Positions 1 through 42,769 of a stretch of 42,769 bases of DNA are shown here, one piece after another; the first letter of the stretch is position 1, and each line of letters starts with the position of its first letter. The position numbers were made by a program, and so were the translations under genes. The notes beneath the pieces were generated by a model. It had not been told where the DNA came from. It ran no database searches and worked only from the letters and a program-made list of their open reading frames with translations. Source of the stretch: a virus; the IMG/VR virus record IMGVR_UViG_3300048591_000167, positions 1 to 42,769 of that record. One strand, given 5' to 3'.

Positions 1-500
1 CTAAACCTTGTGGGGTTGTTTCTTGGCTGGTTACCGACATTGATTTGCTGGCATAGCTCCCCGTCGAAATGTCCCATGCCGTACTAAGGGTGTACTGATA
101 TACGGTGTCGTTGGTGGTGCCTACTACATAGCACTTTGTTCCATCAGATGAGAATGCTAAACCGCGCGGGCTAGTTTCTTGGCTGGTTACCGACATTGAT
201 TTGCTGGCATAGCTCCCCGTCGAAATGTCCCATGCCGTACTAAGGGTGTACTGATATACGGTGTCGTTGTCGTAACCTATGACGTAACATTTGGTGCCGT
301 CAGACGAGAAGGAGAGGCCGACTGGGCTAGTTTCCTGACTAGATACCGACATTGATTTGCTTGCATAACTACCTGTCGAAATATCCCATGCAGTACTTAA
401 TGTGTATTGATATACGGTGTCGTTGGTGATGCCTACTACATAACATTTGGTGCCGTCAGATGAGAAGGAGAGGCCGGTCGGTGTGTCGTCCTGGCTCGAT
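1..500 (-). repeat. 156-bp tandem repeats in the fibre gene (left end)
   Basis: Direct repeats of exactly 156 bp (52 codons) start at about 1, 157, 313 and 469. Units at 1 and 157 are identical over roughly 100 bp; the unit at 313 is more diverged. Period and frame are kept, so copy number could change without breaking the protein. Confidence 0.9.
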
Positions 501-919
501 ACAGACATTGACTTACTGGCATACGAAGCCGAAGTCGTGGCTATCGTCACCGTGTTACCTGTTGCTGTTCCCAAATCAGTGGTAGCAGATGCGCCGATCT
601 GCGCGGATTCGTTTAGCTCTAGGACGCCGGTCATGTTGTCCCCGGCCTTGGCGACGTAATCCGATCCAGACATCGAGGAAGCTATGGTGATCGAACCGGC
701 CCCGTTCGTAATCGTGATGCCGGTTCCCTGCGTCAGTGCGGCTTTCGTCAGCGTGTTGCCGGTTGTATTGCCGATCAGCAGTTGGCCATTGGTGTAGGTG
801 GTCTGACCGGTTCCGCCATTCGTTACGGGGAGGGTTCCAGTTACGTCATTGGCAAGATCGCATGCGGTGATTACAACCTCGTCAGTATTCTTTACGCTGC
901 CGAGCTTCTTTTTTGTCAT
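1..919 (-). CDS. Tail fibre with beta-propeller-like repeats, N-terminal part
   Basis: The frame starts at the ATG at 919, overlapping the stop of the upstream fibre gene by one base (TAATG), and stays open to the window edge. The first residues ([13 protein letters not shown]) resemble those of the preceding fibre gene ([13 protein letters not shown]). A Gly/Thr/Ser/Asn-rich shaft follows (about residues 30-130, with a VTNGGTGQ motif typical of phage fibres). Then come 52-residue repeats containing DGTKCYVVG and NDTVYQYTL, which look like beta-propeller blades. The same repeats continue at the right edge (41674-42769), so the two parts are very probably one gene. Likely role: host-binding fibre or tailspike. 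No catalytic motif is visible. Confidence 0.8.
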   Translation of the reverse strand, partial: MTKKKLGSVKNTDEVVITACDLANDVTGTLPVTNGGTGQTTYTNGQLLIGNTTGNTLTKAALTQGTGITITNGAGSITIASSMSGSDYVAKAGDNMTGVLELNESAQIGASATTDLGTATGNTVTIATTSASYASKSMSVSSQDDTPTGLSFSSDGTKCYVVGITNDTVYQYTLSTAWDISTGSYASKSMSVSSQETSPVGLSFSSDGTKCYVIGYDNDTVYQYTLSTAWDISTGSYASKSMSVTSQETSPRGLAFSSDGTKCYVVGTTNDTVYQYTLSTAWDISTGSYASKSMSVTSQETTPQGL

Positions 920-1923
920 TAGGCGAAGGCTCCAGTTGACTTAGGCGACGCGCTTGCCCTGACCCACGCTTGCGAGTTTCTCCCCTGCCGCACCCACAAA
1001 TAACGCGCCCCGGTGCTGGTTTCTGACACGGCTACAGTAAATGTCCCCGATGCGGATGTTCTCCACGTCGCGGTAGCGGTTCCAGAGCCTGAGAGGATTG
1101 TCCCAACGGGCGATCCGGCAGCTTGCAGAGTGGCCGTTGCTGATGGCTCGGCATCTGTTGCAGAGTCGGATACCATGACCTCCACTTCGGTTGTGGCCGC
1201 AGCAATGGCGTTCCCGGCAAGGTCTTTGACTGTTGCCGAAACCTCGATGACGTTCCCCGATTCGGCCCCAGCCGCGCCCCATTCGACGTAGCCGAACAAA
1301 TCCTGAATGGCGTCAGCCATATCAGCGATTACAACTTGCCCCCATGTGGGATTGCCGGAAGCATTGCCGTGAAGGATGGTTGTGGACGTTCCGGTTGACG
1401 CCAGGGTAGAAGGCGCACCACCAGCCCCGCCACCAACAACAAGCGCATATTGAGTTAGCGCAGACGAGGACGCCAAAGTAGACCCGGCAGAGAAGTAGAG
1501 GATTCCGCCAGAGGAACCAGACGAAAGGCCGGTTCCGCCATCACCGACAGGAACATCCGTTCCGCCAGCGCGGTAGATATAAGAGCTTCCAATCGTTACC
1601 GCCGTGGGGATATCGGTTCCCCACGCCGGTACGCCGGAACCGTTGGTAACGAGAATCGAACTGTTTGCAGAGGTCAACCCACTTACGGCGGTTCCGGTGG
1701 TCGCATAATAGGCAAGCTGGTATTGAGTCCCGCTATTGACGGTTCCCGATCCTGACGGGGAAGCCCAAGTGCCGTCACCACGCCAGTATGTCGACGCGCT
1801 TGCGCTGGTGCCGCTGTTAAGGTTTGTAACAGGTAGATTCCCCGTTACTTCCGAAGCGAGGTTTACCGATGTAACAAGCAGCGTGTCGGTAAGTTTGGTT
1901 GAGCCGAGTTTTTTAGTTGCCAT
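919..1923 (-). CDS. Tail fibre / virion-associated protein
   Basis: A 334-residue, Ser/Thr/Gly/Ala-rich protein typical of phage fibre shafts. The N-terminus ([20 protein letters not shown]) resembles that of the next gene, suggesting a shared baseplate-attachment motif. The last 110 or so residues (from [17 protein letters not shown]) form a beta-sandwich-like domain clearly related to the C-terminus of the gene at 1931-2533: both carry ESG(N/D)xIE, VSDSAxDxEPS and RYLWV motifs. It lies in the late minus operon, with an AGGTGAAG ribosome site before the ATG and a 1-base overlap with the downstream fibre gene. The exact function is not recognised. Confidence 0.75.
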
Positions 1924-1930
1924 GCTTCAC

Positions 1931-2533
1931 CTATGCAAAGGTTAGTTGCTGTATTCCGTCTTTTGCCTTGACGAACAATTGACAATGCCCGCCCGCCTTG
2001 ACCCACAGATACCTAGACCCCGCCGAGGTCTCCGATACCTTCACCTTGAAAGCGCCGGATGCGTTCGTGAGAAACACAGCCGTTGCTGTTCCTGATCCGG
2101 CAAGCAAAGTACCAACCGGGGTACTAGCAGCGGAAAGCGTTGCGGTTGAAGAAGGCTCGTTATCGGCAGCGGAATCCGAAACGGTGACTTGTACGGCGAC
2201 AAGACCGGTCGAGTAAGCCGATCCGTCGAGCGTTTCAACCGTTGCCTGTATTTCAATTGCATCGCCTGATTCTGCGTCTGGAGTACCCCAAACCACATTG
2301 ACGAAAGAACTAGGCAGGTCTGCTGAACTGATCGCCCTGAAAGCCGCTTGCGCATCCGCCCCGGAAGTCGGGCCAGCCAGAAACGTATTCTTCGCTGCCG
2401 AAGGGAGGATCAATTGATCCCATGCGATTTGTGTTGCAGAAGAAACACGCTTGTAGAGGCGATATAGCCATCTATCAAACGTCGCCCCTGTTGATACTGA
2501 CGGCGGGGGGCTTAGAGGTTGTTGAGCCATCAT
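1931..2533 (-). CDS. Fibre-associated virion protein with C-terminal beta-sandwich
   Basis: A 200-residue protein. Residues 1-80 include a Pro-rich start and a GAxFDRWLYRLYKR segment. Residues 85-195 are the same beta-rich domain found at the end of the next fibre gene (SGDAIEIQATVE, VSDSAADNEPS, SRYLWVK). The first gene after a terminator-like hairpin (2541-2567); either of two adjacent ATGs (2533 or 2530) could be used, and the GGGGA upstream is better spaced for the second. Probably part of the fibre complex; no enzyme motif seen. Confidence 0.7.
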   Translation of the reverse strand: MMAQQPLSPPPSVSTGATFDRWLYRLYKRVSSATQIAWDQLILPSAAKNTFLAGPTSGADAQAAFRAISSADLPSSFVNVVWGTPDAESGDAIEIQATVETLDGSAYSTGLVAVQVTVSDSAADNEPSSTATLSAASTPVGTLLAGSGTATAVFLTNASGAFKVKVSETSAGSRYLWVKAGGHCQLFVKAKDGIQQLTFA

Positions 2534-2540
2534 GTCCCCA

Positions 2541-2567
2541 AAATAAAAAAGCCGCTCTAGGCGGCTT
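2541..2567 (-). terminator. Intrinsic terminator between ejection and fibre genes
   Basis: On the minus strand AAGCCGC pairs with GCGGCTT around a 5-base loop and is followed by TTTTTATTT. It lies after the 2671-4320 gene and directly before the fibre gene start, so it would cut back fibre expression unless antiterminated. It closely resembles the late-leader terminator at 23938-23962. Confidence 0.75.
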
Positions 2568-2582
2568 GAAGGAATGTGTTAA

Positions 2583-2690
2583 ATGGTGTATGTTGATTAC
2601 ATGGACTTCATTGACTTCATGTGGGCCAAGTTCTGGATTCTTGTTGTTCTGGCCTTCCTCTACGGGTTCTTCAAGGCGTTCCTAAAGTAA
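2583..2690 (+). CDS. Candidate small single-pass membrane protein
   Basis: A 35-codon frame on the strand opposite to its neighbours. It reads MVYVDYMDFIDFMWAKFW followed by a hydrophobic run (ILVVLAFLYGFF) and a basic end (KAFLK), a credible one-helix membrane protein. A GAAGGA ribosome site lies 9 bases before the ATG. It fills most of the 137-bp gap between two minus-strand genes and overlaps the end of 2671-4320 by 20 bases, tail to tail. No plus-strand promoter is evident, so expression is uncertain. It could be chance, but the composition and ribosome site argue for a gene. Confidence 0.4.
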   Translation: MVYVDYMDFIDFMWAKFWILVVLAFLYGFFKAFLK

Positions 2691-4320
2691 CCGCAGGGGC
2701 GATAGTCTTAATCGCCTGTAGCTGAGGATTGGGCTTGGCCAGCGCCTGTAGAACCTCTACCGGAACCCCTTTTGCAATCAGTTCGGCAAGGGCGTTCTTT
2801 GTCGCGCCACCGGCCCGGCCAGCGCCATACAACGCCTCGCCCATCAGGCGAGGAGACGCGAACGGCGCAACGGCCCACAATGCAGGATTAGCCACAGCAG
2901 ACATACCAAGCCCCACCCCGCCGATTCTGGCAGACAAACTACGCGGGAGAAGTTCTTGCATGGCCTGTCCGGCTACACCCGGCAAAACGTCCTTTCCGCC
3001 CTTGTCAGCTAGCTCTTTTGCGAGGTCTAGCCGGTTGCCGTAGTTAGTCTGCACGTTGTTGCGCATCAGGGATTGAAGCTTGCGCATGGAAGCGTCAGCA
3101 GATGCACGCTTTCCACCGATTAACGATCTCTGGATTTCGTTGATTAGTTCGGAAGCTTGCGAGTAATCCTTCATCACTTCGGCATACTTTGGGGCGTCTT
3201 TGGTAATGACGTTTTTTACTGAATTGTAGATTTCCCCAACGATGGCGCGGGCGTTCTTCTGCTCAAGCGGAATGCTTTCGAGGGTAGCGCCGATCTTCTG
3301 CTTTAGTGCATCCATTCCAGACGGGGTATGAAACTCTCCGGGGTTAAGCCCCTTCCACTCATTGACTGATTCCATGACTTCATCAAGGTATCCAGCGGCT
3401 TTTTGATCCACCGTTTTGCCCTTGAACGAAACGCGGTTGAATCCGGTCTTTAACGCCTTGTCGATTCCGTCGAAGCCAAGTACGGACTTGTCGCCGCGAA
3501 TATCCACCATGCCGGAGTTATAGGCTTCGTTCTTGGCAACCCGCATGTTGTCTAGGGCCGATTTGGCATCGTCAAGAACGTCCGTCATATCGGCTTTCCC
3601 GCGCATGTTCTCCAAGAAAGTCCGATTGCCCTCTCGTCCTGCTTTGTAGGCTGTCGATAAAGCTTCATCACCTACACCTGTCATTCCGCCGACAAGCTTC
3701 TTGCCGACATACCCGGTCGCCTTTCCTAGACCGCCAGCAACCTTTAACGCACCCGGCAACGCCCCGCCGATAGCCGCACCCGTTCCTGCGGACTCAGGAT
3801 CAACCATACCAGCCGCAGCGCCGCCAACAGCCGCCCCGCCAAGGGTACGCAAACCAAGATCGCCAGCCTTGCCTAGAAGCGTTGTTGCAGCCGGAGAGCC
3901 TAGAGTAAATCCCCCAGACTCTACCGCGCTAACGAGTTTAGGCGCGGCTGAAGCAACGCCGGGGACAAGCCTAAGTCCTTTAGCCAACACGCCACCGATA
4001 GGCAATGTCCCGGCGATTTCCGTACCAATCTTTCCGGCATTGAATGCCATTGAATCGGTATCAACGCCCATCCCGCGCAATGCTTCGTCCATTGCCTGAC
4101 GGCGATCCCTGCGCCCAATGAATTCGTTTTCGATCCCAACAGCACGCGCTGCGGCATCTATGGGGGCGAGAATGGTAGCTCCGATTGAGCCAGCACCACG
4201 CACGGCCCCTCCGATTACATCGGCAACCATGTTCGAGTCTTTCTGAGCAGGAATGCCAAGATAAGCATCCGGGTCGAATCCCCCGCCACCCTGCAAATAC
4301 TTGTCGGGATCGAAGGCCAT
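2671..4320 (-). CDS. Ejection (internal virion) protein, Gly/Ala-rich
   Basis: A 549-residue protein with a repeated FDPDxYL start, a long Gly/Ala-rich hydrophobic stretch (about 35-215, e.g. GGAAVGGAAAGMVDPES), a helical middle (about 215-430) and a second Gly/Ala-rich part near the end. This pattern is typical of DNA-ejection proteins of P22-like and related podoviruses, which leave the virion and line the channel across the cell envelope. It starts with a TAATG overlap to the gene upstream, in a block of three likely ejection proteins between the tail hub and the fibres. The assignment rests on composition and context, not a recognised catalytic motif. Confidence 0.6.
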   Translation of the reverse strand: MAFDPDKYLQGGGGFDPDAYLGIPAQKDSNMVADVIGGAVRGAGSIGATILAPIDAAARAVGIENEFIGRRDRRQAMDEALRGMGVDTDSMAFNAGKIGTEIAGTLPIGGVLAKGLRLVPGVASAAPKLVSAVESGGFTLGSPAATTLLGKAGDLGLRTLGGAAVGGAAAGMVDPESAGTGAAIGGALPGALKVAGGLGKATGYVGKKLVGGMTGVGDEALSTAYKAGREGNRTFLENMRGKADMTDVLDDAKSALDNMRVAKNEAYNSGMVDIRGDKSVLGFDGIDKALKTGFNRVSFKGKTVDQKAAGYLDEVMESVNEWKGLNPGEFHTPSGMDALKQKIGATLESIPLEQKNARAIVGEIYNSVKNVITKDAPKYAEVMKDYSQASELINEIQRSLIGGKRASADASMRKLQSLMRNNVQTNYGNRLDLAKELADKGGKDVLPGVAGQAMQELLPRSLSARIGGVGLGMSAVANPALWAVAPFASPRLMGEALYGAGRAGGATKNALAELIAKGVPVEVLQALAKPNPQLQAIKTIAPAVTLGTP

Positions 4321-5255
4321 TACCGGATTCCTAGCTTTTGCATGATCTGCTGCGCTCTAGGATCGGCCTTGTTCTTCATGGCCCAATCCAGGGCTTGCAT
4401 ATCCTGCGATGATAGGTTTGCGTTTTGTTTTTTGGGCGTTTCCGGCATAACTGGCGCACTCTGATCGTACTTTGAAACGATCCCCTTCAGCGTATCGAGA
4501 GCGGCAATCCTGCGCTCAAGCGGCAATGTCGGGTTCCCAATATCTGCGGCCATTTCCTTGTAGTTTTGCACGTCATAGTTTGACTGCGGGCCTTCCATGC
4601 GCGGCATCTTGGAAACAAGATACCCTCCCAATACTTTCAACTGATCCGCTTCCGCAGCTCCTTTCGGGCTTGCTCCGATTATCGATCCGGCAATATCAAC
4701 ACCCCGACCGATAACGCTACTGGTCGCCTTGCCTTCTCTCAGAATTCGGTCGGCTTCTCCGATGATGCCGCCAACGCCGCCCATATTGAATTCGCGCTTG
4801 GCCTCTGACTCGCCCTTCTGTTTAGCCCCGGCAATCTTTCCTTGCAGATTTGGGTCGGCTGCTGCCCCGACAACATTCTGCCCGCCGACTTGCACGGGTT
4901 CCATTTTTCCGGTGCGGGCATTGAATGAGAAAACGCCTTGCGCCGTCTGGATAGGAGAGAAATAGGGGTCTGGGCCTTTTTGGAATTGCGCCATTTGCAG
5001 GTTGAATTTCTGCCTTTCCATCCGATTCTTTTCAACCTGCTCCGCCCATTTCGCCAAATCCGCCTGCCCGCGCGCCGCCTGCTGGTCGAATCCCTGCGCC
5101 ATCTGCGGGGTAAAGTTGAATTGAGACGGCGCATACAGGCGTGCGTTTTCCATCGCAATCAAGCCGGAGAGAGTCTGCGGGACGCCCTCTGGGTCAAATA
5201 GATCGGAACGTAAGGGCTGTTGTCTGGCGAGGTCATACAGGTAGTTAGGGTTCAT
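4320..5255 (-). CDS. Ejection / internal virion protein
   Basis: 311 residues. The N-terminal half is Gln/Ala-rich and probably coiled (MAQGFDQQAARGQADLAKWAEQ). The middle carries GGIIGEADRILREGKATSS and a downstream MPRMEGPQSNYDVQNYKEM motif, which I associate with podovirus internal virion proteins. It ends RAQQIMQKLGIR. No lytic transglycosylase active site is visible. It lies between two other likely ejection genes and ends in a TAATG overlap with the next one. Confidence 0.6.
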   Translation of the reverse strand: MNPNYLYDLARQQPLRSDLFDPEGVPQTLSGLIAMENARLYAPSQFNFTPQMAQGFDQQAARGQADLAKWAEQVEKNRMERQKFNLQMAQFQKGPDPYFSPIQTAQGVFSFNARTGKMEPVQVGGQNVVGAAADPNLQGKIAGAKQKGESEAKREFNMGGVGGIIGEADRILREGKATSSVIGRGVDIAGSIIGASPKGAAEADQLKVLGGYLVSKMPRMEGPQSNYDVQNYKEMAADIGNPTLPLERRIAALDTLKGIVSKYDQSAPVMPETPKKQNANLSSQDMQALDWAMKNKADPRAQQIMQKLGIR

Positions 5256-5264
5256 GGCGTATCC

Positions 5265-5942
5265 TCAATCCCACCTATTCACAATGCCTGCTGCTGTGTA
5301 ATGAGTCCCGGGGGCCATGTAACGCTTCATCATGTCCATGGAGTTTTTCATCATCATCGCCTTAAGCTGGTTCTGGCCTTGAAGTTCGGTTCCGTACAGG
5401 TTCGCATCCGCTCCATACTTCGCAATATCTCCGCTTCTGGTGGAATTGACGAGATTGGAAAGCCGATCCATTTCCGCGCCGTATTGCTGCGAGGCCAGTC
5501 CTTGTCCGAACTTGGTTAGTTCAGTAAGCCTGTTCCCACTTTTCAGCAATCCTCTTGCGGCAAGGTTCCGGTTGATGGCTTCGTTCCCTTGGTTGAAGGC
5601 GAATTTATAGGCCCCGGTGTTGGCGATTGAATCCGGGTTATCCATAAGGGAATTCAGCCTTTTGCGATAAGCTCCTGCGGTGTCCTGATAGACCGGTTTG
5701 CCTACACTCCCACCACCACTTGCACCGAATGCTTGCGCCCAATAGGCAGGGTCGGTCATGCGCTGCTGATTGGCCCATTCTATTGCGTTCCTCGTGCTTG
5801 ATAGGAGGTTTTGCTGTCGGTCAAATAAGTTGCGCTGTTCCTGTGTCGGATACATTCCGAGGCCACCGGTGCTAGACGACACTTGGGAAACATATTGCGC
5901 AATCTCTGGAGACCAGCCGCTGTAATTGTTTTGAAAAGCCAT
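5265..5942 (-). CDS. Ejection-complex-type structural protein
   Basis: 225 residues from the ATG at 5942, chosen because AGGAAG lies just upstream and the stop of the tail-hub gene (5944) is adjacent; an earlier ATG would overlap that gene. The protein is mainly helical and rich in Gln/Asn/Ser, with an N-terminal aromatic/Gly segment (MAFQNNYSGWSPEIAQYVS) and a Met-rich C-terminus (LKAMMMKNSMDMMKRYM). This resembles the small ejection proteins that precede the larger ones in podoviruses. Function inferred from position. Confidence 0.55.
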   Translation of the reverse strand: MAFQNNYSGWSPEIAQYVSQVSSSTGGLGMYPTQEQRNLFDRQQNLLSSTRNAIEWANQQRMTDPAYWAQAFGASGGGSVGKPVYQDTAGAYRKRLNSLMDNPDSIANTGAYKFAFNQGNEAINRNLAARGLLKSGNRLTELTKFGQGLASQQYGAEMDRLSNLVNSTRSGDIAKYGADANLYGTELQGQNQLKAMMMKNSMDMMKRYMAPGTHYTAAGIVNRWD

Positions 5943-5943
5943 T

Positions 5944-7635
5944 TTAGCTTCCTTCCACTTCCAAAGCCTCCATGCGGAAGTTTGCATCCTTCACATGGAG
6001 AATTTCAAACGAACGGCGCGAGAAATTGCCGAGCCTGCGGGTTCTTGACCTTTCAAGGTCAAGGTCAATCGTTCTGAATTTAGAGTAGGTAACGTAATCG
6101 TCATCCGTCCAACGGAGCAATGCGTAAGAGGCGATCTTGTCGCCAACGAGTTCAGCCTGACCGATGGTATTGAATCCCGCCGTGCCATTGTCGATCTTCG
6201 GCGTCCTGATCCGTGCTGACGTTGCCCCGATTTCGTCGGCGTAAATGTCTTGGTCGAATTCGTACAAAGCCCCAGACGTGGCGTCCTGCATCCATTGCCG
6301 CCCGCCGCAGGCCGTGGAGGCGATGACCGGGAAGTACGTCTCTGTGTATCGCTGTGCCGTGCCTGAGCCGCTGAAAGCCGTCCCGGTGGCCTGGATGTTG
6401 TATCCGTCTGTTGATACGTTCGTCACCACATGCCAGCCGTTGAAGTCGGCATTGGTTGCGGCTACCTTGATGATGTTGCCGTCTGAATAGCCGTGAGCGG
6501 TCGAGGTTACGGCACCGTCTGCGCTGATCGCCGTGATCGCCGTCGTTCCGCCGCTAACCGCTAGGTAAGTGAAGAATGACCACAAGCTAGTAGAGAAGTC
6601 ATAGACCAGCGTGAAGCCAGAGGTTCCTAGCGTGATCCCATACAGGACGTGCGCCCCTACCTTGGCAGACCACGAATAGACGATGGCAAGATCGTCAGTG
6701 TCGAGAATCTTATCAATATGCGGTGTGCTGATCTTCTCTGGTTGCCCACCACTCAGGCGATAGACGCCCCTTCCAAATCCGTCTTTCGTCTGTCCGAGCC
6801 AAACCAGCGTTCCAGCCATTTCCTTGACTGAATTCTCATGGGCGCATCCGACTTGGAAAGCCATGTTTGAAACTGGCGACAGGACAGAGCCGGAAGCGTT
6901 CGCGGCGTCATAGAAGAACTCGGTAGCACGTTCCTTTAGCGCGACGATGTACTCCTGATACTTGGCTAGGAAAACGCCCTGATCCGGGTCGTTTTGCGAT
7001 TGAATGAAGTCCAGCGCGGCCCATGTTGCCGGGTCTTCGATGGCCGACTGGTAAATCTCCCCGGCTTGCGTCATCACGAAAATCCGCCCGTCAAGGTACG
7101 CGCAGCCGCGAACCGTGTTCGCAGGGTAATCAGCGTCAGTAACTTGCGTCACTGTGTAGCGGTTCGCGGCAGTCTCGGAGTAGGTCGATGCAGTATCACC
7201 GTCCTCCAGCATGGCCCATGCCGCATAAACCTCGTCGCCGCTGGTGGTGATCTTCACGCCAGCCGTTACGGTTCCAGATGCGGTCAGCGTGGTATCGAAC
7301 CGCGCCCATGATCCTGTCGTCGTTTCGACTGAGTAGGTAGCCCCATCCACGGTGATATAGATATTCCCAGTCCCTGTCTTGCGCTTGAGGTAGATAGAGA
7401 ACGTGCGCTGTAGCGTGTCGGTCAGCGTGACGGATTGCAGCAGCGTTGCGTTAGCACCTGTAGCAGTGAGCGTGAAGGCATCCGTCCCGGAGCTAGGATC
7501 GGTCTGTCCGGCAGTCCGCGTCATGTTCGTTGCAGTCCATGCCGCGTTACTCAGCAGTTGTGAATAGAGCAACTGGTTAGGACTCAGCGTCATGTAGTAC
7601 GCGGCGGTCTTGGTTTTGAGGAATAGCGTGCTCAT
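5944..7635 (-). CDS. P22 gp10-like tail hub / DNA stabilisation protein, main part
   Basis: 563 residues. The region from about 160 onward (RGCAYLDGRIFVM, NDPDQGVFLAKYQEYIVALK, ATEFFYDAA, TLVYDFSTSLWSFF) has the repeated beta-propeller pattern of P22 gp10-like packaged-DNA stabilisation proteins, which plug the portal after packaging. Residues 20-150 look like an inserted carbohydrate-binding-type beta-sandwich (LLSNAAWTATNMTRTAG). The usual N-terminal propeller segment is missing and instead heads the two ORFs upstream (7632-8606 and 8603-8881). It starts by an ATGA overlap. See findings for the possible split or frameshift. Confidence 0.75.
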   Translation of the reverse strand: MSTLFLKTKTAAYYMTLSPNQLLYSQLLSNAAWTATNMTRTAGQTDPSSGTDAFTLTATGANATLLQSVTLTDTLQRTFSIYLKRKTGTGNIYITVDGATYSVETTTGSWARFDTTLTASGTVTAGVKITTSGDEVYAAWAMLEDGDTASTYSETAANRYTVTQVTDADYPANTVRGCAYLDGRIFVMTQAGEIYQSAIEDPATWAALDFIQSQNDPDQGVFLAKYQEYIVALKERATEFFYDAANASGSVLSPVSNMAFQVGCAHENSVKEMAGTLVWLGQTKDGFGRGVYRLSGGQPEKISTPHIDKILDTDDLAIVYSWSAKVGAHVLYGITLGTSGFTLVYDFSTSLWSFFTYLAVSGGTTAITAISADGAVTSTAHGYSDGNIIKVAATNADFNGWHVVTNVSTDGYNIQATGTAFSGSGTAQRYTETYFPVIASTACGGRQWMQDATSGALYEFDQDIYADEIGATSARIRTPKIDNGTAGFNTIGQAELVGDKIASYALLRWTDDDYVTYSKFRTIDLDLERSRTRRLGNFSRRSFEILHVKDANFRMEALEVEGS

Positions 7636-8606
7636 GGGATTAGGGCGAAGTCGAAGAAGTTGTCGGTTACTGTGCCGATGTTTGTTTGTGTATAGACGGC
7701 AGTATCAATTTCTGTAATTACCTCTCCATCAAAAAACAGTCTGACAATCCCATCCTTTCTTGATACTGCAAAGGAATACCATGTTCCGTTTGCTAGCGGA
7801 TCAATAAATCCTGTTGCGATTATCGCTCCTCCATACGCGAAAAAAATCGTATCAACAGACGAGCTATCGCCAATAGACGACCCAATTCCAAAGGCATATC
7901 CCTCGATTGGGCCAGATAGAGTAGAAAATATTACAAAATTGAAATCAACCGCTCCCCAATCATAATCATTAATGTCATAGAACCTGACTTTTGTCTCAAT
8001 GCAAAAATCTCCGGTTCCAAAATCGAAATCAGAGCTATATGCAGAAAGTGATATCTGGCCTGTTCCATCAAGCAGCAATGACGAACTTCCGCAGGCGTAT
8101 TGCGCTGCATCTATTTCTAGTCCGCTATTGGTGATTGAATGCCCTTTTGCGTCTGTTATTGTTGTACTGCCATCTGCGCCTTCAAAAGCAAGGTAAAGGA
8201 CTACGTTATCCCACAGCGGATCGCTCGCACCAAGTGGGCACGATGGCGAATAATTTGAATCATATCGAGCCTCACCTTTTGTTATAACAAGCGAATCAAC
8301 GTGAGCGCCGACTGATTCCCAGAAAAAATAACGCTTAAGACCTATGGTCTGCGGGTCGTTATAAGAGCCACCACCCTCTGCATCCATCCTATACACAGTA
8401 TTTCCGTAGATATTCACCAACTCCCCGCCAAAGCAAACAAGGTTGTTTCCATCCCCGCTTGATGTCGCCAGCCCATTCAGCCCCGGCCTTACAGTCGCCA
8501 ACGTGGTTCCGTTCTTCTTCTGCTCAGCAAGCATGTTAGTAAGCCGCGCATTCTTGTTAGTCGCGCCGTCTTTCGTGCTGATGTTTCCGATTACTGGCAG
8601 TCTCAT
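7632..8606 (-). CDS. Tail-hub N-terminal segment fused to a LamG-like domain
   Basis: 324 residues. Residues 1-110 (MRLPVIGNISTKDGATNKNA, then RLTNMLAEQ, VRPGLN, YGNTVYRMD) match the typical start of gp10-like hub proteins and the 92-residue ORF just upstream. Residues 125-310 (LYLAFEGADGSTTITDAKG, SLLLDGTGQ, FCIETKVRF, GTWYSFAVSRKDG) look like a LamG/concanavalin-type beta-sandwich, often carbohydrate-binding. The DNA of this second part (about 7670-8340) is visibly richer in A+T than its neighbours, suggesting recent gain. It ends FDFALIP with an ATGA overlap to the main hub ORF. Confidence 0.7.
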   Translation of the reverse strand: MRLPVIGNISTKDGATNKNARLTNMLAEQKKNGTTLATVRPGLNGLATSSGDGNNLVCFGGELVNIYGNTVYRMDAEGGGSYNDPQTIGLKRYFFWESVGAHVDSLVITKGEARYDSNYSPSCPLGASDPLWDNVVLYLAFEGADGSTTITDAKGHSITNSGLEIDAAQYACGSSSLLLDGTGQISLSAYSSDFDFGTGDFCIETKVRFYDINDYDWGAVDFNFVIFSTLSGPIEGYAFGIGSSIGDSSSVDTIFFAYGGAIIATGFIDPLANGTWYSFAVSRKDGIVRLFFDGEVITEIDTAVYTQTNIGTVTDNFFDFALIP

Positions 8607-8881
8607 GGTATTTGCGCGAAATCGTACATGCCATTCACTACGGTTGAAATTGACGCTGGAGTATTCCCATGACCCAATGCCGTCCCGAACACACTAATCA
8701 ATGTTCCAGAGAAGCAAACCACGCCACTCCCCGCGCCGGAGTTTGCCGATATGGTATTCAGCCCAGGCCGCACACATGCCAGCATCACGCTATCCTGTTC
8801 CACAAGAACATTGGTAAGGCGTTCGTCCTTGTTGCTGGTGCCGTCCCTAGAGTCGGCATCGGGGACTAGGGGGATTCTCAT
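8603..8881 (-). CDS. Short duplicate of tail-hub N-terminal segment
   Basis: 92 residues. MRIPLVPDADSRDGTSNKDE, then RLTNVLVEQ, ACVRPGLN and VVCFSGTLISVFG, align with the start of the next ORF, as expected for the first blade of a gp10-like propeller. It ends YDFAQIP, almost the same as the end of the next ORF (FDFALIP), with the same ATGA stop/start overlap. Either a remnant of duplication or one piece of a multi-chain hub. Its start overlaps the adaptor gene by four bases. Confidence 0.65.
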   Translation of the reverse strand: MRIPLVPDADSRDGTSNKDERLTNVLVEQDSVMLACVRPGLNTISANSGAGSGVVCFSGTLISVFGTALGHGNTPASISTVVNGMYDFAQIP

Positions 8882-9825
8882 TCTTCGTTCGGCTGATAGA
8901 ACGCATCGCAGGTTTCCGGGTTCGCGTTGCGCGCAATGCGTAACGATTCGTCACGCTGCATGACCCATTCCTGCTTAACGGTCTTCTCAAAGGCCGGAGC
9001 GCAATCCAGCATCAACTGAGCGCACAAGGGCCGATACCATTGCTGCGGGTAGTCTATGGTGTCGGTCGTGGTGGTAAGGTCTTCCACCGGAGACAGGAAA
9101 ACAAAGCGGATGACCTTCGTTACGTCATTCGGCTCACGGTCTAGATACACCGTGGCATTCGTGATTCCGTCTTCAAAATACCAGCCTGACGGGTCGCCGT
9201 CGCTGGCCTTGTCGCTGATGCCCTCATAGTCTTCTAGGGACATGAAGGGATCGAAGTACGAATCCACTCCGTTGTTGTCCCTCAGTACGGCGGTTAGAAT
9301 CTCTTGCGGCTTGCGTACCTTTGTGGTGTAGGCATATACCTTATTACCGGATGCCGCGTCACCGGTCAGGGCTGAGGCAATCGTCGCCGTCCCGCCGCTC
9401 GGCGATCCGCTGACGGTAGTCCAATGGATCGCCCCGCTATCCATGACGATCCCGATATAGTCACTTGCTGAAATTCCGGTAATTGAGGTCAGGCTGATGA
9501 CGGTCTGCCCACTCGCCTCTGCCGCACTAAGTGTCGTTGAGACATAGGAAGATGTTGCGTTATTACCGGATGGGCCGAGCGTATAGACTGCCTGCCCGGT
9601 TTGCAGGAACAGATACCCCCGCTTCCTAGACCACAGCTTGAGACCTGGCGCAAAGTCAGAAGACCCCATCCATTGCTTGACGATCATGTTCAGCTTGCGA
9701 CGGGCAAGCGCGTAGTCGTCAGTTCCGATTGTTTCGCCAGCGGCATACGCGCCAATGGATTGCAGCGCGTCGCTGATTACATCGGTTTCAGTCAATGAAT
9801 AGGTTGTAACGCCTGAAGTAGCCAT
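8878..9825 (-). CDS. P22 gp4-like head-to-tail adaptor with internal insert
   Basis: 315 residues. Residues 10-70 (ISDALQSIGAYAAGETIGTD, then ARRKLNMIVKQW) and 165-315 (KVRKPQEILTAV, FLSPVEDLTTTTDTIDYPQQ, MLDCAPAFEKTVKQEW) match the pattern of gp4-like tail accessory factors, which bind the portal after packaging. Residues 80-160 form a Ser/Thr/Gly-rich beta-type insertion that makes it longer than P22 gp4. It is followed directly by the tail-hub ORFs, as expected for a P22-type neck. Confidence 0.7.
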   Translation of the reverse strand: MATSGVTTYSLTETDVISDALQSIGAYAAGETIGTDDYALARRKLNMIVKQWMGSSDFAPGLKLWSRKRGYLFLQTGQAVYTLGPSGNNATSSYVSTTLSAAEASGQTVISLTSITGISASDYIGIVMDSGAIHWTTVSGSPSGGTATIASALTGDAASGNKVYAYTTKVRKPQEILTAVLRDNNGVDSYFDPFMSLEDYEGISDKASDGDPSGWYFEDGITNATVYLDREPNDVTKVIRFVFLSPVEDLTTTTDTIDYPQQWYRPLCAQLMLDCAPAFEKTVKQEWVMQRDESLRIARNANPETCDAFYQPNEE

Positions 9826-11355
9826 TTATTTACCCAATATTTTGACGATCTGTTCCCACATCTGATCGGCGGTGATATCCACCTGACACGCCGCGCACCC
9901 GGTTTCTTCATCCTTGCGGCAATACTTGTACCCGTAGTGAAGAATATGACACGGGTAGCAGTCCGTGTTCTTCGGGGTAAGTGGATAGACGTTCTTCCAA
10001 TCCCGCGTCAGGTTGTTTTTGGATGAGTGCGAAAGGGTTATGACCTTCGGCACATCTTCAAACGCTACCGCGTTCAATACTCCGGTTTCCGGCCCGATTA
10101 CCATATCGGCTATCTGGGCGAATGACAGAGTTTCGCGCATGCTCCACTTTCCTGATTTCCTGATAACTCTCGGCTCTTTCTCCCATCCGGATTCGAGCAT
10201 CTGGCAAAGCACGTCGCCAACTAGGTAGATAACTGCGTCCTTGTATGTCAGGAGCAGCCTAGCGATGATCTGATCCAGATAGGGCCATGTTTTATGGACT
10301 CCAGAACCGGCAAGCGACCAGAGGATTACCGGCCCTTTGTTCTTATCCTTTTCCTTCCTAGCCCATGCCTTTTCATCCAATGTCGGATAGAACTTTTGCG
10401 CTGGTTTGTAGGGGATGCCCGCAAGCTCATGGGCAAACTCTAGGTAATTCTTGTCCAGATACTTTTGCCGTATCTCAAGCGGCCAGCGGTGATTCGCTCT
10501 ACCGGGGAGAGCTAGGAAAGTCCCTTCGACTGATTCAGACAGGTTGATTACCTTGTCGTATTTACTGTCCATCCATTCCCAATAGTCCGACAAGTCCTGA
10601 TTTGGAACCTGATCCTTATCCTGCACGATTGCATGGTCGATATGCGGATCGTGCTTAACGATGTCCCATCCGTTAGGAACCGTTACCAGCGTAATGTGAT
10701 AACCCTGTTCCTTGAGGCCGGGGAAGATACTGGAAGCCTGCATCAAGTCCCCCCAAGCGCCATACCTAACGACAGCGCACGTCTTGGCGGGCTTGGGTTC
10801 CTTCCATGACTCTTTCAGCTTCGCCCCGCCGATCTTCTTATAGACCTGGAAGAACGAGTATTCATCGCCCTCGTTGCGTTCTTCATTTACGATCAAATCC
10901 CATGCGTTCGGAACATGCTGCATGGCCTTGATGATGTCTTCCGGTAGGAAGTCGTGCTTGTGATCCGGGTTAGCGCCTTTCTCTCCGATGTTCGGGTAGA
11001 AGTTCTTGTGCGGCAGGTACAAGCACAGGTAGCCACCCATCTTGACGACACGCCACCATTCTCGCAGAGCTTCTTCGTATTTCTTGATGTGTTCCAGCAA
11101 GTGACTGGAAAACACAAAATCCATGCTGTTTGACGTGAATAAATCGAGTTTTTCGCACGTCTCTACATGGATATCCGGCTTGTACTTCCAGCCGAATTCT
11201 TGCGCATGATGTCCGTTATCGACACCGATGAAATGACTAAACGCCTTGAATGGCCCGCAGCCGAGGTCTAAGCCCCTGCCTTTCGTGTATTCGACGATAT
11301 CCCACTTGATCTTTGCTGATTCGTTTCCTTGCGGCCCATCAATACGCCAGGTCAT
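9826..11355 (-). CDS. Fused SAM methyltransferase and GT9-like heptosyltransferase
   Basis: 509 residues in two domains. Residues 1-175 are a class I methyltransferase: GLDLGCG (28-34), SMDFVFSSHLLEHI, WWRVVKMGGYLCLYLP. Residues 192-509 look like a family-9 glycosyltransferase of the ADP-heptose:LPS type: AVVRYGAWGDLMQASSIFPG, VILWSLAGSGVHKTWP, GPETGVLNAVAFEDVP. The C-terminus carries several Cys residues (TDCYPC, YKYCRKDEETGCAAC) that could bind a metal. It lies inside the virion operon just after a terminator (11365-11390) and has its own ribosome site, GGAGCATAG-ATG. It may modify host surface sugars or virion proteins (inference); the target is unknown. Confidence 0.75.
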   Translation of the reverse strand: MTWRIDGPQGNESAKIKWDIVEYTKGRGLDLGCGPFKAFSHFIGVDNGHHAQEFGWKYKPDIHVETCEKLDLFTSNSMDFVFSSHLLEHIKKYEEALREWWRVVKMGGYLCLYLPHKNFYPNIGEKGANPDHKHDFLPEDIIKAMQHVPNAWDLIVNEERNEGDEYSFFQVYKKIGGAKLKESWKEPKPAKTCAVVRYGAWGDLMQASSIFPGLKEQGYHITLVTVPNGWDIVKHDPHIDHAIVQDKDQVPNQDLSDYWEWMDSKYDKVINLSESVEGTFLALPGRANHRWPLEIRQKYLDKNYLEFAHELAGIPYKPAQKFYPTLDEKAWARKEKDKNKGPVILWSLAGSGVHKTWPYLDQIIARLLLTYKDAVIYLVGDVLCQMLESGWEKEPRVIRKSGKWSMRETLSFAQIADMVIGPETGVLNAVAFEDVPKVITLSHSSKNNLTRDWKNVYPLTPKNTDCYPCHILHYGYKYCRKDEETGCAACQVDITADQMWEQIVKILGK

Positions 11356-11364
11356 CTATGCTCC

Positions 11365-11390
11365 AAAAAGAAACGGGGGCCGAAGCCCCC
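11365..11390 (-). terminator. Intrinsic terminator upstream of the methyltransferase-glycosyltransferase
   Basis: Minus strand: GGGGGC, loop TTCG, GCCCCC, then GTTTCTTTTT. It lies between the 11410-11796 gene and the fused enzyme; the enzyme's ribosome site follows the T-run immediately. Confidence 0.8.
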
Positions 11391-11409
11391 GCGTTGAACA
11401 AACTACCTA

Positions 11410-11796
11410 TCAGGCCGAGATATCCGCGCCCGGAATCAGTTCGGCTTGAATGGCCACAGACAGGGAAACCGTTGCGTCCGTGCCGTGAGCAATCCAGAAC
11501 TGATCGCCTTGGGCAAGGGTAACGTCGGTGATGTCATTGACAATCGCCGCAGTAGCCGCCGAGGTCAGCGCGGTCAAGGTGGTCGTCGCAGTCGCCGTGC
11601 CGCTCTTTGTGTACATCACCGGCTGAGAGGCTGACGTGCTGGCCACGTTGGGGGCCATGACGGTTCCCTTGATCTTCATCGCGGTAAAGGCGGCGAACTT
11701 GGTGGAAACGCCGTTAGCGCCAACAGCGGTAGAACCGCTGAAGACATACGGAACCTGATAAGCGGGGTGGTCGTAAGCAAAATTCTTAGTTGCCAT
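11410..11796 (-). CDS. Small coat-associated protein, possibly decoration protein
   Basis: 128 residues, beta-rich, Ala/Thr/Val-rich (e.g. STSASQPVMYTKSGTATATT, TDVTLAQGDQFWIAHGTDA). It lies directly downstream of the coat gene and is isolated between two terminators, with a GGAAAG ribosome site and a strong hairpin at 11811-11833 upstream. Size and location fit a capsid decoration or head-stabilising protein, but no family motif is certain. Confidence 0.6.
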   Translation of the reverse strand: MATKNFAYDHPAYQVPYVFSGSTAVGANGVSTKFAAFTAMKIKGTVMAPNVASTSASQPVMYTKSGTATATTTLTALTSAATAAIVNDITDVTLAQGDQFWIAHGTDATVSLSVAIQAELIPGADISA

Positions 11797-11810
11797 GTTT
11801 CTTTCCTTGT

Positions 11811-11833
11811 CCCGTAAAGCCTCCCTTTACGGG
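11811..11833 (-). promoter_or_regulatory. Hairpin with GGAGG loop upstream of the decoration-like gene
   Basis: A perfect 9-bp stem (CCCGTAAAG/CTTTACGGG) encloses the loop GGAGG on the minus strand, ending 14 bases before the ATG at 11796. There is no T-run, so it is not a standard terminator. It could stabilise or process the mRNA, or affect ribosome loading. Confidence 0.5.
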
Positions 11834-11873
11834 TGCAGTTTGGCAGCGGGGGAAGGCCCGATCCGCCGAAAAG

Positions 11874-11895
11874 AAAAACCGCCCGAAGGCGGTTT
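11874..11895 (-). terminator. Intrinsic terminator after the coat gene
   Basis: Minus strand: AAACCGCC, loop TTCG, GGCGGTTT, continuing into TTTCTTTT. It lies 56 bp after the coat stop and would separate coat from downstream expression. Confidence 0.85.
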
Positions 11896-11950
11896 GATGA
11901 ATGGAATTTCCATTATTGCCTGTTAAACGCCGTGTGTCAATGCCGACGTG

Positions 11951-12934
11951 TCATACGGCGCTATCCCATTTCACCACGCGGGCTTCCGTCGCACTGGTAT
12001 GGACGATGCCAAATCCACCCAGGTAGTACCAGGCAACACCCTTGGAGCGCCCGTAATCAGTCGGAACCTTGGCGCGGACTTCCTCGGGTACAGCGACAGC
12101 TTCCGCCACCGTGTCTTCGCCCATGAAGAAAATCCAGTCCGAGAAACCGCCGTTCCACGGGTCGCTCGTATTGGTGAGAGCGTTGAACGTGGTCGAATCA
12201 GCAGCACCGCCTTTCGGGATGTTGGTCTGCTCCACATAGCGCACGTTCTCATAACGGCCAATTTCTCCGTTCATAATCATCTGGAGACCTTCCGGGGTGT
12301 ACTGATGGAGGGTTTCCATAGAGTTCTTCAGGGTGCGATAGGTCGTCGGCCAGGCGATAGCGTAGTAGTCGTCGCCTTGGTACGCCGGGATGTTGCGCTC
12401 CTTCATCAGATCGACAATCAGCTTGGCGTGGTTGGTGTTGAATGCCTGACTGTTGGTGGCGGTGCAAGTGCCACCTGTCGAAAGGGTGATGGTGGTCGAG
12501 GAAGTCCCGGCGACACGCAGCGGGGTCGCGTTGAACTGGTTATAAGCCAGCGCGTCAAGAACCTTGGTGGTGTCGTTCTTGAGCGCCTTCATAACCGTGT
12601 TCTTGACGCTGAACTGCGAGAGGTCTTCCAGCTTGCCGGAATAGGGAATGCTGTTACCGGCTTCGGTAATGGTCAGCGTGCCCTGCGTGATGGTGAATTG
12701 GGTTTCCGGCATCGTGTTGGTTTCCGTCAGGGTGCTACCTTGAGTAGCCACGTTGGAAACCACGTCCCAGGTAAAGGTCGCGCCCTTACCCTTGCCTTGT
12801 TGCGACGCATCCTTCACGTCGGCAAATTGGCGGAACTTCACGGTAGGCTGAACAGCCTGCCGAAGCTCTTTGCTGAGATTTTGCGAGTAAAAATACCCGC
12901 CAAGGCTATTGGTAGCCCAAAGTTGACCTGCCAT
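11951..12934 (-). CDS. Major capsid (coat) protein
   Basis: 327 residues. It follows the scaffold-like gene and precedes a terminator, as expected for the coat. Features: GATFTWDVVSNVATQGSTL, an NTHAKLIVDLMKERNIPAYQ segment, then YTPEGLQMIMNGEIGRYENV and RYVEQTNIP. The last parts are the E-I-G-x4-V-R-x-V-E pattern of N4-gp56-type and related HK97-fold coat proteins. ATG at 12934 has GGAGCAATC upstream. Assembles the icosahedral shell; the family call is by motif memory and context. Confidence 0.8.
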   Translation of the reverse strand: MAGQLWATNSLGGYFYSQNLSKELRQAVQPTVKFRQFADVKDASQQGKGKGATFTWDVVSNVATQGSTLTETNTMPETQFTITQGTLTITEAGNSIPYSGKLEDLSQFSVKNTVMKALKNDTTKVLDALAYNQFNATPLRVAGTSSTTITLSTGGTCTATNSQAFNTNHAKLIVDLMKERNIPAYQGDDYYAIAWPTTYRTLKNSMETLHQYTPEGLQMIMNGEIGRYENVRYVEQTNIPKGGAADSTTFNALTNTSDPWNGGFSDWIFFMGEDTVAEAVAVPEEVRAKVPTDYGRSKGVAWYYLGGFGIVHTSATEARVVKWDSAV

Positions 12935-12943
12935 GATTGCTCC

Positions 12944-13885
12944 TTACTTGATTTGTCTGCGAGCGCGGCGCATCTGTTGAATGATGTCTTCCGTCGTCTC
13001 GGGTTTTTCCGATTCCGGCGCTGGCGCTTTGGCCTTCGCGCTCGGAAGTGTCTGTACGGTCGCTTTGCGTTCTCGCTTTTCGGATAGCGTCTCGCCTTGT
13101 GTCTGAGTGCCGCGCCACTTCCTGATAGTCTCGCCGTGTTGCTTGAAAGCCTCATAAAGCGGTATGACAGGCTCTTGGCCTGCCGCCACTTTCGCTAATC
13201 GCTGGTCTTCAAGATTCACGGCAAGCTGAAGTAGGAACGGGTCTTTCACAATGTCCGCGTATTCCGACTTGAACTGCTCTTGTGCCGTAGTGGCCTCGAT
13301 CTCTTGGCGAACAAATCCAAAAATAGCTTCCGGCGGGATGGCCTGCTGTGGCTGGCGTCCGGCCTTCTGGATTTCTTCGACCGCAAGTGCGGCCAGTTGT
13401 TGATCGCCCGAAGTCAATGCTTGGGCTAGTGTCGCAGCGTCATACTGCTGCGGGGCTTGGGCAACGTCCTGTTTGGGTGGTTGCTTGGCTCGTGCTTCTG
13501 CTTCTCTCAGGAGGCGCGTAGCTTCTTCAAGTCGCTTGTCTGCGGCGACTTCCTTTTGCAGCGTGCGCCTTCCTGCTTCGATGATCTGTGATTCTGGAAC
13601 CTGCATTTCGCGCCCATCAACTTTGATGGTGACAAGGCGCTCCTGTGGCTTCTCGGGCTCTTCCTGTTGCTCATGTTCCTCTGTCTTCGCCTCTGGTTCC
13701 GGTGCCTTCTCCGGCTCTTTTTCTGGTTCTTCTGCCGGTGTTTCCTGAGACCCTTCTGGAACAAGAGGCGCGAATTCCTCTTTCTTCTGTTCCTCTACGG
13801 TGTTTGCGATCTGTTCAAGGGCGGCGTTGCGAGGGTTCGGCGTCGCCTGAGCTTCCTCTGCGCCCGTTTGGGTGGCTTCGGTCAT
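12944..13885 (-). CDS. Scaffolding protein
   Basis: 313 residues from the ATG at 13885, supported by GGAG seven bases upstream. Very rich in Glu, Gln, Lys, Ala and Pro. An acidic Pro/Glu stretch (about 30-85) is followed by long charged helices (TLQKEVAADKRLEEATRLLR) and a basic C-terminus (IIQQMRRARRQIK). This composition, length and position just before the coat gene are characteristic of podovirus scaffolds, whose basic C-terminal helix binds coat subunits. Confidence 0.8.
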   Translation of the reverse strand: MTEATQTGAEEAQATPNPRNAALEQIANTVEEQKKEEFAPLVPEGSQETPAEEPEKEPEKAPEPEAKTEEHEQQEEPEKPQERLVTIKVDGREMQVPESQIIEAGRRTLQKEVAADKRLEEATRLLREAEARAKQPPKQDVAQAPQQYDAATLAQALTSGDQQLAALAVEEIQKAGRQPQQAIPPEAIFGFVRQEIEATTAQEQFKSEYADIVKDPFLLQLAVNLEDQRLAKVAAGQEPVIPLYEAFKQHGETIRKWRGTQTQGETLSEKRERKATVQTLPSAKAKAPAPESEKPETTEDIIQQMRRARRQIK

Positions 13886-13978
13886 AAATACTCCATCAAG
13901 GGGCATCCGCACTAGGGCATCCACGGATGTTTGCCTACGTCTCCCGACGAGAGCGAAAGGGGCGATGCAGCCCCGGTA

Positions 13979-14170
13979 TTAGTTGAGGATTAAACGCGTC
14001 GACTTACCGCAGTCATAGCATTTATATACTTCGCCGCTTTTCATCTTTTCATTGAACCCTGGCCCGGTTATGAACCCGCATTCAGGGCAGGTTATACATA
14101 GCCCGCCATTTTTGTGAATGAAATAGACGTTCCAGTTTTCGCTAGGTGCCGGGCCTGAAAAGAGCGTCAT
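13979..14170 (-). CDS. Small zinc-ribbon protein
   Basis: 63 residues from the ATG at 14170, after the stop of the upstream gene (14182). Two Cys pairs (CITCPECG and CYDCG) separated by about 20 residues form a likely zinc ribbon. Set between head genes and scaffold; function unknown. The 93-bp gap after it holds a GGGGC/GCCCC hairpin (minus strand) with only a short T-run, a weak terminator at best. Confidence 0.6.
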   Translation of the reverse strand: MTLFSGPAPSENWNVYFIHKNGGLCITCPECGFITGPGFNEKMKSGEVYKCYDCGKSTRLILN

Positions 14171-14181
14171 GCTTACAGTCT

Positions 14182-14454
14182 TCACTCTGGCCTGCCGTCC
14201 AGGGCATCCATTGCCTGTTTGCCAGCCGTCACAAGCTCGACAAGCCATTCCTTGAAATGCTCGGCAAGCCATATCTTGTTTTGAAGCTCCTGAATCTTCC
14301 TGCGCCGCCACGGAAGCACCTTCTTTAGAGATTCATAGGCTTCATGCGCTTCCTGCTCGGCCGATCCGATCATGTACTGGCCAAGCTCGGAATTGATGAA
14401 TTCCTCGGCATCCTTCCCCAAGATTGCCTCTGCTATCAGAGTTTCCTTATCCAT
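14182..14454 (-). CDS. Small helical virion-operon protein
   Basis: 90 residues from the ATG at 14454, which overlaps the upstream stop as TGATG. Predominantly charged helices (EEFINSELGQYMIG, RRRKIQELQNKIWLAEHFKE). Not recognised; conserved spacing with head genes suggests a head-assembly or portal-associated role. Confidence 0.6.
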   Translation of the reverse strand: MDKETLIAEAILGKDAEEFINSELGQYMIGSAEQEAHEAYESLKKVLPWRRRKIQELQNKIWLAEHFKEWLVELVTAGKQAMDALDGRPE

Positions 14455-14948
14455 CAAGCTTCGCAAGCCATCATGAACATGAATAGCATTTCTTCCTCGA
14501 ATGTCTGCAACTGGTTGGCGATCTCTATCGCGGCGAATTCTGCCTTGATCTCGGCATCAAGCGCGGTCGCCATTTCGATGACTTGGCTAACCGCCTGCTC
14601 TACAAGGAACGCCTTTTCGGCCTCCAGGAAGGCTTGAGACTGTGCGGCGATAGCATCGGCTGCGGCAGGCTTTTGCGTCGTCGCCTTTGGCTTTTTAGTC
14701 TGTTTTGGCGGGGTCTGGTCTACAGCCTTTTGGGATATCAGCTTTAAGCTGCGTTCAATGATCGCACGGGCTGCGGCTGGCGAGATATGCCTATGCCGTC
14801 CGATCCCGTCGCCTACATTAGTAGTCTGCTCAAACTCAGCAGATAGATTCCCAACACCCGACAAACTTGCATACATCGCCCCAGGATTCAGGGCTTGCCC
14901 TAACCATTCGCCTACCCACTGGCCTGCATAGTCCCCTACAAAGGCCAT
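14454..14948 (-). CDS. Helical virion-operon protein
   Basis: 164 residues. A Gly/Trp-containing start (MAFVGDYAGQWVGEWLGQ) is followed by a Lys/Pro-rich linker (PPKQTKKPKATTQKP) and a long Ala/Glu-rich coiled region to the end. Overlaps the next gene as TGATG. No family recognised. Confidence 0.6.
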   Translation of the reverse strand: MAFVGDYAGQWVGEWLGQALNPGAMYASLSGVGNLSAEFEQTTNVGDGIGRHRHISPAAARAIIERSLKLISQKAVDQTPPKQTKKPKATTQKPAAADAIAAQSQAFLEAEKAFLVEQAVSQVIEMATALDAEIKAEFAAIEIANQLQTFEEEMLFMFMMACEA

Positions 14949-14949
14949 A

Positions 14950-15762
14950 TCAATCCCCGTTCAGGCTATCTATCGTCCTCGTACCACCAGAGTAAGCGCC
15001 GTCAATTCGTACCGTAGAACCGTCCTGCGCGTAAAACTTCGGATCGGCCCCCTCAAGCCCCGTGGCATTCCCTGCGGCGAAAGCAAGCAGGATTCTTTGC
15101 ACGTCGGAAAGGGATAGCCCCGATTCGATGATCGCATTCAGAATTGCGTCCCGTATCCCTTCCGGGGTCAGATCGCCATACGCAACGATGTCCGCATCCA
15201 ATTCACCTAGTCCTGTAGCGGTCGATCCTGCGGCAGTCCCCGAACCCGTCACGGAAGCCAGCAAAGCCCCCAATCCAGTCCTGACCGCACTCGATATCGT
15301 CCCGCTACCCGTCAGAGAAGCGACAGCGGACAGGAAGGCTTTGATATCGCCGTTCGTTACTGTCCCGCTTCCGGTAATGGATGCAATCAGTTGAACAATG
15401 AGGCCACCGAAGGCCGTCAGGCTTCCGCTTCCGGTTATCGCAGCCTCGGCCAATTTCACCGCCCAGGCGTCGGCGGTAATCTCCCCTTCTCCGGTCAGTC
15501 CGTTGAAAGAGGACAACCCGCCCGCTTCATCTGGCGGTAGCCATGATCCCGGATGTCTGTAGCCATTGGGGATTCCCGAGGTTCTTATCCCGGAAACCGC
15601 GCTATCGTGATGGAAGAAATTGCGCTGGCATCCGCTCCCGCGCACAAAATTCCCACGCAGGGCGGACAAACCAAGCCCATATATTCCGGCAACGGCGTTC
15701 CCGCCCCACACCCTGTTGACGTGGGTATGGAGTTTTGCCCCGCCGTTGCATTTCAACCCCAT
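14950..15762 (-). CDS. Structural protein with tandem TGSGT repeats
   Basis: 270 residues from the ATG at 15762, which overlaps the stop of the upstream gene (TGATG). Residues 85-185 hold about five imperfect repeats of roughly 21 residues, each starting (I/L/V)TG(S/E)G and ending in an Ala/Leu helix. The C-terminal 85 residues (GIRDAILNAIIESGLSLSDV, then KFYAQDGSTVRIDG) resemble a terminal domain seen on several phage tail or collar proteins. The N-terminal 70 residues are His/Gly/Asn-rich. Probably a virion surface protein. Confidence 0.6.
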   Translation of the reverse strand: MGLKCNGGAKLHTHVNRVWGGNAVAGIYGLGLSALRGNFVRGSGCQRNFFHHDSAVSGIRTSGIPNGYRHPGSWLPPDEAGGLSSFNGLTGEGEITADAWAVKLAEAAITGSGSLTAFGGLIVQLIASITGSGTVTNGDIKAFLSAVASLTGSGTISSAVRTGLGALLASVTGSGTAAGSTATGLGELDADIVAYGDLTPEGIRDAILNAIIESGLSLSDVQRILLAFAAGNATGLEGADPKFYAQDGSTVRIDGAYSGGTRTIDSLNGD

Positions 15763-16661
15763 CAACCACCCCAACCGTAATCGGCAGTCACCAGCACGGG
15801 GCTGGTCTTGGTCGTGGCACCCGTGTTGAATAGCATGAAACGCAAACACGCTCCATCGGGAATCTTCGGCAGGCTCGGAAGCTGATTCACAAAGTCGCGC
15901 TCAGTAAGCACGCCATTGGACGGAATCGGGATTTGCCACAGCGGTTTGACAAGATGCAGCACCAAGGCACCAGATCCGGTGTAAGCCGTGCCGCCGGACA
16001 GGGTGAAGGATTCAATGTCCCTGATGCCGTAATCGCCAACGGCAAGAGGCAGGAACGGGCCGTAACGTGTCGCGGCGTTGCCCGAATGGGGCACAGCACC
16101 GGCGACCGGAGTAGCCATGAAGCCCACCGTAACACCCATTGACACGCCAGTAGTCCCGCCCTGATCCGTGTAGGTGAAGGTCGTCAGGTTCGGGCCTCCC
16201 GCAGTGGGGGCGGTCTCGGTCGAGAAATACGCCCGCAGCCCAACACCATTGGGCCACCTGTCGCCAGCACCAAGGGCCGTCATGGTCACAGTCCGCAAAC
16301 CCGTACCGGTTACGTCCGTGCCGGTGATCGGGATGTATCCCATCTGATCCACGCACATGAGAATCCACGGCGCACCAGCGGCGGCGAAGATCGAGGCAGA
16401 GGCGTTCAGGAAGTGCTTTGTAGCCGTGGAGACGTTGCCGCCGTGATAGACCGCGCCCTCGCTCCAAGTGTCGTCGGTCGGGTAGTAGGTCAGCGAAGTC
16501 CCGGCGTAAGTGTTCGCGGGCACCGATCCTGTTGCCATCCCCAGGTCACACCATGTCCCGGCAACGTAGGCCACCGGAGTGGTCTTCTGATAGTCAATCC
16601 GGCCGATCTGCCCGTTGACGGTGATGTCGTTGATTAAGTCGTCCTGGCTAGTCCAGCCCAT
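15762..16661 (-). CDS. Virion structural protein, paralogue of the next upstream gene
   Basis: 299 residues from the ATG at 16661 with GGGGA upstream; the stop of the upstream gene is two bases away. It shares an internal pattern with the product of 16664-17572: GVGL/GVGV, (E/Q)APTxGG, T-x-TY-x-D, TxVSM, F(V/L)PLA(A/V)G and a (V/L)LVK/HLVKPL strand. The two are probably diverged duplicates. Location between portal and coat suggests a capsid-associated or vertex protein, but I do not recognise the family. Confidence 0.6.
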   Translation of the reverse strand: MGWTSQDDLINDITVNGQIGRIDYQKTTPVAYVAGTWCDLGMATGSVPANTYAGTSLTYYPTDDTWSEGAVYHGGNVSTATKHFLNASASIFAAAGAPWILMCVDQMGYIPITGTDVTGTGLRTVTMTALGAGDRWPNGVGLRAYFSTETAPTAGGPNLTTFTYTDQGGTTGVSMGVTVGFMATPVAGAVPHSGNAATRYGPFLPLAVGDYGIRDIESFTLSGGTAYTGSGALVLHLVKPLWQIPIPSNGVLTERDFVNQLPSLPKIPDGACLRFMLFNTGATTKTSPVLVTADYGWGG

Positions 16662-16663
16662 GT

Positions 16664-17572
16664 TTATCCCCAAACGGTTTCAAGTGTGCCCACCAATACG
16701 GAAGACGCCAGACTTCCAGCGGTTCCCCGCCCATAGAACCCAAGAAATGCGCCGTCTTTGATCTCTGCCATCCCGCCCCGCAGGCGCATGGCTTCCTTTT
16801 CCGTCGCGTCCCCGAAGGATTCAATCGCCCCCGTGGTAGTCCTGCGGCACTCTTCCATGACGTAATGCGTTTCCAGCACCTTCACCAGAACGATGGCGCA
16901 CAATCCGCCGTTTGCCACAGAGAAGTTACAGGAAGTGACCGACTTGACGCCCTTGCTGCCAGCGGCCAGCGGAACGAACGCAGCCAGCCCGCCCGCCGCA
17001 TTGACCGCCTGCACCCCGCAGCCAGCAGGTTGCGCTGCGGCGCAATACATGCTGACGGTCGTCTGCGGGTTGTCGTCAGAATCCATGTAAGTAATCGTGA
17101 ATCGTCCCCCGCCAATCGTCGGGGCCTGCGATATGACCATCATCTGCACCCCTACCCCATCCGTGTATCTGGGCAGGGTAACCGTGTTGCCCATCGTCTG
17201 ATCTTCGCCCGCCGCATCCATGTCTATGAACGGGTAATAGAGCAGGTAATCCAGAAGCATCAATGGTTGATTCTGGCTCGTCGTCGCTGTCGCGCTCGAA
17301 GCGGCAGTCATCGCAGTTATTCTGTGAATGAACTGCTTGTCATCCCCCGCCATGCGCGGAACGATGATCCCCTTGGATTCGTCCAGTACCTCGGCTACCA
17401 GCGGAGAAGAGGCGTAATAATTCGGGATCGGATTTCCTGCGGCATAGGAATAGTCAAACCAATGCCCCGCTATCGTTGCTGATGCGGCTGGTTGTTTTCT
17501 GAATGTGCTAATCCACGACTTGCCGTTGTCGAACGAATCGACAAGCGCGGAGACGTTCCGAAACCCGGCCAT
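16664..17572 (-). CDS. Virion structural protein, paralogue of the downstream gene
   Basis: 302 residues from the ATG at 17572 (TGATG overlap with the upstream stop). A beta-rich protein with PTIGGGRFTITYMDSDDNPQ, TTVSMYCAA and AFVPLAAGSKGVKSVTS, mirrored in the 15762-16661 product. No signal peptide or enzyme motif. Probably part of the head or its decoration. Confidence 0.6.
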   Translation of the reverse strand: MAGFRNVSALVDSFDNGKSWISTFRKQPAASATIAGHWFDYSYAAGNPIPNYYASSPLVAEVLDESKGIIVPRMAGDDKQFIHRITAMTAASSATATTSQNQPLMLLDYLLYYPFIDMDAAGEDQTMGNTVTLPRYTDGVGVQMMVISQAPTIGGGRFTITYMDSDDNPQTTVSMYCAAAQPAGCGVQAVNAAGGLAAFVPLAAGSKGVKSVTSCNFSVANGGLCAIVLVKVLETHYVMEECRRTTTGAIESFGDATEKEAMRLRGGMAEIKDGAFLGFYGRGTAGSLASSVLVGTLETVWG

Positions 17573-17835
17573 CACACGCACCGCCCGGTGATCGCCGCCG
17601 CCATCTGATACCCGGCTTGCTTGATCTTGTTCGGCAGGTTCAACCCGCCCTTCCCTGCGAGGATTGACCGCCTCGGCGCGATGATCTCGCCGGTATGCTC
17701 ACACTTGCGCTTGATGATTGGTTCCGATCCTTCGACCGGAGTGACTTCAACAGCAAGCAAACATTCGGCGCAGTAGTACAGCGGCGGGCCGATCTTTTCC
17801 CATAGCGCCTTGTCCAGATCGCTCCTGGCGTCCAT
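17572..17835 (-). CDS. Small Cys-containing virion-operon protein
   Basis: 87 residues from the ATG at 17835, chosen because it overlaps the upstream stop as TAATG. YYCAECLLAVEV and KRKCEHTGEII provide a possible metal-binding Cys set. The C-terminal half is basic and helical. Function unknown. Confidence 0.6.
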   Translation of the reverse strand: MDARSDLDKALWEKIGPPLYYCAECLLAVEVTPVEGSEPIIKRKCEHTGEIIAPRRSILAGKGGLNLPNKIKQAGYQMAAAITGRCV

Positions 17836-18257
17836 TAGCTTTCGGTGATCGTCAGCGCACCGCCGGCAAACTGCGGAGTAATGCCGGAAGAAACGGCAAG
17901 CGAGGAATTCAGCGCCCCGAAATGCCATGCGTTCGTGCCGTCCCCGGTCGATACATGGGTGATCGTGTTGCCACTCGCCCCGCATTGTGGGAACGAAATC
18001 GTGGAAGCGTTGGAAGTCGCCCCGCCAGAGGCCGCAGCCCATCCGGTAGAACGGGCAACGTCCTGGTTGGCGTAGTTGGTATAGGTGGCGGCGTTCTCCG
18101 ATTGCAGGGCAGTCGAGGCCGTTAGGTTGGCCGTGTGCAGTTCCACATTGACGTTAGTCACTGGGGCAGAAGCGGCGTTGTCCGCCACGTTCGCCCATGC
18201 GGTGGCTCTGTACATGAGGTTGATGATGCTGTTACAGGTTGGGGTTCCTTTTGGCAT
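17835..18257 (-). CDS. Virion structural protein
   Basis: 140 residues, Ala/Thr/Ser/Asn-rich and beta-type (MPKGTPTCNSIINLMYRATA, GASGNTITHVSTGDGTNAWH, SSLAVSSGITPQFAGGALTI). It lies immediately after the portal gene. Similar short proteins are head-associated in many phages; the precise role is not recognised. Confidence 0.6.
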   Translation of the reverse strand: MPKGTPTCNSIINLMYRATAWANVADNAASAPVTNVNVELHTANLTASTALQSENAATYTNYANQDVARSTGWAAASGGATSNASTISFPQCGASGNTITHVSTGDGTNAWHFGALNSSLAVSSGITPQFAGGALTITES

Positions 18258-18268
18258 GGTTATGCTCC

Positions 18269-20548
18269 TTATGTTTCCTTGACTACGCCGGTATAGATGT
18301 TCCCGCTCGGCGCTTTCATGGTGATTTCCTTTTTCTTGGGCTGGTTCAGGCTCGCAATGACCTGAGACATTCCAGCAAGCATGTTTTGCGTGATCTGGTC
18401 TATGGCAGTAGCCATGTCCATTTCATGCGCTTCGTTCTCGTTTTCCTTCTTGCCGTCAGCATCGTGCATTTCAGATTGAGCGGACATACATGCTTTCATC
18501 TTCTCGACTTCAAGCAAAGCGAGGGCTTTTTGCTTCTCAAGTTCAAGCCTTGCGGCCTCGATTACCAAGTCCGTCTCTGCCTTGATCTGCGCCTTTTGTA
18601 TCTCGGCGTCTGTCTTGTTGGCGTCATTCACAGCGCCCAACTTTGTTTCTTGGTCTTTTAGTTGAAGCTCCTGCATCTTGATCGCTGATTGCGATTTGAG
18701 TTGCTGGTTTTCTTCTTGTAGTTGTTGAACGGCCTGTTGCGCCCCCTCTTGCATGGCCTGCATCTGCTGGCCCATTTCCTCCATTTGCATTTGAACCTGC
18801 GGCGGGATTTGCGGGCCATCCTTGCCGCCGAAGAACCTTGAGCCATCCCGGTATCCAGCAAGCCCGAAGACTTCCTTGCGCACTGCGTCCATATCGGCAT
18901 TCGGCAGGGCTTGCATGATCCCGGCCACGGTCTGAGCAGCGAAGGCGAATTTCTGTAGCTTGGATTGAGGATCGGTCGCACCCATACCGACATTGACATT
19001 GACTGTCACGTCCTGGTTAAGCATGCGGTCAAGAATGTTGTCCATTCCATACTTCTGGACTTCGGCACGCTCACCGATCAGGCCGAGGATTACATCGTCG
19101 GTCTCATAAGCTTGTTCAAGCTTGACAAGCTGTCTAAGGACAGGCTCAACCCACGTTTCCACAAATGTACGGATAAGGTATTCGGTCATTGCCGAAGACG
19201 ATCCGCGCATCATGTTCATGCCGCCGACAGTCTCGTTTAGCTGGCGCGAGGTCATGACTGAGGATTGCGAGAAATTCCCCATCAACTCGTCAAAGTCGAC
19301 GTTGATTCGGTCTTGCTCGGCGTATGAGGATGAAGTCACGTCAGGCCAGTTGATTTCCTCCACGTCATCCAAGGCATCCATCATCGTCACCGATCCTGCG
19401 ACGTTTCGCATCAGAGAGGGGATATCGACAGACTTGCCGCGCTTGGCCTTCCACCGCTTATTTAGTACCAATTTGACGTTATCCAAGCGGCTGTTTGCGA
19501 TGTCGTTTGCCTCCTTCTGCAATCCTTCGCCAAGTTCCGCAAGTGCAGAAGGCAGAACCTTGTGCGCCTCGATAACCGAGAAACCAATCACTATAGGGCG
19601 CTGACCGTGGAAATAGACTTCCTTCAGCGGCTTCGGCTCGGTCAGCATGTGCTGCGTGCCGAGGGTGTAATAAACAAGCTCTTCGCCTTCTTTCCTGACA
19701 AAGTTCTCATGCACCCAGGCGATTTCAAAGTCAGTAATCGCGGCGTCCTTGTCCTTGGAATCCTCGATCTTTCCTTCGCGCTCGTTGCGGATGGAGTCGT
19801 ATTCGGTCATAGCCGAACGGATTTCCCCGTCTTCCAGCTTCTTCCAAGTGGGCTGTCCGGTCTTCGGGTCTTTCTTGCCCATCATCTGCTTAACATCACC
19901 AACATACATTGGGATCAATCGGATGATGTACGGGCTTGAATCGACCGGGTTGGCCCAATCCGCCCCGGAGTCGAAACGGATATTCTCGATGGGGATCAAT
20001 TCAACGCAAGGTTTATCCTCGATTACCTCGGTCGAATCAACTTCAACCGTGATCGGCGTTCCGTCTTCATTGAGCAGAGGAATGCCGTCAACGATGTAGG
20101 GTTGCTTGACCTTGACGGTCTTTTCCTTGTATTTCCAGTATTGGTAGGAGGCAACAACCCCAATGACCTGCGATTCCTGAAACGCGCCGATCAGGGTAAT
20201 GAACCAAGGTATCGTTTTTTGCAGGCGATAGTTCAGAAGCTCCTGATAGAACTCTGCACTGGCCTTTTGTACCGGATCGTTATCGTTAGGCGGCTCACAC
20301 GTCACCACGTCGACATTAGAAAAAAAAGCCGCTGCGGCAGCGGCTTCGTTCTTTCGGATGACCGATCTGGTCTTCGGTCTGAAAATTTTCGACCGATACT
20401 TGTAAGTTTCCGAGTTGTATTTCGAGTCCTTCGGGTGCCTGTTGCTAAACAGGGCGATGTTGTCTTCCCACCGCTTGCGATAGTTCGCGTCAACATAGGA
20501 TGTGGAAGTCTTATAAGCGTCGCTCGCCAGCTTAAGCCATTCGCTCAT
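18269..20548 (-). CDS. Portal protein
   Basis: 759 residues, the length of P22-type podovirus portals. Directly downstream of terS-terL and two small genes. Typical segments: KYRSKIFRPKTRSVIRKNEA (about 48-67), a receptor-like core with ENIRFDSGADWANPVDSSPY, the stem region around LGEGLQKEANDIANSRLDNV, and a C-terminal Gln/Glu-rich coiled coil (about 610-740), the barrel that projects into the capsid. Forms the dodecameric DNA entry ring at one vertex. Confidence 0.9.
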   Translation of the reverse strand: MSEWLKLASDAYKTSTSYVDANYRKRWEDNIALFSNRHPKDSKYNSETYKYRSKIFRPKTRSVIRKNEAAAAAAFFSNVDVVTCEPPNDNDPVQKASAEFYQELLNYRLQKTIPWFITLIGAFQESQVIGVVASYQYWKYKEKTVKVKQPYIVDGIPLLNEDGTPITVEVDSTEVIEDKPCVELIPIENIRFDSGADWANPVDSSPYIIRLIPMYVGDVKQMMGKKDPKTGQPTWKKLEDGEIRSAMTEYDSIRNEREGKIEDSKDKDAAITDFEIAWVHENFVRKEGEELVYYTLGTQHMLTEPKPLKEVYFHGQRPIVIGFSVIEAHKVLPSALAELGEGLQKEANDIANSRLDNVKLVLNKRWKAKRGKSVDIPSLMRNVAGSVTMMDALDDVEEINWPDVTSSSYAEQDRINVDFDELMGNFSQSSVMTSRQLNETVGGMNMMRGSSSAMTEYLIRTFVETWVEPVLRQLVKLEQAYETDDVILGLIGERAEVQKYGMDNILDRMLNQDVTVNVNVGMGATDPQSKLQKFAFAAQTVAGIMQALPNADMDAVRKEVFGLAGYRDGSRFFGGKDGPQIPPQVQMQMEEMGQQMQAMQEGAQQAVQQLQEENQQLKSQSAIKMQELQLKDQETKLGAVNDANKTDAEIQKAQIKAETDLVIEAARLELEKQKALALLEVEKMKACMSAQSEMHDADGKKENENEAHEMDMATAIDQITQNMLAGMSQVIASLNQPKKKEITMKAPSGNIYTGVVKET

Positions 20549-20859
20549 CGCTTCCCCTTGATGCCTTCCACATTCTTAACGTCCTGCCCGTCGTATTTGC
20601 CCCTGCGAAGGTTGGCGCGCTCAAGAAACTCGCCACCCGCACGGATAACCCTTTTCTTGCGGATGGCGGCGTCAGTGATATTCGCAATGTGCAGCACCAT
20701 GCCCCATAGGGATGACAGGTAGAGATTCTTGATAACCAAAGCCCCATCACGAATCGTCACGGCCCACAGGTGGCCAGGATAATGGGCGTGCAGGGTCTCC
20801 GCTACCTCCTTCGCCATAGTCATGTCGGAGACTTCTTTGGTTTCGGCCTGATAGATCAT
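20545..20859 (-). CDS. Small protein between terminase and portal
   Basis: 104 residues. The N-terminal part (AKEVAETLHAHYPGHLWAVT, IRDGALVIKNLYL) matches a pattern I have seen in small proteins placed between terminase and portal genes; the C-terminus is basic. ATGA overlaps on both sides. Function unknown. Confidence 0.65.
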   Translation of the reverse strand: MIYQAETKEVSDMTMAKEVAETLHAHYPGHLWAVTIRDGALVIKNLYLSSLWGMVLHIANITDAAIRKKRVIRAGGEFLERANLRRGKYDGQDVKNVEGIKGKR

Positions 20860-21032
20860 TCCGGGGTGCGATAGATGCCGGTTTCGTATTGGTCTGTCGA
20901 TTCAAACTTCCGGCCATTGGAGAATTGATAGACCGTTTCCGGCTTCTTCCAATCCTTGCCGTGGGCTTTCACTACCAAGTCTTTGTAGTTGACCGTCCTG
21001 GTCGTTACTGGGTATTGGTTTTGCTGGCTCAT
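20856..21032 (-). CDS. Small conserved-position protein after terminase
   Basis: 58 residues from the ATG at 21032, which overlaps the terL stop as ATGA. Tyr/Lys-rich, with YQFSNGRKFESTDQYETGIY. Not recognised. Tight coupling to terL argues that it is translated. Confidence 0.55.
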   Translation of the reverse strand: MSQQNQYPVTTRTVNYKDLVVKAHGKDWKKPETVYQFSNGRKFESTDQYETGIYRTPE

Positions 21033-22405
21033 ATGTCTGGATACCATTCAGGTTCATGGTTGATCTGCTGGTCTATGTAACGCTCCGCACCGGCAGCCAT
21101 CGTTAGACAGAAAGCGTCGGCCAGGTCTGGAGACCTAACGCCGCGCTTCTTCATTTCGTCCTTGCTCTCTACCTGCAATTTGCCACTAGAGGTAATCTTG
21201 TATTTCACGCCGACAAGTTCTGACACAAGCGCATCGTCGTTTAGTTTGGTATCTCTCGCCTCAAACCATTCCCGACACTTGAACCACAATTCATCGCGCA
21301 ATCGCATATAACGCTCGTTTGCGCTAGGAGATTCGGCAACGTTGATACCAATAGCAGGCAAGCCAAGCTCACGCAAGCGATCAACAACACCAGCCCCTAT
21401 ACCAATCACGTCGCATAGGATTGAGTGCGGCTTCTCGTTGTCCGGCGTCGTATGCCACTCAAGCAGTACCTTGCCTGATACCTGCATGGTATCTAGCTGA
21501 TGCCACGCCTTGATTGGATCCATCAGCGCATTGCCACGTCGCTTTGCGAGTGCGGAACGATCCGATCCGAACCGAGCCACATCAAGCCCCCATACCGGAA
21601 CGACTTTATATGTCTCTACCTGCCGATCCTTGGCCGCTTCGCACAAGTGCAGAGGGATAACTACATCGTCTTCTGATAGCGGGAAGTCTCCCAAGACCCT
21701 GACTCGGTAGATATTCGAGTCAATGCCGTAACGCTCGGCCATCTGCTTCGGGTAGTCTTCCGACACGCGCGACGAATCAGCGCACCCAACTTTCATGGTG
21801 CGCCAGTATTCACGGCCCTTATGGAATGCGTCGTAGAAATAGCCCGATGTTCTTGTGGGATTGCCTACCATGAGGGTTTTTGCCCCCTTGGTACTCATGG
21901 CCCCCTCGCCTACCTCAAAGATGATGTCTTCGACGCCGGACGCCTCATCAACGAGGAAAAGCATGTTCTCGCTATGAAAGCCTTGGAAAGCCTCTGGCTG
22001 CTCTTTCCTGGCCGTCCTGGCTACGGCAAATGATTCGTTTGGGGCCTCGATAAGCTCGACCCTATCGCCCTTGATGACTAATTGATTGCGGAAGTAATCT
22101 AGCTTGATGGAGCGGTGCCACTTGGCTACCTCTCCCCATAACACATCCTCTAGCTGATGCGCTGTTGGGGCGGTCGCTGCGATCTTGGCCGGGAACCTAG
22201 TGCATAACCACCACAGCGTTATCCACGCCTCAAGCGCAGATTTCCCAACGCCATGCCCTGAACGGATTGCAACCCGGTCATTGTCCCTAATTGCGTTTAG
22301 GGCTTCTTCCTGCCATTTCTCAGGAGTTGCGCCGATTACTTGCTTAACAAACTCACTCGGGTTGTCCCGCAGGTATATCAGCTTGTGTAGGGATTCCTGG
22401 TGCAT
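21029..22405 (-). CDS. terL: Terminase large subunit
   Basis: 458 residues. ATPase: Walker A SGHGVGKS (49-56), Walker B MLFLVDEA (148-155), coupling motif MVGNPT (179-184). RNase H-type nuclease: GLDVARFGSD with D275 and D282, D332 in CDVIGIGAGVVD, and D427/D430 in SPDLADAF. Cuts and pumps DNA into the prohead through the portal. Its start overlaps the terS end by 53 bases. Confidence 0.95.
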   Translation of the reverse strand: MHQESLHKLIYLRDNPSEFVKQVIGATPEKWQEEALNAIRDNDRVAIRSGHGVGKSALEAWITLWWLCTRFPAKIAATAPTAHQLEDVLWGEVAKWHRSIKLDYFRNQLVIKGDRVELIEAPNESFAVARTARKEQPEAFQGFHSENMLFLVDEASGVEDIIFEVGEGAMSTKGAKTLMVGNPTRTSGYFYDAFHKGREYWRTMKVGCADSSRVSEDYPKQMAERYGIDSNIYRVRVLGDFPLSEDDVVIPLHLCEAAKDRQVETYKVVPVWGLDVARFGSDRSALAKRRGNALMDPIKAWHQLDTMQVSGKVLLEWHTTPDNEKPHSILCDVIGIGAGVVDRLRELGLPAIGINVAESPSANERYMRLRDELWFKCREWFEARDTKLNDDALVSELVGVKYKITSSGKLQVESKDEMKKRGVRSPDLADAFCLTMAAGAERYIDQQINHEPEWYPDI

Positions 22406-22679
22406 TGATTGTGCGGAGCGCGTCCAAAAGGGATAGCGTTGCAGTTACTTCTGCTTCAATTGATTGAATTGCCTTGCCGTCAATCCTGTCCCCGATTTCT
22501 TTGAGGGCCGCAGTGTCGCCCTGCAATCCCTTGGCTATTAGCTGCTGTGCCAAGGCGTCAAGGTGTGTTGCCTCGTCTTTAGGGTCGATAGGGCGCAACG
22601 CCGCTTTGCGGATAGCCTCTGCCCATTGCTTCGATTTCCTGGCCCCACCTGGGTTAGCTCTATTGCCTGTCTGGAACAT
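22353..22679 (-). CDS. terS: Terminase small subunit
   Basis: 108 residues. N-terminal Lys/Arg-rich segment (GARKSKQWAEAIRKAALRPI) then helices with LAQQLIAKGLQGDTAALKEI and GDRIDGK, a pattern common in phage small terminases. Directly upstream of terL. Recognises the packaging start site. A possible recognition region is the GC-rich non-coding stretch at 23119-23509. Confidence 0.75.
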   Translation of the reverse strand: MFQTGNRANPGGARKSKQWAEAIRKAALRPIDPKDEATHLDALAQQLIAKGLQGDTAALKEIGDRIDGKAIQSIEAEVTATLSLLDALRTINAPGIPTQADIPAGQPE

Positions 22680-22705
22680 TGTTTCTGCTGTTGTAGTTAA
22701 TTGAT

Positions 22706-22882
22706 TTATTTAATGATGCGCCGCAGCACATCAAGGACATTCCCGCTAAAGTCTGTCAGTGCCAACGCGCCAACCTCCCCGTCAAGCAAGGGGATGCCTG
22801 GCGGGTATCGGTCGATAGTGATGTAGTGGGGCATCTTGGCGATTTGATCGGAATAAGGCTTTGTTTCGGCCTCTTTCCACAT
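22706..22882 (-). CDS. Small protein upstream of terS
   Basis: 58 residues from the ATG at 22882 (TGATG overlap with the upstream stop); an ATG at 22927 is an alternative. Contains PHYITIDRYPPGIPLLDGEV. Not recognised. Confidence 0.5.
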   Translation of the reverse strand: MWKEAETKPYSDQIAKMPHYITIDRYPPGIPLLDGEVGALALTDFSGNVLDVLRRIIK

Positions 22883-23118
22883 CAATAGGCGGTACGCTGA
22901 AGGCTTGCTTGGTTCTGCGCCATCCATGATTGCGGGTCGAGAGGTTGAATGCCCATTGCTTGCTGTTCTTGCACATAGCGGCGATAGGGAAGGCTTTGCA
23001 GGACTTCCCCGGCTTGGGCAGCCATGCCGCTCCCGAGCATTTCGGGTTTCGGCTGTGGCTGCGCTTGTTGCGATCCGCCCATCATGGAGCGGTATAGGCG
23101 CATTAAGTAGTTATCCAT
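22882..23118 (-). CDS. Small Gln/Met-rich protein
   Basis: 78 residues from the ATG at 23118 with AGGA six bases upstream. MDNYLMRLYRSMMGGSQQAQ, then Pro/Gln-rich, ending NQASLQRTAY. Not recognised; first gene of the tight terminase-portal run. Confidence 0.5.
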   Translation of the reverse strand: MDNYLMRLYRSMMGGSQQAQPQPKPEMLGSGMAAQAGEVLQSLPYRRYVQEQQAMGIQPLDPQSWMAQNQASLQRTAY

Positions 23119-23509
23119 AATTTTCCTATGGGATGCATGAATAATCACCGCCACCGGTCAAGGGGTCAGATTCCTTGCCGGGGCGGCTAGGCTGCGGGAG
23201 GGGGTCGCAGCCGGGGGAAAGCGATGCCAGTTTGTCCCGATTCTGCCGGCGATCAACCCGGTTTCGGCGGTTTTGTCAGCACCAGGCTATCCGGCCTCTA
23301 TGCCGTTGCGCCCGGCGACCGAAGCCGCCGAGGGGTTATGGATGGGCTGCCCGTTCCGCACCCGAAGGCTGGCCCCTAACTAGGTCTTTGAGGGTCATTT
23401 AACGGAAATAGCCGAATCCGTTGCTATCGGCTGATACCCATACGGCTGACCTCGGAGTCTCTTTGTTGTCCGCGTCATGATCGCGTATCCAAGGCCATGC
23501 GTATGGGAA
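23119..23509. other. GC-rich non-coding region near terS
   Basis: I see no convincing gene here on either strand. The part at about 23160-23390 is very GC-rich and can form several stems, the clearest being GGCTGCG (23190-23196) with CGCAGCC (23206-23212). Related short motifs recur around 23405-23505 (GCCGAATC, ATCGGCTGAT, CCATACGG, CCATGCGTATGG). On the minus strand this would be part of the late transcript. Candidates: packaging (pac) site for terS, or a structured RNA. Confidence 0.5.
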
Positions 23510-23926
23510 TTATCTATTTTTATCTATGGCAAACGTTAGTCCATTAACAGCAGAATACCCTCCGCTTTTCGAGAAATACGCGGAGATTGATTCGTCTTCA
23601 TCTTCGTAATCAACAGGGATCACATTTGCAGCGTCTAGCGATGCCTCGTGCTCGGCTTTTGCAATTCTTGCCAATTTCACGCGCCGAACATTCCCCATAG
23701 TCCTCATGTTTTCTTGAGGGAACCCCTTTTTAATGTTCCCTATCTCGTATGCGCCATTATCATGGAATCGCTGCATACACAGCTTGTCGTGGCCAGACCC
23801 GCGATTATGAAAATCTTCTCCCCAAAAGTCGCACCACTCCTTAAACGTCAAATTCCACTTGATTCCGCGTCTTTTTGCGCCGCTTTTTTGAGAATTAAAC
23901 GCTTTCCGGGCTTTATCTATATCCAT
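23510..23926 (-). CDS. HNH/His-Me-finger-like small nuclease candidate
   Basis: 138 residues. The segment SGAKRRGIKWNLTFKEWCDF, then LCMQRFHDNGAYEIGNIKKG and an EN motif, resembles small phage proteins annotated as HNH-type endonucleases (RG-x-LxMxRxxDxGxYxxxN-xxxxxxN). No full zinc-binding set is visible. First gene after the late promoter and terminator. HNH nucleases often sit near terminases and assist packaging; whether this one does is inference. Confidence 0.5.
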   Translation of the reverse strand: MDIDKARKAFNSQKSGAKRRGIKWNLTFKEWCDFWGEDFHNRGSGHDKLCMQRFHDNGAYEIGNIKKGFPQENMRTMGNVRRVKLARIAKAEHEASLDAANVIPVDYEDEDESISAYFSKSGGYSAVNGLTFAIDKNR

Positions 23927-23937
23927 GATTGGAAATG

Positions 23938-23962
23938 AAAAAAGCCGCGCAGAGGCGGCTTT
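23938..23962 (-). terminator. Late-leader terminator (tR'-like)
   Basis: Minus strand: AAAGCCGC, six-base loop, GCGGCTTT followed by a T-run and ATTTCC. It begins about 25 bases after the expected start of the late transcript, so by default late transcription would stop here. Confidence 0.85.
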
Positions 23963-23995
23963 ACGTTTCGTATGGGCGAGCGAGGTGACGAGTTA

Positions 23996-24024
23996 ATCCT
24001 AGCAAATCATTTGCCGAAAGTCAA
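23996..24024 (-). promoter_or_regulatory. Late promoter (pR'-like)
   Basis: Minus strand: TTGACT (24024-24019), 17-base spacer, TAGGAT (24001-23996). It lies just downstream of the Q-like gene and is followed by a terminator, the arrangement of lambda pR'-tR'. Drives the long late operon if antiterminated. Confidence 0.75.
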
Positions 24025-24040
24025 TATGTTTTTCATGTTT

Positions 24041-24391
24041 TTATGCTAGGCCATTCGCCAGCATCGCCCGCCACACCCTACCCACCGCCCGCTCGAAACT
24101 GGCCTCCAGGTTCCGCAGCCTATACACCGCATGCAGGTATTGGTGGTTGATAGCAGCGGCTTCGTCTGGGGATAGGTCGTCAATGATCCGGTTCATTACC
24201 ACGGCGGCGTGTTCGTCGGCCTGCTCGCACAGGCAATCAAACGCATCATCCCCGCTGATTCCGCCGCACTGAATCCCTGCCGATCTGGCCGGGTAGCCTA
24301 GCCTCAATCCTGGGTGGCGCATCCATAGCGCCCAATTGCGGAGGTGGAAATCTACTAGCGGGTGGATGTCTGTTTTCACTGTATTAGGCAC
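24041..24391 (-). CDS. Putative Q-like late antitermination regulator
   Basis: 116 residues from GTG at 24391. The C-terminal half (DLSPDEAAAINHQYLHAVYR, then FERAVGRVWRAMLANGLA) has the helix-turn-helix-like pattern of Q/RinA-type late regulators of phages. The N-terminal part contains PARSAGIQCGGISGDDAFDC. Strongest support is position: last gene of the minus early operon, directly followed by a sigma70-type promoter and a terminator. The start codon lies in an attC-core-like GCCTAAT (minus strand). Confidence 0.5.
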   Translation of the reverse strand: MPNTVKTDIHPLVDFHLRNWALWMRHPGLRLGYPARSAGIQCGGISGDDAFDCLCEQADEHAAVVMNRIIDDLSPDEAAAINHQYLHAVYRLRNLEASFERAVGRVWRAMLANGLA

Positions 24392-24465
24392 CAGTCTTTA
24401 GATTTAGCCATTTGTTAACATACTGTTAGCAGTGTCCAATAAAACTTTAGTGGACGAAATGGTGG

Positions 24466-24831
24466 CTACTTCACGTTAGGTGCCAACATCGCGGTAATCC
24501 CTGCCACCGCGTCTTCGTACTCTTCCGCCCAAGTGTTCTTGTCAATCGTTCGCCACGGTTTCGCGCTGCGCTTCACGGCACACCATGCGTAACTTCCAGC
24601 GTTCGGCCACCGCTTCACGACCTCGATATAGACATCCAAGTCTTCGGCTGAAAGGTTCTCCGCATCCGCTCCCGGAACAAACAGATCATTGCAGTTAATC
24701 GCCGGGTAAGCGCCGTCGTCCCAAGTCTTTTTGTCGTCGTTGTAGCTCGTCAGGAAAATATGGTCTTCGCGCAAAAGCCAGAAAATCTTCCGTGCTGTTT
24801 CCAGTTCGGCAGTCATTGTGTCTAGTTGCAT
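24466..24831 (-). CDS. Cassette 1 protein, unknown
   Basis: 121 residues from the ATG at 24831 (GGAGA ribosome site). MQLDTMTAELETARKIFWLL is followed by an acidic middle with AENLSAEDLDVYIEVVKRWP and a Trp-rich C-terminus. Soluble; no family recognised. The last codons (PNVK) read through the boundary core, so the stop lies just outside the cassette. The gene runs opposite to the attC orientation. Confidence 0.65.
   Translation of the reverse strand: MQLDTMTAELETARKIFWLLREDHIFLTSYNDDKKTWDDGAYPAINCNDLFVPGADAENLSAEDLDVYIEVVKRWPNAGSYAWCAVKRSAKPWRTIDKNTWAEEYEDAVAGITAMLAPNVK
24475..24481 (+). other. Left boundary core site of the array
   Basis: GTTAGGT core without a matching inverse core or arms to its left, as expected where the first cassette joined a non-attC target. 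Just outside is a small inverted repeat (GTCCA...TGGAC, 24433-24455), and a similar ATTAGGC occurs at 24383-24389. Confidence 0.6.
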
Positions 24832-24865
24832 TTGTGTCTCCAAAAATCGGCCCTGGTGGTACGGC

Positions 24866-24931
24866 ACCTAACACGTCGCTCAACACGGACGGGCGCAAAA
24901 GCAGCGCCCGCCGGTTAGCTAGGCGTTAGCC
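24866..24931 (+). other. attC site A
   Basis: Inverse core ACCTAAC (24866-24872), core GTTAGCC (24925-24931). Arms GCTCAAC and GTTAGCT; GGGCGC/GCGCCC central stem. Extra C in the left arm. Confidence 0.85.
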
Positions 24932-24932
24932 A

Positions 24933-25097
24933 TCAACTGCGCAGCGCGTTGATTGTTTCGCGCGTGTCGTTGTCGTACAACAGCACATGGCTTCCTTCAT
25001 CGGGGTCCATTAACGTGCAGTTGTACTCACGCAAAATCCGCAGTATTTCGTCCCTGCATTTCTCAATGTCACGTTTTTCGTTTTCTGGTTTTTTCAT
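24933..25097 (-). CDS. Cassette 2 small protein
   Basis: 54 residues: MKKPENEKRDIEKCRDEILR, then ILREYNCTLMDPDEG, HVLLYDNDTRETIN and ALRS. GGGAG lies seven bases before the ATG. Charged helix then a short beta-like segment; no membrane part. It fills the whole cassette between sites A and B and stops one base beyond the core of A. Function unknown. Confidence 0.65.
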   Translation of the reverse strand: MKKPENEKRDIEKCRDEILRILREYNCTLMDPDEGSHVLLYDNDTRETINALRS

Positions 25098-25122
25098 GTC
25101 TTTTCTCCCGTCAATCGTTGAT

Positions 25123-25194
25123 GGCTAACCCGTCGTTCCAGCGGAGCCTCCGGCGATAATGCCGCCGGAGTCCCGCTGAACTTCAACGTTAGGT
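25123..25194 (+). other. attC site B
   Basis: Inverse core GGCTAAC, core GTTAGGT (25188-25194). Arms GTTCCAGCGG and CCGCTGAAC differ by one extra C on the left. Central stem CTCCGGCG/CGCCGGAG (approximate). Confidence 0.85.
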
Positions 25195-25195
25195 T

Positions 25196-25924
25196 TCACA
25201 ACAGCCCCTCTTGCACAGGCTGTCTTGTTTCTTCGGGCGGCAGTAGCTCGCCCTGATTCTTTGCCGCTGCGATCCGCTCGCACGCGATGTCGAAGTACCG
25301 GCGTTCGAGTTCAATCCCCACGAAGCGCCGGCCCAACTGTTCGCACGCGACTCCGGTGGTGCCCGACCCCATGAACGGGTCCAGCACCACGCCACCGGCC
25401 GGCGTCGTCTTCTCAACAAGCCGCTTCATCAACCCCACCGGCTTCTGTGCCAAGTGCTCGCGGTCGCCTATCGGCTCGCTGCGGTGCTCGATCACGTCGC
25501 CGTCACCCGTTGGCACCTTCGGCGCGCTCTCGGCCTCGCAGAACAAAATCAGTTCGTGCTGGTGGCGCCAGGAATACCCGTTGATGCTGGTCTTCTTGTC
25601 CCAGATCAGCGGTCGCAGCTTGCGAAAGTGGCTGTAGGCCGTGGCGTATAACACCGGGTAGCTCTGCCCGTCGCAGAACACATAGGCCGTGCCCGTGGCC
25701 TTCAGGCATCGGCATGCAGCCTTGAAGAAGTCCGCGAAGTAGTGGTTCAGTATCGACAGGTCGCCAATGCTGCGCGCACTGCCAGAGCGAACGCTGTAGT
25801 GCGCAGCCGGCAGGAAATACGGCGGGTCCGTCGCCAGCGTGTCCACGGGCGCAAGTTCGGCCATCACTTCCATCGCATCCCCGTGCCACAGTTCCGCGTT
25901 CCCGATCACTACTTTCTCAGCCAT
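25196..25924 (-). CDS. Cassette 3: DNA methyltransferase (beta class, N4/N6 type)
   Basis: 242 residues. Catalytic TDPPYF with DPPY at 33-36 comes before the SAM-binding DPFMGSGTTG (about 181-190), the order of beta-class adenine-N6 or cytosine-N4 methyltransferases. The part between is the target-recognition region. ATG at 25924 is preferred (AAAGGA five bases upstream) over an ATG two codons earlier. First 12 residues, last residues (PVQEGLL) and flanks nearly match cassette 9. Probably protects phage DNA from host restriction (inference); specificity unknown. Confidence 0.9.
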   Translation of the reverse strand: MAEKVVIGNAELWHGDAMEVMAELAPVDTLATDPPYFLPAAHYSVRSGSARSIGDLSILNHYFADFFKAACRCLKATGTAYVFCDGQSYPVLYATAYSHFRKLRPLIWDKKTSINGYSWRHQHELILFCEAESAPKVPTGDGDVIEHRSEPIGDREHLAQKPVGLMKRLVEKTTPAGGVVLDPFMGSGTTGVACEQLGRRFVGIELERRYFDIACERIAAAKNQGELLPPEETRQPVQEGLL

Positions 25925-25955
25925 CTTCATCCTTTGTCAGTGCGCCACCAGTGAA

Positions 25956-26013
25956 ACCTAACCCGTCGCTCGAACGGACGGCCTACGGCCGCCGTTCAGC
26001 TCCCACGTTGGGC
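25956..26013 (+). other. attC site C
   Basis: Inverse core ACCTAAC, core GTTGGGC (26007-26013). Arms GCTCGAACGG and CCGTTCAGC; central GGCCTACGGCC. Very similar to site I. Confidence 0.85.
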
Positions 26014-26303
26014 GGCACCCAGCCAACAGCTTTCGCGGCATCGCCCAGGACGGCGTATTCGCCGCATTGGCAAATCCCGACCGAGTGGTCGCAGCCGCCG
26101 ACCGAATCCATGTACTCGTGCAGCAAATCGAGTGCCGGGCGCATCGCATCGCGCGTGTTCGCGGCGGCTATAGCTGTCTCTGACTGCTGGTCCTGTACTC
26201 CCATCGCGTAGGCAGTGCGGAAAACATGCTGCTCCACCGCATCAATTTCACGCCCTTGCTGTTTCTCGTAGGTCGCCATTGCCCGCATCATCATTCGTTC
26301 CAT
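25983..26303 (-). CDS. Cassette 4 protein, unknown
   Basis: 106 residues from the ATG at 26303 (GGAG eight bases upstream). Helical, with MERMMMRAMATYEKQQGREI and DAMRPALDLLHEYMDSVGGC, then GICQCGEYA. The end (PNVGAERRP) is encoded by attC C: the frame runs through the core into the hairpin before stopping. No family recognised. Confidence 0.6.
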   Translation of the reverse strand: MERMMMRAMATYEKQQGREIDAVEQHVFRTAYAMGVQDQQSETAIAAANTRDAMRPALDLLHEYMDSVGGCDHSVGICQCGEYAVLGDAAKAVGWVPPNVGAERRP

Positions 26304-26318
26304 TTCCCACGCTCCTGC

Positions 26319-26382
26319 GCCCAACAGGCGCTTCAAGCGGGACGCGCGAAAATCCGCGCGCCCCTTAAGCTAAACGTTAGCC
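26319..26382 (+). other. attC site D
   Basis: Inverse core GCCCAAC, core GTTAGCC (26376-26382). Arms GCTTCAAGCGGG and CCCCTTAAGC; central CGCGCG pairing. Extra C on the left. Confidence 0.85.
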
Positions 26383-26990
26383 CACTGCATCACCACCGCC
26401 TGCGCGATGCCTTCAAACGTCTGGCTCCGGTCGCGCTTGCGTGTTGGTGATGGTGGCATCTTCCAAATACGCTGCTCCCGTCCGTCAACCAAGTTGGTCG
26501 GTTTCAGCGGATCCAAATTGTGCAGGGCAAACCCGGTCTTTTTGGTTTCTCCGTGCCCGTGCTCATACGGCTGCACATAGCAAACCGGCGCGTCGAGGTG
26601 CTGGAAAATCACGCTCACCGGGTTTTCGAGGGCAACCCTCTCCCCGTGTTGCTTTGCCAGTTCCCAAAGCCCGACAGTCCAGGCAATTGCCTGCTCTCGT
26701 TTGTGGTGCATCGGCATCCCGCGCCCATACCAGCGGTTCCCGCTCACTGCCATGGCAGTACAGTCCGGGTGCAAGATAATCAACCCCCATCGCCTGGTCG
26801 GTATCACTTCGCAAATGTCCTGCTGGTAATGCCAAGCAGGGTTCCCCCGTGTCGGCGCAAGATCGCACGAGTACGCCTCATGCCCAGCATCCCGCAGTGC
26901 CTTGGTTATCGTCTGGCTCTCTTCGCATCCGACCAAAACCGGGCTAACCCGTCGGTCGAGTGCGACGCCCTCCATGCCGCTTCGCGTCAT
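26370..26990 (-). CDS. Cassette 5: C5-cytosine-methyltransferase-like protein
   Basis: Up to 206 residues. VLVGCEESQTITKALRDAGH and EAYSCDL form the SAM-binding start, and HGERVALENPVSVIFQHLDA carries an ENPV motif like the ENV catalytic-region motif of C5 methyltransferases. Then comes TKKTGFALHNL. A PC catalytic loop is not obvious (HPDC is in its place), so activity may differ or be lost. The natural start would be near VLVGCEES; in this context the first ATGs (26990, 26975) lie inside attC E. The end AN-V is read through the core of site D. Confidence 0.65.
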   Translation of the reverse strand: MTRSGMEGVALDRRVSPVLVGCEESQTITKALRDAGHEAYSCDLAPTRGNPAWHYQQDICEVIPTRRWGLIILHPDCTAMAVSGNRWYGRGMPMHHKREQAIAWTVGLWELAKQHGERVALENPVSVIFQHLDAPVCYVQPYEHGHGETKKTGFALHNLDPLKPTNLVDGREQRIWKMPPSPTRKRDRSQTFEGIAQAVVMQWANV

Positions 26991-27020
26991 TCCGGTCGCG
27001 CCTCACCTAGTGCGTTAGGT
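26942..27020 (+). other. attC site E
   Basis: Inverse core GGCTAAC, core GTTAGGT (27014-27020). Arms GGTCGAGTGCGAC and GTCGCGCCTCACC; extra C on the left. Longer central part than most sites here. Confidence 0.8.
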
Positions 27021-27040
27021 TTCTCTATTCCGAGGTCACT

Positions 27041-27724
27041 ATGAACTGGGATCAAATCGTTACGAAGGTAAGCCCGTACATCGTCAAGATCGATACCCCG
27101 TCCGGTAGCGGCACCGGATTCCTCTATTCCTACAACGAAGACAGAACGTGGTGCGCTATAGCAACCGCATTGCATGTCGTGTCTTCCGCTGACGAATGGC
27201 AACAACCGATCAAATTGCATAGCTATGGCTTTTCGCAAACGGTATTTCTCAAAGAGTCTCAACGCATCATCGTCCCAGATTGGAAAACAGATTCAGCCGT
27301 GATACTTCTTGAAAGCGGCAAGCTTCAATTTCCAGATGGCTTGATACCACTCCGTCCCATAGAAAGTCGCCTCTCCATCGGCGTCGAAGTCGGCTGGCTG
27401 GGCTATCCGGCTATCGAGCCTTTCACCGTGTGCTTCTTCAACGGGGCCGTTAGCGCCAGGCGCGACGACAACCGCTCTTACCTTATTGACGGCGTCGCTA
27501 TCAACGGCGTTAGCGGCAGCCCCGTTCTGTACTCCACCGAAACCGATGGAGTTCAAATCGTCGGAGTCATGACCGCTTATCGCGCTAATCGCGCCCACGG
27601 TGACGCCTTGCCCGGATTGTCCGTCGCTCAAGATGTTTCGCACTTTCATGATGTCGTTCAACGTATCCGCTCGCTCGATGAAGGCCGCCGCCAACGTGCA
27701 GAAATTGAGGCCGCCCGTGAGTAA
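27041..27724 (+). CDS. Cassette 6: trypsin-like serine protease
   Basis: 227 residues. Triad candidates: His45 in ATALHVV, Asp84 in KTDSAVIL and Ser158 in INGVSGSPVL, with SGSGTGFLYS near the start, the pattern of chymotrypsin-fold (S1-like) proteases. No signal peptide, so it would act in the cytoplasm. GAGG precedes the ATG by six to seven bases. This is the only cassette gene in the main array in the usual integron orientation (start near a core, attC after the stop), and it therefore runs against phage early transcription. Similar proteases occur in defence systems, but no partner is present. Confidence 0.85.
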   Translation: MNWDQIVTKVSPYIVKIDTPSGSGTGFLYSYNEDRTWCAIATALHVVSSADEWQQPIKLHSYGFSQTVFLKESQRIIVPDWKTDSAVILLESGKLQFPDGLIPLRPIESRLSIGVEVGWLGYPAIEPFTVCFFNGAVSARRDDNRSYLIDGVAINGVSGSPVLYSTETDGVQIVGVMTAYRANRAHGDALPGLSVAQDVSHFHDVVQRIRSLDEGRRQRAEIEAARE

Positions 27725-27736
27725 GTATCCCGAGAA

Positions 27737-27802
27737 ACCTAACCTTTCGTTCGAGCGGACCTGCGCAAAGAGCCGCGCAGGCCGCTCAACTCCACGTTAG
27801 GG
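27737..27802 (+). other. attC site F
   Basis: Inverse core ACCTAAC, core GTTAGGG (27796-27802). Arms GTTCGAGCGG and CCGCTCAAC; central CTGCGC/GCGCAG. Extra C on the left. Confidence 0.85.
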
Positions 27803-28011
27803 GACTTCATTGCGTCCTCCAGTTTCTTTACTCGCTGTTCAAGTGTCGGGGCTTCCCACGTTGGTTGCCCATAAAAAGCGCCCATCCCTCTCGGTTCGCG
27901 CTGCCCGCACAACCGGCACACGTACCAAGTCATTGCGCTACGTGGCGTCCCTTCGACGTAGGGTTCGTGCATCCCCCTGTAAGCGCTGTTGCTCTGGCAA
28001 ATACCTCGCAT
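27739..28011 (-). CDS. Cassette 7 small protein with a Cys pair
   Basis: 90 residues. GGAGG lies five bases before the ATG. WYVCRLCGQREPRG suggests half a zinc ribbon; a short helix follows (LEQRVKKLEDAMKS). From PNVELSGLRG onward the C-terminus is encoded by attC F. Function unknown. Confidence 0.6.
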   Translation of the reverse strand: MRGICQSNSAYRGMHEPYVEGTPRSAMTWYVCRLCGQREPRGMGAFYGQPTWEAPTLEQRVKKLEDAMKSPNVELSGLRGSLRRSARTKG

Positions 28012-28024
28012 GGCGTCCTCCGTC

Positions 28025-28093
28025 CCCTAACCCGTCGTTCCAGCGGATCCGCGCAATAAACCCTGCGCGTCCCGCTGAACTTCGACGTTATGC
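28025..28093 (+). other. attC site G
   Basis: Inverse core CCCTAAC, core GTTATGC (28087-28093). Arms GTTCCAGCGG and CCGCTGAAC, the same as site B. Confidence 0.85.
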
Positions 28094-28094
28094 C

Positions 28095-28355
28095 TCACGC
28101 TCTGCATGGCACGTTCGCCAGCACTTCGCGCATTTCAATGATCGCCTTCGCCCGCTCGATCTCATGCGGCAGTGCGCGGCGCAGAGTCACCCACTTGCCG
28201 TGGTTGTCGTAGAAAATCCACCCGTGTTGCTGGTGCTCCGGGTTGAACTTCAGGGCAAACTTGCCGCCGCTTGAGCCAACCATCGGCAGCATGTCGTCCG
28301 GAGGCATAACATTTACGTCAACCGGACCTTGCGCCGGCAGCGTTTCGTGGTTCAT
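28095..28355 (-). CDS. Cassette 8 protein, unknown
   Basis: 86 residues, AAGGA seven bases before the ATG. GGKFALKFNPEHQQHGWIFY and DNHGKWVTLRRALP suggest a small beta-rich fold. It stops one base before the core of site G, so it carries no attC-encoded tail. Not recognised. Confidence 0.6.
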   Translation of the reverse strand: MNHETLPAQGPVDVNVMPPDDMLPMVGSSGGKFALKFNPEHQQHGWIFYDNHGKWVTLRRALPHEIERAKAIIEMREVLANVPCRA

Positions 28356-28364
28356 TTGTCGTCC

Positions 28365-28400
28365 TTTCCCGGCGCAAGGCCGGTTACGTTAGCGTTAGGT
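28365..28400 (+). other. attC site H, only the right half kept
   Basis: Core GTTAGGT (28394-28400) with the arm CCGGTTACGTTAGCG, similar to the right arm of site M. No inverse core or left arm is seen; a CCGGCGCAAGGCCGG hairpin remains. Probably truncated, so cassettes 8 and 9 may now move as one. Confidence 0.6.
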
Positions 28401-28401
28401 T

Positions 28402-29085
28402 TCACAACAGCCCCTCCTGCACAGGCTCGGGCGCTTTCTCTGGCGGTAGTAGCTGCCCCTGGGCCTGGGCCTGCTCTATGCGGCGGCAGGCGATGTCGAA
28501 ATACTTGGGTTCGCGCTCGATGCCGATGAAGGTGCGTTGCAGGTTCATGGCGGCGACGCCGGTGGTGCCGCTGCCCATGAAGGGGTCGAGGATGGTTTGG
28601 GGTTCCCCCGCGCACTTGATGCACCACTCCATCAGCCCTACCGGCTTCTGCGTCGGGTGTTCGCGCCCGTCTTGCCTTACCTCTGTGCCCTGCAACGCTT
28701 TGTCGTAAATGCGAAGCGTCCCCCGCTTAAAGGAAGTCCAAGCGAACTCCCCATCCGCGTAGTGCATGCCCCTGTTTTTCTTGTCCCACAGCAAGGGGGA
28801 TCGGCAGTTGCCGAGGTGCGCAATGAAATAATTCCCCCCCCAAAAAACCTGCTCGTCGGAAATCGCACGCAGCGCGGCGAACACCTCCGCATCCGGCGCA
28901 ACATCCCAAGCGTTTGCGTCGGCGGCCTCTTGGGCACTTAGCGAGTTGCCCCCGGTGATTGACCAAGATCCAATCCCGTAGGGCGGGTCCGTGATAACCG
29001 CATCCACCTTGCCAAGCGTAGGCAGAATCTCCATGCAGTCGCCCAGCCAAAGTTCCGCGCTCCCGATCACTACTTTCTCTGCCAT
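28402..29085 (-). CDS. Cassette 9: DNA methyltransferase (beta class, N4/N6 type)
   Basis: 227 residues. TDPPYGIG with DPPY at 33-36, then HPTQKPVGLMEWCIK and ILDPFMGSGTTGVAA for SAM binding: beta-class order. Its central region differs entirely from that of cassette 3, yet the ends (MAEKVVIG-AELW and LLPPE...PVQEGLL) and flanking DNA are nearly identical, so it probably recognises another target. ATG at 29085 has AAAGGA at good spacing. Likely anti-restriction. Confidence 0.9.
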   Translation of the reverse strand: MAEKVVIGSAELWLGDCMEILPTLGKVDAVITDPPYGIGSWSITGGNSLSAQEAADANAWDVAPDAEVFAALRAISDEQVFWGGNYFIAHLGNCRSPLLWDKKNRGMHYADGEFAWTSFKRGTLRIYDKALQGTEVRQDGREHPTQKPVGLMEWCIKCAGEPQTILDPFMGSGTTGVAAMNLQRTFIGIEREPKYFDIACRRIEQAQAQGQLLPPEKAPEPVQEGLL

Positions 29086-29116
29086 CTTCATCCTTTGTCA
29101 GTGCGCCACCAGTGAA

Positions 29117-29173
29117 ACCTAACCTGTCGCTCAAACGGACGGCCTACGGCCGCCGTTTAGCTCCGCGTTATGC
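29117..29173 (+). other. attC site I
   Basis: Inverse core ACCTAAC, core GTTATGC (29167-29173). Arms GCTCAAACGG and CCGTTTAGC; central GGCCTACGGCC as in site C. Confidence 0.85.
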
Positions 29174-29382
29174 AACTCGTCACCGTCCCACGGCGCGCCA
29201 ACCTTCCGAAGCGCCAATTTGAGCGGCAGGAGCGTGCACACCTCGCCGTCGGCCAAGTGCCCGTTCGCGTCGAGCGTCTGCTTGATCGCCTGCCGAAGCA
29301 GCATGTTTTCGTCGTGCAGTTCTTCGACCGTGTTCGCCAGGTCGTCATACATTTCGAGCTTCGCATTGTCTGGTATCGCCAT
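29131..29382 (-). CDS. Cassette 10 small helical protein
   Basis: 83 residues. MYDDLANTVEELHDENMLLR looks like a short coiled coil; GGGGGA lies about eight bases before the ATG. The tail HNAELNGGRRPSV is encoded by attC I. Function unknown. Confidence 0.6.
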   Translation of the reverse strand: MAIPDNAKLEMYDDLANTVEELHDENMLLRQAIKQTLDANGHLADGEVCTLLPLKLALRKVGAPWDGDELHNAELNGGRRPSV

Positions 29383-29385
29383 TGT

Positions 29386-30375
29386 TCAATCCCCCGTTTG
29401 TTGCATAACTGTGCTTTCGAGCGGGACGGCTTCGCCGCCCCTCAAAGCGGCGTTAGGCACCGCACTTGCGTGCGGCTGTGCGCGCGGGTCACCCTTGCAA
29501 AACACCAGCACGTTCTGGTGCGTCTTCGCCAGCTTCCGGCCGCTTTCAAACTGCTTCGTCACGCGCATCGCCGCAGTGCCTACGGGCGTTGCCAGAATTG
29601 CCTCGTTGTATAGCCGCGCGCCGGCCTGCTCGAATCCGTCGATGGTTTCGCTCACGAAGTTCCGATAGAACCCGCGCGAATCGCGGAAGTCACCGACCAC
29701 AAAGCACGCAAAGGTGTCTGGCTTCATCTTGCCAACGGCGCGCAGAATGATCCGCTTGTATGCGGCCACAAACGCATGCCAGTCCATCGCGCTTAAATCA
29801 CGCGGGTCATCGCTGTACTTTTCCAGGTCGCCATAGGGCGGGCACGAAAACACGAAGTCAGCCTCGGGCGCTGTGGGCAGCGTTTCCATGCTGTCACCGC
29901 ACACCCATACCGGGCGCACGCTTGGCGCTATGTCTTCGGCCTGTGTCTCGTTCGCTGCAATCTGTTCGGGCCGCAGCTCGCCGCCCCAGTATTTCCGGCC
30001 AAGAGCGCCGGCCACAATGCCGCGCACGCTGCCGCCGGCGAACGGATCGACCACCTGGCCGCCCGGCGGGCAGAACCAGCGGTATGCCAGCTCGCACAGC
30101 ACCGGGTCGAAAATGCTTGTCCCATCGCCCGCAGTCACCGCCTTACCGTTTACGAGGCGCTGCCATTCGTGGTCGTTGTAGGCTTTGGCGTTTCGTCCTA
30201 CCTCAGACTGCAAACCAATGGACAGCCATGCGCGCTTGCGTTCCAGCCATTCTCCTTGTTTGGCATCCAGCACCGTAAAGGGCGGCAGCGTGAATCGCTC
30301 GGCTACCGGCCCGCTTGCCTTCGGCTTAATCACCTCTCCGAATAAATCAGTTCCGAATATCGCTAGTTCAGCCAT
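29386..30375 (-). CDS. Cassette 11: DNA methyltransferase (SAM motif before CPPY)
   Basis: 329 residues from the ATG at 30375 (GGAG five bases upstream; a GTG and an ATG directly before are alternatives). SAM-binding VVDPFAGGSVRGI (DPFAGGS 110-116) precedes the catalytic FSCPPYGDL (SCPPY 177-181), the reverse of the two beta-class cassettes, so an independent enzyme. C-terminal part contains THQNVLVFCKG. The tail from PNAALRGGEAV is read through attC J. Likely an N6/N4 methylase; target unknown. Confidence 0.85.
   Translation of the reverse strand: MAELAIFGTDLFGEVIKPKASGPVAERFTLPPFTVLDAKQGEWLERKRAWLSIGLQSEVGRNAKAYNDHEWQRLVNGKAVTAGDGTSIFDPVLCELAYRWFCPPGGQVVDPFAGGSVRGIVAGALGRKYWGGELRPEQIAANETQAEDIAPSVRPVWVCGDSMETLPTAPEADFVFSCPPYGDLEKYSDDPRDLSAMDWHAFVAAYKRIILRAVGKMKPDTFACFVVGDFRDSRGFYRNFVSETIDGFEQAGARLYNEAILATPVGTAAMRVTKQFESGRKLAKTHQNVLVFCKGDPRAQPHASAVPNAALRGGEAVPLESTVMQQTGD
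29403..29458 (+). other. attC site J
   Basis: Inverse core GCATAAC, core GTTAGGC (29452-29458). Arms GCTTTCGAGCGGG and CCCCTCAAAGC; extra C on the left. Confidence 0.85.
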
Positions 30376-30401
30376 CATCACTCCGTAGTTACCGTTTTGC
30401 C

Positions 30402-30471
30402 TGCCAACCCGTCGCTCAAGCGGGACGCGCCGCGATAAGGCCGCGTCGCGCCCCTTAGCTATGCGTTATGC
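30402..30471 (+). other. attC site K
   Basis: Inverse core TGCCAAC, core GTTATGC (30465-30471). Arms GCTCAAGCGGGACGCG and CGCGCCCCTTAGC; extra C on the left. Confidence 0.85.
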
Positions 30472-30699
30472 GTCAAGGTTGTACTTCTCATCCAGCAAGC
30501 GCCGCGACTGCTCGCAGATCTTGCCGCCATCAAGGCGCACCGTGCATTGCGATACCTTCGCCCGCAGGCCGCGCCACGCTCCACGAACAAACGGCAGCCA
30601 GTCGGCAGCAGCCTTGCGCGACGGGTACGCATTCCCGACCCTCGTCCAGCCTGTAGCCGGGTGCATCACCATCGTAAAAAACACGGTTCGTTTTTCCAT
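30466..30699 (-). CDS. Cassette 12 small protein
   Basis: 77 residues; AGGA before the ATG at 30699. MEKRTVFFTMVMHPATGWTR then SRKAAADWLPFVRGAWRG and a basic C-terminus ending YNLDA. Pattern (VFFxMVMHP...AYPSRKAAxxWLPFVRxAWRG) suggests a small folded domain; not recognised. The stop TAA is supplied by the core of site K. Confidence 0.6.
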   Translation of the reverse strand: MEKRTVFFTMVMHPATGWTRVGNAYPSRKAAADWLPFVRGAWRGLRAKVSQCTVRLDGGKICEQSRRLLDEKYNLDA

Positions 30700-30716
30700 C
30701 TCTCATCCTTCGCGCC

Positions 30717-30779
30717 GCATAACCCGGCGCTCAAGCGGGACCGTCCGCAAGCGGCCGGCCCCTTAGCTCTGCGTTAGGC
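30717..30779 (+). other. attC site L
   Basis: Inverse core GCATAAC, core GTTAGGC (30773-30779). Arms GCTCAAGCGGG and CCCCTTAGC; central CCGTCCGCAAGCGGCCGG. Confidence 0.85.
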
Positions 30780-30940
30780 ACCCACTCAATCGTTACGACG
30801 AACTCCCCTTGCGGGAAACCGTGATCGTCTTGCGGTATCGCTGCCGCTGGTGGGTTGAAGTCTTTATCAAACGCCTCAAACACGTCACGGCCAACATCAA
30901 CAATACTTTCTCCGTCGTATGTCTTTTTAAACAGTTCCAT
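30731..30940 (-). CDS. Cassette 13 small acidic protein
   Basis: 69 residues; GAGGAG seven bases before the ATG, directly after the inverse core of site M. MELFKKTYDGESIVDVGRDV then FEAFDKDFNPP, EGEFVVTIEW-like strand, and a tail PNAELRGRPLADGPA encoded by attC L. DNA-mimic-like acidity is limited to the first half. Function unknown. Confidence 0.6.
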   Translation of the reverse strand: MELFKKTYDGESIVDVGRDVFEAFDKDFNPPAAAIPQDDHGFPQGEFVVTIEWVPNAELRGRPLADGPA

Positions 30941-30953
30941 CTCATTCTCCTCT

Positions 30954-31019
30954 GCCTAACATTTGCGTCAACGCGGACGCTCCGCCTGCGGCTCCGCGCC
31001 GGTTACGCCAGCGTTATGC
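30954..31019 (+). other. attC site M
   Basis: Inverse core GCCTAAC, core GTTATGC (31013-31019). Arms GCGTCAACGCGG and CCGGTTACGC; extra C on the left. Confidence 0.85.
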
Positions 31020-31312
31020 GTCGCTAGCGCAGCCAGGAATTCGCGCACCCGCGGCATCACGTACTTGTCGCGCACTCGCTCCACGACGCAGCAGCTTCCG
31101 TTGTGGCGCTCTTCCCAGCGCCGGCATTGCCGCTTGTGCATTTCCAGCATGTCGCTGAACTTGTAGGTGTTCCACTCGATGCTTCTGCCTTCTTCCCAGC
31201 GCCAGTACCACCGCGCCGCAAGCTCGGCCTCTTCGAGTGCCATCAGTTCGGCATCCGCTCTTGCGGCTATCGCCGTCAGCACGTCGCCAATCTGCTCTTG
31301 TGTCGGTTCCAT
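30968..31312 (-). CDS. Cassette 14 protein, helical
   Basis: 114 residues from the ATG at 31312; the upstream open frame crosses attC N and is unlikely to be translated. Helical, charged: EQIGDVLTAIAARADAELMA, ARWYWRWEEGRSIEWNTYKF, then RQCRRWEERHNGSCCVVERV. The tail HNAGVTGAEPQAERPR is encoded by attC M. Not recognised. Confidence 0.6.
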   Translation of the reverse strand: MEPTQEQIGDVLTAIAARADAELMALEEAELAARWYWRWEEGRSIEWNTYKFSDMLEMHKRQCRRWEERHNGSCCVVERVRDKYVMPRVREFLAALATHNAGVTGAEPQAERPR

Positions 31313-31330
31313 CTTCCCCAAATCCGCGCC

Positions 31331-31424
31331 GCATAACACCACGGTCGAGGTCGCCGCTTCGCGGCTGGACGCTTCGCATGCCGGCTGCGCCGTCAAGCTC
31401 GCGCCCCTCACCTCGCCGTTGGGC
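31331..31424 (+). other. attC site N (right end of array)
   Basis: Inverse core GCATAAC, core GTTGGGC (31418-31424). Arms GGTCGAGGTCGC and CCCCTCACC; long central hairpins. Its core ends ten bases before the ssb stop codon. Confidence 0.75.
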
Positions 31425-31434
31425 GGCATCCGCA

Positions 31435-31863
31435 CTAAATCACCCGCCAAGCCCCGCAAGCATCAATTCGCATGAACGGGATGTCCGAGTCCATGCCCTC
31501 GAACCCGCCAGCAGGAGCGGGCTTCTTGTCTTGTTCTTTTGGCTGCGACCGCGCCCCCATCAGCCGAAGCTGATCCGCAGTAAGCTCCCATGATTCGCGC
31601 TTCTGGCCGTCCTTGTCTTCCCATTGCCTAGCATTCATGCGCCCGACGACCATCACTGCATCGCCTTTCTTGAGGTAGTTCTGCGCGACCTCGGCAAGTT
31701 TCTTCCAGGCATTCACGCGGAACCAAGTTGTCGTTTCCTTGCCGCCCCATTTCTCTGTTACGGCAACGGAGAAATTGCATACTTGGTCGCCGCTCGGAAT
31801 GTGCCTGGATTCAGGATCGCGGCCCAGATGCCCGATGATGGTGGTTTGCTGGTAGTTCGGCAT
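31435..31863 (-). CDS. ssb: Single-stranded DNA-binding protein
   Basis: 142 residues. OB-fold: NYQQTTIIGHLGRDPESRHI, QVCNFSVAVTEKWGG, TTWFRVNAWKKLAEVAQNYL, then KKGDAVMVVGRMN. A Pro/Gln/Lys linker leads to MDSDIPF, the acidic tip that recruits repair proteins in bacterial SSBs and usually ends the protein. Here 12 more residues follow (MRIDACGAWRVI). Forms a recombination set with the exonuclease and ERF genes upstream. The cassette array starts right after its stop. Confidence 0.9.
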   Translation of the reverse strand: MPNYQQTTIIGHLGRDPESRHIPSGDQVCNFSVAVTEKWGGKETTTWFRVNAWKKLAEVAQNYLKKGDAVMVVGRMNARQWEDKDGQKRESWELTADQLRLMGARSQPKEQDKKPAPAGGFEGMDSDIPFMRIDACGAWRVI

Positions 31864-31872
31864 ATCGTTTCC

Positions 31873-32490
31873 TTACGCTGCGAGTTTGATAAGTTGCGCT
31901 TCTTCCGCCTTCACTTCTTCCATGAATGCGGCGACTTCTTTGTTCAGGTTGGCGATGTATTCCTCATCGCGCATGATGCGTTGAACGAACAGTTGCAGCT
32001 TTTCAGGCATGCGCGGATCGAACGAAACAAAGTCAACCCATTCGCGTCCAGCAATCCACATTTGCCCCTGAACCTGCGGGATATGCTCTTTCGGCATCCC
32101 GTTTTTCAGGGTGTCGATATGAACGGCTGTCTGGAACGGGCATTTGATTTCGAGCATTCCGCAATCGTCAATCAGCCCGTCCGGAGAACATCCGGCCTCT
32201 ATAACCGCATGCCGAAGGAACCCGACTTCATCCACGATTACCCTGGTTTTGGCGGCAAACGCCATGCGGGCGAACGGCTCTTGTTCCGTGCCGTGCTGCA
32301 TCGCTGAATTTTGGTAGGTTTCCACCTGTTTCCCGGTTAGTCTTTCGACTACAAGCTGCGCCCGGTAGTTTCGACGCTCTGCCGCTTCCCCGGTCTTGAT
32401 CTTCGCCAGCACAGCGGAAAACCGTGACGCCGTGGCGATACCGAGGCGGGCGGCAAACCATTCCTTGCTGCGCTGCTCGATGTCGTTCAT
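31873..32490 (-). CDS. YqaJ/lambda-type exonuclease
   Basis: 205 residues from the ATG at 32490 (ATGA overlap with the ERF stop). MNDIEQRSKEWFAARLGIAT at the start, AGCSPDGLIDD with D104, and MLEIKCPF with E114 and K116: the D-(E-x-K) site of YqaJ-family viral recombinases. PQVQGQMWIAGREW is the conserved helix after it. Digests one strand from DNA ends to give a 3' tail for the ERF annealing protein. Confidence 0.9.
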   Translation of the reverse strand: MNDIEQRSKEWFAARLGIATASRFSAVLAKIKTGEAAERRNYRAQLVVERLTGKQVETYQNSAMQHGTEQEPFARMAFAAKTRVIVDEVGFLRHAVIEAGCSPDGLIDDCGMLEIKCPFQTAVHIDTLKNGMPKEHIPQVQGQMWIAGREWVDFVSFDPRMPEKLQLFVQRIMRDEEYIANLNKEVAAFMEEVKAEEAQLIKLAA

Positions 32491-33107
32491 TTCTTCTCCA
32501 AAGCGGCTTTGCGGGCCTTGTATGCCTTGGTAAGCTCGGCGTATGCCTCGGCGTCGTTGGCCTCCTTGCAAGCCTGCGTAGCCTGTTTGCTGGCGGATTG
32601 GAGGGCTTCCATATCCTCCGCCTCGTTGATGAGCGTCATTAGGTCGGCCTTTCTGTTTTCGTCAAGCCCTTGGCTTTCGTCCCTGTTCCTGCTTTCCTCG
32701 TCTTCGCCGGTTTCGATTTCAAACAGTTTCAGGATGGCGTATTTTTTGGCGTAGCTGATGGCCTTGCCGGGGGCTTTGTCGCCGCTGTCGTTGGCGTGCG
32801 CCTGAATACGAATCACGATGGAATCCTTCGGGTCTTCGATGTTGGCGAAGGTAAAGTCATAGGTCGCCTCATATCGAAGCTGGCGCTCTTTGCCGTCCGC
32901 CTTGGGCGGAGGCTGGATCGTTTCTCCCTGCACCAGCGACGGAAAGCACACGATGCCATGCGTAATCATGTGCGGGCGAACCATCGCCGTTACCATGTCG
33001 TGCGTGACGGCCATGTAATTGCCGCCAGAACCTGCTGAAACCGCCTTGTCCTTCTTGATGTAGTCAATGGACTTGCGGACTTCGTTGATGCGCTGCAAAA
33101 GGTTCAT
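32487..33107 (-). CDS. erf: ERF-family single-strand annealing protein
   Basis: 206 residues. MNLLQRINEVRKSIDYIKKD then NYMAVTHDMVTAMVRPHMIT, YEATYDFTFANIEDP and DSGDKAPGKAISYAKKYAIL, the ERF domain pattern ending in a YAxKYAIL helix. A charged coiled C-terminus follows (about 145-206). Pairs with the exonuclease for end-to-end recombination and genome circularisation. Confidence 0.85.
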   Translation of the reverse strand: MNLLQRINEVRKSIDYIKKDKAVSAGSGGNYMAVTHDMVTAMVRPHMITHGIVCFPSLVQGETIQPPPKADGKERQLRYEATYDFTFANIEDPKDSIVIRIQAHANDSGDKAPGKAISYAKKYAILKLFEIETGEDEESRNRDESQGLDENRKADLMTLINEAEDMEALQSASKQATQACKEANDAEAYAELTKAYKARKAALEKK

Positions 33108-33131
33108 GTCGGCTCCCGTGTTACTTCGTGT

Positions 33132-33344
33132 TCAAATTGCTGTTGGCTCATCTTCTTCCTCCGGCTCATCAACAACCTCGGCCTCGCAGCACGGCGACAA
33201 TTCACGGATGTCGCGGTCTACTAATTTATAGCCCCAGTATTCATAAGGTCCGATGCCAACATCGACCGATACAGACTCGCATTTGTCCCCGCATTTGGAA
33301 CAAACGCCGCTGATATGTTCGGCTTCTTCTGGACTCGGCCTCAT
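33132..33344 (-). CDS. Small acidic Cys-rich protein
   Basis: 70 residues from the ATG at 33344 (ATGA overlap); an ATG two codons earlier is possible. VCSKCGDKCE and SPCCEAE give four to five Cys in a zinc-ribbon-like set; the end is strongly acidic (DEPEEEDEPTAI). Function unknown. Confidence 0.6.
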   Translation of the reverse strand: MRPSPEEAEHISGVCSKCGDKCESVSVDVGIGPYEYWGYKLVDRDIRELSPCCEAEVVDEPEEEDEPTAI

Positions 33345-33553
33345 AACCATTCCACCGGCAAGGCAGAGACAACACACGCCAGCATTACAGCCTTGTCGGC
33401 ATGGCGCTGAATCCGATTTACCGGGGCGATGATCCACTTGTCGCCAAGCTGCCGGACTGATCTGATCCACTCCCGGCGAAGGTGATTCACCGTCTTCCGG
33501 TTGTTGTAGTCGGTGCGGGGGTAGAGGCGTATTGCTCTGCGGGCAAGGCTCAT
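33341..33553 (-). CDS. Small basic early protein
   Basis: 70 residues, basic at the start (MSLARRAIRLYPRTDYNNRK), with LGDKWIIAPVNRIQRHADKA. ATGA overlaps on both sides show translational coupling. Not recognised. Confidence 0.55.
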   Translation of the reverse strand: MSLARRAIRLYPRTDYNNRKTVNHLRREWIRSVRQLGDKWIIAPVNRIQRHADKAVMLACVVSALPVEWL

Positions 33554-33855
33554 ACCGGCGCACCCAGGACATAATCTTCCCGCTGCCTCATAATGTTGTC
33601 GGCGTAGCGGGTAGCGGCGGCGAGGATCAAGTGATCCATGGTGGACTTGATGTCCGCAATGGCGATGTCTTCCTCGCCCTTGCGGCGGGTTTGCAGGATG
33701 CGCCAGATTTCAATCAGGGCGTCTTGATTCCTGTCAAACGAACTGCCGAAGGCGTCGGCGTCCCGCAGTAATTCATGCTCGTCGATGTATTGGTCGATGA
33801 TCTGCGCCTTCTCGGCGGCGCGGTCTAGACCTTCCTGGTAGTCTTTGAGGCTCAT
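33550..33855 (-). CDS. First gene of the minus early operon, unknown
   Basis: 101 residues, AGGAGGG upstream of the ATG gives a strong ribosome site. Helical: MSLKDYQEGLDRAAEKAQII, DAFGSSFDRNQDALIEIWRI, then IADIKSTMDHLILAAATRYA. Resembles small early phage proteins; function not recognised. Confidence 0.6.
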   Translation of the reverse strand: MSLKDYQEGLDRAAEKAQIIDQYIDEHELLRDADAFGSSFDRNQDALIEIWRILQTRRKGEEDIAIADIKSTMDHLILAAATRYADNIMRQREDYVLGAPV

Positions 33856-34146
33856 GATTCCCTCCTAAATAAGTGCCGGTTACAGAGTTCCGGCGCGGTC
33901 GCTGTCTCCGGGTTGGCTACCGGCTGGCCGCTGGCCCTACACTTCGGGCGCACATCTCAGGACGTTTCCGCCTGAGTGCTACTGCTATTCATTCCCGCTT
34001 ACCACCTTCCGCTTACCACTTGCCACCTTTCGCCATCCCGTTCGGCCTTTCGTCAATTGATCCGCCGATCCACTCTGCGCTGACTTCGCCACTAGGGCGC
34101 TGCGCTGCCGGGGTATTCCTGCGGCTATCTGTTAGCCGACGATTGC

Positions 34147-34175
34147 AGTATAGGGGGCGCGATATTGGAAGTCAA
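34147..34175 (-). promoter_or_regulatory. Minus early promoter
   Basis: TTGACT (34175-34170), 17-base spacer, TATACT (34152-34147), read on the minus strand. Its -35 lies inside CCTATTGAC, also present at the opposite promoter, a likely shared operator sequence. Confidence 0.8.
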
Positions 34176-34242
34176 TAGGAAGAATGATAATATTACGAAA
34201 AAATTTCTATGAGGTTCTTTTATAAATTTATCGATGAACCTA

Positions 34243-34270
34243 TTGACAAGTGTATTGTAATTCCTATAAT
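34243..34270 (+). promoter_or_regulatory. Plus early promoter (cro promoter)
   Basis: Perfect TTGACA (34243-34248) and TATAAT (34265-34270), 16-base spacer. The predicted start falls at about 34276-34278, on the ATG at 34277. The -35 overlaps CCTATTGAC (34239-34247), a 9-bp inverted copy of 34171-34179. Confidence 0.85.
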
Positions 34271-34276
34271 GAACGC

Positions 34277-34471
34277 ATGAAGAAAAGCGAAATCATTGCC
34301 TACTACGGCACGCAGAAAAAAGCCGCATCCGCCATCGGGATTGAGCAACCATCGGTTGCCGGATGGAAAGAGGATAGCGTACCCCATCTTCGCCAGCTAC
34401 AGTATGAAATGCAGACTGGCGGGAAGCTGGTTGCCGACCCTGCTGCAAAGCCTGCACAGGTTTCCGCATGA
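34277..34471 (+). CDS. cro: Cro/DicC-like repressor
   Basis: 64 residues. MKKSEIIAYYGTQKKAASAI then GIEQPSVAGWKEDSVPHLRQ: a helix-turn-helix with the recognition helix around QPSVAGW and the I-P-x-x-R/HLRQ motif of Cro/DicC proteins. There is no ribosome site, and the promoter start point coincides with the ATG, so the mRNA is probably leaderless. No partner CI repressor gene is seen on the other side. Binds operators in the 34.15-34.27 kb region (inference). Confidence 0.85.
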   Translation: MKKSEIIAYYGTQKKAASAIGIEQPSVAGWKEDSVPHLRQLQYEMQTGGKLVADPAAKPAQVSA

Positions 34472-34500
34472 ACCTCCCTCCGGTTGTAACTAGCCGGTTC

Positions 34501-34534
34501 GCCCCTGGCCTGAGTGCCGGGGGCTTTTTATTTT
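34501..34534 (+). terminator. Intrinsic terminator after cro
   Basis: GCCCCTGGC and GTGCCGGGGGC pair around CTGA, followed by TTTTTATTTT. Limits transcription of the plus early operon beyond cro unless antiterminated. Confidence 0.85.
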
Positions 34535-34567
34535 AGGTGGCACTTGACACTAGCCCTCTCCACAAAG

Positions 34568-34822
34568 ATGCACCTAACCCGCAAGGCGTTACTACGCCAT
34601 GCCATGAATAACGGGAAGCCTGAAACACGGCTGATGGTCGATATAATCGTGCAAGCCGTCTCCGACTCCCTGAAGAAATGTCATTCAGGCAGTCACACCA
34701 AGGGCGACAGGTTCGAGGCAAACAGGTTCTTCGAGGATGGCCGGATGGAGAGCATTTGCGATCTGATCGGACTTAATTTCGAGTACGCGCAGGAAGTGGT
34801 TGAGAAGATTCGGAGGGCGTAG
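34568..34822 (+). CDS. Small early protein
   Basis: 84 residues from the ATG at 34568. MHLTRKALLRHAMNNGKPET then SHTKGDRFEANRFFEDGRME and ICDLIGLNFEYAQEVVEKIR. Looks helical and soluble; ribosome site weak. Stops one base before the next gene's GTG. Not recognised. Confidence 0.55.
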   Translation: MHLTRKALLRHAMNNGKPETRLMVDIIVQAVSDSLKKCHSGSHTKGDRFEANRFFEDGRMESICDLIGLNFEYAQEVVEKIRRA

Positions 34823-35575
34823 GTGCATCACTACCCGTTCCACCTTGGGGACTATTTGAAGTCTACGGCGCATCTGGAACCAATGGAGGATTTGGCATAC
34901 CGCCGATTGCTCGATATGTACTACGACACAGAGGCCCCTATCCCAAACGAAACCCAGTGGGTTGCGCGTCGCTTGCGAATGGATAGCGAATTAATTGCGA
35001 ACGTGTTGCGAGAGTTTTTCGAACCGTCAGAACATGGGTGGAAACATGCACGATGCGAGGCGGAAATAGCTAAATATCGCAAGCGTTGCGAGGCCAATAA
35101 ATCCAATGGAATCAAAGGAGGAAGAAGACAGAAACCCAAACGAAACCCAATGGGTTCCGAATCGGTTGCAAATGGGTTCCAAACCAAGAACCAAGAACCA
35201 GTAAGTAAACCCCCCATACCCCCCGGGGGGGATTTTGTTCCCGGTTTGAACCTTGAAGCCTGGAACCGATGGATGCAATACCGCACGGACATCCGCAAGC
35301 CGATCAAGCCAGCCTCGATACTGGCCGCCCAGCGCAAGCTGGCCGGATACGGGAACGGACAAGCCGTGGCGGTTGAGCAGTCGATTGCAAACGGCTGGAC
35401 TGGACTTTTCGAGCCGAAGACCATCAGCGGCGCGAAGGTGGCCGAATGGTGGTCATCCGACGCCGCTACCGAAGCCAAGGGCCGGGAGCTTGGCCTATCC
35501 CCAAGAGCGGGCGAGGGATGGCCGCAGTTCAAAGACCGTATCCGCGCAAAACTCAGCGAAAGGGCGCACGCATGA
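34823..35575 (+). CDS. Replication initiator-like protein (DUF1376/YdaU type)
   Basis: 250 residues from GTG at 34823 with GGAGG seven bases upstream. Residues 1-90 (YPFHLGDYLKSTAHLEPMED, LAYRRLLDMYYDTEAPIPNE) are the YdaU-type domain of phage replication proteins. Linker 95-130 is basic and encoded by a repeat-rich stretch. C-terminal part: LEAWNRWMQYRTDIRKPIKP and WTGLFEPK. Probably binds the origin and loads host replication proteins, like lambda O. Confidence 0.75.
   Translation: MHHYPFHLGDYLKSTAHLEPMEDLAYRRLLDMYYDTEAPIPNETQWVARRLRMDSELIANVLREFFEPSEHGWKHARCEAEIAKYRKRCEANKSNGIKGGRRQKPKRNPMGSESVANGFQTKNQEPVSKPPIPPGGDFVPGLNLEAWNRWMQYRTDIRKPIKPASILAAQRKLAGYGNGQAVAVEQSIANGWTGLFEPKTISGAKVAEWWSSDAATEAKGRELGLSPRAGEGWPQFKDRIRAKLSERAHA
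35130..35235 (+). repeat. Repeat cluster inside the replication gene, candidate origin
   Basis: Two ATGGGTTCC copies 22 bases apart (35150, 35172), the dyad AACCCAATGGGTT, further AACC repeats, and a CCCCCCGGGGGGG palindrome at about 35219-35231. Lambda-like phages keep their origin iterons inside the O gene; here the match is by position and pattern only. Confidence 0.4.
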
Positions 35576-35778
35576 TCCTCTCCGTCTGCTGCAATTCCAA
35601 GATGACCCCGGTATCCGTGGAACGGCTGAAGACAAGCGGGGAACTGAAGCGACGCTTCCGCTGCACATGCTGCAAACAGATTTACTCTGCCTATTCGCAG
35701 AACGACGGCGAGACATGGAAATGGGAAAAGCGGCCTACCTGCATACGCGCAAAGACGATGGAGTTGAACTTTGCGTAG
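35572..35778 (+). CDS. Small zinc-finger-like protein
   Basis: 68 residues; ATGA overlap with the replication gene. VCCNSK near the start and RFRCTCCKQIYSAY in the middle supply two Cys pairs, the layout of a zinc ribbon like Ogr/Delta-type or transcription-factor fingers. Function unknown. Confidence 0.6.
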   Translation: MILSVCCNSKMTPVSVERLKTSGELKRRFRCTCCKQIYSAYSQNDGETWKWEKRPTCIRAKTMELNFA

Positions 35779-35995
35779 CGAGGAAAAAGTCGCCCGCGCC
35801 CGCTCCGCACTCGAAAAGAAATGGACGCGCCTCGGGCAATACGCATGGGTATGCGGTGAATGGACTGTGTGTAATTTTCTGGTGAATAGCGAGGAGGCTT
35901 ACATGCTCTATCGGGGAAAGGAAACGATAGGTAGGTTCGATACTGACCGTGAGGCCATGGAAGCAGCCAAGGAACAGGAAAGGATGGCAGTATGA
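35771..35995 (+). CDS. Small protein, TTG start
   Basis: 74 residues if started at TTG 35771, eight bases after GGAG. RSEEKVARARSALEKKWTRL then AWVCGEWTVCNFLVNSEEAY. Soluble, mixed. Stop overlaps the next ATG. No better start exists except an internal Met. Confidence 0.5.
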   Translation: MRSEEKVARARSALEKKWTRLGQYAWVCGEWTVCNFLVNSEEAYMLYRGKETIGRFDTDREAMEAAKEQERMAV

Positions 35996-36357
35996 GCGAA
36001 GGAAGACAACTTGAAGTCAGGCCCGGCGATACGGTGTTCGTTTCTGTCGGTGAAGACGGCGAGACGCATATGCACTACATGCGGCCAACAAATTACCGCG
36101 ATCTCAGCCATGAGGCAATGCGCTACGCCCTCGATCATTTCCACAATCTTGATGCAATGTGTTCTGCCTTCGAACAATTCTTGCGCGGCTGCGGATTCTC
36201 GTTCGACGGCCATCTGGATTTTGTGGATGACGACGGCGACACGCAATGGGCGGTCGATGTTCGCAACTTCCTTGACAAGCTCACCGACCCGGAAGTCTAC
36301 GGGCATGCGGTGAGCGAAGAAGTCGTGAAGGAAGCGGCGAGGTTGCGCGATGAGTGA
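35992..36357 (+). CDS. Acidic early protein, unknown
   Basis: 121 residues, ATGA overlap. Contains TVFVSVGEDGETHMHYMRPT and a strongly acidic helix-rich C-terminus with HLDFVDDDGDTQWAVDV. No family recognised. Confidence 0.6.
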   Translation: MSEGRQLEVRPGDTVFVSVGEDGETHMHYMRPTNYRDLSHEAMRYALDHFHNLDAMCSAFEQFLRGCGFSFDGHLDFVDDDGDTQWAVDVRNFLDKLTDPEVYGHAVSEEVVKEAARLRDE

Positions 36358-36487
36358 CCATGACGCGCTGCTTGACCTTGCGCAATTCGTTGAGCAAATC
36401 ATCTTCGCTGCTGTCGGTGGCGTTTGGCTGGCTTGGGGCGTGAAGCTTTGGGCCGAATTCATTGACCGTTACATAGGAGGTAAGTGA
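36350..36487 (+). CDS. Small single-pass membrane protein
   Basis: 45 residues: MSDHDALLDLAQFVEQ then a hydrophobic run (IIFAAVGGVWLAWGV) and KLWAEFIDRYIGGK. Starts inside the end of the upstream gene, stop overlaps the next ATG (TGATG), so it is part of the coupled operon. Function unknown. Confidence 0.6.
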   Translation: MSDHDALLDLAQFVEQIIFAAVGGVWLAWGVKLWAEFIDRYIGGK

Positions 36488-36738
36488 TGACGCAAATTGA
36501 ACGAATCCGAAAATGGCTTGAACGCGGTTACGGTCTGACACAAGCGCAGGCTTACGAAAAGTTCGGCTGCTTCCGTCTTTCTGAACGCATCCGTGAGCTT
36601 GAAAAGCGCGGCATGTGCATCGAACGCGAGGAAGTGAAGATCAAACGCCAGGACGGCACGCGGGCGCGGGTGGTGCGCTATAAGCGCGATCCGTTCGGCA
36701 TCCATTGGCGGGCGATTGCCGGAGTGCGCTGGCCGTGA
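36487..36738 (+). CDS. HTH_39-like helix-turn-helix protein
   Basis: 83 residues. IRKWLERGYGLTQAQAYEKF then GCFRLSERIRELEKRGMCIE is the pattern of small winged-helix proteins common in phages (HTH_39 type: sense a locus, xxGCFRLxxRIxxLRxxG). AGGAGG precedes the start. Probably DNA-binding; target unknown. Confidence 0.7.
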   Translation: MTQIERIRKWLERGYGLTQAQAYEKFGCFRLSERIRELEKRGMCIEREEVKIKRQDGTRARVVRYKRDPFGIHWRAIAGVRWP

Positions 36739-36941
36739 AGCCCTGGAAACACTTTCTCATCGCAGACAAACGCTATTGCGACAACTGCCACGCCCGCCGC
36801 AATCCTACTGGCGGGGAGTGGAAGCCAAGCAAGGACGGTCTGCACAGGACTTGGGAATGCGGGGTATGCGTCGGCAAGCGGAATGCCATTCACGACGCAT
36901 ACGAATTTACCGACAGGACGGCGCGGTGCTGCGAAATATGA
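36735..36941 (+). CDS. Small zinc-ribbon protein, GTG start
   Basis: 68 residues from GTG overlapping the upstream stop (GTGA). Cys pairs YCDNCHARRN and WECGVCVGKR, about 28 residues apart, form a likely zinc ribbon. The stop overlaps the next ATG. Confidence 0.6.
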   Translation: MKPWKHFLIADKRYCDNCHARRNPTGGEWKPSKDGLHRTWECGVCVGKRNAIHDAYEFTDRTARCCEI

Positions 36942-37183
36942 ACAAAGTCGACCAAGTCTGGCAAATCTTCATGAACCTACAGCGCCAGTTCCCGCTGTGG
37001 CCTAGCACGTTCAGCACTTGCGATTGTGGCCGAGGGCCGGGAAGGGGCGGTGGGAAGTGCAAATTGTGCATCGCGGAAGAGCTGTCGAAGGAAGTAGGGC
37101 CGGAGCTTGCCGCCGAAGCCGTTGCTGCGCTTGAGGGCGTTCAAGATGTTTGGGCAAGGATACGCGAGGCTGTGAAGGAATGA
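36938..37183 (+). CDS. Small Cys-containing early protein
   Basis: 81 residues. MNKVDQVWQIFMNLQRQFPL then STCDCGRGPGRGGGKCKLCI, a possible zinc-binding loop, and a helical end (ELAAEAVAALEGVQDVWARI). ATGA overlaps on both sides. Not recognised. Confidence 0.55.
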   Translation: MNKVDQVWQIFMNLQRQFPLWPSTFSTCDCGRGPGRGGGKCKLCIAEELSKEVGPELAAEAVAALEGVQDVWARIREAVKE

Positions 37184-37548
37184 TTAGTAACCGCTGCCCA
37201 ACATGCGGACGCAAAGCCAGGCGCAGCCTTGAGCAAAACGCCATTTCGCATGCCTGGTACCAGCAGCTTGCTAAAGACTTGCCGGAAGACGACGCGCTAG
37301 GCTGGAAATGCTATTGCAAGCTCCATCACGGAGTTCCGATCCTTCGCGCCGAGGATGAGGCATTTAAGGAATTCTACGATACCGCAATCAAGGGCATGAG
37401 CTACGAAAAGAAGCTTTACGCAATGCGCTATCTGCCGGTTACGTCTCTCATGGATAAGCCGCAACTCTCGGCCTATTTGGAAGCGGTGCAATCGGATTTT
37501 ATGCGGCGCGGGGTACGGCTGGATTTTCCAGTAATGGAGGCGGCATAG
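37180..37548 (+). CDS. NinB/YbcN-like protein
   Basis: 122 residues from the ATG at 37180 (ATGA overlap). CPTCGRKARRSLEQNAISHA then LGWKCYCKLHHGVPILRAED, MSYEKKLYAMRYLPVTSLMD, ending LDFPVMEAA. The R-S-x-EQN start and S-Q-x-LSAYLE end are typical of phage NinB/YbcN recombination accessory proteins, which bind ssDNA. Directly before ninG, as in nin regions. Confidence 0.65.
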   Translation: MISNRCPTCGRKARRSLEQNAISHAWYQQLAKDLPEDDALGWKCYCKLHHGVPILRAEDEAFKEFYDTAIKGMSYEKKLYAMRYLPVTSLMDKPQLSAYLEAVQSDFMRRGVRLDFPVMEAA

Positions 37549-38088
37549 TTGGCCCGCTGCAAAGTCTGCCTCGTCGAATACAAAAAATGGCGGATGACAC
37601 AAAAAGTCTGTGGATCGATTGAATGCGCTGCGGAGTACGCAAGACAAGTAAGAGAGAAGGCGGAACGCAAGGAACTGCGGGCGAGGAAAGAGAAGCTAAA
37701 GACTAGGACGCAATGGCTAAAGGAGGCACAAATTGAATTCAACCGATACATCCGAGAACGCGACCGTGACCTTCCATGCATCTCATGCGGACGGTTCCAT
37801 AGTGGAGCTTACGATGCCGGCCACTATCGTTCCGTTGGTGCGGCTCCGCAGTTGCGGTTCGATGAAACTAACTGTCACAAGCAATGCGTCCCCTGCAATC
37901 AGCACAAAAGCGGAAACGCAATCGAGTACAGGCGGGGACTTATATCGAAAATTGGACAGCGGAGAACAGAGAGCTTGGAACAATCTAATGAGGTAATACG
38001 ATGGACAATAGAAGACGCCAAGCGGATCAAAGCCGAGTACAAGGCCAAGACTGCCGAGCTAATCAGGATTAGGAAGGTGGCGGCATGA
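37549..38088 (+). CDS. ninG: NinG/Rap-like recombination nuclease
   Basis: 179 residues from TTG at 37549 (GGAGG eight to nine bases upstream). CKVCLVEYKKWRMTQKVCGS and ECAAEYARQ, a coiled Arg/Lys/Glu helix, then DLPCISCGRFHSGAYDAGHY and NCHKQCVPCNQHKSGN: the Cys-pair and H/N layout of NinG (Rap), a Holliday-junction and branched-DNA nuclease of lambda-like phages. The last gene before the second cassette array. Confidence 0.85.
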   Translation: MARCKVCLVEYKKWRMTQKVCGSIECAAEYARQVREKAERKELRARKEKLKTRTQWLKEAQIEFNRYIRERDRDLPCISCGRFHSGAYDAGHYRSVGAAPQLRFDETNCHKQCVPCNQHKSGNAIEYRRGLISKIGQRRTESLEQSNEVIRWTIEDAKRIKAEYKAKTAELIRIRKVAA

Positions 38089-38092
38089 GGAA

Positions 38093-38154
38093 GGTTAACG
38101 CTGGCAATGAGCGGACGGCCGATTAGGCCGGTCCGATCGATTAACTGGTTGGGC
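38093..38154 (-). other. attC site O (diverged)
   Basis: GGTTAAC (38093-38099) and GTTGGGC (38148-38154) flank paired segments CGGACGGCC and GGCCGGTCCG around GATTA. Arms are imperfect; the higher-coordinate arm is longer, suggesting minus polarity. Confidence 0.55.
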
Positions 38155-38176
38155 GGCTGCGCCCGGAGAGACTGAA

Positions 38177-38485
38177 ATGCCACACACAGAGGGTCTTTAC
38201 GCAAGCGAAGAAGGCGGAAATTGGCGTGTTATGGCCGCCGATGAAAACGGCGGATACACCGTGGCCGATATGTGCTGCGACGACCAAGCCGCTAATGCGC
38301 GGCTGTTTGCCGCAGCCCCGAAGATGCTTGACGCGATGATGCGCTGTTACCGAATGCTGTTGTCCGAACCGGACACGAAGGGCGCGTTGTTCAAGGCCGA
38401 GAACATCTTGCGCGAAGCCATAGCAGAAGCGGCGACGATGCCGCCCAACGGCTTGGTAACCGGCTGCCGCAGGCAGTCCGGTTGA
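38177..38485 (+). CDS. Second-array cassette protein
   Basis: 102 residues; GGAGAG six bases before the ATG. GLYASEEGGNWRVMAADENG, MCCDDQAANARLFAAAPKML and NILREAIAEAA: looks like the small phage proteins containing a D-A-R-L-x-A-A-P-x-M-L motif. The end PNGLVTGCRRQSG is encoded by attC P in the same relative frame as the tails in the main array. Function unknown. Confidence 0.65.
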   Translation: MPHTEGLYASEEGGNWRVMAADENGGYTVADMCCDDQAANARLFAAAPKMLDAMMRCYRMLLSEPDTKGALFKAENILREAIAEAATMPPNGLVTGCRRQSG

Positions 38486-38498
38486 CCTGGTGTTAGGC
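38443..38498 (-). other. attC site P
   Basis: Cores GCCCAAC (38443-38449) and GTTAGGC (38492-38498), arms GGTAACCGG and CCGGTTGACC, central CTGCCGCAGGCAG-type hairpin. The extra base is on the higher-coordinate arm, so the site is in standard orientation on the minus strand. Confidence 0.8.
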
Positions 38499-38516
38499 CC
38501 GATTGTGGAGGATGCG

Positions 38517-38786
38517 ATGAGCGTTGAAGTGCACAAGGAACCCAGCGAGAAGAACTGCTGGCCGAAGGAGAACTGCTGCGTGTGCCGGACGCCGACAAGC
38601 TACTGGTACGGCACCGGCCCGCTGAATGTGGCGCTGTGCCCGACGTGCGCAACGCGAGCGACGGCCGACAGCTTGCCGACGAAGGCGCAGTGGATTGACG
38701 CCGAGCGAGGTGGGCAGATTTTGCCTAATGCCTCGCATCGTATTCGCCAGTCTCGAAAAGCTTCCGCTCCGCAGCGCGGCGCTTGA
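38517..38786 (+). CDS. Second-array cassette zinc-finger-like protein
   Basis: 89 residues from the ATG at 38517 (GGAGG five to six bases upstream). Two Cys pairs, NCCVCRTPTS and ALCPTCATRA, make a likely zinc ribbon. PNA at GCCTAATGCC marks the outer core; the rest (SHRIRQSRKASAPQRGA) is read from DNA antisense to the endolysin end, so the tail is an accident of insertion. Function unknown. Confidence 0.6.
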   Translation: MSVEVHKEPSEKNCWPKENCCVCRTPTSYWYGTGPLNVALCPTCATRATADSLPTKAQWIDAERGGQILPNASHRIRQSRKASAPQRGA

Positions 38787-39177
38787 CTAGCCCGGCCATC
38801 TTCTTCGACCCGGCAAATACCCATCTATCGAACTGCGGCGAGACTTCCTTGAATGGCCTGCCGTGGTTCAATTTCTGCAACAGGGTGGATCGCTCGAAAG
38901 CATGATTCCCGATGTTGAACGCCAAGGAAACGCATGCGTCAAATTGCTCTTGGCTAATCTCCCGCTCGATGCAGTCCGACAGCTTGATTTCCACGTCCTC
39001 AATATCAGACATAAGCAGGTCTTTGGCCTGATCCTCGTCTATCCGCTTGAAGTGTTCGCCTTCCCGGACCCGGTGGCCGAAACCGATGGTCATATACCCG
39101 GCACCATCGTTGTATGGTTCCAGGGCGAGTTTTTCCCACTGGCAGATGAAGTCGATACCATTTTCGCTCACGCGCAC
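38725..39177 (-). CDS. Endolysin, T4-type lysozyme (GH24)
   Basis: 150 residues from GTG at 39177 (AGGAG six bases upstream). CQWEKLALEPYNDGAGYMTI then GFGH holds E15, D24 and T30, the same spacing as E11-D20-T26 of T4 lysozyme. VSLAFNIGNHAFERSTLLQK and WVFAGSKKMAGLVKRRAAER are the family's later motifs. No signal-arrest segment is visible, so it needs a holin. Its stop codon lies in an attC-core-like site. Confidence 0.9.
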   Translation of the reverse strand: MRVSENGIDFICQWEKLALEPYNDGAGYMTIGFGHRVREGEHFKRIDEDQAKDLLMSDIEDVEIKLSDCIEREISQEQFDACVSLAFNIGNHAFERSTLLQKLNHGRPFKEVSPQFDRWVFAGSKKMAGLVKRRAAERKLFETGEYDARH

Positions 39178-39401
39178 CGCTTGCTCCTTTCCTCTTTCAA
39201 CTGGCGCTCCAGCAACTCGATTTTCGACACGGCCTCGTCAATCACCTTCTGCGTTACGATCCGGCAACCACCGCCGACAATGCACTCGGCAATGTCCTCG
39301 TCCGAGAATTCGATGGTGTTGCCCTTGACCGTGACGGCTCCGGCCAGGGTAAAGACGCAGGTCAGCAGTACGAACAGCAGAATGAAGGTGAGCGGGCGCA
39401 T
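39168..39401 (-). CDS. Secreted small protein next to the endolysin, possible spanin
   Basis: 77 residues. Signal peptide MRPLTFILLFVLLTCVFTLA then a periplasmic part with EFSDEDIAECIVGGGCRIVT and a charged coiled end (AVSKIELLERQLKEERSKR). GGGAGG precedes the ATG; the stop overlaps the endolysin start. The coiled segment and location suggest a spanin- or lysis-related role, but no lipobox is clear. Confidence 0.5.
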   Translation of the reverse strand: MRPLTFILLFVLLTCVFTLAGAVTVKGNTIEFSDEDIAECIVGGGCRIVTQKVIDEAVSKIELLERQLKEERSKRCA

Positions 39402-39640
39402 GGTGGCCTCCCTGATGGTGGGAACTGCCTAGGATTATTCGGGTGTTGGGTGCCGCAGCCGGTCGCAGCATTCCGGCTCTATACGCTACCTGCTACCTAG
39501 TCGCCCGCTACGTATCGAGCCTCGGTGATGCGGCAGTTGCTTAACTATTGGCGCGATTGTTTAGTAAAAGGTGGGGCGGGCAGCGAGCAGCCGCCTAGCA
39601 ATTTCCCGAGTCTTGGCTACGGTTTGCTATTTGTGCGCCC
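39402..39640. other. Non-coding gap before the lysis genes
   Basis: About 240 bp without a convincing gene, promoter or terminator that I can support on either strand. It separates the phosphoesterase gene from the secreted protein and endolysin. Confidence 0.4.
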
Positions 39641-40591
39641 CTAAACTTTGATGATCTGGCCGCGAAACTCTACCAAGCCTTCCTCGATAACATGGACGAC
39701 TTCCGGCCAGAGCAAACGACCGTCCTTGAACGTCAGGACGATGAAACCGGATCTCCAAGCAACCGGACTGACCTCTGTGTAGTCGGAAAACTGCGGGCCG
39801 TAGGGGTCTGCTAATGTCCCGCAGTCGCATCCGAAGCGCGTCCCGTTGTAGTCGCTGAACGGGGAAACCTTCAAGCTATGAAGATGCCCCGTTACCATTG
39901 TCTTCCCGCTGTTGATGGTGTTGTTATGTGGGGCGTGAATTCCCCCCTTGTATCTATGCTTCACCACTACGTCTTCATTGATCCACGCCGCCCAAGCGGG
40001 CATCCATCTTGGAAAATGGTCTTTAAGGTGGAAGCCGTGAATCTTGGCGTATTCGGGAACCGTGGAAGCCAGTCTCGTCTCGAATCGTGAATCGTGATTC
40101 CCTAGCGTCCAAATGAATGAAGCCCCTTTCGGGGACGCTTTTTCTATTTCTTCCAGCCTGTCTTTGCAGGCTTCCAATTCCTGAATCAAGCTGGGTCGCC
40201 CCTCCCATCCTATCGGGGGATGGCGTGAGATAGTCGCACCGTCCAATACATCCCCGTTCAGAATGACCGCAGAGGGCTTCAGATCGGTGCAGAACCGGAC
40301 GAAAGCCTTGTGGGCAGTCGATACCATGCCCTTCCAGTAATGGGCGTCTGAGCCGATTAAAACCGTTCCTGTATCTATGCTGAGATTCTTGATAGCAGGA
40401 TGGTCGGTTAGCGCATAGTGGCGCTGTTGTGATTTCGCTTCCAGCTTGATGCCTGTCCGCGCTTCGATCCCCCTGCGGCGCTGATGCACGCATCTTTCGT
40501 GAATCTTTAATTCCTTTGCGACTGCCGCCGCGCCGCCTAGCTTGTTCCAGATAGCGATGAATTGTTCTTCCGTGCAACTAGGCGCAGCCAT
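39641..40591 (-). CDS. Calcineurin-like metallophosphoesterase with N-terminal HTH
   Basis: 316 residues. GSDAHYWKG (D82, H84), LNGDVLDG (D114), LGNHDSR (N165-H166-D167) and VTGHLHS (H236, H238) form the two-metal phosphoesterase site. Residues 7-45 (EEQFIAIWNKLGGAAAVAKE then LKIHERCVHQRRRG) look like a helix-turn-helix. Related proteins occur in many phages; substrate unknown. Lies in the late minus operon between the putative holin and endolysin; its start overlaps the gene before it by 14 bases. Confidence 0.8.
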   Translation of the reverse strand: MAAPSCTEEQFIAIWNKLGGAAAVAKELKIHERCVHQRRRGIEARTGIKLEAKSQQRHYALTDHPAIKNLSIDTGTVLIGSDAHYWKGMVSTAHKAFVRFCTDLKPSAVILNGDVLDGATISRHPPIGWEGRPSLIQELEACKDRLEEIEKASPKGASFIWTLGNHDSRFETRLASTVPEYAKIHGFHLKDHFPRWMPAWAAWINEDVVVKHRYKGGIHAPHNNTINSGKTMVTGHLHSLKVSPFSDYNGTRFGCDCGTLADPYGPQFSDYTEVSPVAWRSGFIVLTFKDGRLLWPEVVHVIEEGLVEFRGQIIKV

Positions 40592-40811
40592 CGAAATCCT
40601 CCACTACGCGGGACGAAATATCGGTCACGAAGACGAACGGCAGAACTTGCTCACATTGCGAACATACCGCTTCACCGTCCGCCCACAAGTAGAACGTCGT
40701 GCAACCACACCCGCATTCCCAGAACGACGATTCGACCTCGCCCTCCTGTAGTTCTGGCGGGTCTTCCTTGGGTGCTGTGTCCGGGCCTTTGGGGAAGGTT
40801 ATAACCGGCAT
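40578..40811 (-). CDS. Small zinc-ribbon protein
   Basis: 77 residues. WECGCGCTTFYLWADGEAVC then SQCEQVLPF: CGC and C-x2-C pairs for a zinc ribbon. The N-terminus is Pro/Glu-rich. Overlaps the start of the phosphoesterase gene, with which it may be co-expressed. Confidence 0.6.
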   Translation of the reverse strand: MPVITFPKGPDTAPKEDPPELQEGEVESSFWECGCGCTTFYLWADGEAVCSQCEQVLPFVFVTDISSRVVEDFDGCA

Positions 40812-40830
40812 GATTTGTCCTTTTGGCGGG

Positions 40831-41052
40831 TTATGGCTTGCTAATCGGTAAATGTCCGGCCCCGTTCATCCATGCAGCCAGCGCAAGAGCGCCCGCCCCA
40901 ATAAGCCATAGAATCTTATTGACGACCGATTTGCCGATGGATGTATAAACCCTCTCCAATGCGCGCTCCGCTGCTCTTTCTGCGATTCGCTCGATTTGAT
41001 CGTCTGACAAGTGGGGGTACTGTCTGCGCTCGGGGCCTTGGTATTCATCCAT
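40831..41052 (-). CDS. Putative holin
   Basis: 73 residues from the ATG at 41052, chosen for the strong GGAGGG before it. Helical N-terminus (DDQIERIAERAAERALERVY), then one hydrophobic segment (ILWLIGAGALALAAWM) and a short tail GAGHLPISKP. Such one-helix phage proteins in lysis blocks are often holins or holin-like. Endolysin lies downstream in the same direction. Confidence 0.6.
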   Translation of the reverse strand: MDEYQGPERRQYPHLSDDQIERIAERAAERALERVYTSIGKSVVNKILWLIGAGALALAAWMNGAGHLPISKP

Positions 41053-41353
41053 TCTTTCCCTCCTTATCCCTATGTCCATTCCAAATCCCGCCACCGCCAG
41101 CGCGGACGCCTAGCCAAAAAACCCACGGCAATAAAAAACGCCCTATTACGGGCGTCTTGCCTGTTTTCATCATGCACTCGCGCAATCGTTTGTCAGCTTC
41201 GGCCCGCGTCAATGGTTCCCCTTCCTCATTGACGGCATAGCGATAGTCCGCGTCGTGTGCGCGGCAACACTTGGAATAGGTCAAGTCAGGAACAGCGGTG
41301 CAGCCGTCGCCTTTAAGATACTTCCATGCGCGCTTTAGGTCTTCGCGGGTCAT
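41045..41353 (-). CDS. Phospholipase A2-like protein
   Basis: 102 residues. DGCTAVPDLTYSKCCRAHDA then DYRY has the C-C-x2-H-D-x2-Y motif of PLA2 folds with His-Asp; EADKRLRECM follows, and then a hydrophobic LLPWVFWLGVRAGG. Similar small PLA2-like proteins occur in phage lysis or virion regions. May attack host membranes; activity untested. A perfect terminator hairpin lies inside its coding sequence (41133-41155). Confidence 0.7.
   Translation of the reverse strand: MTREDLKRAWKYLKGDGCTAVPDLTYSKCCRAHDADYRYAVNEEGEPLTRAEADKRLRECMMKTGKTPVIGRFLLPWVFWLGVRAGGGGIWNGHRDKEGKNG
41133..41155 (-). terminator. Terminator-like hairpin inside the PLA2-like gene
   Basis: Minus strand: ACGCCC, six-base loop, GGGCGT, followed by TTTTTATT. 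It is within codons for TPVIGRF, so it would end many transcripts before the putative holin and endolysin unless antiterminated. Confidence 0.65.
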
Positions 41354-41670
41354 CTCAATTCACTCCGCGCAAGCACACTTAGCGCCATTGCGACTTTCTT
41401 CAAGAACTGCTTTGCACTGGCCAGGTCTGTGACGTTCGCCTGAACGTAATCGGCGCATTCTGCTGGGGTGTGGTTGACTAGGTACTGAATGACTGCATCG
41501 GCTTTTGCGTACTCCTTTGCGGAGTTGTCAGCCGCAAGGATTGCCCTTCTGGGGGCCTCTAATGCCTCCTCCGCCGCCTCCCTGGCGAGCGCATCAGCCT
41601 CCTCATCCTGCGTCAGTTGTTCAACCTTGTATTCGCCGGTCGATAAATCAATAATTAGCTTGTTTGGCAT
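41350..41670 (-). CDS. Small protein after the fibre gene, possible fibre chaperone
   Basis: 106 residues. MPNKLIIDLSTGEYKVEQLT then an Ala/Glu-rich coiled section (about 22-60) and VNHTPAECADYVQANVTDLA. The LIIDLSTGE-x-x-x-x-x-LT start is common in small genes that follow phage fibre genes, some of which are assembly chaperones. ATGA overlap with the PLA2-like gene. Role inferred from place and start. Confidence 0.5.
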   Translation of the reverse strand: MPNKLIIDLSTGEYKVEQLTQDEEADALAREAAEEALEAPRRAILAADNSAKEYAKADAVIQYLVNHTPAECADYVQANVTDLASAKQFLKKVAMALSVLARSELR

Positions 41671-41673
41671 TTT

Positions 41674-42769
41674 TTAGCTCACATAAGATATGTTCATCGT
41701 GCCTGCGTCGAACGTATCAGTCCCGCCAACCGTTGTCAGGCGCACACGATCCAGCGTTGCACTCAGGGACTTGCTACCACACGAAACTGACGCGGCCGCA
41801 ACTGACGTGAAACCGGTGTTCGCTTGGTACATCCAGGTGTTTGTACTTGAATCCATGAGCGTTAGGGTTGCCATGACGTTATACGTATGTGTGGCTGTTG
41901 CGGCAATCGCAAACGTGAAGCCAGACGACATTGATACGGATGTTCCGGTATTGATATTCCCGGTTGATCCAGCATATCCGCTAGTCTCAATACCTCCGCT
42001 ATCGCCTATCTGAATAATGAAGTTTGACGTTCCTCTCCCGCTAAGTCCGTTGATCATTATTACGATCATTTTGACGTTGGGGGGGATGCTGGTGAAATCA
42101 ACGTATGTTGGCGACCCGGTCGATAGAGTTTTCTGTGTTCCTGAAGTCAGTACAGATGGTCTTTTTATGACTTCCCAATAGGCGCTTGAATCTGATGTTT
42201 TGCGAACATCAAACATATCGCCGTCTGCGAGAGTCAGATTCGTGCTGCCAGGGATTTTTAACGACGTGGCGTTGTGCGTTAGGCTGAGCGTGCCGTTTGT
42301 AACGGAGGCCCTACAATGGATGATAGTGCCAGACTGAAGTGACGACGCTGCCCCGAAGCTGGTTATTGCCGTGGAGACATTCGTTAGCTCCCATGCGGAA
42401 TCTAACGTGTACTGATATACGGTGTCGTTGGTGGTGCCTACTACATAGCACTTTGTTCCATCAAGCGAGAAGGAGAGGCCGACTGGGCTAGTTTCCTGAC
42501 TAGATACCGACATTGATTTGCTTGCATAACTACCTGTCGAAATATCCCATGCAGTACTTAATGTGTATTGATAGATCGTGTCGCTTGTGCTTCCTATGAC
42601 ATAGCACTTTGTTCCATCAGATGAGAATGCTAAACCTTGTGGGGTTGTTTCTTGGCTGGTTACCGACATTGATTTGCTGGCATAGCTCCCCGTCGAAATG
42701 TCCCATGCCGTACTAAGGGTGTACTGATATACGGTGTCGTTGTCGTAACCTATGACGTAACATTTGGTG
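41674..42769 (-). CDS. Tail fibre with beta-propeller-like repeats, C-terminal part
   Basis: The frame is open from the right edge and stops at TAA 41676-41674. It begins with two to three 52-residue propeller-like repeats (DGTKCYVIG, TVYQYTLSTAWD). A beta-rich C-terminal domain of about 230 residues follows, beginning near SAWELTNVSTAITSF and ending GTMNISYVS. This end is probably the distal tip. It appears to be the 3' end of the gene whose start is at 919, because repeat sequence and frame match across the two window edges. How many blades lie between the ends cannot be settled here, since the repeats are nearly identical. Two small genes follow, the first 4 bp downstream. Confidence 0.8.
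   Translation of the reverse strand, partial: TKCYVIGYDNDTVYQYTLSTAWDISTGSYASKSMSVTSQETTPQGLAFSSDGTKCYVIGSTSDTIYQYTLSTAWDISTGSYASKSMSVSSQETSPVGLSFSLDGTKCYVVGTTNDTVYQYTLDSAWELTNVSTAITSFGAASSLQSGTIIHCRASVTNGTLSLTHNATSLKIPGSTNLTLADGDMFDVRKTSDSSAYWEVIKRPSVLTSGTQKTLSTGSPTYVDFTSIPPNVKMIVIMINGLSGRGTSNFIIQIGDSGGIETSGYAGSTGNINTGTSVSMSSGFTFAIAATATHTYNVMATLTLMDSSTNTWMYQANTGFTSVAAASVSCGSKSLSATLDRVRLTTVGGTDTFDAGTMNISYVS
42400..42769 (-). repeat. 156-bp tandem repeats in the fibre gene (right end)
   Basis: Units at about 42474 and 42630 continue the 156-bp array of the left edge. The unit at 42474 matches the left unit at 313 over its first 110-120 bp, and 42630-42742 equals 1-113. The last 123 bp (42647-42769) equal 174-296. 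These two overlaps imply different joins. Confidence 0.9.

Follow-up and report, generated by a model that had tools for sequence, protein, structure and literature searches.

The DNA examined here, referred to as the window, is a 42,769-nucleotide IMG/VR virus record (IMGVR_UViG_3300048591_000167) that carries phage head and packaging genes, with matches to terminase, portal, and major head proteins. From 33.1 kb down to 24.5 kb on the minus strand, the window encodes ERF, a YqaJ-type exonuclease, and ssb, followed by a series of accessory genes separated by hairpin-forming sites (Table 1). We find that these sites are integron attC sites, and that the region they occupy is a cassette array. 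A megablast search of positions 18.0 to 42.8 kb against public phages returned no match, and no Rfam family matches the window.

Table 1. Features of the two cassette arrays and their flanks. R1, covariance model built from the 14 sites of the window; R2, covariance model built from class 1 resistance cassettes.
Position	Strand	Feature	Supporting data
24466..24867	-	c1 gene, 133 aa, unknown	no Pfam match
24475..24481	+	core (GTTAGGT) that opens cassette c1; no attC or attI to its left	pairs with R'' of a2 for 10 nt; attI scan
24866..24931	+	attC a2 (end of cassette c1)	R1 60.3 bits, R2 17.5 bits
24933..25097	-	c2 gene, 54 aa, unknown	codon score
25123..25194	+	attC a3 (end of c2)	R1 58.7 bits; R2 only a partial match, E 2.4
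25196..25930	-	c3 gene, DNA methyltransferase 1	PF01555 3.6e-31; 92% identical in phage contig L164
25956..26013	+	attC a4 (end of c3, methyltransferase 1)	R1 57.2, R2 23.0 bits; near-identical to a10
25983..26336	-	c4 gene, up to 117 aa, unknown	codon score
26319..26382	+	attC a5 (end of c4)	R1 55.4 bits; weak in R2, 8.2 bits
26370..26990	-	c5 gene, up to 206 aa; relatives in phage contigs that were not found to carry arrays	L008, 48% identity over 194 aa
26942..27020	+	attC a6 (end of c5)	R1 55.2 bits
27041..27724	+	c6 gene, trypsin-like protein, the only gene in canonical orientation	PF13365 3.9e-07
27737..27802	+	attC a7 (end of c6)	R1 65.3, R2 15.2 bits
27739..28011	-	c7 gene, 90 aa, unknown	codon score
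28025..28093	+	attC a8 (end of c7)	R1 65.6, R2 19.6 bits
28095..28355	-	c8 gene, 86 aa, unknown	codon score
28304..28400	+	attC a9 (end of c8); long hairpin whose loop holds the start codon of the c8 gene	R1 51.3 bits; sequence
28402..29091	-	c9 gene, DNA methyltransferase 2	PF01555 3.6e-23
29117..29173	+	attC a10 (end of c9, methyltransferase 2)	R1 58.5, R2 22.2 bits
29131..29382	-	c10 gene, 83 aa	74% identical over 47 aa in integrase-bearing contig L220
29386..30381	-	c11 gene, DNA methyltransferase 3	PF01555 3e-08
29403..29458	+	attC a11 (end of c10)	R1 52.7, R2 21.7 bits
30402..30471	+	attC a12 (end of c11, methyltransferase 3); its R'' reads TGCCAAC, one base short of the complement of the c11 core	R1 73.0 bits
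30466..30699	-	c12 gene, 77 aa, unknown	codon score
30717..30779	+	attC a13 (end of c12)	R1 66.8, R2 20.2 bits
30731..30940	-	c13 gene, 69 aa, unknown	codon score
30954..31019	+	attC a14 (end of c13)	R1 57.8 bits
30968..31312	-	c14 gene, likely 114 aa, unknown	frame chosen by eye; codon score undecided
31331..31424	+	attC a15 (end of c14), about 10 bp from the ssb stop codon	R1 52.1 bits
31435..31863	-	ssb, next to the array (operon context)	PF00436 1.3e-30
38093..38154	-	attC of the second mini-array	R2 24.8 bits, the best hit of the window; R1 27.5
38177..38485	+	mini-array gene, 102 aa, also antisense to attC polarity	short relatives in integrase-bearing contigs L371/L372
38443..38498	-	attC of the second mini-array	R1 35.7, R2 18.3 bits

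The original prediction held that positions 24475 to 31424 form a phage-borne cassette array with 14 attC sites and no integrase, and this observation is confirmed. Each of the 14 sites (a2 to a15, 24866 to 31424) has R'' and R' cores (RYYYAAC and GTTRRRY) around paired arms, with the extrahelical base that sets polarity in the left arm on the plus strand. The predicted start at 24475 is the core of the first cassette. Folding of the minus strand had been proposed in advance as a check on each site, and it yields -13 to -28 kcal/mol for these 14, whereas the sequence to the left of the first core (a1) reaches only -5.8 kcal/mol and is not a folding attC. In contrast, the label “Q-like” that had been given to the gene on the far side of the array (24041 to 24391) is not supported, because this gene has no Pfam or PHROG match. 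It has only 30 to 32% relatives, in L222/L218 (L numbers denote contigs and loci gathered for comparison).

A search with an attC covariance model, likewise proposed beforehand, was conducted with two models. Model R2 was derived from seven attCs of class 1 integron resistance cassettes, with loops trimmed because an alignment retaining the loop lengths was unusable, and it received no input from the window. Its nine best hits in the window are seven of the array sites on the plus strand and two further sites at 38.1 to 38.5 kb on the minus strand. The other array sites score low or are missed by R2. Model R1, which was built from all 14 sites, gives them 51 to 73 bits by construction, but it also finds class 1 attCs on the correct strand. 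Base pairing is supported by covariation, with 95.2% of cells paired and a score of 0.418 compared to 0.112 for shuffled alignments (0 of 500 shuffles as good).

The strongest argument that these elements bound cassettes, rather than being mere hairpins, comes from the pairing of cores. The bases after GTT at the start of a cassette are complementary to those before AAC at its end for 8 to 13 positions in 13 of 14 cassettes, while the two cores of a single site match at only 3 to 6 positions (132 versus 61 bases in total; 0 of 100,000 permutations as good). The paralogous methyltransferase cassettes c3 and c9 make the same point directly. Their ends are alike from the TTAGG that follows the cut inward and up to the CGTT of their attCs, and are unlike beyond both points. 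The unit is core-gene-attC, which is the unit moved by an integron integrase, although recombination of these sites was not assayed here. No match to the integron integrase model TIGR02249 is present in the window, and no attI-like motif was found (best score 10.4, compared to 21.8 to 40.1 for the training sites described below). With more than the two attC sites required and no integrase, the region is an integron cassette array without integrase (CALIN) and not a complete integron.

Two features were not recognized in the original prediction. First, a second mini-array with one clear cassette (38093 to 38498) lies on the other strand. It was revealed by a simple arm-pairing script that otherwise found only part of the sites. 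Second, the genes in both arrays are antisense to attC polarity. In the usual bacterial cassette the open reading frame (ORF) reads toward its attC, whereas 13 of 14 genes in the main array and the gene of the mini-array read away from it. The orientations in the main array were assigned by eye. By a codon-usage score alone, 11 cassettes of the main array are called reversed, c6 and c14 are undecided, and c1 is not scored, while the mini-array gene is called reversed.

To examine whether this flip is general, viral contigs were gathered in ways that do not consider it, namely by the methyltransferase protein, by attC patterns, and by the integrase. With the codon-usage score, viral cassettes are 225 reversed to 2 same, with 70 undecided, and 65 contigs are reversed, one is tied, and none is canonical. 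Many of these contigs are fragments, all come from one database, and the virus calls were verified for only part of them. Restricting the count to contigs in which we found terminase or other structural genes such as capsid or tail gives 94 to 0. The same method gives 41 same to 5 reversed in bacterial contigs carrying the same attC type, class 1 control included, and 23 to 2 for arrays next to IntI in bacterial genomes drawn from one class (45 to 2 by ORF length). The score was trained on long ORFs of the fetched loci, bacterial ones included, and was adopted because ORF length left many viral cassettes undecided (144 reversed, 31 same, 122 undecided). An earlier count on the first set alone gave a Fisher p of 7e-31 and 9 rather than 5 reversed bacterial cassettes, the difference arising because negative scores were floored at zero in the later count. 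Because cassettes within a contig are not independent, the contig counts are the safer statement. Polarity was checked with the class 1 model on a subset of viral arrays and agrees except at one site (position 4157 of L353). The method can also see a canonical phage array, as isolated phage TJE1 is canonical, so the flip is not universal in phages. Pseudoalteromonas phage PH101 looks mixed. The attCs of P12002L were not convincingly found with R2 and MW202573 was not examined, so neither is used.

Some relatives carry their own machinery. Five of the first 40 array- or attC-bearing viral records encode an integron integrase above the curated cut-off of TIGR02249, and one of these, L277, is plainly a phage (major head, tape measure, tail fibre, and helicase-primase). 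Tyrosine recombinases near the arrays in L280 and L181 are not typical IntI. A search with an integrase alignment found 231 viral relatives, of which the best 80 were kept. In 37 contigs with at least two attC sites, the array lies on the attI side of intI with ordinary polarity, intI diverges from the array polarity, and cassettes are 101 reversed to 2 same. By matching the R'' of the first attC to a core, the probable insertion point was located in 36 of 40 loci. In most of these it is preceded by a conserved motif, with the consensus TGTCGTYGAATTTAA followed directly by GTTRGGC, mostly 41 to 180 nt from the start of intI. This shared attI (GAATTNAA followed directly by GTT) scores above 18 in most viral IntI loci but in few bacterial ones, the clearest being L334/L471 and L463.

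The integrases next to these arrays are mostly of one viral group. In the tree, 63 viral and 2 bacterial-genome integrases form one group with moderate support (SH-aLRT 87, by a quick method). The IntI of L176 is a long branch and was left out of the second tree. L403, a viral contig with a terminase match, has an IntI that sits among bacterial ones but still has reversed cassettes. This suggests that the flip is kept by selection and not only by descent, although this is an inference.

Cassettes are also shared between viral contigs. One of 840 bp is 97.5% identical between the phage contigs L187 and L348, ending 1 to 4 bases from the cuts, and one of 428 bp is identical between L273 and L283. 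Overall, the ends of matches are 3 to 5 times enriched at cuts (32/143 and 49/141, compared to 7.4% expected). We also sought an empty site. Relatives identified by exonuclease and terminase (first 100 scanned) gave five single attC hits and no array, and no relative with the same junction between ssb and the 24041 gene but without the array was found, so the insertion point was not located. Genes shared between the window and other viral contigs are listed in Table 1.

The closest precedent is the report by Qi et al. 2023 (PMC9892861) of 17 phage CALINs, three complete phage integrons, and attC x attI1 recombination by IntI1 for five of six phage attCs. Those arrays often carry DNA methyltransferase genes and mostly lack an integrase, and that of TJE1 lies next to ssb as observed here. 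Therefore, the interpretation of the original prediction is only partly supported: a phage-borne array without an integrase is right, but the suggestion that such arrays are rare or undescribed is half right, because phage CALINs are already published. Gene orientation relative to attC polarity is not discussed in that report, and what differs here is a flipped array of 14 attCs with relatives that have a viral IntI group and a shared attI. A literature search, confined to open PMC papers without preprints, found no report of reversed phage cassettes, which is weak evidence of novelty.

Bacterial sedentary chromosomal integrons and class 1 integrons share the attC architecture and the GTTRRRY core cut after its G, and the relatives share their IntI-attI-array geometry. 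However, bacterial cassettes read from Pc toward the attI-distal attC (gene, then attC), whereas here the ORF is reversed within the cassette. In the “reverse” integrons of Treponema (PMC3607928), intI and the cassette genes are also transcribed in the same direction, but there intI is turned toward attI. The ORF-attC relation in Treponema is the usual one. The window has no intI and is not of this type, and in the viral relatives intI, attI, and attC polarity are the usual ones while the ORF in each cassette is flipped.

We consider it likely, with fairly high confidence, that the array lies at the promoter-distal end of the early recombination operon of the phage and belongs to a phage-adapted integron lineage in which the ORF inside each cassette is flipped, the window holding an integrase-less member. 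In this view, attC polarity, attI, and intI are arranged as in an ordinary integron, but the genes face attI and intI, so that the array reads as a continuation of the phage operon instead of from a Pc promoter beside attI. Our data demonstrate the attC sites and their polarity, the cassette as a unit of inheritance cut between G and TT, the flip, and the existence of viral contigs with intI, attI, and the same flip. We infer, but have not demonstrated, that cassettes are moved by an integron integrase acting on folded attC bottom strands, that they are transcribed through the attCs from the phage operon, that this phage depends on an integrase supplied in trans (by a co-infecting phage, prophage, or host integron), and that cargo such as the three DNA methyltransferases helps escape host defence. 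Neither an integrase nor attI is present in the window, so its present mobility is not known, and c6 is in canonical orientation. The cargo, which also includes many small unknown ORFs, fits counter-defence.

IntI recombines the folded bottom strand of attC with attI or another attC, and the polarity of the sites fixes the orientation of the insert. With the ORF flipped, a cassette inserted at attI ends up at the promoter-distal end of an operon that comes from the phage side and runs into intI. We infer that this would give expression without Pc, tie integrase expression to infection, and keep new genes from disturbing those upstream. The recombinogenic strand in the flipped arrangement is also the coding strand; whether it is more often single-stranded during phage replication was not tested. 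A broader reading, which we regard as probable, is that tailed phages have their own integron lineage, comprising a viral IntI group, a viral attI, and a viral pool of reversed cassettes. This pool would be kept apart from the bacterial pool because a reversed cassette is not read from a bacterial Pc and a canonical one is not read from the phage operon. New cassettes would land at the promoter-distal end of the phage operon next to intI, and phages such as that of the window would be integrase-less users of the pool.

Among the alternatives, it is possible but unlikely that the phage captured a fragment of a bacterial integron by chance, with orientation reflecting only which cassettes stayed expressed in the phage operon and no phage-specific lineage involved. 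Published phage CALINs are read in this way (PMC9892861), the attC type also occurs in betaproteobacterial genomes with IntI, and the window has no intI. However, bacterial arrays with this attC type hold few reversed cassettes (5 of 46), so a chance block would be mostly canonical. In addition, cassettes are shared between viral contigs, which have their own IntI group and attI.

Somewhat less likely still is that modules are shuffled by the homologous recombination system of the phage, using attC-like repeats as homology and no integron integrase. ERF, YqaJ, and ssb lie next to the array, and such shuffling would also keep cassette-wise ends. However, the arms of each attC pair with each other across differing sequences, so crossovers do not fall inside the hairpin. 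Moreover, the homology of c3 and c9 stops at the GTT core, match ends are enriched at the cut, and IntI is present in relatives. Finally, although attC hairpins are thought to act as weak terminators (PMC9892861) and ORF length alone left 122 cassettes undecided and called 31 same, we consider it very unlikely that the hairpins are terminators or RNA regulatory elements resembling attC, or that the reversed signal comes from ORF calling or from virus-detection tools favouring few strand switches, given the hits with a class 1-derived model, the cassette-wise core pairing, the IntI and attI next to the arrays, the opposite answer given by the same codon method for bacterial controls, and the 94 to 0 count on contigs with phage structural genes.

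These findings suggest that phages do not merely carry stray bacterial cassettes, but use a modified integron as their own gene-capture platform, including for DNA methyltransferases that could serve counter-defence. Phages thus appear to run their own version of the system that bacteria use to trade genes. The flip gives a simple, testable marker that separates a phage cassette pool from the bacterial one, explains how cassettes could be expressed without Pc, and yields a new set of integrases and attI sites.

The N-terminal start of the methyltransferase genes, together with the adjoining attC, is conserved between cassettes and with several other phage contigs (L178, L181, L187, L215, and L216), while the rest of the enzyme differs. 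This shared segment is perhaps a reused expression or recombination module. In another cassette, c8, the start codon of the gene lies inside the loop of attC a9. In addition, the mini-array possibly includes a second cassette, an ORF of about 90 aa ending near a degenerate core (GCCTAAT) that partly pairs with the R'' of the attC at 38443-38498. Outside the arrays, a protein encoded between structural genes exhibits a weak match to a phage methyltransferase family (phrog_22502).

Coordinates of additional features in the window and in one other contig
Sequence	Positions	Feature
Window	9826-11355	Protein between structural genes
Window	24041-24391	ORF with a relative in L222 and L218
Window	25878-25989 and 29040-29150	Start of methyltransferase genes plus adjoining attC
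Window	28304-28400	attC a9
Window	38499-38727	Possible second cassette of the mini-array
L281	7621-7983	Integrase N-terminal remnant

L222 and L218, both from sample 3300033067, are the only loci with a relative of the window ORF listed at 24041-24391. Because L222 also has an ssb and attCs, it may be the closest in gene order. L237, a short contig from the genome contigs that is labelled Candidatus Dependentiae, carries reversed cassettes and a relative of methyltransferase 2, and it may be a phage contig binned with a bacterium. Integrases from bacterial genomes at L334/L471 (genome G057) and L422 (genome G396) fall inside the viral IntI group, with L334 having a strong viral-type attI. These are perhaps prophage integrons. 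Finally, in contig L281 an integrase N-terminal remnant lies beside an attI and a flipped array. This locus may represent an integron that is losing its integrase, as the window may have done.
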